Source of the DNA: Cordilura impudica
Lineage: Eukaryota > Arthropoda > Insecta > Diptera > Scathophagidae
Length of the DNA stretch: 64,000 bases
Reading direction: 5' to 3'
NCBI GenBank assembly: GCA_963682025.1
Contig: OY821517.1
Location: 25,897,620 to 25,961,619, forward strand
Shown here: positions 1-64,000 of the stretch, piece by piece
Position numbering within the stretch: position 1 is the stretch's first letter
Layout: every line of letters starts with the position of its first letter
Made by a program: the position numbers and the translations under genes
The notes under the pieces: model-generated
What the model saw: only the letters and a program-made list of their open reading frames with translations
What the model was told of the DNA's origin: nothing
Database searches by the model: none

Positions 1-364
1 ATGCCGTTTTCTTTTCTGACAACAAAATGTCGCATTTTATTTGCACATTTTTCGAAAAGAGTATTTTTTTTAAATATTCTGATTTAAGAGCAACCTTATC
101 TTATACATCAATCGAAAGGCTTCCAAAATAAAAGGCAAAAAAATTTTGATTATTAGTCTCTTTGAAGTCATATGGTGAAACATTCATATGACCTGAAAGA
201 AGTAAATGGCTGCAATTTTTTGCGATTTACGAGGGTTCGACCTTGAAATCTTTCGATTGGTGTATAAGATAAGATTGCTCTTAATTCAGAATGTATAAAA
301 AAAATACTCTTTTCAAAAAAACTGCAAAAAAGGCGACATTTTTTGTCAGAAAAGAAAACGGCAT
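1..364. repeat. Fold-back (inverted-repeat) element, possibly cut by the window edge
   Basis: The first ~125 bases and the last ~125 bases of this interval are imperfect reverse complements. Both ends read ATGCCGTTTTCTTTTCTGAC inward, followed by a matching AAAAGAGTATTTTTTTT and a matching TCTTATACAYCAATCGAAAG. The spacer is about 110 bp and non-coding. This is the layout of a fold-back MITE. No target duplication can be checked because the left flank lies outside the window. Confidence 0.7.
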
Positions 365-3300
365 TAGGTTTTCTTCAGAACAAAGTATAGTTTTAAAAAA
401 ATGTTTATAAACAAATTAAAACAAAAAGTCTTGTAAAGTAAAATTTATCATTATATTAATTAATTAGTATGAAATGAAGGTAATAAACAACTAAAAAAAA
501 ATTTCTTTAAAAAACGCCCATTAAACATTTTAATAAAAAAAATTCAACCAACAAAATTCACTCTTAGTTTATCATCTTACTACTATATTAAAATTAAAGA
601 AAAAACAAGAAGAAATCTACTACTACTATTTACTATATATTGATAAAAAAAAATCACATTGAATAAAATATTATTGCATAAAAAGAATTCTAGTAAATAT
701 CAATATTTAACAAAAAAAATATAAAAAAGAGAAATCAAAAAACACCTATGCTAAATATTGAAAATGTATGGAAAAATCGTATTTTTTTGTGAGTTTGAAA
801 AAAAAATCGTAAATATTATATTAAAATTAATTTAACAAGTTTAAGTAGTAATATTATTAATAAATTTTAAAGTAAAGAGAAAAAAAGAATTAAATTTAAT
901 TTAACAAAAAGTAAAAATATTAAAAAAAAAAAAAAAAAACAAACAAAAAAATATATAAAATTTTAATATTTTCATTTACATAGAATTTTCTAAAAATAAC
1001 ACAAACGCCACTCTGTCATGATTTGAATTAGCAAAAACAAAACTTATCAGGAATAATATATAGAAACATATGAATTTAGAATTTTTTTTATAAAGATTTC
1101 AATGGAAATGGTTTTCAAGATATAAACAAAATGTTGAATCACAAAAAAGATTTTTTTATCTCAAAATACTGACTGACTGATATCTTTAAAATCATCATAG
1201 GTAATTAACAGATCAATACTTTTTTTTTCTTTTTAAATAAAAATTTCATTATAAATTAAATTTTTGCTTCCAACATCTATTGAAATAATTTTTTTTTTAT
1301 TAATATTCATTAAATTTTGATTTGGAGATTAAAAAAAAAATCGGAATTACGTTTTATTTTTAAAACTGGGTCAAAATATCTGCAATAATGTTTTCCATTC
1401 AAGAGCCGAGAGTTACAAAAAATTAAGTAAATTTTTAGATAAAATATTTGTTATGTATTGGCTTTTAGAACATGTTTTCAATACATCTCGTTTATCGAAA
1501 ATTGTCACTATTTCCATAATTGTAAATTTTCAATACGAACTATATAAATTGAAAAAAAAAAAAAAATCTTTTCTATATTTTTTGAAATTTTGTTGGTTTT
1601 AAAAATTAAATACCAAATTTTCAAAACCAATTTTTTTTTTTTTTTAATTTTAAATACCATTTTCCCCAATTATAAATTTCCAATACGAATTGTATTTAAA
1701 AATTGGAAAAAATAAAAAAAGCAGTTTAACAAATTAAATAATTTTTTTTCTTCAAATTTTGTTGGTTTTAAAAAATAAAGAAAATACTAATTTTTTTCAA
1801 ACTCCACTTTTTTTTAATTCAAAATCCTCAGGAATAGGCGATTGTTGTTCAATTTATCAACCTAACTAATGGAAGAATCAGAAATTTGATTATTCAATTT
1901 GTATTATATCGCCATAAATAGATTAATAATTATTGATTTATTGCACATTTTCCGAATCTTTATAACTAATTCCAACAATTCTTATTAGAATCATTAAAAA
2001 TTTATGAGAGTGTTTTGAAATTGTATTGTGAAATGAAAATATAAAAAATCGCTTTAAAAAGTTGTTTTTCAAATTATAGTTCATAAAAAATTGAAATTTG
2101 ACTTTTTAAAAATATTTTTTTTTGATATTGTTTGTAATATTTAAAAACATGTTTTAAATAGTCTTCTTTGTTTTATTACTTATAATTTTCTTTATTAATT
2201 AAAAATAAAAAAAAAATAAGTTTCTAAGCTTTAAGCTTTTTTCTTTATCCGACTTCTTCCCAATTTTTTCTTTTGTAATTTTTTTGTTTAATTTGAAATT
2301 CTTTTTTATTTCTTTTTTTCATTTATTATTTTTTTAAGTTCTTATTCTTTAATTATTATACATTTTTTTTCTTTTTTGTTAACTCTTTATATACATATTA
2401 TATTATATTAAATATTATTATTATTAATTTAACTAGAGCTTGCTTTTTATTTTTTATTATTATTAAATTATCTTTTAATGTTTTATTTTTATTAAAAAAA
2501 TATTTTTTTTATAGATTTAATTAAAACAAATATTTAGTAATAATTTCTTGATAAAAAAAGGTTTTTAAATGTTTTTTTTTTTGAAATTTTATTTTAATTT
2601 AAAGAAAAAAAAAAATAATATTAAAGAAAATAAAAAGAAAAAATTTAGTTAAAACCACTTAAAAAATATTAAATAAAAAAACGTTTGTATTTATTTCGTT
2701 AGATTTTTTGCAATATTACTAGGGGTTGTCATCGTCTGTCCTATTGTTTTGTTTCTATTTTGTTTTATGGCATCATACACTTTTAGTCAACATAAAGACA
2801 ATTTTTTAACATTTTTTAATGAAATGTTTAATTTTAAGTTTTAGTCTTTACAATTTTTTGGTTATAAAATTATGGCTTTTTAAGACATTTTTGAAACAAA
2901 GCTGAGAAAAATTGCAATTTTGTTCTTAAATTCGAAAAAGTACTTCTTAAATTCGTTATATTTGAAAAACATTTTTTTTTAATTATTCAATAAGTTTTTT
3001 TTTTGTATTTTACTTTTCCAAATTTTTTTGTATTCAATTTCTGTTTAGTTATATTTGTTTTCTTTGGCCTTAATACGTTTTAAAATTAATAAATAGTTTT
3101 TATATTTTTTATAAAACATTTATAGATGTTTTTTGAAATGTTTAGTGAAATATTTTTTTCTTTTCATTTTAAGTTTAAACAAACACTTGGTGTATTTAAT
3201 ATTCTTAACATTAATTTTTAATGTTTTTTTTCTCTATCGCTCTATAATACTTTAAAAAAAATGTAAAATAATTTAATACATACAGCAGATAAGAAGTTAA

Positions 3301-4764
3301 ATAAATTACAAAAAAAAATTACACAAGATGAAATTGTTTTTATATTTATAAAAAAAAAAAAAAAAAAAAAATAGAAAGGTTTTAGCTCCCATTCTAGTAG
3401 CATTCATTTTAAAGTTTCATAAGAATGTGTAATATATTTACATAACACTTGTCAATCTATTTAATCACTTTTCCATTGAAAATATGTCGCTATGTTTGGA
3501 AACATGTTTGAAAGGACTCATTATTATTTTGATAGCGTACTTACTATGGCTACAGACTTTAAATTTTTGTCTATAATGTTAGACCTTAACATTAGTAGTT
3601 TTGAAGTGAGGACAACTAAAAACTTTTATAGGGCTCCAAATTAAACAAAAAAAAGCTTTCCCCTTTTTCGTTCGTTTATTCGTCTGAAATATGTTTTTAT
3701 AAACACTCTAATTTCCTTTTTTTTGTTTTGTTACCTTCATTAAAATTGTTTTATACTATGAAAATATCTTTTTATTTGGTTAAATTAAACTGGTAATTTA
3801 CTCTGTGATCATCAAAGAATTTGAATTTTCTAGAATTTTAACGACATGTTTTGTAATTCACATTCCCCATCCCTATAATCAATACAAATTTTTTCATATA
3901 TATTGAAGTTAGAATTTCTTATTGGTATCACTTCCATGGGGATGTGTATTACAGATCGATCAAGGGGCGATAGGCATTATTTAGTTCCCATTTGAATACT
4001 CATTTCTACCAAAATGTATGGTCATGCCTGCAAACAAAGTACATATTTAATTTAATTGAAAAAAGTTTAAAAGTCTTCTGAAACATGACTATCATCTTGA
4101 CTTCCTCAAGAAGAAATTTCTTAAAACAAAAACAATTACTCTTATATTGACTCGAATTGTTAAGCTGAGATTAGGTTATCTAACATTATTAAAAAACATT
4201 TTAATTGTTAACAAAAAATAATGCTAAATATCAAAAAATGGATTATCAGTGCGAAATTTTACGAAAACAATTCGACAATTCTTTCGTGTAGCATAAAAGT
4301 TTTTTTTTAAGAAAGTTTTTTTTTTCAATTTTAGGAAACTAACGAAACCTTAGGTAACCAAAATTTTTTCCGTTTCTTACAAAATAAAATTTAATTTTTT
4401 TTTCAATATTTCAAAGAAATGTATTATTCATAAAAATTTTAATCGTGTCGTTACTTTTCGTTTTATAAAATGGGCTCATTTGACATGGTTTTATTTATAG
4501 TTGAGGCGGTTTGTAATTAAATTGACTTAATAATTTTCTTAATGATTTGATAATTTTTTCCGCGATTAACTAGAAAGCGGATTTTTATAGTGAATAACAA
4601 TATATTCAATCCATTGCTAGATTATCTGATCATTCAGCCCATTTACGAATATTCTCAAGGAATTTCTTTCTCACGGAAAATACTTTTATCGAGAAAAAAT
4701 CCTCTAATTATAAATTCCGCGTGAACAAAAAAATAATAAGTGGCATCATCGAATTTCGAAGCCA
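365..4764. other. AT-rich intergenic sequence, no gene seen
   Basis: There is no open frame longer than chance, only long A and T runs and low-complexity sequence. No element ends, coding similarity or RNA gene could be supported in this stretch. Confidence 0.6.
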
Positions 4765-4947
4765 GGGCCAAATCACCGCATTCGATATTCCATATTTTGG
4801 TTTATTATTTAAAGAAGACGGACAAACATCAGACCTCGTTTCACTTTTACTCTTAACATAGTAAAATTATTTTTAGTATTTTATTTTGGAAAATAAAAAA
4901 ATAATTTCGATCGAAAAATTTCGATAACGAATGCGGTGATTTGGCCC
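4765..4947. mobile_element. Short MITE with 20-bp terminal inverted repeats
   Basis: The two ends are exact inverted copies of GGGCCAAATCACCGCATTCG, at 4765-4784 and 4928-4947. The ~143-bp interior is AT-rich and non-coding. The ends may extend to CAG/CTG just outside. No convincing target duplication was found, so the superfamily is open; CAGGGGCC-type ends would be compatible with hAT. Confidence 0.7.
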
Positions 4948-5533
4948 CAGTTATTTTGCTTATTGACAATTAATTTTCTATTTTTTTTTTGTGTATGCAA
5001 ACGCAAATAAAGTTATTTTAAAGAAAAATTGAATAAAAAATGAATAGCATAGCTAGGATGCGAGCACTTGTGGAGGAAATTGGTGTTGCATAATAACAAC
5101 TACAAGACAATTGCGGGCTGAATCTATGGAAACCATAATCAATGCCTGAATTAATTCAATTAAAGTTAAGAAAACTCAAAGTTGCGCTTTATTTGTGGTC
5201 TTCGACCTACAAGAACAATAAAATCTATATTTTATTTTATATAAATTGTATTTTATCAAAATACTACTTACATTTTTATGTAAACTCCCGTAAGTTTTGC
5301 AAGGGAATTTTTTTTAAGGGAAAACCCCAAATTCAAGTGTATTGAGAATAACTACTTTTTTCCATCGAATTTTTTTTCCGAAGGAATTTTTATTCATAAT
5401 TGGGGAAAAGGGAGAAGTGAGAAATTTAATGCGGAATTTTTGTTTAGAATTGGGCTGATTATTTATTGCGGTCATTGTTAAACTTACATAGTGTTTCTTG
5501 TTTATTTTAAAAAGTTAACAAAAACTCCTACAT

Positions 5534-6607
5534 CTGGGCGGAATTGACAAACTACTGAAAATAGGATTAGAATCGTTAAGGGAATTTTCGAGTTATGGCC
5601 ATTTGAACGATTTTTCACGAAACCTTCATAGAATTTTTTGGCGATTTTTTTGCTATTATTTTTTGACACTTTTTGATATAAAAAAACATTGTTGGAGCGG
5701 TTTTCAAGTAATGGCCATTTTATTTATTTTTTGATTTTTTTTTGTTAGTTTTATTAATTTTTAATTGTTTTTTTAAATTATTTTTTAAATATTATATAGT
5801 ATTCTTTTGCATTTTTAATAAATACATATATGTTTTTTAAGTCATTTTATATTTAAATTAATAATAAAAAAGAAAAATAATAAATAAATTATACATTATT
5901 TGAATGGGAGTTGCCACACCCTCTGGTATGATCTCTCCCACTTTTCGGTTGACTACTAACATTAATAAGTTTAAGAGTTACACAAGGTTTCTGGACTTTC
6001 ACTATTATAGTATACATAAGCCTGTACCTATCACGTATTTGTATTTTGTTGTAAAAAAAATTCAGACAACATGGTTCAGATTTGAAAGAGCTGTTTGTGA
6101 ATAAAATTCGCTACATATTTAATAAAATTAAACTTACTAGCAGATTCCAGCGCTCAAAATAAAGGACAAAATTTAAAAATCTGTAAATCTGGAAAACAGC
6201 TAAAAAGAAATACATTTCCAAAAATAGACGTTTTGTCAAAATCGGGATAAAACGGTAGAACAAAACATCCGTCACAAGAAATCGCCTGGCCTATTAATAT
6301 TATAGATAATTCATTTATTATTTTTTTATTATTAATTTAAATATAAAATTAATTAGAAAAATAAAACCAAAAAGCATATTACAGGTGTTAGTACATAAAA
6401 AAAAAGAATACTAAATAATTAAAAAGATTAAAAAAAAAGACAAAATACAAATATGGCCATTACTCGAGAACCGCTCCAACGATTTTTGTTTTTTTTACTT
6501 TCAAGAGTAACTTTTTTTGTTATCAAAAAAAAAAAAAAAAAAAAAAAAATTAAAAAAAAGTTTTTTTTTGTGAAGTATTTTTTCAGCAGTTCGAAAATTC
6601 CGCCCAG
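5534..6607. repeat. Large fold-back element, arms ~350 bp
   Basis: CTGGGCGGAATT starts the left arm (5534) and, in reverse complement, ends the right arm (6607). Further paired blocks follow inward: GTTGGAGCGGTTYTC and TAATGGCCAT around 5694-5720 and 6449-6483, then TTTATATTTAAATTAATAATA near 5850 and 6330. The loop (about 5900-6300) holds a segment (6154-6300) that recurs elsewhere in the window. Nothing in it codes. A long-inverted-repeat, non-autonomous DNA element is the simplest reading. Confidence 0.6.
6154..6300 (-). repeat. Interspersed repeat, partner of 54811-54958
   Basis: In reverse complement this stretch matches 54811-54958 over about 150 bp: same order of TAGGC, CGATTTCTTGTGACSGATG, GTTCTACCGTTTTATCCCG, AGCTGYTTTCCAGAT and TTATTTTGAG. 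It is non-coding and lies in the loop of the fold-back element around it. Confidence 0.65.
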
Positions 6608-7054
6608 GTGTGTTCATTTTATCATATAAAGAAGAACCAAGACTGAAATTATCGTCTAGTACTTGGATACGTTGTATATGTATCATAAGTTCATGTCTTT
6701 CATTCATCGTGACACCCAGAATTATTTGAGATTTAAAGAAGTATTTTTTTTTATAACAATTGGTATTTGAGGAAAATCAATTGAATTCTTTCGTCTAGAT
6801 AATCATCGCTGTTCTAAAATTCACTTTCACATCCAAAAATTCTTAAATAAAATTTTATGAATTTTTTTCTGGTTCCAAGATATCAATTAGAATAACTTTT
6901 AATTCTGTTATAATTTACATATAAAAGGAAAAATAAATTTAGAATAGTTTGTGAATTGGAATCCTTCCCTTAATGCCGCCATATTGGCGTCATGCCAGTT
7001 TTATTTACTGTCTGCTTGCTTTATATGGTCCGTTATCTTTTACCATTTTTGTGC
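6608..7054. other. Intergenic, nothing supported
   Basis: Only short chance frames and AT-rich sequence lie between the fold-back element and the first copy of the GTCCGTCC repeat. Confidence 0.5.
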
Positions 7055-7665
7055 TTCGAAAAGTACCATACTCTATTATACCGATCGACTCAGAATCACT
7101 TACTGAGTCGATTTACCGACGTCCGTCTGTCTGTGTGTCCATGTAAACCTTACACTCAAACTACGGTCGCAAATATGAATATATTTTGATGAAATTTGGT
7201 ATGTAAGCTTCTATCGGGCATATGTCTAACGGTATTGAAATTGGTGAACATCGTTTCAAATAATCCCTATGACATCGACTTAAATTGCCATAAGATCCAA
7301 ATTATCAAATAGATCTCGGCTAATATGTATTTATTACATCCATTAATCAGTAGTTCAAATAAAAATCCTAAAGGACAATTCGTAGTCATAGCTGCTTCCC
7401 GATCTTCACTTAAATATATCAAAACAAAAATATTTTAGAGATTTTTCTTAAATTTGGTTTGCTTATGTTTTTGCAAAAAAATAAGTGACTGTATCAAATA
7501 TCCTCAGGATCGGTCCAGTTTTCGACGTTTTAAGAAGTGCTGGCAAAAAATAAATAAATTTAAATTCCACTCAGATTTGGTTTATGCTTATTTTCTATAC
7601 CCAATTAGTTGGACATAAGACCAATTCCCTAAACGAATAGTCGGTCTTGCTTGTTTTCGTATTGT
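7055..7665 (+). repeat. GTCCGTCC interspersed repeat, copy a
   Basis: This is one of at least nine copies in the window of a ~750-bp non-coding family. The shared order is: CCGATCGACTCAGAATCACTT, a short CCGTCCGT/CTGT tract, GTAAACCTTG, GAAATTTGGTATGTAAGCTT, ATTGAAATTGGTGAA, CAAATTATCAAATAGATCTC, CAGTAGTCCAAAAATAAT-like, CTGCTTCCCGATCTTCACTT, and an end with AGTCGGTCT. The last 100 bp are decayed here. The family lacks terminal inverted repeats and coding sequence; its class is unknown to me. Confidence 0.75.
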
Positions 7666-9299
7666 TTAGCTACTTCGTAAGGCCACAATTGATGATGGGA
7701 ATACAAATATATAAATCTAAATTGTTGAAAATATGCGAACTCTTTTCTCTATTGATTCGCTTTTAGTATAATTCAGTATAAATTATAGAGAATTACAGCT
7801 TTCAGTCAAATTAAATTACTTATTTAAAATATTAAATAATCTATTGGGATCAACTTTTCATTAACAACAAACAAATTTGATTTTACGAAACCGATTTGCA
7901 AAATGATTTTAAAAATTAAATTAATTAAAAATTATTTTTTTTTATATAAGCTTTTAAATATTATATGATTTGTATGTGTAAGATTGTTATACATTTGAAT
8001 AACAATAATTATTTAAAAAATCTCTTATTAGCAATTAATATTCTTAAATTCTCTTTCTCTCTCTCGTCTCTCTTCTAAAACTATGTAGATAATTAAATTT
8101 TCTAACTTTAAATATCCCTGCTTCAGACTGTAGCACGCATTAAAATGTAAAGAAATTTAAAAAAAAATAATAATAAATAAATAAAATAAATGCTTTAATA
8201 ATTAATTTAAAATTTCCAACATTTAAAAAATTAGGGACCCACTTAAAGATAATTTTAAACTTTTTAAAAAATCGATAGCTTCATAAAAAAAAAAAAAATA
8301 ATTAAAAAAGTGCAATAAAAATGTAGTGAAAAATATATAACAATATTTTTTTAAACTCCAATATGTAAGAAGTCTCCAAAAAATACATATAAAAACAATA
8401 TAAATACAATACAAATATTTACAGAACAAAACAATTGAAAAAAATTTATATATAAAACAACTGACTGTAGTTACACAAAAAAATAAAAAAAAAAATAATA
8501 TATTGTTTAGTATAAAATGAAACACCTTAACTAATTGAAATGTTTAACAACATTTTAATAACTAATAATATTAAAAGAAATATATTTCAACTCATAGAAA
8601 AAAGTAATGGAATGTTCAAATCAAGAGATATATTAAAAAGTATTTGAGAAGTGCTAATTAAAAGAGTGAAAATATAAACAAATGAAATAATATTGTTTAA
8701 TGGGAACTTTTTTTTTTTTGTAATAATAAATGAAATAAGTTGATATCGGTTTTTATAGCATATGAAAAGGTGTTTATATATTAAGACTTACCAGTAATAT
8801 ATATACTTATATATATTTATATATATTTAAAATAAATTAATTTATAAGTTTTATGCTATTTGTAAACTAATTAAATAATATAAAACAAATACTGATTAAA
8901 TTAAAATTATGTAAAAAAGTTCATATTAATTTAAAAAGACCCTAGCATCCGATAACTGATCATGATATAGAGATATGCAAGAAAAATTTAAGAAAAAATA
9001 AATAAAATAATGAAATTTATTCTAAAAACTGTAAAAAAAAAACACTAAAAGATTTGTTTTGATTCAACTAAGATACAATATAGGTACCCTTGTATGGAAC
9101 AACAACGTTTAACCCGTCTTAATAAAATACATTAAAGTCATTCATGACAGAATCTTACATAATAAATTTTTAGTTTTTAGATTCCTTCATTGAAACTCAT
9201 AAAATATTAATTACTTAATAATATTGATTAAATTGGGAATTCCGTAAAGCATTGAGGTGTTTATGTCATTAGATTTAACTTCATCTTTCTTTCATGTTT
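7666..9299. other. AT-rich intergenic sequence, no gene seen
   Basis: Contains a (CT)n tract near 8050 and many A/T runs. The longest frame (8223-8525, minus) is Phe/Tyr/Ile-rich translation of AT-rich DNA with no recognizable domain. Confidence 0.5.
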
Positions 9300-9779
9300 A
9301 CTTGTTTTTTTATATCCTCCTTACCACCATTAACCATATATCATTTTGATCTTTATAAAAAGAGATGTTGATTTAGCGAAGATCGTCTGTGCGTCTATAT
9401 GTGAAATCGCATTCACACACTCAATATCAAAGCTATAGTTTTTGCATAATATAGTTTATTCACATCCTGATTTGGTTGCTATTAAAAATCATCAAAATCG
9501 GTCTAATGGGTCACGAGATATAAATGCAAATGTGATAAACTCTTGAAAAAATAAAAATGTTCAATGTGTTTGTTGTTTTTCTTAAGATTTGTATGTATAT
9601 GTTGTAATTCTTCTAATTGTGTTAGACGTTGTAGTTGTGGCATTTGCTTCATGAGGGTGTGCGTATGGTTATACTGCACGGGTCACATTAATTTAAAGAA
9701 GTATTGCCACAAATTTTTTTAGCTTTATCCCCATATAAAAAGAAAATCACCAATATGAAAAAATATAATCCCTATTGAC

Positions 9780-10079
9780 CTTTTTACTGTTTTGCCTCTT
9801 ATTTTTCAAAAGTACTCTTTTTAAAAGTACCCTTTCTTAAAAAAAATACATTTTCTTAAAAAAAAAATCCCTTTAAGAAGATCTTTTTTTTTTTAAGTAA
9901 GTACCTTTCTTAAAAAAAGTACACGTTTTTAAAATGAACCCTCCTTAGAGAAAAGTAACATTTTTTAAAAAAATAACCTAAGAACGCAATCTTTTTTAAA
10001 GTGCCCTTTTTAAAAACAGTGCCTCTTATTTTTTAAAAGTACTCTTTTTAAAAGTATGCTTTCTTAAAAAAATTCCTTT

Positions 10080-10118
<39 letters not shown>

Positions 10119-10850
10119 AAGAATAACTTTTTTTTTTTAAAGTAATATTCTTAAAAAGAACCCATTTTTGAGAAAAGTAACCTTTTTAAAAAAGAAACCT
10201 AAGAACGCAATCTTTTTTAAAGTGCCCTCTTTAAAAACAGCGCTTCATGTTTTTTAAAAGTACCCTTTCTTAAAAAAATACCTTTTCTTAAAAAAAAAAA
10301 TCCATTTAAGAACTTTTTTTAAAAAAGTACCTATCTTAAAATAAGTACACGTTTTAGAAAGAACCCCCTTTAGAGAAAAGTAACCTTTTTTAAAAAAGTA
10401 ACCTAAGAACACAATCTTTTTTTAAAGTATGTATCTTTTTTTTTTTAAATTGGCCTTCTAAAAAAGAAGTACCCTTATTTTTTTTAATTAAATTTTTTTT
10501 TTAAAGCGCAACCTTTTTTAAAGTGCCATCTTTTTTTTAAAGTACATTTTGTTAAATAGTACAATTTTTTAAAAAGTACCGTCTTTTAAAAACGTAACTT
10601 TTTTAGTGCAACCTCTTTTTTTAAGAAAGTAACTTTTTTTTAAAAAGTAGCCTTATGTTAAAAGTACGTTTGCTTTTAAAAAGTATCACTTTTTTGAAAA
10701 AGTACCCTTTTTCAAAAAGTACCATTTTTTGAAGTACCTGTTTTAATTATATTTCGAAAAAGTGCCCTTTGTTATAAAGTACTCTTTTTAACAAGTATCC
10801 CTTTAAAGAAGGAGAACATTTTCTTTAAAAAAAAGTATTTATTTTACAAA
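9780..10850 (+). repeat. Degenerate tandem array of ~18-20 bp GTACCC(T)n(A)n units
   Basis: Dozens of variants of the unit AAAAAGTACCCTTTTTA follow each other here, with spacing and A/T-run length varying. Each unit is close to self-complementary around GTAC. The same unit forms the regular array at 58690-58995, showing that the array belongs to the composite repeat and is not local low complexity. Confidence 0.75.
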
Positions 10851-10859
10851 TATCTAGTA

Positions 10860-11335
10860 AGGTGTGCCTATTATGAACAACTTTTGATTTTCGATTGTGG
10901 TCGAATTAACTGATCGAACGAATTTTCATTTGGTATTATGCCAAACATTCGATAAAAATAGCGCCATTGTGAATTTTACTCAATTGGATTATTCACAATA
11001 CTATATATATATCAGCTGGCACTATAAATAAATATTGTTTCTTTACAAATTTATAAAGGAAAAAATTGAAGTATGTATTAACATGACCACGAATGAATTA
11101 TGGTTCGATAATTCGTCTGATGAAGATAAATACTTATTGTAAAAAACAAATTGACAAATATTTACATTTTCAATAAGTTTTACAATCTGCCATATAGCAT
11201 CGAAAGCAAAATTGTGTTCGATTGACAATTCGTTGTACAACGAAATTTTCGACGAATTTGACATTCAATGCTAAATGTTCGATAGCCAGCGAAGATCGAA
11301 CATCGAATGCAACTCAAAATAAGGGCTGTAATCTT
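10860..11335. mobile_element. Insertion inside the GTACCC array, class unknown
   Basis: About 475 bp unlike the flanking array interrupts it; array units resume at 11340. It contains several TTCGAT/ATCGAA words and loosely inverted ends, which suggests a non-autonomous DNA transposon. The short minus-strand frame inside (11043-11264) has no recognizable similarity. Boundaries are approximate. Confidence 0.35.
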
Positions 11336-11473
11336 TTAAACAATTACCTTTTCTTAAAAAAATTCCTTTTTTGATGTACATTTTTTGAAGAAAGTACTTT
11401 AAAAAAATTTCAATATATAGTATATTCTCTTATCATGTTAAGAAAAATTTTTTTTACAAAAAATATTTAATAA

Positions 11474-11690
11474 GTTTGTGTCGATGTTTGCAACTATCAA
11501 AAATATTTTATACACATCCACTTCTTATACTGATCGAACCTATATCTTAGTCGATTTAACGACGTTCTCCCGTCCGTGTGTCATTACACGTACGCAAACT
11601 AAAAACCTTAATTATACAAATACATATAAATTTGGAGGAAATTTGGTATGCAAGCTTTTATCGTGTATATTTTTTAGTCTCTAGCGACTT
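11474..11690 (+). repeat. GTCCGTCC repeat, copy b (short, diverged)
   Basis: The first ~200 bp of the family can be followed: GTTTGCAACTATCAAAAATA, TACTGATCGAACC, CGATTTAACGACGTTC, CCGTCCGTGTGTC and GGAAATTTGGTATGCAAGCTT. The rest of the element is missing. Confidence 0.6.
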
Positions 11691-11710
11691 TAACCTGTTT
11701 TTATTGTTTT

Positions 11711-12480
11711 TATACCCTTTACCACATAGTGGGTTTGGGTGTAATGACTGTGCTGCTGTTTGTAACTACCATAAATATTTGACCTAGACCCATATCGATC
11801 AACTCAGAATCACTTTCTGAGTCGATTTAGCGATATCCGTCCGTCAGTCCGTCTGTGGTTCCATGTAAACCTTGTAATCAAACTACAGGCCGCAGATGAA
11901 ATTTGGTATTTGGTATATAAGCTTTTATCGGCCATATGATGAACGCTATTGAAATTGGTGAAATTCGGTCCATGTTCAGACCTAGTCCACATACAAATGA
12001 CCCATATGAAATCGACATAAACTGCCATAAGATCCAAATTATCATATAGAGCTCAGTCAAATTGGGTTTGTATGTGTTTATTATATTCATTAGTCAGTAG
12101 TCCAAAAATAATACTTATAGGACAATTCTTAGTCATAGGCCCCATATAGAGCTGCTTCCCGATCTTCACTTAAATCTTGCAAAAAACAAAAATATTGGAC
12201 AGATTTTTCTCAAATTTGGTTTGTATATATTTTTTCAAAATATAAGTGACTATCAAATATGATCTGTCCATTTTTCGACCTAGTCCCCATATAAATATAG
12301 CATCCGATATGAACTTTTTAATATATGCAGCCAAAAAAAATTAATTCCAATGCCGCTCAGATTTGGTTTATGCTTATTTTCTATTTCGAATTGGTTGGAC
12401 CGAAGAGATAGGATCTCTAAACCATGGTATAGGATATCGTATAGTCGGTCTAGACCGACAATAATTTTCTTACTTGTATT
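11711..12480 (+). repeat. GTCCGTCC repeat, copy c (near full length)
   Basis: It runs from TATACCCTTTACCACATAGTG to the family's 3' mark GTATAGTCGGTCTAGACCGA and CTTACTTG. The interior follows the family consensus closely. It is inserted in the composite repeat directly behind the older copy b. Confidence 0.8.
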
Positions 12481-13519
12481 TTTTGTATTAAATATATCCT
12501 TATGCTATTGATATTACTAGTTAATTCAGATAAAATATTTTAAAATTAGTTTGTTTTATATTATTACCTGGACATAATAATTAGTTATTTATAGTTCGGT
12601 TCGAGATCATGTATACATTTTCTAATACTAGAAAAGATAATACTTTATGCAATGTGAGAGAAATTTGGAAAAAATTGAAGACAGCGCTAGATGGAGTAGC
12701 TACTTTCGAACAAAGCGACTTGTTCATCTTCAGCATCCTTCTGCCTATTGAAGATGAACAACTAATTATTATTACAACACAAGATCGACACTACATAAAA
12801 ACTAACGTACCTGGACATTTTTAGCCAAGAATCATTTGAACTTTTTTAAATTATCGTAAGACTCCTAAGGTCTTGCAACAGTCTTATAGGAAAAAAACTT
12901 TTGGTATTATAACGCCGGCTGCGTTAAATAATGTATTCCATTGGTGTTCTATGAATTACTTAGAGATCTTATAGGTTTTTTTTACTCTAGTAAGAGAAAA
13001 AAAAATAATGCAATAATTCTGATAGTAATTAATTCTTTTTATAAAAAAACACTATCATCGTTTTTGATAATAGAAACTGGCCCATACAAGTTAAAGTTTC
13101 AGTATCGGTAACAGTTTCAAAGTTGGTTTTATTAATGAGTTTAAGACGCGGGTGGAGGGTATCAAAAATTCGGCACAGCCGAATTTTACACTTACTTGTT
13201 TTATGTAATGTGAAAGAAAATGTTGATTTTTATATATTTTTTACACCGTAATTATTCCTGTGTCGCTAATTATTGTCCAAATCTCCTCCATTTAATTAAA
13301 AAATACATCCGTTATAAAATTTAACACAAAAGCAGGCAAATCTAACTTATATTTTTCTTATACTTTTTTTTAGTCATTAATCTTTTACACGGGTCTTACC
13401 CACTTCCGAAACTCATAGCATGAATTTTCGTGTAGTCAGCCTAGAGATTCTTACTAATTTTTTTTAATGAATGCTTTACGAACAATTTTCTAATTTAAAT
13501 AAAAAAGCGACCCCACCTG

Positions 13520-14760
13520 ATTTACAGATGGCGGTAGTAGTTTGAAAAAAAATTACTTTGGTGAAAAGTGGCAACCTTATACAACATACGTTTCAAGTTT
13601 CAAGGCGCCATGTTGTTGAGAATTATTTTGAGCCATATTTTGGACACTGTTAAGTAATACAATACTTTCAAAATTAACCAAAATTAAAGCGGAGCTATTT
13701 TCTACTCTATGACTCTATGCGTTTATGACTATAAAATATTGCGTGGCAGTGTTCAAACGAGGCCATACGAGCTGCCAAGACGAACATAGTAGTGGTCAAG
13801 CGCCCCGGTATGTGAGTAGGTAGCGTGCTCGCCTATCATGCGGGGGGGTTCGATTCCCACCAGAGGTTTTGGTCTGTCGCTGCAAAAACTAGCCAAATCC
13901 GGCTTATCCCTGGACCAAAAAATTGAAAATCTGCAGACAAGCCACTCGGCTTCGCGGAACTAGGCTTATAAAAAAAAAAAAAAAAAAAAACCGATTGAGG
14001 TGGCCACGCTAAAAACGATTAAGAAAATCCACAAATCTAAGAATGTTGAAAATTTGGATATGAGAAGACTGTCCGCAAGATTGGTACCGCGTTCGATCAT
14101 AGAACAAAAACAATGTCGTGAAGATGGTGCCATAGACTGTTTGGCGATGTTTCACCACAATAAAGCCGAGTTTATGTGTCGATTCGACATAGATGATTCA
14201 TGGGTTCACCTTTTCACACCTGAGACCAAGGAACAGGCAAAACAGTGGACTGAAATGGGAGAATCGTGTCCACAGAAGGCGAAGACAATTCCATCTGCTG
14301 GTAAGGTTATGGCGTCTGTTTTTAGGGATACGCGTGGGATAATTTTTATTAATTATCTTCAAAAATCAGCTTTTAAATGCTGAAATTAAGGGAAAAAAGG
14401 TCACATTTGGTTAAAAAGAAAGTGTTGTTTCATCAAGACAATGCACCAGTTCACACATTCACTATTGCGATGGACAAAGTCCATGCATTAAGATTGGAAT
14501 TGCTTCATAACACACCTTATTCGCCAGATTTAGCTCCCTCGGATTATTTTCTATTTGACAAAATGGCTCGGTGGTAAAAGATTTGCCAACAATGAAAAGG
14601 TGGAGTCAACCGTTGATGGCAATTTTAAGGAGCTAGACAAATCTTACTAACTACCCGTTTAAACAGGGTATCACAGCTATTGAATATCGCTGGGAAAAGT
14701 GTATCGAAAAGGAAATTAGTTCCAATTACCTTTAGAAATAAATTCAAAGTTTCCTCAGAA
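13520..14760 (+). pseudogene. Mariner transposase remnant, split by a SINE
   Basis: A mariner-family DNA transposon. After the SINE is removed, the translation runs from a DE..GRPIEV region through TIKKIHKS, RRLSARLVPR, FTPETKEQAKQWTEMGE, SAGKVMASVFRDTRGIIF, then in a shifted frame VLFHQDNAPVH and YSPDLAPSDYFLF. The Asp of HQDNA and of PSDYF are the second and third catalytic residues of the mariner DD34D triad. A frameshift near 14380 and stop codons after 14575 make it dead. The 5' end (13530-13590) matches, inverted, sequence at 40722-40772 in another mariner. The 3' terminal repeat was not identified. Confidence 0.85.
13800..13990 (+). mobile_element. tRNA-derived SINE with poly(A) tail
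   Basis: The first ~72 bases are tRNA-like: an A-box-like TATGTGAGTAGG near 13809 and an exact B box GGTTCGATTCC at 13847-13857. A tRNA-unrelated body follows, ending in a run of about 22 A (13969-13990). It sits inside the mariner reading frame between the codons for SSG and PIEV, so it is a retroposed insertion and not a functional tRNA gene. Target duplications are no longer clear. Confidence 0.8.
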
Positions 14761-15745
14761 CTATTTATGTAATTTTCCTTCGGTATTTTTATATTTTTAA
14801 TTACGGAACCCAGACATGCCCATAGCTATGGGAACAAAGTGTATTAATTAAGTCAATTTCGGTTCAATAGTCGATTTGTGTCTGATAATATTTGTATTCA
14901 AAATAAATATTTAAAAATTATTAAAGTTATTGTTTCATTAATATTCGTCGAAGTGATGTCTATATTAAAATAGTTCTAATCTAAAATTTTTGATACGAGT
15001 AAAACAAAATCGTTCAAAAGTCTTGATGTTTATAATTGTTATTATTTTTTAACAAAAATATATATAAATAGTTTACAAATTAAAATGAAAATTGAATTTA
15101 ACATAAAAAACAGTGTGATGCAAATCATAAACATCAGAAAAACACTTTCGCTATTAAATTACGAATACAAGATAAGATTAAAAAATTAAAAACAAATATA
15201 TTAACACTACGTTTACCACTATTAATAATTGAATTTATTTTTTGTATACCTCAGGGTACACTGAAGGTTTATATTTGTATATTATTCTGTAAAACTGCGT
15301 TTTTGGAATCTCAATTAAACTTAGTTTAGTTAGTTTTATTTCAAAATAAACTAATACGGCCTAAGATATTTAATGTAAATAAAACTGCATTTAAATTACA
15401 TTTCTTTCCGACGTTTCGTCAATTCTTTGTTGACTTTTTCAAGGAAATTAGTAACATGAGTATTATTTATCACATTTAAAAATGAATTTAATTTACATCC
15501 AACATAAACAACAAAAATTACATTGAACATATATTAATAACAAGTACTCAGCTTAAGTTCACATGTTTTAAGGCTGGAGTCAAATGGTTTGAAAGTTATT
15601 AAACAAAATTTTTCTAGCATCCCAAAAACTCGGCCCAAGAACGTAAAAAGGCAGATCTACAAATATTTTGGAAGTTGTTAAACTAAATTTGTGTGGCATT
15701 CCAAAAATTCAGATCATCCTCATCAAGCAAACAAAAGTCATTTGT
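14761..15745. other. No gene; weak retroelement-like 3' motif
   Basis: Mostly AT-rich. Near 15409 the words CCGACGTTTCGTCAATTC and TTTTTCAAGG resemble the 3' region of some retroelements (Penelope-like elements and certain LINEs), but no coding sequence supports this. Confidence 0.3.
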
Positions 15746-16485
15746 AACAGCTTTTTATACCCTATACTTTGTAGTGATATTTGTAACTACCAAAAATATT
15801 TGACCTAAACCCATCCTTTATTATACCGATCGACTCTGAATCACTTTCGGGGTCAATTTAGCGATGTGCGTCCGTCTGTACGTCCATCCGTCCATCTGTC
15901 TGTCTGTCCATGTAAACCTTGTAATCAATCTACAGGCAACTATGAATATATTTTGATTAAATTTAGTGTATAAGCTACTATCGACCATAGAATGAATGCT
16001 ATTGAAATTGGTGAAACTCGGTTCATGTTCAGACCTACTCCCCATACAAATGACCCCTATTAGATCGAGTTAAATTGCCATAATATCCAAATTATCATAT
16101 AGATCTGGGTCAAATTGGGTTTGTGTATGATTATTACATCCACTTATCAGTAGTCCAAAAATAATCCCTATAGGACAATTCTTAGTCGTAGCCCCCATAT
16201 GAAACTAATTCCCGATCTTCACTTAAATTATCAAAAAACAAAAATATTGCACAGAGATTTCTTAGATTTTGTTTGTATATTTTTTTCCAAAAAATAAGTG
16301 ACCTTACCAAATTTAGTCAGGATCGGTCCATTTTCGACCTATTGCAGGCAAAAAAAAAAAAAAATAACAATGCCACTCAAATTTGGTTTATGCTTATTTT
16401 CTATATCTAATTGCTTGGACCAAAAAGATAGGGTCTCTAAACGCATGGTATAGGGTATCGTATAGTCAGTCCAGGGTTTAATACT
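15746..16485 (+). repeat. GTCCGTCC repeat, copy d (near full length)
   Basis: Starts TATACCCTATACTTTG and ends GGGTATCGTATAGTCAGTCC. The interior follows the family order throughout, including a CCGTCCATCTGTCTGTCTG tract. Confidence 0.8.
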
Positions 16486-17211
16486 GGTAAGGGCTTAATA
16501 CATTTACGTGATTCCCATATATCTTCTAGACGGCGCACTGTGAAATTTTGATTTCATTGGCCAAAAGTAAAATTTTTTTTGTCACCGATTTTTTAAATTT
16601 TAACGCCATTAAGTTCAGATATTGCTAAATGTGGGCGTGGCATGATGCCAAACTCAACTGTTTTTTAATATCAGAAAAAAGTGATTTTTTCGTTTTTTTT
16701 ATCAAAAGTAAATGGTTACTACTCGCAAGTTATCCTCGATAATGACCTGCGGTCTTTTTAACAAGGTTGGTAGGATTGTGGTCTTTAGTTGTTATAAGTG
16801 GTCACAGCCCTACCGTTTAATATTAGGGGTGTTATGAAATATTTATTAAACTATTATATTTTTGTCAAATTTCAACTTTAGTGGAATAGAACTTCTAGGG
16901 AACAAAAGAGAACAAGGAACGTATACCACTTTGAGAAAGGTGAAAGTGTGTTCTTTAACCCTATGTATACTTTTGCATCCGCCACGACCCGCCGGTAGAA
17001 CACTTTTTTCATTTTAAGGAAATTACTCAAAAAAAATTTAATATTACGGTAACGTAAACAGCCCTATAAGTATACAATAGTGTGTTAAATTTGTGCTTTA
17101 CGTATTTTATAGCTTATTACTATTACCATTATTTGTTCTATTACCAGTAATGGTATCTGCTTACAAAATACCAAAATACCACCCTTTTTATATATTTGTA
17201 AGTAAGAATGT

Positions 17212-17890
17212 GAATGGAAAGCAAGGTTCAGAAAATACACACATGAAACATACAATGTTCTGTTCTTAAGCTTTAGTTTAAGTTCTTTTTCTTGCACGTG
17301 TACTGCTAAAAAAAATAGAACATGTTCTTCGACGCATACATCTAAAAATAAAAACATTATCCACTCGCGATCGAAAAAAAAACGATATTAAGTCATAAAC
17401 AACATATAAAATTTCTCTGTATTTCTATTTTATTACTATCTTTTTATTTTTATTATTATCTCTTTATTTTTGTTTTAATTTTTATTTTTATTTTTATTTT
17501 TTTTATAACTGCTAATGAATTATTTTAGATTTTTTAAATAAATTTGATTGAAACAATTGTTGTCGTTATTATAGGGGTGTTTCAGATTGTTCTCTTTTTT
17601 TTAGAAGTACACGTGCAAGAAAACGAACTTAAAATAAAGCTACACTCGAATCTGTGTGGTTTATGTGTGTTCGAAAGAAAAAATACGTGATAGAAAAATG
17701 TTCGTGTAGATAACGAAATATTAAAACGAAGCACAGTCATGATTGTGAGGGGAACCGTACAAAATTTAGGAACACACATAATTGGTATGAAAATAAAAAT
17801 ATGTATTTGTTGGTCTGAGCTATGTTTGTTTACATATATGTACGATTTTTTTTTTTCAGTGTGTGTTTTTTCTGAACTCTGATGGAAACA
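17212..17890. mobile_element. Long-inverted-repeat element E, copy 1 (nested in T1)
   Basis: The ends are inverted copies built on GGTTCAGAAAATACACACA, and the right arm continues with TGTGTGTTCCTAAATTTTGTAC and CGAACACACATAAACCACAC (on the minus strand). The same arms bound the element at 47070-48483. The left arm is truncated here. It is non-coding. Confidence 0.65.
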
Positions 17891-18059
17891 CAAAGTTAAT
17901 TCTTTTTTTGTAAATGGGGATGTGATGGTTCTTCCGGACGAAAACAATACAAACAAGTAGTATGTGAAAATATTTCGGACTCAGATATGTTCATCGCGAT
18001 TGAAAAAGATTTTGGAAGATTCAGAGTCTTCGACTAGTACAACGTAGACACCATCTTCT

Positions 18060-18640
18060 ATGAAATACTACAGGTCAATCAAATTTGAATTCAAAAAAGA
18101 AACTCATGGTGCCATTAAGAAAGAAGTTACTGATATCAAGGCCCAAATTGTAGCACTACAGCCATTACAATTACAGTTAGATGGGCAGCAAATTGAAGTA
18201 AGCTACCAATTAGTGCTGACAATGATAGATGGAAAAGTAGGCCAAGTTTTGACTAACACGCTGAATCATATGCCAAGCAACAAGAAGTCAATTAAACCAA
18301 GTCCATGAGATAATACTGATTCATATAAATTTGGATTATCTTCTTTTCAGATCTAGAAACAGCATCTGACATAACAAGAGTAGATTTAAAATAATCCTAG
18401 AAGTACTTGCGTGCAATGAAGAAATTACCTCTAGAAAATTTGGAGATTGTGCTAAGGAAACTGCAAAAATATATATGTAGAACCAAGTATCCATGTAGAA
18501 ATATGTATGCAACAGTTTCCAAGATCTATCAGAGGAAGCTCAGGAAAAAATAAATAACGATTACATATTTTATAGAGAGCACAATACTAGAAAAATTTAA
18601 CAAAATTCCACAAATGACCTATTTAATATATTATTGGTAA
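18060..18640 (+). pseudogene. RAG1-like Transib transposase fragments in T1
   Basis: The frame 18060-18308 matches the middle of the better-preserved transposase at 20131-22171, ending in a QLVLTMIDGKVGQVLTNT stretch that corresponds to ELHLIDGKVVNELTGT. Past a gap, shifted frames give SDITRVD, AMKKLPLENLEIVLRKLQKY and QRKLRKK, which also occur in the copy at 28139-28760. Multiple stops and deletions show it is a fossil. The three catalytic acidic residues cannot all be recovered. Confidence 0.8.
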
Positions 18641-19395
18641 CGTCAGTCCGTTTATCTCCAGTATTCGAAATTTGCAATCAATATATGATTGTTGATTCAA
18701 GTACGAAAAACATAGTATTAGTAAAAAATAATAATAAACAGAACCTCCCATTGTTAGAAAAGCTATTAAAATCTATTGCAGTTTTCATTTTTAAAAAGTT
18801 TTTGAAATGTTTTAATAAATATGAAATATTCAAAAAATAAAAACCCATATTTTCATATCAAAATTAAAAAAATAAAAATAAAAATCATTACGCTATTGTT
18901 CAGCAAATTTATTTTGCTAAAATTAACAAATATGGCAGCAAAAAATAACAAATTTTTCCGTAGTAATAGCAAAGTTTTAAGATAATATTACCAACTTTTT
19001 TAAGTGTAAATATTCTATGAGTGTAAACAAATTTGGAAATTTGACATCAAAATTTTTTTAATTTTTCAGTAATTATAGCAAAACTTCCAGTTGATTTTAC
19101 AATTTTTTTTAGTGCAAAATTTTTTTTGAGTGTAAACATTTAAAAAAAATGTTTATAATAAATATTATTATAATCCAAATATGACATTTTTTAATAAATA
19201 AAAAAACTCCACATTTCACGTTAAAAGATACAAAAAAGTTCAACTTTGACCTAGAATTTCTTAAGAAATACGCAAGAAATACGCAAGTTCAACTAAATAG
19301 CTATTCATTAAAAAAAAAAAAAAATACTAAAATATTTTGATCGGTTTAAAAGTTACAGAATTTTGGACAATGAAAATCGATTTTCAGCCACTGTG

Positions 19396-19811
19396 CGGCG
19401 TTTAAACTGATTACATGTTATTTTAATGAATAGCAAAATATTGTTTCCCCAGCAATTTATAATTTAATAGCCAAATTACCTAGGTTGATGCAAATGAGAC
19501 CCTGGTAGAGACAGTGTTAAATAACATAATTTAGAATATAAAATTTAGTGTCATAATATGTTTATGGCGTAGACAACCAAATATGAAAAATATTTGATAA
19601 GAATGGCTGTGCGAAAGAAATTATGATTTCGGAAAAATATCAATTAAGATACAATAACAACACCGTTGGTTGATCAAAGATCGTACTTATTGAACGCAAA
19701 TACCAACAAAATTGCTGACGAACAAAAGCGACCATATTTCACCATACTATTAGTAGGTTGATAAATATATAGGCAAATATTTGGTCCTCGAAAATACTCA
19801 ATTATACGTCG
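19396..19811. other. Spacer between Transib elements T1 and T2
   Basis: Non-coding. It begins with the right CGGCG target duplication of T1 and ends with CGTCG (19807-19811), the presumed target site of T2. Confidence 0.5.
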
Positions 19812-22171
19812 CACAGTGGCGCCATTTGAGTTTTTTCGTTGCAAAAATCATATCTTTTGAACCGAATAACATAATTGAACAGTTTAAACAGCATATGATA
19901 GATAACTGTTCACCCTATGAAATGAGCGTTTGGAAAGGGTGCTACGCTTTGTAGGGGCCTACTTATGGGTTATCAAAGTTAAAATTTGTAGAAAAATCAA
20001 TTTTATGGTAACTAAAAAAAAATTATTTTTACATTTTTAGATTGTTTTTATTTTTTTCTTTAGGGTTTTATGTTTTAAATTATTATCCAACAAATTAAAA
20101 AAAAATTACTTCTTTTTTAAATTTATTTTTTCAATTTTCTGCAAAATATTCATCACAATTCGTAAGAGAAGGTATATCTAAAAGACTAATCATTTCTAAA
20201 CTATAACTATTTTCTAACTCTATTCGTGACTTCACATGCCGCAGGGAAGAAATAAGTGGATCGGAAGATGCTGCCAACATGTTGAAGAGGTCCTCATTTT
20301 GCCTTACCCTTGATGCTTTGAATGTGTTCTGCAATCTATATTTTTTTATAAAATTTGTTAAGAGACTCCTGTGCTTCTTCAGAAAGCTCTCCAATTGGCA
20401 AAGACTGGTACTCAATTATATCTTTGCCATGCGCCAATATTTTATGGACGGTCGGGGTCAACTTCTTCTGTGGATACATTTCTGCTAAAAGAGATGCAGT
20501 TTTCGATGCATATTCTCCATATTTTGTAGAATTGACATTTTCTCTGCAGTTTAAAACATTCAATATCGTTCCCAATGTTTTCACGATTTGATTGTCAATT
20601 CCAGTGATTCTAGTTACTGCCTCATCATTTTCAAAAAATCTCCTAGAAGTGTTTCCATCGCTTGAGTTACCGTATCCGTGCTTGGGACAGTCTACTTTTA
20701 GTCCAACTTGTTTAAAAAAAGCATCCTGTATTTGCTTCCTTCTGATCTTTTCCTTATCCTTTATTGATGTATTTTCATCGAAGTTTTCCTCCTCTTGTGG
20801 TAGGGTATACGCCAGTTTTAGCAAGAACTCCATACACCTTATTCTTGCGTGCAATGGTGACATTCCATATTCGTAATTCTCCTCGTTTGTAGACTGACTC
20901 TTTTTGCAAATCGGGCATGACAATGTTGAGGTTGTTCCTGTCAGTTCGTTTACGACTTTTCCGTCAATCAGGTGTAACTCGAAATTGCATTCAATATATT
21001 TTCCTTCTCCAATTTGCAGCTTTGTAGGCTTAATCTTGCTTATTTGTTCTTCAATGTCCTTCACCGTGGTCCTTATGAGTTCTGCCGATTCCCTTACAAA
21101 CTGAAACATTATTGGTCGGCAATAATGCACTGATGACGGACGTGGATTTTTCCAGTGTAGGGAAACATCAGATTTTAGCCGCAAAGGAACAAGATATGCC
21201 ATAAACATATTTCCGTCCGATATTGTAGCGTCATCGGAAGATATCCTTTGCTTATAAACGCTTTGTCCGGATGATCCATCGCAGCCCCATTTGCTGATCA
21301 ATGTCAGTTTCTCAGGAAGAATTTTCACCTCAATTTCAGGAAGACTCTCCAACAACCGTTTTGCTGTATGGCCCATGAGATCCTGCAGAATGGTTTTCAC
21401 AGAGACTTCCGTAAACTCCGTATGCAGTGGTCGTGAATTTATTTTGGCTTGCGTAATATGCTTGTATCCTGGTAAAACGTCAGCCCCGTGTCGCATCAAG
21501 GATGCCCGTAGTATCTCATATTTTTCTTTGGAAAGTTGTAAGTCCATAAACAAGGCCAAGGCTTCTTCGGAACCATACTTTTTAATGTGTGCGTTTGTGG
21601 GCATGGGAATGCTTTCCTTAATCCTTTTTAGTCGCAGTGGGCTTGCATCAGCAACAGATTTTGTAATCTGCGACCTAACTCTTTCACTATCCTTTGTATA
21701 TTTAATAGACAGCGCGTCCGATAAATGCTTCGTGGTCAAGTCATTGGTAGCATCGGCAAGTTTCCTCTTTCTTGTGAAAATTGAACACTCCTCAATACTT
21801 TTTTTTGGCCTTCCTTTTGCTCCTCTGTTTGATGTGGTGGGTTTATCTACTGCCAATATATCCAGGATGCTGTCTTCATTAAGCCAGTCCTCGTATTTGG
21901 AGTTGAAGTTCTGAATGGTTCGATTAGATTTCACCCATTTTGCCTTAATATTTGCATATATCAGATAAAAATTATTTTTTATAATTTCGCTTCTCTCAAT
22001 ATTTCCGTATAAGCTATCAAGTTCTTCTAAAGCAGCTTCCGTGAAAAACAATAATTTTAAATTGTTCAACGCCATGTTTTCAGTACTTAAATTGTTTAAC
22101 GCCATGGTTTCAGTACTTGTTGCGCCAACTTTCAGTTGTAGCCTAATCCAGGCATTATGCTTATTTTGCAA
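19812..22171 (-). mobile_element. Transib element T2 (3' end located, 5' end not found)
   Basis: The 3' terminus of this minus-oriented element is CACAGTGGCGCCATTTGAG at 19812, preceded by CGTCG, again a GC-rich 5-mer. Its inner terminal sequence (AAAATCATATCTTTTGAACCGA) parallels the 3' end of T1. The opposite end should carry CACWGTG followed by CGTCG somewhere in 22172-23430, but no convincing match was seen. The coding region spans 22171-20131. Confidence 0.75.
20131..22171 (-). pseudogene. RAG1-like Transib transposase, open except for one +1 frameshift
   Basis: Cut-and-paste transposase of the Transib superfamily, the family from which RAG1 derives. Counting from 22171, the first catalytic Asp is in KWGCDGSSGQ (D298), the second in GNSSDGNTSRRFF (D505) and the Glu in QESLNK (E602). 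A Cys pair SCPIC (C419, C422) and His pair HKILAH (H576, H581) match the zinc-binding pairs of RAG1. At 20341-20347 a run of seven A (minus strand) ends this frame after FYKKI; dropping one A joins it to YRLQNTFKASR and ASSDPLISSLR, giving about 680 codons. A 30-bp tandem duplication puts three Met codons at the N-terminus; 22075 is the most downstream and my preferred start. It could be a real slippage mutation or a sequencing error. Confidence 0.88.
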
Positions 22172-23432
22172 TATATAGGCTTATGCTAACATACCTAAAA
22201 ATTTACCTGTTCCCTTCATACATATGGATTTAGGCTGAATTATGCAATTTTGATATTATGCTCGTGTCTAAATAAGATTTTTGCCTACCTGGAGGGACCA
22301 TAAGTCAATATTGTTCTTGACCATTTGTACTCCAAAGTAATTTTTAAGTGAGGTGCGTACCTGCGAATTTCAATGAGTAGTTTTTTCTGCATCCTGTGGT
22401 TGTAACAGAATATTGGGAGTAGACTTTGGCGAGGCTCACAGGTAGACAACCGACTTAAAATGTCTGTCTGTCAAAACATGTAAGGGATGCACGCCATACA
22501 ATTTCTGCAACCATGTCTTTTCTAACCTTTTTACCTCTACAAGCCAAACGGGCACGTACGGGCAGTTAAAACCTTACATATATAAGAGGCCTCCTTTGAA
22601 AGATGAGACATTTCTGAGAGGGCTTCAATGACTTACTAAAGATTATAACATTTTTTGTTCATAAAAGGTGTATTTCAAGAACATAAATTTGATATTAATA
22701 TTAATTTAATATTCTATTAACAGAGAATCAATGTAAATCATGTAAACTCCTGTTATTGAACGGTCTGAACATTATGAAATTTTTGGGTATTCAAAGGTAC
22801 AAATTTTAACCAACTAGCCTATAGTAGGGCAATAAGGCAATTAGTCAAAACACATTCTGTTTACCCAAAATTATTTATAGCATCACATAAAAATAAATAA
22901 ATATTAACTCGCAAATTGAATATTTATGCGATTGTATGACCAAGTAGCAGAAAAATACTTAGTGAACTTGTCGATCAAAGTTAAACGTATTTGCTTTTAT
23001 TTGTATTATATTTAGTAAGACCAAAATTCACTCTTATCGCAACTGCTACTAACCTAACATTTAGATGCCCATTAAAATAATCAATAAGTTAAGTAATATT
23101 TTCGGCTATATCAAATTTCGTATATGTCCACTGTACCCGTTATGTATAAAATATGCTCACCTAATAACACAGTGTAACAGCCATTCCAGGGGGTGAGAAA
23201 ATCCAAGTCAGGGTGAAATTACTAAGCTAGTATAGAAAATACCTCCAAAGGGTTTGCCGTCCCAGGCTGAACTTTTTTTTAGGAAATTTTATATTTATTT
23301 AGTTTTTTGGCTATAATTCAAGGTGATGATTTATCATTTTATTCTGCAGCAAAATTGTAGCTAAGACTTAAATAAATATTTTTTCTTATATATCCGCGAA
23401 AAAAATCAAGTTCGACTTATTTTATCGAATAA
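22172..23432. other. Upstream flank of T2, no gene assigned
   Basis: Probably holds the 5' untranslated part and end of T2. Short minus-strand frames around 22440-22640 show residues such as EVKKVRKDMVAEIVW but stop quickly and could not be assigned. A CACAGTG occurs at 23168-23174 without a matching GC-rich duplication. Confidence 0.4.
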
Positions 23433-23685
23433 AGGTGCGTTCAGACTACGCAAATATTTGACCAAATAAACGTAACCCCTAAATAATGTATAATTTTCCT
23501 TGTATAATTTTCATTAAGTTATACAATATATGATATAGAATATAGTTAAATATATTAAATATTACTAATGTAATAAAACATAACTTAATTTTGTCTTTTA
23601 TATATCATGTAAGATTGAATAAAACTTTCATAAAATTAGGGGTTACGTTTATTTGGTCAAATATTTGCGTAGTCTGAACGCACCT
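23433..23685. mobile_element. MITE with perfect 50-bp inverted ends, TAA target duplication
   Basis: The first 50 bases (starting AGGTGCGTTCAGACTACGCA) and last 50 bases are exact reverse complements. The element is flanked by TAA at 23430-23432 and 23686-23688. Length is 253 bp, with no coding. A 3-bp TAA duplication is typical of PIF/Harbinger, so that is the likely superfamily. Perfect ends indicate a recent insertion. Confidence 0.88.
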
Positions 23686-24694
23686 TAAGATCTTCAAAAA
23701 ATTGTCATCCCCCTTTTTATTAATAAATTTTCGCCAATAACTACAAAAAATAACGTCAATAAAATACGTTATTTTTATTTTGAAAAAAATAATTTCTTTG
23801 TGAAAAATTATGGGTTTTGCTTATGAGTTCTACGCTACACGGTGGCTGAAAATCGTTTTTAATTGGCCAAAATTCTGTAACTTTTGAACCGATCAAAATA
23901 TTTAAGCAATTTTTTTTAATGGATAGATATTTAGTTCTGCTTGACTCAGTTTTAATTACATTAAAATTGATTGATGACTTTTTAAGGAATTCTAGGTCAA
24001 AGTCGAACTTTTGTTTTTTTTTTTACTTTTCGTGTGAAATATGTGTTTATTATTTTTTTATTTTATTTATTAAAAAATTTAATATTTGGATTTTAATAAT
24101 AATTATAAACATTTTTTGTAATAATGGGATTTTTTTAATGTTACATTCAAAAAAATTTTACACCAAGAAAAAAATATATGGGTTAAACCATCTGAACTCA
24201 ACTTAAAATATGGCTGTTTTTTACATCACTGTTTCCAAATTGGCTGAATTTTGGCAGGATTAAAGTGTATCCGAGAAATAAGAAAAATCCTAAATTTAAG
24301 TTCACTGACGCATCTGGATCCGGAAATATGAGGTCTTGAATATCGGGAAAAACTATAAAAATGTACAAAGTTGTACTTACTTAATTATCATTTTCTTGAT
24401 TAATATTATAGTGACGCAACTTATCAAGGTCGCATTTGAAAGGTTAATTAATTACCTTTAATTTGATATACAACATGATTTTTTTTTGGAAAGGTCAAAG
24501 GTCACATCTCTTGACATATAATTCGGGAGGCTATAGCTGTAAAAACGACAATTTTAAAAATCTGAAAAAAATATATATTTAAGATTGGTTCCTTCCCTAA
24601 AGTTCCAAAAAATTTCAGACTGGGGGTATGCTTGGATCCAGAAATCTTTATCATAGAGTAAAGGTAGATATTTAACAAGTGAATTATTATTATT

Positions 24695-24741
24695 ATGAAT
24701 GCTGTTGTTGTTGGCGTTGTTGACATTATTATGATGAATGC

Positions 24742-24787
<46 letters not shown>

Positions 24788-24916
24788 GGCGTTGTTGACA
24801 TTATTATGATGAATGCTGTTGTTGTTGTTGTTGTTGACATTATTATGATGAATGCTGTTGTTGTTGTTGTTGTTGTTGTTGACATTATTATGATGAATGC
24901 TGTTGTTGTTGTTTAG
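24695..24916. repeat. Minisatellite of GTT runs and GACATTATTATGATGAATGC
   Basis: Blocks of (GTT)n alternate with the 20-mer GACATTATTATGATGAATGC, present four times with GTT runs of different length between. On the minus strand it reads as Asn/His/Ser-rich (NNNSIHHNNVNN) and directly follows the end of the transposase-like frame. It looks like an expansion at the 3' end of the element's gene. Confidence 0.9.
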
Positions 24917-26962
24917 TTTTATTATAAATGTTTTCAATTACAAATTTTCTATCAGCGGAATAAATTTTAGCTTGTAATTGTGTTTTTGAAATTGGTATGA
25001 AGCTGTGCTGCTTTTGAGTTCCCGGAATTGTACGTAATCCTATAAATCTATCAGTTAGCAATTTCTCTTCTTCTTCATAATCTTTTTCCGTTAAATATGC
25101 AAAGTTGCAGTTCTGAAGAGTTTGCTTACACCAATTATACAAGTGGAGAGGAGTAGTTATCTGATCTTCGAATGGACGTTGCAAGCTGGCTCTTCGTGCT
25201 TCACGCTTTACCGTTCCCCCAAGACCATCACTAGGTCCTTTGCCGTGACTGGTAGCAAAGAAATGCCACTCAGCGGAACAATTAAAATCTTCGCTATGAT
25301 GGCATAAATTGGCAAAGTTTTTTTTATTTTTAAATTGAGCGGAAGAACCGTCCGAAAAATAAAAAATTTTCTTTGGTATTTTCAAAAACTTGTTTTTTAA
25401 AAACTCATTTAGGTGGCGATGAAATAAATGAACTGCTATGGTCTTATGTATTAGACAGTCTGATATTATTATAAAATTTGTAGTTTCTAATTTTCCATTT
25501 GATTTGTAATAAATTGCTATTGGGTATAGTGTGGCCTGGCTATTATTCCATAAAAAGCCTTGCACAGAATCCTGAACCACAAAAGTTGCATTTTCGGAGA
25601 AGTCGCAAATTACTAAATACTCATTTTCTTCCAACGCAGACTTTTTGTGAGCCATAAATGCACCCTGCTCTTTAGATACGAATGAATGGGGTAGAAGAGT
25701 TTGCAGTTTTTCGCATAAAGAATCCAGAAAAGAATCAGTTTCTTTAATAATAGTTTCCAAGGAGTCTCTATCTACACTTATTCACTGTTTATATATGATT
25801 TCATCAATTTCATTTTCTAATAATAATTCACCAAGTTTCTCTTTAAAATTTTGTATATCTGGACACATGCTACATCTGCCAAGGTAGCAATTTGGTGATG
25901 GGGGATTGCATATAAGTCTTTTTAAACAATCTTTATAAGTTTCCAGCACAAAATCTGCACATTTTCTGTAAATTTTTTCAGGTTTATTGCGTTGAGCATT
26001 AGTTTTGTATTTTGATGTATTTTACAAACACATACATTATGGCTTCCTGACGCATCTGCTAGAACCACATTTTTTGGCCGAAGTTCAAAAAATTTAGAAA
26101 TTCCAATAGTTATCCCTTCATGTTTTTCTTTAAATAAAGCATAAACTTCTCGAAGATTTCCGAGTAAAAGTCTTTTATTTTTTTTTTACTTTTACACCAT
26201 TTTCTGTTATTGACACGTAGTCTTTACATCCTGCTAGACATCTGCTGACATCATCAGTTTCATAAAAGATTTTCACCACATCAACAATTTCTAATGGCAA
26301 TCGTTTTCCAAGTTTTGGATTCGGTGTACTCAATACGCCTTCTGTCTCAACCAAGTTTTTTACCTTTCGTGCCATGAAATTTGTTATTTGAATTCCTCCT
26401 CCAATCTTTTCAATGTCCAGCTTTTAGGTAAAATAGTTAAAAGTTGAATTTTATCACTGTTTTTAGTTATTGATTTAAACTTTTCTTTTAGTTGTTCGAT
26501 TATTTCCGATTCTGGGCATACGTGAGAGTTTGAAGGTGTTGAATTTGGGAAAATGTAGGTTTTAATTGATGTTGTTATTTTTTCTAACTTTCTAGTTGTA
26601 TACCCTTTTAATGGAATTTTTCTCGAACATATTGGAGATTCTTGTAAATATGTTAAACTTTCGTTTAACTTAGAAATTCGAACATCTCCCGAAACTGATG
26701 CTTCACTTTCCGAGTCTGAAGTCTCGTTTTCTGGCTCGTTCATAGATTGAATATTATTGTTTACACTTCCTTTTAATTTATAAAGTTCTCTTCTGCATAT
26801 ATCACATATTTTATTTGATATTGAAATGTTATTACTAATTCCAGTCATCCATTGCTGAACTTTTCGAAGTCCTCTTGCATTCCGGACATGAGCAACTTTT
26901 TTAAATGGATTACAACAATATATTGTATTAAATGACATATTGTTTACAGAGGCAAAAAACAA
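24888..26962 (-). pseudogene. Decayed transposase-like protein of the long-IR element
   Basis: Three frames form one protein. 26962-26384 has an N-terminal CxxC-type segment (KICDICRREL) and an acidic linker, ending in TILPKSWTLKRLEEEF. 26375-26175 continues MARKVKNLVETEGVLS. Broken sequence to 25770 shows FELRPKNVVLADASGSHNVCVCKIHQN and CNPPSPNCYLGRCSMCP. 25760-24888 holds IFYFSDGSSAQFKNKKN, then EWHFFATSHGKGPSDGLGGTVKR. I recall the same string of motifs in many unannotated arthropod proteins, but I cannot name the family. The Asp of FSDGSS and of GPSDGLGG are candidate catalytic acids (inference). Stops and frameshifts near 26380, 26165 and 25770 inactivate it. Confidence 0.7.
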
Positions 26963-28138
26963 TCACTTTGAACACTTTTGGTTTTATTTAAAAATATTGA
27001 TTTTATAGCAACACATGCGGTTTTTTAAAGCAACGTGCTTAGAATGGTTTTTTTTTGTGGTGCTTCCTTTGACTTCTCTTTTTTCAATAATTTCTCTATA
27101 TCCAAGTTATTTGACACTACGAACCACACCCGACAACAATTATACTGTTGTCTCGCTCTAACATAATTACCTGTCAAACCAACCCTAACACAGGTCTGTA
27201 CTGAGTACAGTACAGAGCTAAAGAACCAGAAACAAATAGCGGCGTGCGTGCATAGCCCGCCGACGCTCACGAGCACAACCAACCACATTTATAAACAGTA
27301 ACAGTAACAGCACCGACTTTTTAAATATCTACCTTTACTCTATGATAAATATTTCTGGATCCAAGCGTACCCCCAGTCTGAAATTTTTTGGAACTTTAGG
27401 GAAGGAACCAATCTTAAACATATATTTTTTTCAGATTTTTAAAATTGTCGTTTTTACAGCTATAGCCTCCCGAATTATAGGTCAAGAGATGTGACCTTGG
27501 ACCTTTCCAAAAAAAAAATCATGTTGTATATCAAATTAAAGGTAATTAATTAACCTTTCAAATGCAACCTTGATGAGTTGCGTAACTATAATACTTTTCA
27601 AGAAAATTATAATTAAGTAAGTACAACTTTGTAAATTTTGACCTTTTTTACGATTTTCAAGACCACATATTTCCGGATACAGAAGTGCCAGTGCCCTCAA
27701 ACTTTGCACTTATTTTAGTTCTGTAATAATCTGTCTTCCTACGAAAAATCATACAATTTGGAGAAGGTAGTGTACACCCATTGGTTGATTTGACATGGAA
27801 TTACCCATATTAAAATCAACTGGAGATTTTGCTATTATTACTGAAAAATTAAAAATTTTTTGTTGTCAAATTTGCAAATTTCTTTAAACTCAAAGAATAT
27901 TTACACTTAAAAAAAAAAAAAAAAAAAAACGTTAATAATATTATCTTGCTATTACTACAGAAAAATTTATTCTTTTTTGCTGTCAAATTTGATAATTTTA
28001 AAAAACATTATAAAAATAAAAACTGCAATAGATTTTAATTGCATTTGTAACAATGGTAGGTTATGTTTATTATTATTTTTTTTTTTACTAATACTATGTT
28101 TTTCGTACTTAAATAACAATGAAAGGCAATTATAATTA

Positions 28139-28760
28139 TTATTCATTTGACTCAAATATTGATTGCAAATATTCCATATGTTGTTCTGTGTTATTTCTGT
28201 TCTTTAGTAGTTTTTTGACTTCTTCATCTAAATCCCGATGTTCCACTTTCCATTGATTTCGAATACTGGAGATTAACGGATCTGACGTTGCCAATAATAT
28301 ATTAAATAGATCTTCATTTGTGGAATATCGTGAAAATTTTGTAGTATTATGCTCTCCATAAAATCTGTAATCCTTATTCCTTTTTTCCTGAGCCTCCTCT
28401 GATAGATCTCCAAGTGGCACCAAATGATATTTAATGACGTCTTCTCCATGATAAAGGATTTTGTGAACTGTTGCAGACATATTTCTCCATGGGTAGTTGG
28501 TTGTATATATTTTTGTAGTTTCCTTAGCATAATCTCCAAATTTTCTAGAGTCAATTTCTTCATTGCACGCAAGTATTTCTAGGATTATTTAAAATCTGAA
28601 AATAAGGTTTAAATTCACTCCTGTTATTTCAGATGCTGTTTCTGGATCTGAAAAGAATCTTCTTGCGATATTGTCATCATTTGTATTGCCTGACTCTTGT
28701 TTTGGCTGATCTATAATCAATCCAAATTTGCGATATTCATCTTGAACATGTTTCTTTTAT
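28139..28760 (-). pseudogene. RAG1-like Transib transposase C-terminal half in T3
   Basis: The minus strand gives GNTNDDNIARRFFSDPETASEITGVN (28745-28600), the counterpart of the second catalytic Asp region, then a stop. It continues ALKTLEN-like frame and, at 28480-28139, TVHKILYHGEDVIKY, LSEEAQEKRNKDYRF and NEDLFNILLATSDPLISS. The zinc-binding His pair is present as HKILYH. At the position of the catalytic Glu the motif reads QEKRNK, so the Glu may be kept. Several frameshifts make it a pseudogene. Confidence 0.82.
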
Positions 28761-28879
28761 GAACTTATTTGAAATTATCGTAATATGAGATTTTCTTTGG
28801 AGGATTTACTACACTGTCCTAGAATTTTCACCCAGACTTAGAATTACTCAAGAATTACTCTGCACTCAAAACAGATCTC

Positions 28880-29235
28880 CCCAATTGAAATGTCGCCTAT
28901 AAGTACGATCTTAATTGATCTAAATTATTATTTTCATTGCTTGGGAGTGTTAATTATATTCATAAATTATGATTCCAAAAATAAAGAGTATAAAACTAAT
29001 TTAGTCGTCTTATAAAGCAGCCTCCCGATATATACTTAAATCTATCTTAAAGTTTTTAAGTATAACACGAAATATAATGTGTATCGGAACATTGTTGGTC
29101 CTAGACCCCATATCATTTGATATTAATCTTAAAAAATTAAATTTAAAATACCCACTACGGTTGAACCTACGAGTAAGATCCTTTTCTGCCTTTCATAGTA
29201 TAGTCAGCCTAGATTGACTATAACTTTCTTATTTA
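28880..29235 (+). repeat. GTCCGTCC repeat, copy e (3' part, diverged)
   Basis: The 3' half of the family is recognizable: CAGCCTCCCGATATATACTTAAAT, ATCGGAACATTGTTGGTCCTAGACCCCATAT and ATAGTATAGTCAGCCTAGATTGACTATAACTTTCTTA at the end. Many substitutions suggest an old copy. Confidence 0.55.
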
Positions 29236-29352
29236 TTGCATCTAAATTTTAATACACAGTGCCGGACAAAAGTAAAGCACGAACTCCCACAAAAGTTTTA
29301 GCAAATAGCCACGTCCCTCCGCCCATAGACCAAAAATTCAATTATCATACCT

Positions 29353-29520
29353 CACAGTATCACCCGCCAGGCTATTCTGAAGATTCCCTGAAAATGTCAT
29401 CAATATCGGTCTAGCCAAAACTCAAAAATCACTCTTCACAGTGTTACCCTCCAGGCTATTCGGAAGATGCCCTGAAAATGTCATCAAGATCGGTCTAGCC
29501 ATTTTTGACTTCATACTGAA
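29353..29520. repeat. Two-copy 84-bp tandem repeat next to a Tc1-like terminus
   Basis: CACAGTATCACCCGCCAGGC (29353) and CACAGTGTTACCCTCCAGGC (29437) start two direct units that share CTGAAAATGTCATCAATATC-type sequence and end CGGTCTAGCC. Just upstream, CAGTGCCGGACAAAAGTAAA at 29264 resembles the terminus of Tc1-like transposons, so this may be the inside of a decayed Tc1 element. Confidence 0.5.
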
Positions 29521-29558
29521 TATACATACATACATATTTACATCCATTTTTATATATA

Positions 29559-29957
29559 CTAGTATAGCCCAGCACTCGAAATTCGAGTGCAAATTCTAGG
29601 AAATATTATTTTTTCATTCAATTTTTGTCTTCCAATATTTTTTAATCTATATATATAAAAATTTTATGAATATTTAAATAAGTCTAAAGTTATGTTAATC
29701 AATTTTAGCATTTCACAATTCAACACAGAGCATCTGATATATAATTTAAATCATTCGCATTAACAGGGTGTAACGAATTATTATAAATATTTTATTTTAT
29801 TAATTTAAATATTTTTAAGACAGATTAAACATAAATTTTATCATTCTCAGCTTCTCCTCCATATGAACTATAACTGTGCCAATTTTCACACTCCTACGTG
29901 CCCGCATATTGCATAAAAAGGGGACTAAAAATTTACCTTCACGTACTAATATATAGA
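29559..29957 (-). mobile_element. Non-autonomous Helitron, copy 1
   Basis: On the minus strand it starts TCTATATATTAGTACGTGAA and ends with the hairpin GCACTCGAATTTCGAGTGC, then TGGGCTATACTAG. It sits between A and T, so the junctions are A|TC...CTAG|T, exactly the Helitron rule. The 399-bp body is non-coding and recurs at 45604-46004. Confidence 0.88.
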
Positions 29958-29965
29958 TAGATTTT

Positions 29966-30590
29966 TATACCCTATACCACTATGTGGTCAGGGTATAATG
30001 ACTTTGTGGTGATGTTTGTAACTACCAAAAATATTTACTATACCGATCGACACAGAATCACTTTCTGAGTCGATTTAGCGATGTCCGTCCGTCCGTCCGT
30101 CTGTTCTGTTGTAATCAAACTACAGGCAACTATGAATATATTTTTATGAAATTTAGTGTATAAGCTTCTATAGCATGAATGGTATTGAAATTGGTGAAAA
30201 TCGGTGCATGTTCAGACCTAATCCCTATACAAATGACCCCTATTAAACTGACTTAAATTGCCGTAAGATTCAAATTATCTTATACATCTCGGTCAAATTT
30301 GATTTGTGTGTGTTTATTACACCCATTAATCAGTAGTCCAAAAATAAACCGTATAGGACAATTCTTAGTCATAGCCCCCATATAAAGCTGCTTCCCGATC
30401 TTCACTTAAATTTATCAAAAAACAAAAATATTGCAAAGATTTTTCTGAAATTTGGTTTGTATATGTTTTTGTAAAAAATAAGTGACATTACCAAATATAG
30501 TCAGGATCGGATCATTTTTTGACCTAGTCCCCATATAAATATAGCATCCGATATGAAGTTTTTCATAGACCGACTACAATTTTCTTACTT
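29966..30590 (+). repeat. GTCCGTCC repeat, copy f
   Basis: Begins TTTTTATACCCTATACCACT and follows the family order. It has lost about 100 bp near the 3' end, so that GATATGAAGTTTTTCATAGACCGACTACAATTTTCTTACTTC joins the middle directly to the tail. It abuts the Helitron, and its tail forms the left arm of the palindrome that follows. Confidence 0.75.
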
Positions 30591-30783
30591 CTTCATTTTT
30601 AAATAGTGAAAAAAATTTAAGTCTAATAAGTAGTAGTTTTTTTTTTTAGAGAGCCTTTACAAAGGTCTTTTTTTCACATAAATCTCTAAAAAAAAAACAC
30701 TACTTATTAGACTTAAATTTTTTTCACTATTTAAAAATGAAGAAGTAAGAAAATTGTAGTCGGTCTATGAAAAACTTCATATG
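30551..30783. repeat. Near-perfect palindrome, arms ~100 bp
   Basis: Left arm 30551-30651 and right arm 30683-30783 are reverse complements; the outer ~84 bp match without a mismatch, after which only the length of a T/A run and one base differ. The loop is about 30 bp and contains CCTTTACAAAGG. The left arm includes the last ~40 bp of GTCCGTCC copy f, so the duplication copied part of a repeat plus adjacent DNA in inverted orientation, as in template-switch or fold-back repair. Confidence 0.9.
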
Positions 30784-30789
30784 AAACTT

Positions 30790-31494
30790 AGATGGAAGTC
30801 TTTTAAGGTCTAATGCGAAAATTTAAATCTTTAAGGGAGTTATTAAATAAATATTACGATCAGGAATTTAGTCGTTCATTTTAATGTTTTCCTAGATTTA
30901 TAATATAAATATCACTGATTTAGATGACTAAGGAATTCACTTAATGAACAGTTTATTGAATATAAAATTCAATCTAATAAGTTCCGCCAATAACAATTGC
31001 AAATAACGTAATACGAGACGGCTAAATAGGCTTGCGGATATGGCTTATTTTTTTTGGTGTTACAAACGGAATGAGCAAAAGAATATACCTTCCGCAGCAG
31101 GTCATCTAAATATATGTATATTTTCAATTCCATACTCGCATAATCTAATCTTGAGAAATGACTTAAACATGTTTTTAAATTATTAAAATGATTAAAATGC
31201 GTTAATCACTTTAAGAAATATGATTTTTTTGCTAAATTAAAACGCATATAAAAATGTTTACGAATTAAGAATGAAAATGTTTAAATTTCAATTAAAAAAA
31301 AGTTATTTGTATATCCCAAGGTCAGAATTATGAGGAATATACGTGGAATGGACGATGTTTATATTGATACCACGATAACACTGCTTTATGAAGAGTTCCC
31401 TATAATTTTTTTTTTATTTATTAAAATTGCTCGTATATTTAAACGACAATAACTAATAAATCTACTTGAAATCTTAAGTATATCAATTGTTGAA
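30790..31494. other. 5' flank of the dehydratase gene, no other feature
   Basis: AT-rich, no open frame and no repeat recognized. This is the upstream flank of exon 1 and would hold its regulatory sequence. Confidence 0.4.
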
Positions 31495-31546
31495 TATAAA
31501 TAATACCATTCAGTTTATTTGTTAAATCGTTGTGGTAAAAGTCGGA
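31495..31546 (+). promoter_or_regulatory. Possible core promoter of the dehydratase gene
   Basis: TTCAGTTT at 31509-31516 fits the arthropod initiator (TCAGTT) and AGTCGG at 31540 resembles a downstream promoter element, one base off the usual +28 position. TATAAATA at 31495 is too close to the initiator to act with it. It lies about 105 bp before the start codon, a plausible 5' UTR length. Confidence 0.3.
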
Positions 31547-31616
31547 TTATTCTCGAGTGTTTAATAAAACAAATATATATAGGTGCAGATAATTATAGTT
31601 AAAAAATAAAGTCAAA

Positions 31617-31889
31617 ATGCCAGATGGTAAAAATTTTGAAGATGTTTCCACAAATAGTACAAATGGTACTAACAATGGCAAAACGAAATTAAAATCTACA
31701 ATAGGGAAAAATGAAAAGGATATTGTTTTAAGGCCAGATCATAAAACAAAACTTTTTGAAGATATCGAGGCAAGTGATGAAATTTTAGATCCATTTTGTG
31801 ATCCAAAAAATCCTAGGAAAATAAATTTCCACGATATAACATCGGCGGCATTTTTAATAAAAGATGGTATCGAAAGGACGCCCTGTCCG
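31617..31889 (+). CDS. Dehydratase exon 1
   Basis: 91 codons, phase 0 at the donor CCG|GTATGT. The first ~70 residues are Asn/Thr/Lys-rich and hydrophilic; the fold begins at PRKINFHDITSAAFLIKDGI, the usual N-terminal helix of this enzyme family. Confidence 0.88.
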
Positions 31890-34800
31890 GTATGTTTTGA
31901 ATAAGTACCAAAGATTTCCTAAATTAATTTGTAATTACTTAGCGTTCCACCTCCTCTGATACCTATGAAATGGATTTATATTTAAAAAAAGATTTCTTAC
32001 AATATACGGGCAGGTAAATATTCCAGTCTCCCATAAACATTAATCACTAAAATAAAATTTTCATATTAATTATACTAAAAGGTGTTTAAAATTTAGTTTT
32101 GCGTTTTGCAAAAACTGATTATTTACTAAGATTCCAGTATATGTATATTGATTGTCAATATCGATTTTTTTATTTTCATCTCGTGATTATATTTATTTAC
32201 TTTGGTAGTCTAAGCCAGTGCTTCTCAAACTTTTTCATATTGCGGCTCCCTAAATTCCGAAACAAAAGTTTCATTACCCCCCCCCCCCCTCCCCCCACAA
32301 AAAAAATAATACTATTAAAGCACTATTTATCATTAATTTTGTTTAAGTAATATTTTTATTAGAAATAATAAATCCATTTAAATCAATTTTTTTAAACAAA
32401 AACTTTTTAAAATAAACTCAAAAATAATATTATATAAAAATAACTTTTACAAAAAGAATATCTAATTTTTACGATATAATAATTTAATGCGAAGGATGTG
32501 ATTGCATAGTTTTACACAAATAATCAATATCGGGTGAAATTTCAGAAATACCAATTCGAAGGTTTTGTTCCAAAGAGATCGTTGAAAGGCACGATCTATG
32601 TTTATTTTTAAGTACTAGTAATGAAGAAAAAGCTGTTTCACAAAGATACGTTGTCGCAAAAGGTATTAATTTTAGCAATGCCACTTTTGCGATAGTCGGA
32701 TATTCTTGCTGTCGCCTTATCCAAAATTCTGTACAACTTTTTTCGTTAAACTCTAATTCAAAAGAATTATCTGATCTAATTTCAATCAATTCTTCTTGAG
32801 CTACCCAAGAAATATGATCATATTTCAATGTTTTAGCAAATGGCATCCTTATCCAGTCGTATTTTCGTTCCTCGTTCATGTTTGGGAAATATTTAGCAAA
32901 AAATCTTTTAGATTCATCAATATGATTCAGTATTGTTTTTTTAATTGAATTTGATATTGATATTTCATTGGTGCAAACAAACTCATTCAGACATGGGAAC
33001 ATTACCATATTTCCTTCGTTAATAGAGTTTGACCATGAACAAAGTTTTTGTTGAAAAGCAATAAGTTTTGTATTCAAAACTAAAATATTGGTTTCTTTTC
33101 TCTGCAGAGAAAGATTTAATTCATTTATTTTAGCAAAAAAATCTGCTAAATATGATGCTAAACACATCCAACTTTCATCACTAAAGTGCGTAGCAAGATC
33201 TGGTTTTTTATCTAAAAGAAATAATTGTAACTCATCTTTAAGTTCTAAAATACTATTTAAAACTTTTTCAAGTGAAAGCCACCTTACTTCAGTATGATAT
33301 AACAAAACCTCATGCACTGATCCCATCTCCTTACATGAAATATTAAACAATCTCGAGTTTACAGCACGATTTTTTTACAAAATTAACAATAGTTGTAATG
33401 TCACTCAAAATTTCACTGAGTTCGGAACACATTCGTCGAAAAACTAAATGTTCTCTGTGTATTACGCAGTGAATATGTTGCGCATCTGGTGATACTTTTT
33501 GTACTTCTGCTTTGAATCCAGAAATTCTCCCAGTCATCGCTGCTGCACCATCTGTACACAATCCTACACATTTTGTCCATTCAAGTTTATTCTCTGAAAA
33601 GAACTCATCTACTTTTACAAAAATATCAATACCTCTTGTTGAAGTTAATAGCTCCCGACAAAAAAGTAAATCGTCATGAATTTGGAAGTTATACTGATAT
33701 CTTACAAAAACCATTAACTGCGCGTAATTTGTTATATCAGTAGATTCATCAATTTGTATTGCGAAGAAGTTGCTCTGTTTAATACGAGATATTAATTGGG
33801 TTTTAATATTATATCCCATGCTATCAATTCTTCTTTTCATAGTATCGTTTGAGATGGGAATAGACTTCAAAGGATTAGCAATTTTTTCACTGTATATAGT
33901 TTCACAAATTTTAATTGCTGCTGGTAATATAAGATCTTCTGCTATCGTATAAGGTTTTTTGTTTTTTGCAATTAATAGGGCAACTTCGAAAGATGCTTTT
34001 AGCAGGTCATCATTAAGTTTTGTATATTTTGTAAGAGAACCAGTTTGTTCCTTTTTATCTGCTGCCTTTCTTTGAAAAAATTCGAGTGGCTTACTTTGAT
34101 ATTCTAGGTGCAAAGTAGTTAAATGACGCAGTAGTTTTCCTGGCCTCATACTATCGTTTGTTAGTTGGGTGAAACAAATTACACACATAGGTCTTTCTTG
34201 ATTATTAAATGTTGACGAAATAAATCCATATTTCAAATAATCAGTATTATATTTACGATTTTTCAATTGAGGTGTGTTATCTGCGGCGACTTTTCTCTTA
34301 TTACCAGTTGTTAATCTCGATGTTGAAGTAGAAGTTCCTGGTAAAGATGATAATTCTACTGGTTTTTGTAGATGTTTAGATGTAAGTTCTATTAATTCAT
34401 GTACACTTTCATAATTTTCTCGCTCTTTAGGTATTTTTATTAGCCACTTATCCATTTTTAAACCCGAACTAAAATCGTTAAAATTTTAAGAAAATAATAG
34501 TTAAATTTATCACCTAATTAAAAGAAATAATAATAATTACCTTGAATATAGAAAGAAATATAATTATTTTATAATATTTAATTATACTTTTTTTTTGCTT
34601 TAATATATTCACTTTTTTAATATTACATAAAAAAAACTACAAAAATCGTCAATGTTGAAAGCACATCACTAAATGAAGATAAAATTTAAAAATGTGCTTC
34701 TTTTTGCAAACTAACTAAGCCTACTGCGGAAATAAATTTTTCAATTTAATAAAATTCTAGGAAGTTAAAAAATATGCTTCTGTATAGCTAAGCCTACTAC

Positions 34801-37800
34801 GAAATCTAATTTTATAAAATTTAACAAAGTTTAAAAATATGCTTCTGTGTAACTAAGCCTACTGTGAAATTTAATTTGAACAAATTTTACGATTTTAAAT
34901 TTAGGAATACGCCATTTTCAAAGAAATTTATGAAATAAAAAAAAAATATTTTAAAGACTAAATACATAAATGTAGAAATACTTAAATGTTTTGCGGCTCC
35001 TTTAAAAAAGTTCTACGGCCCCCTAGGGGGCCGCGGCTCACAGTTCGAGAAGCACTGGTCTAAGCGATATTCCAATGAATGCCAGACATTTAGTTTTTTT
35101 TTTATTGCTTTCAATAAGTTGTTCTTCCAAATGTCCATGAAAATTTACTGATAATACCCGTATTGCATTTATTTGTTGTACTACTGCAGTGGTGGCAAAA
35201 AGTTTTGGATGCTTTTGATGGCAGAGACGATTATTTGCAAAGAAAGGTTCTTAATGGAACATACAAACTAAACTTTAGTGTGACCGATTAAAAAAAACCC
35301 AAAAACAATTGATAATTTATAAAAAAAAAATCGACTTTAAAAACTTTATATTCAATTGTTAGTTCTAGTCCAGCCACTGTATATAAATACAACTTAATTG
35401 AAGGTGAATTTTATAATTTCAAGAGCTACTGTACAATATGATCATGATAACAAATATTTGACATTATTTAATCAACACAAATAATGTAAATTCTAATTCT
35501 AGATGAAATCAGCGTGATGACAATTATTTTAAAGTTTTAAAAGATCAAAGGTTTTTTTTTTAACATTTGGTGAATAACTTGTGAAAAAAAAATAATATGT
35601 TTTCAAATCACAATTTTGTTTCTAATATGATTTAAAATTATTCTAATCAAATAGAAAAGCTTTTCTTACTATATTCTGAAAGTATATATATCTATATTGG
35701 TCCATTTTTCTGGCATGAAACCCTCGATCTTAAAAATTAAATGAGGAGTATTTCATTTCAAATTCGTAAAATTAAAAGTAGGAAGCTAACCACTTAAAAA
35801 TAACCACTTAAGATAAATAAATAAATAAATTCGAACGAAGAAACCGACCAGTACATTTTATTGCAAGAGACTGACCCGGTTGATACGGCTAACCTTTTAT
35901 CCGAACTTTCTGAAAAAAATTCTTTTTTTTGCCAGATATCGATCAACCACTGCCCGAACTCGAAGAGTATCTTGTACTATGCCTAAAATATTCTTCCTCC
36001 TTTGGATCTTAACATAAATAAGTCTCCAGGATCAGATGGTGTACCAGCACTGGTGCTGAAACAGTGCTCTTCGACGCTATCCAATCCATTGGCCAACCTT
36101 TTCAGCCTTTCGTACCGTGCGGGAGTCTTTCCCTCTTGCTGGAAGGCTGCTAATGGCAAACCAATCCCTAGAAAGGGTACGGCTAATAACCCCGAAAATT
36201 ACCGTCCAATTGCAATCCGCACTGCGCTCACAAAGGTGATGGAGAGCATGATCAATTTCCATCCTAGAGGCCAACTCACTTCTTAATGATCGATAGCATG
36301 GCTTCCGTAGAAATAGTTGCACGGGAGACCGGTTAGCTGTACTTTCTGAGTGTTGGAGTCGATCCATTCACGATTTTGGTGAAAGTAAAGTGGTTGCTCT
36401 AGATATTTCCAAGGCATTCGATTGCATGTGGCACGGTGCATTGATATCAAAGCTTATTGCATTTGGGGTCGGTAATGACTTCTCTCGATTTATATCGAGT
36501 TTTCTCAGAGACCGAACAATGCGTGTTGTTATTGATGGAGTCTCATCTAATGAGTTTCAGCTTCATTCAGGGGCACCCCAAGGTTCCCTTCTTTCTCCTT
36601 CACTTTTCCTTATCTTTCTGAACGACCTTAATCAAACTTTTAATTCTATATACTCTTTCGCAGATAACAGCAGCATTTGTCATTCATTTTCCTTTAATTG
36701 TAGGCCAAGCCTCTTGAAGGTTGGGGGGCAAAAGGCGGACAATGAATCACACACTCAAGAGCTGTTAACAATCTCCGAGTGGGGTAAAGCGAATAGGGTT
36801 GACTTTAATGCGCTTAGGACTCAATGTTGTATGTTGACCCATAGGCCCATGGATTCAACAATGTCATCTGTATATATGGGTGGTAAAGATATTGATGAAT
36901 CGGATACTCTTGCTGTTCTGGGCATGAGAACTCAATGTGATGTTCGTTGGAATGAGCATGTTTTTCGAGTGACGAAAGAAGCATTCAAGTGTCTTGGTTT
37001 TCTAAAACTGTGCAAAAATTAATTCACTCCTTCTGATCTCCTTAAAACCTATACCACTTACATCCGACCAAAAATGGAATACAACTCCCATATATGGGCA
37101 GGAGCTTCAAAATCTGTTTTGTAACTACTGGACCGTGTGCAAAGGAGGGCGTTGCACAGTGCGTCGTTGATGGACAAAAATCAAAAATAACAAAATTGTC
37201 TCAAAATGTGACGAAAGTTATAGTGATCGACAGATAACAACACAACCGTAATAAATTTGAAGTACCTAATTGGTTTCGCCTGACTCTCCTAGACTTCACC
37301 AGAGGGCTTTAAAGTCAGTGAAATTTAAGTACAAATAATGAATAAAAAAAGTTTATTGTAGTGCATCAAGAAAATAATTCCCAAAATTCATTTTTCTGAA
37401 AAAGAGGTTAAGGTTGGTTTATATTATTACTGAGTATGTTCGAAACTTGGAAAAATTTTATTTTCTGCGTATGCTGCCCGGAATTACTAAAATATTGTAT
37501 TAACACTTGGCTTAAACAAAACCACAAATTTTGAAATTGATAAATTTATTGGATAATTTCTTTTTGTTTTAACAAGATTCCTAAAATTTTATTGCAGTTT
37601 TTAGATGAAGAGGTTATATATACTCCTTCAAAGAAATGCTAAAAAATTAAAAATTTTTACCCACAACTTTAAAAAAACATTTATTGAAAAATATACTAAA
37701 TCGTCAAAATTGCTAAGTAGCTCTTAGAGTTATACAAAAAAAAAAAAAAATTATAGCAAATAGGGCGCTAACAAATATTAATGGATTTTTTTCGTTTTTT

Positions 37801-40800
37801 GTTAGTTTATTACTTTTTTAAAACAAAAAAAAAAAATTTAAAACCTGATTTGACCCTTACACATACGCAATACAACGGGTTCTAAAAGTCATTTTTTCAA
37901 AAAAGTCAAAAAAAGTTGGTAATTTTAGCAGGTTGCTATAAAAAATATTTAAAAGATTCCTAACATTTTTTTCCTGTTTATTACCCTATGGGTTGTTCCC
38001 TTTCAGACCATGTAAGTTTTTTGGAAAAATTTTACCCACAAGTTAAAAAAAATTAATTTTAAAAAAGTTCTAAATTCACAATTTATAGAGTGGAATACAA
38101 CCTAAATGAAATATCATACGAACGAACGTTCTATACGACCATTTGAATTGCATTCAGCGCCATATTGTTGTTGGTTTTAGCTTCGATATTTTTTCAAATT
38201 TCCTTTTCAACTTATATTTGTTTACAATTTATTTGCACGTTGCACATATTTTTAGACCATCAAATCGTCCCTTCAATATAAAATAGCGTATGTGCTCATT
38301 TATTGGAGTTTTTAGATAAAGAGGTCATGATCTTTCAAAAAAAAAAAAAAAACTAAAACAGTACAAAATTTTAGCCACAACTTTGGAAAAAATTTACATA
38401 ATTTAAAAATGTACTAAATCGTCAAAATCGCTTAGTAGCTTTTGGACTAATCCACAAAAATGTATTAAAAATTATTGGTTAACAAATGTTAATGGGTTTT
38501 TTGTTTTTCTGTTAGTTTAGGACCTTATTTAAATAAAAAAATATAGTTTACCTAATCAAAGTTACCTGACCCTTTCCACATAAATGGGTTTAAAAACCAA
38601 TTTTATTTTCAAATCGAAAAAATTACTGAAATTTAGTGCGTTGCAATAAAATATATGAAAAAGATCCCTAAAATTTTTTTTCGGTTTTTTTATACGTTGG
38701 TTTGTTAACTTTCAGACCATACCCATTTTTTGAAAAAATTTCGGACACAAATGTAAAAAATTTTTTTTTTAAAAAGTTCTAAATTCACAATTTTTACTTT
38801 AATTTTATTAATTATAAAGGGACAATGTTAATGTAAAAATACAACCGGTTTCTTCTAAATTTGCCACAGATTTTTTGACATTAAAAAAATATGTTTTGGA
38901 AAGTTTGAAAGAATTTTGTCAGTCCCACAGGGTGTTACGGCTTGATAAATTTTTGAGACTCATTGCAGCTTTTGTATGGGAGGTACCAGAAGCCTTGGTC
39001 CGATATCTTTTAAATTTATCACAAAGTTTTTGGCATTGAAAAAATAATTTTTCTGAAAGTTTGGTTGAAATTGTGTTGTCGGATAGGGCAGTAGGCCATG
39101 ATTAATATCCAAGACCCACTGCACTCTTTGCATGGGAGGTACCAGAATCCGTACACCGATTTTTTCCAAATTTTGACACAGTTTTTCTGGAAGTTAAAAT
39201 AATGCATTGTTGCAAGTTTAGTTAAATTCCCATTATGTGATAGGGTGATAAAGTGCGTTTAATTTTCGAGATCCTTTGAACCGTTTGTATGGGAGGTACC
39301 AGAAGGCTTCGCCCGATTGGACCCAAATTTCGGATTTTTCTTAATTTTTACCAAAGACGGCCTTATACAAAATTTCATGAATCTGTAACCACTCCTTCTA
39401 TTTTTGTCCCATCAATGTATGGGGACGACGCACTGTGCGTTGGTGCTCTTTAGTGACAGTAGGGTATGCAACTCTATTGACTCGTTGGAACATCGTCGGA
39501 ATGTTGGTTGCGTATCACTGTTCTATAGATACTACCATTGGAAATGCTCTTCTGAGATTAGCGAACTCATTCCAAGTGCCCGAGTTTCAGTTCGCTCTAC
39601 CCGCTTCTCTAGTAGATCACATCCGTTTGTAGTCGTTTGTCCAGTTGACCGCACAACGCATTACAGAGAGAATTCGTTTATCAGTCGAACTAGCCGTATG
39701 TCGAATAAACTCCCCGCACAGGTCTTTTCTGACAGTTCTAATCTAAAAAAATTTAAGTCAAATATCCACAAACACTACTCCTTCTTTCCTCCTACCCATA
39801 ACCTATTTTCCTGAGATCAACACAATGCGCTGCATGCATCTGCAGGGGGCATCCCCTGAGTGTTGGTCAATAATTAAGAAAAAAAAAATGTAGAAGCAAC
39901 AAAAAAAAAAAAAAAGAACCGCGAAGTAAGAATTTCAAAAAGAGGATTTGTACAATTTGTTACCAAAAATGTTTCAAACACATGCGGAACGAACGTCAGT
40001 ATGAAAGAAATCAAAGATACCAAAAGTCTCAGAAAAATTGCTCCGATGTTATGAATGATGAAACATACGAGGGTGGTCCCATAACTACCCGACCTGAAAA
40101 GGAAAAAACAAAACAAATTTGGGTAAAATGTTCTGTATTTTTAGCTCGATACACGTTGCCATTAAAAATTATCGTACGGCCATCCCAAAAAAAATAGGCA
40201 CTATAACCTTGCCTCCAGATGGAATTGTCTTCGTCTTCTTTGGACATGGTTTTCCCATTTCAGTCCACTGTTTTGACTGTTCCTTAGCCTCAGGTGTGAG
40301 GTGCAAAAACTCGTATTAATACGCTGCAGAATCCCCAAATACTATATTGAAACATCTTCACGACGCTATTTTTGTTCTATTGTAAGCAAACGCTGCACCC
40401 ATCTTGCGGACTTCTTTCTCATCTCCAAATTTTCGGATATGCCTATCATTTCAGTTAGCTCACGCAACTTCAGCCGACGATCATCCAATACCATTTTGTG
40501 GATTTTCTGCACCGTTTCTGGTGTGGCATGGCAGCTCTCACGTCCTCGTTTAAAGGAGCAGACTCCCCCAGAGAGGAATCTAGCTCGGCTTTAATACTTG
40601 GTGGACTGAGATCTTTCAAATAAAAGTTGACCAATTTTTTTCATGTCTATAAATTCACTGAAATCGTTTACTTTTGATGACTCCAAAAAAAAAAAAAAAA
40701 AAACTTAAAACATATGTTTTTGAAGGTTGGCACTTTTCACCAAAGTAATTTTTTGAAACTACTGCCGTCATATCGAATTGTTTCATTACACACCTTATTT

Positions 40801-43800
40801 ATCTTGCTCGGATTATTTTATATTTCCACAAAAAAAAAAAAAAAAAAAAAACTGGCTCATTGGCAAAAGAGGTGAGAGACAGTTCTCACATCGAAGTTAT
40901 TGAATGTCGCTAGGAAAAGTGTATCGAGCTAGAGATTACGTTGTGTTTTCTTTGTCAGGTCGGGTTGTTCTGGGATCACCCTCGTAATTGATATTATTTT
41001 TATTTTAATATAATTTTATAACTTCATTTTTTAAAATAAAGTAAAAACAAGTAAGAAAATTATAGTCGGTCTAGACCGCATTTAGAGACCCTATCTCTTA
41101 AGTCCAACTAATTAGGTATAGAAAATAAGCATAAACCAAATTTGAATGGCATTGTTATTAATTTTTTGACTTCGAATATGAACAAGTTAATATCGAATGC
41201 TATATTTATATGGGGAATAGATCGAAAAATGGACCGATCACTTATTTTATTTTTTTTTTTTTGCAAAATTGTATACAAACCTAATTTGAGAAAAATCCGT
41301 GTAATATTTTTGCTCTTTGATCGATTTAGTGAAGATCGAGAATCAGCTTCATATGTGGGCTATGACTAACAATTGTGCTATAGGATTTATTTTTGGACTA
41401 CTGATAAATGGATGTAATAAACATACACAAACCCAATTTAACCGAGATCTATATGATAATTTTGATATTATGGCAATTTAACTCGATCTGATAGGGGTCA
41501 TTTGTATGGGGACTTGGTCTGAACATGAACCGATTTTCACCTCAGAATCACTTTCTGAGTCGATTTAGCGATGTCCGTCCGTACGTCCGTCTGTCCGTCC
41601 GTCTGTCTGTCCATGTAAATCTTGTAATCAAACTATAGGTCCCATAGGATGAACGCTATTGAAATTGGTGAAATTCGTAAGGGGTCCCTTACAAATGACC
41701 CTTATGAAATCGACATAAATTGCCATAAGATCCAAATTATCATATAGATCTCAGTCAGTATAATCCCTACAGGACAATTCTTAGTCATAGGCCCCATATA
41801 GAGCTGCTTCCCGATCTTCACTTAAATCAATCAAAAATATTGCACAGATTTTTCTCAAATTTGGTTTGTATACATTTTTTCAAAATATAAGTGACTTTAC
41901 CAAATATGGTCAGGATCGGTCCATTTTTCGACCTAGTCCCCATATAAATATAGCACCCGATATGAACTTTTTCATATCTGCAGCCAAAAAAATTAATAAC
42001 AATTGCACTCAAATTTGGTTTATGCTTATTTTCCATATCCAATTAGTTAGACCGGAGAAATAGGGTCTCTAAAGCATGTTATATAGTATCGTATAGTCGG
42101 TCTAGACCGACTATAATTTTTTACTTGTTTTTTTTTTTTTTTAATTACTACACGTTTTGCTTGTGGTCCGTAATACATAAACAGGCCCTTGCTATTACTG
42201 TTATTAAAACATATATGTAATATCAGAAAAAAATTCTTATCAATGTACCGCAACGCAATTTTATGTTACCATTTGGAAAACAAAATAATAATTTTGATTA
42301 AAAAATTAATTTAATTAAGTTATATTTGTTACTAAGTATATGTGGCTCTAATATTTGAAAAAATTTATTTATGACTTTTAAAATATTTTTCGTTCTAGCG
42401 ATAATCGTCCGCCACTTAAACCATTTTAAAAAAGCTTTCAAGCCTAAAGTAATTTTCGTGCATATAAACATTATAAAAATCTGAGTTTGAAAATTTTTTC
42501 AGGCTCAAGATCAAATGTTTGTACTTTATAATAAAAATCTATTATAGACTTGAGACAACTGGATTGTAATGTCAATTTGTTCACTTTTCTTTGCGATTTT
42601 ATTTCCCTACTCTAAAAAGAGGTCAATTTGTTATCAGCCCATTTCAGTTAAAGTCGCAGCTTTTCATTAAAATTTTTCAAGACTTCGGAAATATTACAAA
42701 TACCCGAACATTCTTAACATTTTATACATACAATTTTTTTATGTTTAAACATAATTTCTTCTCAGTTTCAAAGAACGTGGAGCCCGTTATGCTTTACTCT
42801 GTCTAACAGAAGAGCAAAAGAAAATCGGTGTTATTTCAGCATCGCTCGGAAATCATGCACAGGTAAATTTGTTTAGTTTATTTTTAGCAAGGATTTTCAA
42901 AATGTATAACTTTTTTTTTGAATTCCAGGCTCTCAGTTATCATGGTTGGAAATTAAATATCCCCGTTACTGTAGTTATGCCAAAGGCCGCTCCCATTATG
43001 AAAGTACAAAAATGCAGAAACTACAAAGCCAATGTCTTAGTAGAAGGCAACGATATGGCTGAGGCAAAAGCTGTCGCCTTAAAAATGTCTCAAGAGAAAG
43101 GTTTACTATACATAAACGGTTATGATCATCCTCATATTATGGCTGGACAGGGTACTATAGGCTTGGAGATTTTGGAACAAGTTCCAAATCCAGATGCTGT
43201 TATAATACCCGTAGGAGGTGGTGGTCTAATAGCAGGTATAGCAACGGCCATAAAAGCTCTATCACCAAAAACTAAAGTTATCGTAAGTATAGAAAATGTG
43301 TTTTTTTTTTTTTTTTTTTAATAAAGTAAATTTAATAAAAATTCTTCTTTCTATTTTCTAGGGTGTTGAATCGGCAAAATGTCCTAGTTTTTCCAGGGCC
43401 ATTGAAAATAATGGCCCTGTGCACACTCCTATAAAAAATACATTAGCCGATGGTTTAGCTGTCCCTAAGGTGGGCTGCAATGCTTTTTGTACAGCTGTTC
43501 CTTTAATCGACAAAATGGTAGTGGTAAAGGAAGAATGGATAGCTCTGGCTATCTTACGTTTGGTAGAAGAAGAAAAGTGTGTCGTAGAAGGAGCTGGTGG
43601 TGCAGGTTTTGCGGCAATTTTGGCTGGTCAATTGACCGAACTTAAGGGTAAAAGGTAAGTGTTGTGATTTATGAAAATTAGTTGATTAAACTCAAATAAT
43701 TTTATTTGATTTGCAGAGTAGTCGTATTATTGTGTGGTGGCAATATTGATACTACAGTTTTTGGCAGATGTCTGGAGCGAGGTTTGGCCGCTGAAGGTCG

Positions 43801-44138
43801 TTTGGTTAAATTTAATGTGGAAGTATCTGATAGACCAGGTGGTATTCATGAATTGGTTGAAATACTCTGCTCATTGGGTGTGTCCATTAAAGATATTATG
43901 CATGAACGGGCTTGGCTAAGAGACATCTATACAGTAGAGGTAAACGGATTTTTTTTATCACGAAACAGTTTTTATATCTTAATATCATTGTTAATATTTT
44001 TTATACCATTAGGTGAAAGTAATTTGTGAGACCAGAGACTGGGGACATAGCATGGAATTGAAAAATAAACTAAAATCACACTATTCCGTAGTACAATTTT
44101 GCGAAGATCCTTTAGCTATACCTGAACAATATGAGTAA
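31617..44138 (+). CDS. Serine/threonine dehydratase (ammonia-lyase), 7 exons, 478 aa
   Basis: Fold-type II PLP enzyme that deaminates threonine (and serine) to a 2-keto acid and ammonia. Exons: 31617-31889, 31943-32013, 42766-42862, 42929-43282, 43362-43654, 43717-43939, 44013-44138; every intron is GT-AG and the phases join exactly. Exon 1 ends in ERTPCP and exon 2 in LQYTG; the Ser of the PLP motif SFKERGARY (Lys117) is made by the exon 2/3 junction. Further motifs are SASLGNHAQ (139-147), GQGTIGLEI, the phosphate loop VGGGGLIAG (Gly243-246) and VEGAGGAG. Residues from about 392 form an ACT-like domain (FNVEVSDRPGGIHELVEIL). The residue before GNH is Leu, not the Ser of serine racemase, so dehydratase is favoured. 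The likely Drosophila counterpart is CG8129 (from memory). Start: first Met of the exon, context AAAATG. Confidence 0.93.
31943..32013 (+). CDS. Dehydratase exon 2
   Basis: 71 nt between ACTTAG| and GGCAG|GTAAAT. It reads RSTSSDTYEMDLYLKKDFLQYTG plus two bases of the Ser codon preceding the PLP-binding lysine motif. Too short to show up as an open frame; found because it bridges exon 1 and exon 3 in phase. Confidence 0.88.
32216..35057 (-). mobile_element. hAT transposon, young, with 8-bp target duplication GTCTAAGC
   Basis: Left end CAGTGCTTCTCAAACT and right end (inverted) CAGTGCTTCTCGAACT are hAT-type terminal repeats. GTCTAAGC flanks both sides exactly (32208-32215, 35058-35065), the 8-bp duplication characteristic of hAT. 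The 2,842-bp element carries one transposase gene on the minus strand. A C-rich tract near the left end (32278-32297) is unusual. The exact duplication points to recent insertion. Confidence 0.95.
32484..34455 (-). pseudogene. hAT transposase (ZBED5/SCAND3-like), one +1 frameshift
   Basis: Two overlapping frames make one ~655-residue transposase. The first (34455-33343) has a BED-type zinc finger region (CVICFTQL...LLRHLTTLH, about residues 90-120), then the RNase H-like core with FAIQIDESTD and CVGLCTDGAAAMTG. The second (33350-32484) has LLYHTEVRWLS and the C-terminal hAT dimerization region (LIPFATTYLCETAFSSLLVLKNKHRS). Between them, a run of seven A at 33371-33377 region shifts the frame; with six A the reading is NFVKNRAVNSRLFNISCKEMG. 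Otherwise no stop interrupts it. It belongs to the group annotated ZBED5, SCAND3 or FAM200 in animals. Confidence 0.92.
35066..35829 (+). other. Intronic sequence, nothing supported
   Basis: AT-rich intron sequence between the hAT element and the LINE. No element ends or coding similarity seen. Confidence 0.4.
37155..39437. mobile_element. Transib-type element T4, non-autonomous, TSD CGTTG
   Basis: Both ends read inward CACAGTGCGTCGT, followed by TTGATGGACAAAAAT or the near match. CGTTG flanks each side (37150-37154, 39438-39442). Taking the 2,283 bp out together with one CGTTG restores an uninterrupted LINE frame (RRALVLFSDSRVCNSIDSLEHRR). There is no transposase. The interior contains long AT-rich repeats and, at 38930-39340, three loose direct repeats built around TATGGGAGGTACCAGAA. 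Confidence 0.88.
38970..39310 (+). repeat. Three direct repeats around TATGGGAGGTACCAGAA inside T4
   Basis: TGTATGGGAGGTACCAGAAG (38972), TGCATGGGAGGTACCAGAAT (39130) and TGTATGGGAGGTACCAGAAG (39286) start units about 155-160 bp apart that share further words such as GAAAGTTTGGTTGAAATT and GACACAGTTTTT. They look like an internal subrepeat of the element and are non-coding. Confidence 0.7.
40068..40984. mobile_element. Chimeric mariner: outer element with an inverted mariner piece inside
   Basis: The outer ends are inverted repeats CGAGGGTGGTCCCATAACTA / CGAGGGTGATCCCAGAACAA, each next to TA, so this is a mariner footprint of 917 bp. Near the right end the plus strand still reads a mariner tail (LFHYTPYLSCSDYFIF, then EVIECR and EKCIELE). 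The middle (about 40180-40772) is part of another mariner in minus orientation (VQKIHKMVLDDRRLKLREL, MRKKSARWVQRLLTIEQK, LTPEAKEQSKQWTEMGKPCPKKTK), with its 5' terminus at 40722-40772. All frames are broken. Confidence 0.75.
41046..42128. repeat. GTCCGTCC repeats, copies g1 and g2, head to head
   Basis: 41046-41540 is a minus-oriented copy beginning CAAGTAAGAAAATTATAGTCGGTCTAGACC; at CTCAGAATCACTTTCTGAGTCG (41543) the sequence switches to a plus-oriented copy that ends GTCGGTCTAGACCGACTATAATTTTTTACTTGTTT. Both lack their 5' ends, and the tails form ~35-bp inverted ends for the pair. Confidence 0.8.
42766..42862 (+). CDS. Dehydratase exon 3 (PLP-lysine exon)
   Basis: Begins with the third base of the Ser codon, then FKERGARYALLCLTEEQ with the Schiff-base lysine and ends SASLGNHAQ at the donor CAG|GTAAAT. 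97 nt; in phase with exons 2 and 4. Confidence 0.92.
42929..43282 (+). CDS. Dehydratase exon 4
   Basis: 118 codons from ALSYHGWKLNIPVTVVMP to SPKTKVI. Holds the GQGTIGLEI segment and the tetraglycine loop PVGGGGLIAG that grips the PLP phosphate. Acceptor TTCCAG, donor ATC|GTAAGT. Confidence 0.95.
43362..43654 (+). CDS. Dehydratase exon 5
   Basis: Starts GVESAKCPSFSRAI and ends GQLTELKGK plus AG of an Arg codon. Contains VEEEKCVVEGAGGAGFAAIL, the substrate-domain core of the family. Acceptor TTTTCTAG, donor AAAG|GTAAGT. Confidence 0.95.
43717..43939 (+). CDS. Dehydratase exon 6 (start of ACT-like domain)
   Basis: Completes the Arg codon, reads VVVLLCGGNIDTTVFGRCLE (end of the catalytic domain) and then the ACT-like VKFNVEVSDRPGGIHELVEI. 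Donor GAG|GTAAAC. Confidence 0.95.
44013..44138 (+). CDS. Dehydratase exon 7 (C-terminus)
   Basis: Reads VKVICETRDWGHSMELKNKL and ends DPLAIPEQYE, then TAA at 44136-44138. It completes the ACT-like domain. The acceptor is CATTAG. Confidence 0.92.
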   Translation: MKVICETRDWGHSMELKNKLKSHYSVVQFCEDPLAIPEQYE

Positions 44139-44157
44139 CTTTTAGCATAAGGCATAA

Positions 44158-44169
44158 AATAAATTTATT
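44158..44169. terminator. Palindromic poly(A) signal serving both convergent genes
   Basis: AATAAATTTATT is its own reverse complement and supplies AATAAA on each strand. It lies 20 bp after the dehydratase stop and 118 bp after the radial spoke stop. No other AATAAA at a suitable distance was seen for either gene in the 148 bp between them. Confidence 0.65.
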
Positions 44170-44286
44170 TACATATAAAAAACAATGTCATGTTTATCAA
44201 TAATAAATTATTTAATATTTTGTTTGTAAGATTTAAAATAATCAATTGTTGTTTTCATATTTCTTCTGCACTCCTGCTGGCTCCTC

Positions 44287-45011
44287 CTAGTCATCATCAT
44301 CATCATCATCATCATTTTCGTTTGATTCATGTGTTGAATTTTCATAGTCACTTAAGTGTTCGCCCATATCATTCAGCTGTCTTTCTTTTTTAATTAAACT
44401 CAAACGATAGGCTTCTTCCATTTCAATGCTGGGATCAGAGGCTTCTATGAAATCAATTGGCGCATGTGGAAATTCCTCAGCTATAGGAGCCAAATGTTGC
44501 CACTTCATATTGCGGGCAACAAATTTATGACCCCAACCCAAGTATATGGATTCACAAAGATTTTCAAATATAAATGTAAAAGCACCGGGCCACACATTAG
44601 ATTGCATCATTAAGATACGTTCATTTTTATTAGTAAATCTACTTGTGAAACGTCCTACCCATGAAACTGGCGTTTCTTCATTTGTATCGCTTGAACAGGG
44701 TGTTAACATAGCTGGTCCTTTTTCACGAAGATCTTCTAACTCTTCCTCCTCACCTTCATCCTCGTCGTCTTCATATTCTTCATCTTCTTCTTCCATAAAT
44801 TCTTCACCCATTAATTCAAGCAAACGCAACTTTTCTAAACGTTTACGTTCTTTTTCTCTTTCACGACGTGCTTTTTCTTCGTCATACCAAACGACTCGTC
44901 CTTGCACAAGTATATTTGGTCGTACATGTACCCATTTTGCTGGACTGTTTAATTGATTTAAAGGAACGCTGCTATCATATTTTTCATTTTTCAGCAAAAC
45001 AATATCATTAT
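44287..45011 (-). CDS. Rsph4a: Radial spoke head exon 3
   Basis: 241 codons after the acceptor CTTCTACAG. It opens [20 protein letters not shown], has an Arg/Lys/Glu-rich helix and an acidic block, then the conserved C-terminal part. Stop TAG at 44289-44287, right behind an (ATC/GAT) run coding for at least eight Asp. Confidence 0.94.
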
Positions 45012-48000
45012 CTGTAGAAGAAGACAAAATATTATCAGCATTATTTAGTTTAAAATTTACTAAACTTAAAGAACTTTTAAAAAATTCCTCGATTAAGTAG
45101 CAATAAGTTGAAGTACCACAATTGAAACGATTAACAGAATTAAGTTTAAATGGAACAATTATGAATGAAAACTATGATAAGATTAAGCTTTTGGGAGTCA
45201 GTTTAAACTTAAGTTTCTAGTGCTAAAAAAGTGAGTTGAACTAAGTTAGTTAAACTGTGCTATTGGAGATTCTTAAAAAAAAAACATCAGAATAAGAATC
45301 AGCAACACCGGTGTAAATCAAATCACCATTGTGGAGCTTGACATTATTAGTGGTAAATTGCTTATAACGTTTTGTCATAAGCAAGGCTGTGTAGTCATTA
45401 TTGCACGTACATGAAAAGTTCAAAGAATTTCTAAAATATTTGAAAGACAAAAAAAATATTCTTCGAAATTGGGGACGTAATATTGTACAGATATATAAGT
45501 AGATTTTAATTTATTTTATGAGAGTAAGTTCATTCAAGTACTTAAATTAAATAATATAAAGGTGTTTCATAATTTAAAATATTTTGGAATTTTATTATTT
45601 ATTATAGTATAGCCCAGCACTCGAAATTCGAGTGCAAGTTCTAGGAAATGTTATTTTTCGTACAATTTGTTTTCAATGTTTTTTTAATCTATATATATAT
45701 ATATAAAAATTTATGAATATTTAAATGAGCCTACAGGTATGCTAATCAATTTTAGTAATTCATAATTCAACACAGAGCGTTGATATAAAATTTAAATCAT
45801 TCGCATTAACAGGGTGTAACGAATTATTATAAATATTTTATATTAGTTAATATAATATATTTTTAAGACATATTATACATAAATTTTATCATCTCAGCTT
45901 CTCCTCCATATGAACTATAACTATGCCAATTTTCACACTCCTCCGTACCCGCATATTGCTTGAAAAGGGAACTAAAAATTTAGCTTCACGTATTAATATA
46001 TAGATTAGTGCGGGCAAGAGTCTAAATTGCATTAGCAGAACTTATACTCTGTTAGTGATCAAGTTGAAAATAGATGTTTGTGGTTTTTTAAGGTTTGGGG
46101 TTAATTTAATTGAATTTGAACAATATTCAGCATAAAATTAAAATTAATTTGTTTGTGTTAGAAAATATTATAGTTCAATTAAAAAAAAAAAAAAAAAAAA
46201 ACAAATGGTTTAATAATGAGAAAAAGTTGATAAATATCAAATAGCAATAATCCAAAATACAAACGAAGCTTGGGAAAACTACAAATCGATTAGAAATTTT
46301 TATAAAACAAAAATTTAAAACGAAAAGAATAAATACATTAAACACAATATAAATGATGCCAAAGACCAAAAAGAAATGTGGAAGGAAATAAAAAACTTTA
46401 TACTAAAATAAAGCCCAACTGTGATTCATTCTGTGATAACCAAATGGAATGTAAAGAACATTTTGAAATGGCCAATAACTTTAACAATTATTTTGTAAAT
46501 AGTATTAAGAATATAAGAGATGAAATAAATAATGTGCAATATATAAACAAAATTCCTGTGATAAACTGTAATTTCAAATTTCGCGCAATAAATGTAAATT
46601 AATTAAAAAGTATATGTACAAATTTAAAAAATAAACCAGACTACAATAAAATGTCCAGTAAAATCATACTAATGGATGTAATATAATAGGAAAAACAATG
46701 CTATATATAAAAATAAGTCACTACGGAATTGGAAGGAGTCTATGGTAACTCCTTTTGAAAAAATTGCAAAAAGATCAATTGGAGCAGTATATGGAAACAA
46801 ATAACTTATTATCCAAATACCAATCGGGATTTAGGAAGAAATATTCATCCGAAACATCAGTCAATTACCTAATAGACAGATAGAAAAAAAATAGAAAAAA
46901 TAGAAAAATCGTTGCAATATTTTTTGACTTTACATGAGCATTCGATACGATAGACAGAACCATATTACTTAAAAAATTGTATGAATACGGCGTCCGGGAT
47001 ATAAAACTGAAATGGTTTAAAACATACCTAGCAAACAGAAAACAAATCACGAAAATAAATAGAATTAAATCTAGAGAAAAAAAACACACACACTGAATAA
47101 AAAACTCGTACATATATGTAAACAAACACATATTTTTATTTTCATATCAATTATGTGTGTTTCTAAATTTTGTACTTTGCCCAACACAATCATAAATGTG
47201 TTTCATTTTAATACTTGACTGTGAACACGAATATGTTTCTATAACGTATTGTATTATTCGAACACACATAAACCACACAGTTTCGAGTGTAGCTATATTT
47301 TAAGTTCGTGTTCTGTTCGTGTTCTAAAAAAAAAACAAGTAAGAAAATTATAGTCGGTCTAGACCGACTATACGATACCCTATACCATGCGTTTAGAAAC
47401 CCTATCTCTTAGGCCCAACTAACTAGACATTGAAAATAAGCAAAAACCAAATTTGAGTGGGATTTTTATTAATTTTTTTTTGGCTGCAGATATGAAAACG
47501 TTCATATCGGATGCTATATCTATAAAGGGACTAGGTCCAAAAATGGACCGATCCTGATCATGTTTGGTAAAGTCTCTTGTATTTTGCAAAAATATGTACA
47601 AACAAAATTTGAGAAGAACCAGTGCAATATTTTTGTTTTTTAATAGATTTAAGTAAGATCGGGAAGCAGCTCTATATGGGGTCAAAGGGATCATTTTTGG
47701 ACTACTCATTAGTAGATGTAATGAACGCATACAAACCCAATTTGAGTAAGATCTATATGACAATTTGGATCTTATGGCAATTTATGTCGATTTCATATGG
47801 GTAATTTGTATGGGGGCTAGGTCTGAACATGGACCGATTCTCACCAATTTCAATAGCGTTCATCCCATGACCGACAAAAGCTTATATACCAAATTTCATC
47901 AAAATATATTCATATTTGCGACCTGCAGTTTGATTACAAGCTTTACATGGACACACAGACGGACGGACGGACGGACGGACATTGTTAAATCAACTCAGAA

Positions 48001-51000
48001 AGTGATTCTGATTCGATCGGTATAATTAAAGATGGGTCTAGGTCAAATATTTTTGGTTGTTACAAACAGCAGCACAAAGTCATTATACCCAAACCACATA
48101 GTGGTATAGGGTATAAAAATATAATAATAAAAATAAAAAAATAATAAAAATAAAAAACTAATAATAAAAAAACGAAAATAATTCATAAAAATAAGATTAA
48201 ACTGTTGTTATTCACTGAACTTCAATCTGTTTATTATTCACGAACTTAAAATAAAGCTACACTCGAACATGTGTATTGTTCATGTTCATGTTTATAGCTA
48301 CACTCGAAACTGTGTGGTTTATGTGTGTTCGAATAAAACAATACGTGATAAAAACATGTTCGTATTCAGAATCAAGTATTAAAATGAAACACATTCTGAT
48401 TGTATTCTTCAAAGTACAAAATTTAGAAACACACATAATTGACATGAAATTAAATTTATTTGATGTGTGTATTTTCTGAACCTTGATAATATATAATAAT
48501 TATGGATTACCACAGGGATCAATCTTAGGAGCATTATTATTTATCATATACATTAATGACATGCCAAACATAGTGGATAATTGTGAAATAATATTGTATG
48601 CAGATGATACACCAATTTTTACTGAAACAGATTTAGATACTCAATGCTACGGCAAACTTAATCAAGACATGGAAAATGTTGAGTGGCTAAAAATGAACAA
48701 ACTAAAATAAACGAAAACAAAACTAAATTAATGGAAATTAATATGAACACACACATAACATTCAAAATAATTAATGCAATAATAGAAAAAGTAGATAATA
48801 TCAAATATTAAGGATTCTTAATAGACAAAAATTTAAAATTTAAAGATCATGTTGAATACATGTATAAGAAAATTGACAAGAATATCGGGTTTTTTAAACG
48901 TTTAAGAAACAAAGTAACAATAATAACTGCAGTAAATATCTATAAAACTATGATAAAACAGCATTTTGAGTATGAAGTCAACCGTATTATTTTCATGCTG
49001 TTCAGACCAACAAATAACTAGGCTGCAAAAACTACAAAATAAAGTTATGCGCATAATTTTAAAATGCAATCGATTTTCGTCAATAAGATATATAGTAGAC
49101 ACACTGAAATGGCTAAACATCCAGCAAAGGCTCCAACTTAACATAATATTTTTTATCCAAAAAAATCAAAATGGGAAGAGCACCAGATTGATCGAACAAA
49201 TAAGATATGTTAGAGAGGTTCACCTTATAACCTTAGGAATGCCTTAGACTTTAGACCACAGCAAGCAGATACCACAGCAATGCAAAAATCGTTATTTTAC
49301 AAAGGATTGAATCTTTACAATGTGATGCTGAATGATGTCAAGAACGAAACAAATGTAAATCTTTTTAGAAAAAAAAACTGTAAATTTTATTAAAAATGTT
49401 AACTTTTGATCTGAGTATATAATAATATTTTGTTAAATTAATATGAAATGCATTTTAAAAGTATTTAAATACTACTGATAATAAACTAAACTAATATTAT
49501 ATCGCACCTGTACCTCTAAAGTGAGCCAAATAAAATTTTTCAATTTTCACTTTTTGCAAGAAAACGATACACAGTGGTCATATTTATCCACTGTAAAAAT
49601 CTTACATCGGTTTTTCTAGTCTTTCGCAAAAAAAAAAACACAGTTGTAACCCTCTTTGCGTTATAACAAAAGCTTCTTTAGAATCCACTAAAAAGACATA
49701 TTTTAAGTTGCACCCATAAAACTTGTTATTTTTGATGATCACTAAAAAAATCGCAAAATCTACTGTTGTATACTTATTATTCGCAATTCTTTACAATGAA
49801 ACAACTGTTTTTAAATTTTATAGTAAATATTAAAAAAAACCGTTTTTAGCCTCTACTGAAAATTTGTAAATTTTGAGTTGACTTATTTTAGAGGTACAGG
49901 TGCGATATATTATGGGTATGGTGTTTTAGTTAATTTCTTATTAAAAAAAAAGAATTACATTGAAAACTGAAAGTCTAAGTGGAGTTAAAGTTTCATTTGA
50001 GTAGCTGTTGGCATACAAATAATTAATTTGAACTCCAAATATTTAATATAATTTTATTTTTTTTTTTTAAATAAAAATTAAAGAAAATTTAGACGGGCAG
50101 AGGCAGTCCAAGCATATTCGCCTAAATTTAGTGGAAAATAGCGGAGACACAGAACCTCCAACAGTCTTAGCTATATTTAAAATACATTTTTACCAGGAAT
50201 GAAAGGAAGCAAAGAAATTTAACCGTTCTTCAAGTTTAGCAAAAAAGATGCAATTCCAGGAATTTTATTGACGACTCCACAGCCCTGTTATGCGTTTTTT
50301 ACAAAGACTTCAAAAATACCTCTCGTACAAAAAAGAGAGTTAAGTCGTAAACATTTACGTGCGTTGATTTCTATGAATACTCAACAACATTATGTCGATC
50401 AACTCGCTTTGACTGTTGGTGATGAAGCACCATCCTATCGCTGCTTTTCCGAATTGAATCGTGGACATCGTTCACTCCAGAAAGATTTTTGTGAAGGCCG
50501 TCTAAAATCGGTTGTTGTCCCAGAATATATCGATGCTGTGCGGGAACTAATGTTACATGATCGTCTTGTGAGCATTAGGCAATCTATAACATTAGTTCAA
50601 TCCCAAACAATTAGTAATATATGAAAAATCGCTCAAAATAGGTTTATGTCTATTGATCCAAAAAAAAATATTGAAAAATTTTGATCGCGGTGCTTCAAAG
50701 AAGTCTACAGGCGACAAATCTTGGATCAGTGCATATGAATCTGAAACTAAACAGCAGTCGACAGCAGCAATGGCAACCTTCTTCCAAGAAAAAAGCGTAA
50801 AACAGTACCCCAAAAAGCGCTTAAAGGCTCTAAATTAGAATGAAAGTAATAGCGCTAAAAAAACACTAATTATATGTTTATAAAAAATTAAAATAATTTT
50901 TATTAACTCTCAAAAAAGTTCAATATTATTTGTACATCTAAGACCATTTAGTATTTAATGAAACGTTTTGAAGTGTATATCAGACATGTAACCTAAATAA

Positions 51001-53502
51001 CAACAGGCATTTTTAATCTTTATTTGATTAAGGATAATATATTCCTTTTTTTAAACTTATTTCCACTGAACACTGTTTCGACTTCAGCGTTTGAGTTCGG
51101 AAAAGTCAATGTCAATATTATCTACAATGAAACTTCATAATTTAGAAAACGGGAATTCATAGTTTTTCAAGTTAAGTACTTCTTCGTTTTTTTTCCTTTC
51201 CAAATTCTTTTATAAAATTTATAACATCTTCAGAGTTTATTGCAAAAATATTTTCCACGCTGAGTTATGAAATATTTTTAATGTTGTAAAATTAAATGGC
51301 AATTTAACTCTTAGCTCGTAAATAACAGATTTTGTGTACTCAATCAACTTTTGTTTGTTTAATCGTTTGCCCGTTGCATCAATATTATTCAATTTAATCA
51401 ATTTAATCAATAAATTCGTTTTTTATATTTGTTCATTCAAAGAGTAAATAAAATATAAACGAATTTTTTGCCTTAACTTGAATGAATGGGATAGTCAAAG
51501 ATTCGTCGATTTGTGCAATAATTTCCCCAAAAAGGTAAAAAAATCCACAACAATGCACGAAAACGCCTCCTGGCGGCTGTTAAAAATAAAAATAAATGTG
51601 AAAAATGGATTTTCCGACCCAAAAAACCCCCGGTATACACATTTGCAATATTTTTTTTTCACATTTGAATGAGTATTATGGAAATATCATGAAAATATCT
51701 TCATCGAAATTTTGGCAGGCTCGAAAATGATTTTAGAGTTATGGTTCCTTGGGCAAATATACTTGTTATGGCCCATAGTACCAGAATCGCGATGAACCCA
51801 TGGAGATTTTTTCGGCACCCTACAATTTGACCTACCCTAATATATATATAAGTAAACTTTGGATAAATGCCACAATAAAAAACTGCTTGAAAGAACAACT
51901 GTTGGTCTGAAAACAAAATGTCATTGAGGTATCAAGTTTAATAAGTCCAAAAGACAATTTTTAAATACCAGATTGATTCACATTATGCTATGTTAACTTA
52001 CCCACGACTTCTTCATCTTCCTCTTCTCCTTCACCTTCGCCATCATTAGACTCTTCCTCTTCTTCCATTTCATAATCTTCTACACCCTCAAACAAACGCT
52101 TTTCTTGCTTGGTCATCTTACGATAATAACCCTTAGGAGCGATATATGTTCCAGCAGTAATACGCGATATCATAGCCCTCAAATAATGTTTTTCTTTGCC
52201 TGGGAAGCAAGGATACGAAACAATATCGGCCTCCAAGTCGCCAGTTAAAAATTTTTTTATTTGTCGTGAACACTTTATTTGCTTTGGTGTTACAATGGGC
52301 AATTCAATCCAATCATCCGATAATGAGTTTACAACAAAATAAGCATAACGATTTAAGCCAAAGCCAATGGGTTCGGGAGGAATATCGAAAACTTCTTCAA
52401 TTTTGATCAATGGCACCGGAGCAGCATTTGGTTGCATTTGGAAAAGTTCTTCCTCTGGATAGTTTTCCCAACCTAAAGCACCAGGTGTTAATTCGGGACC
52501 AATGTGCGACGGCAGTTTACGGCTCTCTAGCTTCTCATTATTCTGATCGGCTTGAGTCTCTAAAATTTCCTTTTTCATTTGCAGCAACCGGGAATCGCAT
52601 TCATCATTGCTTAAAGTAGCTTCCACCACATAGTAAGAAGCCTTAAGACCATTTATAACGCCCCAAAAACGACATTGTACTATAGAAGGATGAGTTTGTA
52701 AACGATCCATAGAACAGGCTAATTGAAAAATATCATCTGAGCAAATACTAAAGCCGCATTGATTCCAATAGAACTGTAAATGTTGTACACATTCATAAAA
52801 TGTACGAAAAATTGCTAGGGTCTCCTGGCGTAGTTCCAATTTAAAATCATCTGCTTTTGCATGCTCTTCTTCTATGCACTCATCAGTAACGCCTTGAAGA
52901 TCCGGTTCGACGGGATAGGGTAACTTCATGGATATCAATTGCTTCTTGGCAACCTTATACAAACGCGACTCTTCAAATACAGCATCTGGTGGAAAACGTT
53001 CAGGTAGATGAAATTTTTGTTCACGCACACTACGACTGAATTCTTCAAAAAAATCTATAACATTGGGTGGGCGTTCATCTATAATGCGTTTAATTATATC
53101 GGATAGGTGATCAAATCTAAAATAAAATTCAGTTCTATAACAAAACAATTCATTTTTTTTTGGGAAAACTTACAAATTATCGCCACTTATTGTACTATAT
53201 TGTTGCATAATCGATTTTGCTAAGGCCAATTCATAACGAATATTTGGCGAGTCCGGTAGTGGTGATCTTTGTAGACGACAGTCTTGCTGGAGTACTCCGC
53301 TAGACATCGAAGATGATGAACTACTTGTTTGTAAAATAGATTGACATTTAATGGACGAATCTTCTGGTGAGTGGGGCAATTTTAAAGTTTTCTCATCTTC
53401 ATTACAAGGTTTTACACATGGATAATCCAAGCTAATTTGATTACTACTTGTAGTGCCCACTGTAAGGAAGTCATCGCACGATAGTTTAGCATTTAGATCC
53501 AT
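44287..53502 (-). CDS. Rsph4a: Radial spoke head protein 4/6 homologue, 3 exons, 722 aa
   Basis: Subunit of the radial spoke head of motile 9+2 axonemes, which passes signals from the central pair to the dynein arms; in flies this means sperm tails. Exons: 53502-53174, 53116-52002, 45011-44287, all GT-AG and in phase (Leu codon split at the first junction, Asp codon at the second). Exon 1 is Ser-rich. The family region starts at [18 protein letters not shown] and includes [44 protein letters not shown] and, in exon 3, [42 protein letters not shown]. The length equals the ~720 aa of animal RSPH4A/6A. Acidic low-complexity stretches flank the second intron, and the tail is poly-Asp from a (CAT)n run. 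Rsph4a is used because flies have one such gene; RSPH6A is an equal homologue. Confidence 0.94.
45604..46004 (-). mobile_element. Non-autonomous Helitron, copy 2
   Basis: Same body as 29559-29957, starting on the minus strand TCTATATATTAATACGTGAA after an A and ending in the GCACTCGAATTTCGAGTGC hairpin and GGGCTATACTA. The final G of CTAG is T here, so this copy is slightly decayed. Confidence 0.82.
47070..48483. mobile_element. Long-inverted-repeat element E, copy 2, nested in LINE
   Basis: Arms of about 270 bp (47070-47330 and 48235-48483) are inverted copies carrying AATTATGTGTGTTTCTAAAT, TGTGTTTCATTTTAATACTT, CGAACACACATAAACCACAC and CGAGTGTAGCT. The right end reads inward GGTTCAGAAAATACACACA. 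Between the arms lies GTCCGTCC copy h. Removing it brings the two LINE halves together. Non-coding; long arms and no transposase suggest a fold-back element. Confidence 0.78.
47333..48118 (-). repeat. GTCCGTCC repeat, copy h (full length)
   Basis: Runs from CAAGTAAGAAAATTATAGTC to GGTATAGGGTATAAAAAT. One of the best-preserved copies, including the GACGGACGGACGGACGGAC tract at 47960. It is the youngest layer here: repeat in element E, in a LINE, in a host intron. Confidence 0.85.
49503..49904. mobile_element. MITE with CGCACCTGTACCTCTAAA ends, TSD ATAT
   Basis: CGCACCTGTACCTCTAAA at the left and its inverse at the right bound 402 bp of non-coding DNA, flanked by ATAT on both sides. Inside, CACAGTGGTCATATTTATCC ACTGTA forms a further short palindrome near 49573. 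Superfamily not assigned. Confidence 0.75.
50225..50840 (+). pseudogene. Mariner transposase, 5' half, second family
   Basis: The plus frame reads [19 protein letters not shown], then [39 protein letters not shown], and after a frameshift [28 protein letters not shown]. These are the N-terminal helix-turn-helix region and the block around the first catalytic Asp (here GDKSW for GDESW) of a mariner transposase of a different subgroup from the ones at 13.5 and 60 kb. The 3' half is missing. Confidence 0.8.
50841..52001. other. Intronic sequence, nothing supported
   Basis: AT-rich part of the radial spoke intron next to exon 2. Short frames have no recognizable similarity. Confidence 0.45.
52002..53116 (-). 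CDS. Rsph4a: Radial spoke head exon 2
   Basis: 1,115 nt, from [10 protein letters not shown] to an acidic Glu/Gly run ending EDEEVV. Carries most of the radial spokehead domain. Acceptor ATTTTAG, donor GTGG|GTAAGT. Confidence 0.95.
53174..53502 (-). CDS. Rsph4a: Radial spoke head exon 1
   Basis: 109 codons plus two bases. Ser/Thr-rich and probably disordered ([14 protein letters not shown]), followed by the helix [19 protein letters not shown] at 53502 is preceded by an in-frame-free AT-rich leader; the donor is AATTT|GTAAGT. Confidence 0.9.
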
Positions 53503-53920
53503 TTTTAAAATATCTTAACAGCAGTTGCAAGATTTTCAGCCTTGATTTGTTCTGACTTGTAGAAAATTTTTGAAATTTGTTTAAAAATATTTTTATTAAT
53601 TCTACTGACGTTTCTTTAAAAGATTCACAATGGAAGAGTAGTGATTATAAAAAAATGAATAAATAAAATAACACATTTCGATATCGATTTCATATGGTTA
53701 GTTTCTGATTTATCGAAAAGGACTGATCATATTCACTTTTATTACGTATGTTCCAGTCGCGCCGAATTTGTGCGGCTTTTTGCAAATGGCATTATCGATG
53801 TCGATTTTCTTCATAAATACAACTCTATCGACCATCTTTTAAAAATTGCGGTATTTTTTTATGTAAAATTCGACAAGAAATGTCGTTGTGTGTTTTGATG
53901 GTGACAGCAATTAAAACCAA
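53503..53920. other. 5' flank of the radial spoke gene
   Basis: Non-coding and less AT-rich than the surroundings near 53730-53890. It must contain the promoter of the minus-strand gene, but no TATA or clear initiator could be singled out. Confidence 0.4.
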
Positions 53921-54600
53921 GTAAAAAAAATTATAGTCAGTCTAGACCGCCTATACGATACCCTACGTCAAGAGACCCTTTCTTTTAGGTCCAACTATAT
54001 GGATATATAACATAATCATAAACTAAATTTGAGTGGCATTGTTATTAATTTTTTGCCTGCAGTTATGCAAAAGTTCATATCGAATGCTATGTTTATAATG
54101 AGGACTAGGTTGAAAAATGGACCGATCCCGACCATATTTGCTAAATCACTTTGATTGATTTGAGTAAAGATCGGCAAGCAGCTTTATATGTGGGCTATGA
54201 CTAAGAATTGTCATAAAGGATTTATTCTAGGACTACTGATTAATAGATGTAATGAATACACAAACCAAATTCGACCGAGGTCTATATGATAATTTGGATG
54301 TTATGGCAATTTAAGTCGATCTCATAGGGGTCATTTGTATGGGGACTAGGCTTGAACATGCACCGATTATCACCAATTTGAATAACTTTCGTCCTATGTT
54401 CTAGAAATGCTTACATACCAAATTTCGTCAAAACATATTAACGCACAGACGGACTGACAGACAGACGGACGGGCATTGCTAAATCAACTCAGCCAATGAT
54501 TCCGAGTCGATTGGTATATTATAAGCTGGGTATAGGTTAAATATTTTTGGTAGTTACAAACTTCAGCACAAACTCATTATAGGGTATAATAAAGAAAATA
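53921..54600 (-). repeat. GTCCGTCC repeat, copy i
   Basis: Begins CCAAGTAAAAAAAATTATAGTCAGTCTAGACC and ends CTCATTATAGGGTATAAT. The family order is intact with scattered substitutions. Confidence 0.75.
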
Positions 54601-54810
54601 GAAAAGAGTCTGGTAAAAAAAAAACTGCCACAAAAATTAGTAATTATGAGTAATTATAGAAACAACTAAAAAGTTGTTTTCGATTTCCACAACTTAATAT
54701 TTAAATACACTAGTCGGCATGATGCATTTTTGTATTAAATTTTTAGTTGTCTTTGTAGAATATAATTATTTTTCTTTGTTTGGTTTAGATATTGCTAATC
54801 TACATATAAT

Positions 54811-54958
54811 ATTAATAGGCTAGGCGATTTCTTGTGACCGATGTTTTGTTCTACCGTTTTATCCCGATTTGGACCAAACATATATTATTTGAAAGGTATT
54901 TCTTTTTAGCTGCTCTCCAGATTTCCAGATTTTTAAATTTTGCCCTTTATTTTGAGTA
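54811..54958 (+). repeat. Interspersed repeat, partner of 6154-6300
   Basis: About 150 bp matching 6154-6300 in inverse orientation, from TAATAGGCTAGGCGATTTC to TTGCCCTTTATTTTGAG. Non-coding; no ends identified. Confidence 0.65.
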
Positions 54959-55104
54959 AATTGCATTTAAAGTTGCAACTAGCACATACATAAAATTATA
55001 CATATGCTATGTGTGTGTTTATTAAATTTGAAAATGTGTTTGTAATAAATATGAGTTTGTTTTTTGTATTGATTTGTGAATTGGGTCTCCATTTAATGAA
55101 AAAA

Positions 55105-55150
55105 TTAAATTTCCTAGAATTTGCACTCGAATTTCGAGGGCTGGAACTAG
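55105..55150 (+). mobile_element. Helitron 3' end, solo or decayed copy 3
   Basis: CCTAGAATTTGCACTCGAATTTCGAG then GGCTGGAACTAG corresponds to the last ~45 bp of the Helitrons at 29559 and 45604, including the hairpin and CTAG. The following base is C instead of T and the 5' part was not found. Confidence 0.6.
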
Positions 55151-55289
55151 CAATAGTTTCTTTCATAAAAAATTATAAAGATATGAATGAAAGTAATTTT
55201 GGGGTGTTGGCAGAAGTAATTTGACAAGTTATTATTATTAAAAAATTAAGCTTACTATTTAACAAATGTATAGAAATTTGGCTTCAATA

Positions 55290-56210
55290 ACTTTTTAAAG
55301 GCGTCTTGGAGCTAAGTTCAGTAAGTTTTGAAGGACCGCTGAGGATATCTCATTCCAAAGGGAAGTGGCCTCTTTGATTTTATGTAAATAACCAATACAT
55401 TAACGTTTGATAAGAGACCACACGTTTTCAATGGTGTTCTAGTCTGGACTTTGGGGTGGCTAGTCCAGAGTAGTAGCACCAACATCCTTCAAATATTTGG
55501 ATATCATCCTGCTTATTTGGCATGGGGTATAGTGATAAATGATTCTCCGCTCAACCTGTCACCGGAAGGGAAAGCGTTACCATTTAGGGTATTCAAATAT
55601 TGGCCTTGGTTCATCGAGTCGGCGATGGGAACCAAGTCACCACACCCATTGTTCGTAATGTACCCCCAGAACATGACAGAGCCTCCACCATGGCTCACTT
55701 TTTGTCCTTCGTACCTATGGCAGCCTTACAAAAATCTTTTGTTTTGATGAGTTGAACTCAAAGAAGCTTGATCTGTCCATAGAACGCTTCTCCAAAACTC
55801 TTTTGGCTTCTGCAGATGCTCCTTTGGGAAGGCCAATCTTTTCAGCTTGTTCACATCTGATATGGAGGTATGTTCTTGCTTTGTATGTTTTAAAATCTCC
55901 GTCTTTTAAACGTCGCCGAACACTACGCTCACTGATTGGATTCTTGGCCAAGTGATTCCACTGATTTGCTGCAGACTGAGGCTTAGTTGAATATTTTTGT
56001 GAAATTCCCGCAGAAGGATTCGGTCTTCAATTAGCGTTGTTTTGCGTTTAGCACCTGATCTAGGTAAGTTTCTGATGTCATTAGGATCCTTAGTTTGTTA
56101 ATTTGATAGTCTTTTACTGCAGCACCAGAATTAAAATTGCCAATATTGAAGCTCTAGCAACATAGCCTAATTCAGCCGTTTTTCCCATGGTCTCGAATAA
56201 CTTTTATTCA
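55290..56210 (-). pseudogene. Tc1-like transposase remnant
   Basis: Minus frames read MAKNPISERSVRRRLKDGDFKTYKA (55951 on), the helix-turn-helix part of Tc1 transposases, and GGGSVMFWGYITNNGCGDLVPI (55698 on), the block between the first and second catalytic residues. Downstream (near 55440) the broken sequence resembles the DWPPQSPDLNPIENVW block. Frameshifts and stops throughout. Confidence 0.82.
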
Positions 56211-56589
56211 ATATTTTATTTGAATATTATAAAAAATGTCAATAAAATTTAAATACCAATGTTATTTGATTGTCACTTGCTAAACCATGCGCGAACACTG
56301 CCACAAAGATTTTGTTAAAATACTTATTCCATGAAAAAATTCGCTGTCTGCTTACTTTCTTGTCAGCAGAATGCAAAGCGTGAACGACAAAATATTGGGC
56401 ACGGGTATAGCTATAAATATGGATTTTATTTTGAACATAACCCGTGTACCGTTAGTTCATGCAATCACACGAACTGAACAAGAAAACATAGTTGCGTATG
56501 TCAAAATAATTATGCCGGCTAGTGTAAAGCTAAGAAAAATATTTTTAATGTTTTTATTTATACTAGCTTTATTGGATAGATAATTTTTT

Positions 56590-57110
56590 GGGCCATGTGG
56601 CCGCTACGACTGGCGCGAAAATGGCGAAACCTGAAACTCCGCAGCATTTGCGGTCTTACTTTGCCAATAACTCATCGAATGTTGATTTCCAGGTGTTCAA
56701 TTGTCTTTGGTTTATCGGCGTAGATGATAACCATAACCCCTAAGAAAATAATCCAATGGGGTTAAATCACACGATCATTGTGGCCAATTAACAGGACCAT
56801 TACTTGAAATTATTCATTCATCAAAAGTCTTTGAGTAAATTAATTGTAGCGTGCACTGTGTGGCATGTGGTTGGAACCACATGTCAGCAAGATTGATGCC
56901 AGTACATTGAGGTACGAAAAAACTTTTAATCAATTCTCTATATCGTTTACCGTTGACAGTAAATTTCATTAAACATTGCGTCCAAGACCCACCTTAAAAT
57001 CGTTACTAGCATCCCTTTGATAACTTCCTTCAGCGAATATTCGCAGTGAGGCTGCCAACGACAGTGTCTGGCTCACACATTTTGTTGTAGAGGGATCACG
57101 AAGTCTTGGT
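56590..57110 (-). pseudogene. IS630/Tc1/mariner-type transposase remnant (Tc3-like group)
   Basis: The minus strand reads VNGKRYRELIKSFFVPQ, ADMWFQPHATQCTLQLI, SSNGPVNWPQ and CDLTPLDYFL, the C-terminal half of the family with WFQQDGATCH degraded and the last Asp in TPLDYF. The N-terminal half is absent, and stops break the frame. Confidence 0.7.
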
Positions 57111-57419
57111 GATATCGTCTTTAGAACGTACCGCTGCTTTGTTAAGTCTAAAATTGCTTATAAATCTGCATAATTTCACAAATTTCTGAATAAAACTAAA
57201 AAAAAATTGATATTGAAAATTAATAAGATTACTGGCAATGGTTTCGTTTTCATCAGAAGATGAAAAACTAGCAAAACTTATAATTTTTGTTGATGTTAAT
57301 GTTTTAATACTACATCGAGTGAGAAGTAAGTGGCCTCACATAGAGATGGCGTGACAAGTGCCAATTTTTTCTGTTTATTCAGTAGGGCCAACTGCCAATT
57401 GTGTCAAAATTTCACGAAA

Positions 57420-57905
57420 TTTCATTAATTCGAAAAAGTTACCGTTATAAAAATTATACTGCTTTTAAAGTTTGAGAAGAAATGGATTGCAAAGAAGGAA
57501 AAACAATAACTTCCAAGTAATCTGTTGAGTTATTGGACAGATTGGATGAAGAAATTAAGAAAAAAACGACTCCACTTAAATAAGAAAAAATCTTGCACCA
57601 TCATGACAATGCACCGGAACATTCACCTGCTTTGGCTTCAGAAAAATTTAAGTCTTTACATTATGAATTGCTGCACCCGGCGATTATTATTTGTTCCCAA
57701 CCTTGAAAAGATGGCTTCGGGGAACGAGATTTTCCACAAATAAAGAAGTCGTATCAGAGACGAAAGAATATTTTGAAGAGTTTGTCAAATCGTATTATTT
57801 CAAGGGTATCAAGATGTTAGAGGACCGTTGGAAGAAGTGCATTTCACTTAACGGAGATTACGTTGAAGAATAAAAACCAAAAACTGGTTTTTCATTGTAA
57901 GACCA
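57420..57905 (+). pseudogene. Mariner transposase 3' fragment
   Basis: In shifting plus frames: LLDRLDEEI, HHHDNAPEHSPALASEKFKSLHYELLHP, then a C-terminal FVKSYYFKGIKMLEDRWKKCISLNGDYVEE. The HDNAPEH block carries the second catalytic Asp; the SPDLAP-SDYF block is deleted (HPAIIIC). Ends shortly after the stop at 57870. Confidence 0.78.
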
Positions 57906-58186
57906 CGGAGTTTCCACTCCATGTAGTAAAGTTGTTTATATTTTTACTCTCTTTATATTTACTCGTAGTGTGTACTTGTCTGTTTGTCGACAAACCTTTT
58001 CCCGTCATCCAATCGATGCACGCAGACTCGCGGCGATGATAAAAATGATCTGACGCATTTTTGATTTTAGGCATAGATATATTTCTAGACATGTTTCATT
58101 TTCAATCAATTGATTATTTAATTAGATGATGGTAAATTAATTTACAAATAAAGGGAGTATAATAAAAACTTTGTTTTTATGGGTTG

Positions 58187-59800
58187 GTTTTTTGTACCCT
58201 CCACACCACTGTGCAGAAGTTTGTCATTCCGTTTGTAATGCATCGAATTAAATTCCGATGACCCTAAAACCATATATTTATTTGATCTTTATAACAAGGG
58301 AAGTTGATTTAGCGATGACCGCCTGTCCGTCTGGCTGTGAAAATCACAATCACACCCTCAATAACTATGCTAGACTATTCGGTTTTGCATAAAATCATTT
58401 ATTAACATCCCAAAATTGGTGCAAAGGTCACAAGATATAAATGACGTTGTGAATAAACTCTTGAAAATATAAAAATGTTTAATGTGCTTGTTGTTTTGTT
58501 CAGATATTGTTGTAGTCATTGAAGTTGTGGCATTTGCTTCATGAAGGTGTGTGTATGGTTTTACTGCACGTGACACATTAGCCTAAGTAAATATTGCCAC
58601 ATATATTTTTTATCGTTATCACGATATAATAATGAAAATCGCCAGAATGAAACATAAATTAGAATCCCTAAAAAAGCTAATATTTTTTGTAAAGTTTTTT
58701 TCCTTAAAAAATATTTTTTCTCCAAAAGTATTTTTTTTTATATGAAAGTACCGTACCTTTTTTTTAAAAATTGCCATTTCTGAAAAAAATACCTTTTTTA
58801 AAAAGGTACCTTTAAAAAAATAAACAGTATTTTTTTTAAATGGTGCCCTTTTTTTAAAAAGATTACTTTATATTAAAAAGTACTCTTTTAAAAAAAAATT
58901 ACTCTTTTTAAAAAAGTACCCTTTTTAGAAAAAGTACCCTTTTTAGAAAAAGTACCCTTTTTAGAAAAAGTACCCTTTTTAAAAAAGTATCCTTAAATTA
59001 ACATATTACTAGCTAATTCATTTAAAATTATTTTAAAATTTGTTTTTTTACATTAATATCTGGACATTTTTAGCGAAGAATCATTTGAATTTTTTTTAAT
59101 TTTCATATGATTTTTAAGGTCTCAAAAAATTATTATTGGGATCAAACTTTGGGTATTATAACGCTGGCTGCGTTAAATAATGAATTACAATGGGGTTCTT
59201 TGAAGTTGTTAGGGAACCGATAGGTTTTCTACTCTAGTAAGAGAATAATAATGAAATTTCTCAGATAGTAATTAATTAATTCTATAGAAGACACGATCAT
59301 CATATATATGGGGGTTTCATGTCAAGTGACCCAACTTTTGAAACCGATGTCTTCCGATCGGAATGAAATTTGCACCAAGGTTAGTCCGATTGGATAGTAG
59401 TTTGGACACTGAGTTCAACAAGATCGGTCAAGAACTCTCTGAGTTAGAGGGGGTCAAAATTTGACATTTTGGCCAAACAGGGGCTTTTTTCTCATCCATA
59501 GCCATTTCTTCAATCTTTCGGAAAAGATACTTAAAAAAAAATTTTTTTGTTTACTTTTTTTTTTTGCTATATTAAAAAATTTTTTACCTTTTTTTATTAT
59601 ACAGCAACGCAGGACTCTAGATCTTTATAAAAAAAAAATTATATAAAAATTGGCCAAAAAGAAAAACAATTAACTTAAAATTTAATTGGTAATCAAATTT
59701 AAAGTTTCAGTATCGGTAAAGTGGTAGCCGTACCCATCATTGGTTGTAATATTGTGGTTAAATTGCAGGTGGAGGGTGTCAAATATTTAACGCTCTTACT
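58187..59800 (+). repeat. Composite repeat, copy 2
   Basis: Same order as 9300-13200: GTACCCTCCACACCAC start, GATTTAGCGATGACCGCCTG, GTGGCATTTGCTTCATGAAG, the GTACCC array, CTGGACATTTTTAGCGAAGA, GCTGCGTTAAATAATGAATT, CTCTAGTAAGAG, AAAGTTTCAGTATCGGTAAA and the CTTACTTGTTTA end. An insertion-like block from ATATATATGGGGGTTTCATG (59301) to about 59690 is absent from copy 1. Confidence 0.65.
58690..58995 (+). repeat. Regular array of AAAAAGTACCCTTTTTAG units
   Basis: From 58918 four successive 18-bp units AAAAAGTACCCTTTTTAG are nearly identical; on either side they fade into degenerate versions. Each unit is partly palindromic around GTAC. It is the homogenized core of the array seen in decayed form at 9780-10850. 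Confidence 0.85.
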
Positions 59801-60083
59801 TGTTTATTTTTTTTTTAAATAAATAAAACAACGTGACGTTTTTATGTCTCTCAATATTTTTCACTATTATGACTAACTTTAAATTGTAAAAATCTAAATT
59901 TAACTATGTTTATTAATTTGGTGATTATTTTATTGACGTGTATTTAAGCTGTTTTGTAACAAAGTAACAAATTATAAAAATATTGCAAACATAATCTATT
60001 ACAAACACTCAAGTCAAAACTGGTGCATACGCAATTTAAATATGGGTTCGAATACGATAAGTCTCGATTTCGCCTATGACATA

Positions 60084-61318
60084 CGAGGGCGGATCAATAA
60101 ATCCGTGACTTTTCGAAGTTCCCTCGTAGTTATATGAAATGCAACACTGTATCCATCAAGTACCAGCTGTTTATAGACTACTGTAAAATTTTGAGCAAGT
60201 TGCGTTTAACAGCAGTTTAAAACATACAACCTCGTGGTTTATTTTTAAAAATTGAAAAAGGTGAATTTCGAATGCTCACTAAACATTATTTTTTGCGAAA
60301 AAACCAATCAAACCAAGGAAAAGCTTGATAAATACTATGGGGACTCTGCACCATCCATTTCAATGGGGGAAAAAAAGTGGTTTACTGACTTTTGTTGTGG
60401 TCGCACAAATACAAATGACGCTGAACGTTCTGGACGGCCAATTGAGGTCAATACGACCGAAAATGTCGAAAAAATCCACGATATGGTGTTGGCCGATCGA
60501 AGAGTAAAAGTGCGTGAGATTTTTGATGCCGTAGACATTTCATATGGCGGCGTGGATTCGATTTTAAATGATCAGTTGGGTTTAAGAAAGCTGTCTGCAA
60601 GATGGGTGCCGCATTTGCTCTCAATTGACCATAAACGTAATCCGTGTGACAACTTCAAAGGATTGTTTGGAGTTCTTTAACCGCAATTCGAATAAGTTTT
60701 TTCGGCGATTTGTGACTGTAGATGAAACATGTATCTATTACAACACTCCGGAGACCAAGCAGCAGTTTCTCAGGGTGAACCGGCTCCGAAGAAGGCCAAT
60801 GTAAGTTTGTCGGCCAATAAGGTGATGACAACAGTTTTTTTGGGATGCACGCGGGATAATTCATATCGATTACCTTCAAAAGGGAAAATCAATAAACGGC
60901 GAATACTATGCAAACTTATTGGACCGATTTAACGAGGATTAAAAAAGAACGACCCAATATGGCCAAGAAAACAGTTATTTTTCATAAATATAATACACGG
61001 GTGCACACGTGTGCTGTCTCAATGGCAAAATTCCATGAATTGGAATTGAATTAGACCCCAGTGACTATTTCCTATTTCCAAACCTAAAGAAATGGCTCGG
61101 TGGAAAGAGATTTAGCTCCAACGATGAAATTATTGATCAATGCCTATTTTATGGACCTCGAAAAATCCTATTTTTTGGAAGGGATACAAAAATTGGAGAA
61201 ACGTTGGAAGAAACGTATTGAGCTAAAAGAAGGTTATGTTGAAAAATAATTTTTTTTTTGCAAAAAAAAAAAAACCGTTTTTCATTCTAAAAGTCACGGA
61301 CTTATTGACCCGCCCTCG
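60084..61318 (+). mobile_element. Full-length but dead mariner, TA flanks
   Basis: Terminal inverted repeats CGAGGGCGGATCAATAAATC / CGAGGGCGGGTCAATAAGTC, each next to TA, bound 1,235 bp. The transposase starts about 60252; 60252-60680 has WFTDFCCGRTNTNDAERSGRPIEV, KIHDMVLADRRVKVREI, GLRKLSARWVPHLLSIDHK. Past a frameshift, SANKVMTTVF and later LEKRWKKRIELKEGYVEK-like sequence can be followed. Many indels. It is a third mariner lineage in the window. Confidence 0.9.
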
Positions 61319-62316
61319 TATATAATAAGGGTGATTATTTGTTATAACGACGAAGAATTTCTTCATCAAAACTTAACAAAACTGAAATTAATTGACCTTC
61401 TTAAACCATAACTAATTTTGGTGATATAACTGAGTGATACATTTTCAGTATTTCGGAAATGACAATTGTAAAAGCATAACATTTTCAAAACCCTATAGGT
61501 GATTACCCTAAAATTTCCATAGCTGTAGAAGTTTAAATTTTAATTGGTGAGTTCCTACGTTATTTGGGAATTTTGATTAGGTTTATTTTTCAATCTTTAA
61601 GATTCGCAGCTGAAAAAAGCATTGATTGCTGACTATAGCAATGAAATCTAGCTACGATTCCCATTAAAATGTCTTTTAATTATAATAAATTTTTTAATTA
61701 TTTTTATATTATAAAAATAATAGTATTGTAATTAATTCATGTTGTTCTTCTCAAGAGATAATTTGCGATACAAATACATTCGTAAAACATTATATGTTAA
61801 ATGCGCAGTTTAATTCAAATTAAATGCTTATTTTTTATGTAAATACAATATTTATTGAACAAAGAAAGTTAAAAAACTTTTACAGGTACAGCTATTTTGA
61901 AGGTACCGATAATTAACTAAAGAGGATTAAATTAAAAAAATGAAATAAAAAACATATGAAACTTATTTTTGGATAAGATATTGTATTTAAAATTAGTAGT
62001 TATAATATTCATTTGTTTACGTGTGCATGTTAAGATAAACATCTTAAAGGTATAAGATACTACTCGTCTTCGTTTTAAGTAAAAACGAATAAGAAGAATC
62101 ATACATTAAGGGTATTCATTTCAGATTTGTTTTTATGGTCTTTTTGGGAATTTTAAATATTTATGTATACTGTCAAAAATTCTATTGGATTATATCAATT
62201 CAGCTACAATATAGCAACAGCTGAGCAAGTAATTTACCTATTTTACAAAAATAATACAGACTTTAAATACAGTTATAAACATAATTGTTTGAGTTCAAAT
62301 AAGTTGTTAATCTTCT
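61319..62316. other. Intergenic, nothing supported
   Basis: AT-rich with no frame, element end or repeat that I could recognize. Confidence 0.5.
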
Positions 62317-63048
62317 TTAAATAACATCAACAGCATCGTATAAACCAATTAAAGCATAGTGTCTGTTCACTTCGGCGCAAATTCTTCGGAATGTATCGAA
62401 ATTGATAAAATTTGATCTGTGGAAATTCAGGTAAACAGGTTCATAAGATCGAAGTTGTCTGTTACGAACATTTATACATATTTTTCCAAGAAGGCATTCA
62501 GAATCAATTTTACCATGAAGTAAGTTGAGGAAGAATGTTGTATTAAAAATGATACTTCTACTTTTCAAAGTTGGAAGCTTTATTAAAGCCAAACGATTGC
62601 GATACGGTGGGAGACTCACTTCGGCATTCCACCGAAGATATCGAATACAAAATATTAAGCTTGTTTCTGAACTGATTCAAGTTTTTTGATGAAGACATTG
62701 TACTGTGGATCCCTGATTACTGATGCGTATTCAAGTATCGGCCTGTCCAAAGACGTGAATAGATTTTTTGTGATGTAAGGATCATTAAATTCCTTTGCCC
62801 AACGTTTTATAAAACATAAAACCTCATTTGCATTAATAGTCATTGTGACATGAGAATTAAATCTTAGTCTTTTATCGAAGTGAACTCCCAAAATTATGAA
62901 TGAGTCAACTGAGTTTAGTTTTGTGTAATGGATGACATAGTCGTTCGAAGATGGCGAATATCTAGAGAAGGTCATGCAATGACATTTTTTAAGATTTAAT
63001 TCCATTAAGTTGACACTACACCATTTGTAGAAGCTGTCTTCAAACGAA
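62317..63048 (-). pseudogene. LINE reverse transcriptase, C-terminal fragment
   Basis: 63048-62655 reads FYKWCSVNLMELNLKKCHCMTFSR, then DSFIILGVHFDKRLRFNSHV, YASVIRDPQY and FIKKLESVQKQA; after a frameshift 62619-62317 reads LPPYRNRLALIKLPTLKSRSI and LLHGKIDSECLLGKI. This order is the thumb and C-terminal domain that follow the YADD palm motif in jockey/I-type LINEs. The copy is cut off at the satellite, before the palm. Confidence 0.75.
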
Positions 63049-63054
63049 ATATGA

Positions 63055-64000
63055 AAAATAAAAGTGAAAATTTAAAAATAAAAAATGAAAAATAAAAAAT
63101 GAAAAATAAAAAATTAAAAATTAAAAATTTAAAATTTAAAATTTAAAATTTAAAATTAAAAATTCAAAATTAAAAATTAAAAATTAAAAATTAATAATTA
63201 ATAATTAAAAATTAAAAATTTAAATTAAAAATTAAAAATTAAAAATTAAAAATTAAAAATTCAAAATTCAAAATTCAAAATTAAAAATTAAAAATTAAAA
63301 ATTAAAAATTAAAAATTAAAAATTAAAAATTAAAAATTAAAAATTAAAAATTAAAAATTAAAAATTAAAAATTAAAAATTAAAAATTAAAAATTAAAAAT
63401 TAAAAATTAAAAATTAAAAATTAAAAATTAAAAATTAAAAATTAAAAATTAAAAATTAAAAATTAAAAATTAAAAATTAAAAATTAAAAATTAAAAATTA
63501 AAAATTAAAAATTAAAAATTAAAAATTAAAAATTAAAAATTAAAAATTAAAAATTAAAAATTAAAAATTAAAAATTAAAAATTAAAAATTAAAAATTAAA
63601 AATTAAAAATTAAAAATTAAAAATTAAAAATTAAAAATTAAAAATTAAAAATTAAAAATTAAAAATTAAAAATTAAAAATTAAAAATTAAAAATTAAAAA
63701 TTAAAAATTAAAAATTAAAAATTAAAAATTAAAAATTAGAAATTAAAAATTAAAAATTAAAAATTAAAAATTAAAAATTAAAAATTAAAAATTAAAAATT
63801 AAAAATTTAAAATTAAAAATTAAAAATTAAAAATTAAAAATTAAAAATTAAAAATTAAAAATTAAAAATTAAAAATTAAAAATTAAAAATTAAAAATTAA
63901 AAATTAAAAATTAAAAATTAAAAATTAAAAATTAAAAATTAAAAATTTAAAATTAAAAATTAAAAATTAAAAATTAAAAATTAAAAATTAAAAATTAAAA
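63055..64000. repeat. Heptanucleotide satellite (TTAAAAA)n
   Basis: From about 63200 to the window end the unit TTAAAAA repeats with very few changes (for example GAAATT at 63738, AAATTTAAAATT at 63805 and 63945). The first 150 bp (63055-63200) are a degenerate mix of 6-8-bp variants (TGAAAAATAAAAAA, TTTAAAA, TTCAAAA), so the array is most uniform away from the LINE edge. It continues beyond the window. Confidence 0.95.

Follow-up and report, generated by a model that had tools for sequence, protein, structure and literature searches.

A probable Sola2 family of DNA transposons, young in appearance, with 4-bp target-site duplications and unlike ends, in the fly Cordilura impudica

Background

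The window analysed here is a stretch of 64,000 nucleotides from Cordilura impudica, and it contains a DNA transposon with very long inverted ends that raises a simple question: to which group of elements does it belong, and is it really without a class? An earlier note, made from the letters alone, had described it as an unclassified DNA transposon that duplicated ATAT, encoded a decayed protein and had jumped into a Transib copy. We hereby combine searches of the genome for copies and empty sites, a table of target-site duplications, a consensus of the inverted arms and a comparison of the encoded protein with its relatives. In our judgement the element is likely to be a decayed copy from a young autonomous cut-and-paste family of about 550 copies, of Sola type and most likely Sola2. 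Its features are collected in Table 1.

Table 1. Features of the element and of its insertion site (positions in the window)
Feature	Position	Strand	Sequence or evidence
Whole DNA transposon	24180-27806		3,627 bp; GGGT...ACCC, ATAT on both sides
Left target-site duplication, ATAT	24176..24179	.	read in sequence
Left terminal inverted repeat	24180..24680	+	tip GGGTTAAACCATCTGAACTCAAC
TTG-rich minisatellite within the element, apparently length-variable	24686..24913	.	adjoins inner end of left arm
Putative transposase, piece 5: predicted catalytic DDD core	24888..25781	-	CDFSEN, FSDGSSAQFKN, SHGKGPSDGLGG
Putative transposase, piece 4: second Cys cluster, ends at in-frame stop	25782..26021	-	
Putative transposase, piece 3	25922..26185	-	RPKNVVLADASGSHNVCVC (Cys/His motif)
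Putative transposase, piece 2: helical stretch and following region	26175..26423	-	HTH-like by inspection
Putative transposase, piece 1: N-terminal Cys-rich region	26384..26938	-	sequence motif, CCNPF...CDICR
Right terminal inverted repeat	27316..27806	-	tip (reverse complement) GGGTAATTCCATGTCAAATCAAC
Right target-site duplication, ATAT	27807..27810	.	read in sequence
Host element: transposase taken to be of Transib type, C-terminal part	28139..28588	-	6PQN match, E=7e-29

Results

The element inserted into a Transib copy

The boundaries given in the earlier note are right to the base, the element running from the first G of GGGT to the last C of ACCC between its ATAT flanks. The minus-strand frame beside it matches a solved transposase, 6PQN, whose record is titled 'DNA-mediated transposase' and which we take to be a Transib transposase. 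When the flanks were joined with the element left out, the genome matched across the junction in 40 of 40 scored places (out of 2,475 first-look candidates); 37 of these matches span bases 1-600, the other three span 2-600, 1-598 and 11-600, and three junctions were read at base level. These empty sites confirm an insertion into another element, which the match of the adjoining frame marks as Transib, as had been claimed, and sites lacking the element support its mobility.

Copies in the genome

In the 1.486-Gb assembly the 37-base left tip occurs at 550 places with <=2 mismatches, and the exact 23-base tips occur 481 times (left) and 468 times (right); the reversed controls gave 0 in each case. 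Forty copies were studied, namely the window copy and 39 others fetched with their flanks; they were picked from 1,312 first-look candidates as those whose left ends scored best, a choice that biases left-arm divergence low. The right tip is present within the fetched stretch in 33 of the 40, and the seven copies without it (L013, L018, L023, L025, L031, L040 and L044, the last also broken at its left end) were left out of the table of paired flanks; L029, of 1.6 kb, was additionally dropped from the arm alignment, which thus holds 32 copies. In the central region, 30 near-full-length copies differ from the majority by a median of 0.7%, a value that may be an underestimate because copies were picked by left-end similarity, and a full-length frame is kept in two of the 40 (682 and 683 aa). 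From these sequences the family looks young and recently active. The length of the TTG-rich minisatellite appears to vary among copies.

A 4-bp duplication with a preference for ATAT

Among the 33 insertions taken regardless of flank, 32 have identical 4 bases on either side, 31 of them ATAT and one ACTT, and L036 is the single pair whose flanks differ. Since ATAT might have belonged to the element, 20 further insertions were examined on contig 1 whose left tip follows a sequence other than ATAT and has an exact right tip nearby. All 20 carry an identical 4-bp duplication of some other sequence and none carries a duplication of 5-8 bp; three are ATTT, eight more consist of A and T only and nine include G or C, with ACCC as the extreme. 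The duplication is therefore 4 bp long over many insertions, and ATAT, which precedes 336 of the 481 exact left tips, is a preferred target that lies outside the element, so that the ATAT duplication read in the window copy is borne out. Just beyond the duplication, 27 of the 33 pairs have a pyrimidine on the left side and 28 have a purine on the right side; the favoured target is thus palindromic, YATATR.

This table bears directly on the placement of the element in another known superfamily (Kolobok, piggyBac, P, MULE, hAT or Tc1/mariner), a reading that we regard as very improbable. Elements of the Galileo or Foldback type have very long inverted repeats like those in the window, but the arms of Galileo are internally repetitive and its duplication length differs from the 4 bp found here. 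Kolobok duplicates TTAA, a sequence found in none of the 52 duplications tabulated. The same count contradicts piggyBac, whose duplication is TTAA as well (PMC5199201). In favour of a known superfamily are the long inverted repeats of MULEs, which can exceed 300 bp according to part of PMC10741241, and those of Galileo, which is placed with P elements in an extract of PMC3573991. The duplications of these groups, in the parts of the sources that describe them, are a 2-bp TA in Tc1/mariner (PMC5199201, PMC10741241), 7-12 bp in Mutator (MULE; PMC10741241) and 7-8 bp in P elements (PMC5199201, PMC10741241). The 4-bp duplications of varied sequence fit none of them; Tc1/mariner, piggyBac, MULE and P are all contradicted by the table, MULE also by the lack of any 5-8 bp duplication in the 20 selected insertions.

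Inverted arms that are alike inside and unlike at the tips

The inverted arms are about 490 bp each. In the window copy their identity falls from the inside to the tip, with 97% over 202 nt, 90% over 145 nt and 73% over 131 nt, which on its own resembles simple decay. The earlier note had described the arms as better conserved in their inner parts than at their ends. This holds, but the gradient belongs to the family consensus rather than to decay in the window copy. In fact, consensus arms rebuilt from 32 left and 32 right genomic copies and realigned pairwise carry the same gradient (ungapped identity of 0.60-0.74 over the outer 125 bp, rising to 0.76-0.96 between positions 126 and 275 and to 0.96-1.00 over the inner 225 bp), and in their outermost 23 bp 17 of 23 positions agree. 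Decay of this copy is for this reason rejected as the source of the gradient.

That the tips diverged by mutation in individual copies, rather than the inner arms being homogenised, is improbable also on two further grounds: arms of the same side differ little between copies (left about 1% and right about 3%), and the mean divergence of left from right arms does not depend on whether the two come from one copy or from different copies, at 0.348/0.348, 0.117/0.117 and 0.059/0.060 (within/between) in three zones, the third of which extends past the arms. Both point to a progenitor in which the difference between the tips was already fixed; left-right divergence in the 32 copies gives no sign of arm exchange within a copy since then. 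The inner parts of the arms would have been homogenised together by gene conversion, or freshly duplicated, in the progenitor before the burst, although unequal constraint in the ancestor may have produced the gradient instead.

The encoded protein

The minus strand between the arms encodes a protein that is broken into five pieces by frame changes and one in-frame stop, and the three peptide motifs quoted in the earlier note are found in its frames, which agrees with the decayed protein described there. The Cys-rich region of the first piece may bind zinc. An AlphaFold model predicts an RNase H/integrase-like core, and an Asp-Asp-Asp triad (Asp446, Asp530 and Asp571 in the numbering of the relative P0001) is nearly invariant across family members; with such a predicted core and a conserved triad, the protein most probably acts as a DDD transposase of the cut-and-paste type. 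The catalytic cores of retroviral integrase, IstA and Metnase show 7-14% identity to the window family among the matches listed and differ from it in the last catalytic residue, which is Asp here and Glu in integrases.

Relatives of the protein

Of 7,992 candidates scored against the read-through protein, 521 reached E<=0.001, and 120 of these were listed. The closest, P0001, has 676 aa in an unbroken frame and is 91% identical; P0001-P0006, with 672-684 aa, are without a C-terminal stretch that is present in many longer members. Relatives listed with this query include proteins of Bemisia and of the hagfish Myxine, and those listed with family-majority queries come from Brassicogethes, thrips, Nymphon, Cotesia (C. 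glomerata, P0237), Hydra and the sponge Ephydatia. Most listed relatives are nameless, one (P0058) is called 'transposase' and others are 'uncharacterized', 'hypothetical' or 'ARL14 effector protein', which supports the link to unannotated arthropod proteins drawn in the earlier note. The name 'Cc8L18.2', borne by a Bemisia protein, was not found in the literature searched.

Of the 31 relatives listed in a third search, eight, all distant, have a precomputed Ulp1 domain (PF02902) and 40-44% identity in the core, and the domain was verified in all four of them that were rescanned; another, P0247, has an OTU domain (PF02338) and is 49% identical in the core. These protease-bearing proteins are P0247-P0254 and P0256. 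In a FastTree analysis of selected core domains the Ulp1 and OTU branches join with a support of 0.99, and their group joins an Arctia protein and P0258 (0.89), separate from the clade of the window element.

Neither the 24 pattern-matching stretches in viral contigs nor the 17 in prokaryote contigs encode a relative, phage records gave no match, and Foldseek gave no match at E<=0.001 against PDB and viral structures. Viral contigs contain no exact copy of the 24-base right tip; a looser pattern of it found four stretches there, near the estimated chance level.

Transposase sequence also lies inside proteins named laminin-like, huntingtin, RIMS2 and methionine aminopeptidase (P0121, P0171, P0243 and P0257) and, in P0241, beside a hAT-type domain; all five are probably gene-model fusions.

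Discussion

A probable member of Sola2

As described in part of PMC10741241, Sola elements have a DDD transposase, a 4-bp duplication, a length of mostly 2-9 kb and terminal inverted repeats of 11-1124 bp. The window family resembles them in its triad (conserved, in a predicted RNase H core) and in its duplication, and the published size range covers this element and its arms. The sites reported for Sola2 in part of PMC3627910 follow AWWT and include ATAT, AAAT and ATTT; ATAT is favoured here too, whereas the selected non-ATAT targets mostly depart from AWWT (three of 20 fit, all ATTT, and 17 do not). The dictyostelid Sola2 elements of the same extract differ, with inverted repeats of 12-21 bp and a transposase of 888 aa against arms of about 490 bp and 676 aa. 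We regard the element as belonging to a probable new Sola2 family, since each Sola feature compared agrees with the published description, the AWWT target of Sola2 only in part. The earlier note was thus right about a DNA transposon; its word 'unclassified' is probably too strong, because the DDD triad, the duplication and the lengths of element and inverted repeats fit the published Sola description.

The main rival reading, which we hold to be unlikely, keeps a DDD transposon of the cut-and-paste type but places the family in a lineage outside every described superfamily, its Sola-like duplication length being coincidental. The databases leave room for this: NCBIfam gave no match for eight members, all Pfam matches of the window pieces and of eight members fell short of the curated cut-off, and a Pfam scan of 58 members placed no transposase among the 25 listed of 71 weak families (best E 0.0023). 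A PDB sequence search with the family core set gave no match at E<=0.001. The name Sola is absent among the listed Pfam and NCBIfam matches, and the dictyostelid Sola2 transposase, sought with length-shifted protein queries, is absent among the best 120 of 140 and among the 31 listed. No paper linking these proteins to a named family was found in the literature searched. The C-terminal Ulp1 or OTU domains of distant relatives and the 17 selected duplications outside AWWT lean the same way. Against such a lineage stand the agreement with published Sola in triad, duplication, element size and inverted-repeat size, as far as the part of PMC10741241 describes them, and the C. glomerata member, as Sola2 elements are abundant in the Cotesia congregata genome according to part of PMC7822920.

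Proposed mechanism and significance

Starting from the observed ends, duplication, empty sites and conserved triad, we propose for the Sola2-type family that one transposase of about 676 aa, with a Cys-rich N-terminus, an HTH-like region and a predicted RNase H-fold core, would bind both ends, which are related though unlike each other, and cut the element out, by excision rather than copying. It would then join the element to ATAT-like targets with a stagger of 4 bp, and so produce the 4-bp duplication.

In Transib and RAG-like systems the two ends are functionally distinct. A bolder reading, which we hold to be doubtful, is that the family represents an undescribed metazoan DDD superfamily in which some branches gained Ulp1 or OTU domains, and whose fixed unlike tips and homogenised inner arms would reflect functionally distinct ends, one of each being needed. 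Whatever its name, the fixed left/right asymmetry is a good test of whether such transposases require two different ends, and the family is attractive because it looks young, keeps a full frame in some copies and has a clear 4-bp duplication and ATAT preference. Moreover, gene annotations would become cleaner if the widespread animal proteins that are now nameless, 'uncharacterized', called 'ARL14 effector protein' or fused under the names of unrelated genes were marked as probable DDD transposases.

Other repeats in the window

Several other repeats were observed. A perfect 51-bp inverted repeat (23432-23482 and 23636-23686, 153 nt apart) is probably a small foldback element or MITE. Positions 19158-19401 and 23832-24106 resemble each other in inverted orientation over three pieces (77-90%), which may reflect a second copy of the Transib end region. 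A near-perfect palindrome lies at 30551-30782, with 100-nt arms that are 96% complementary around a spacer of 32 nt, and 41081-48462 holds several long, nested inverted repeats with arms of 59-164 nt (84-93%).
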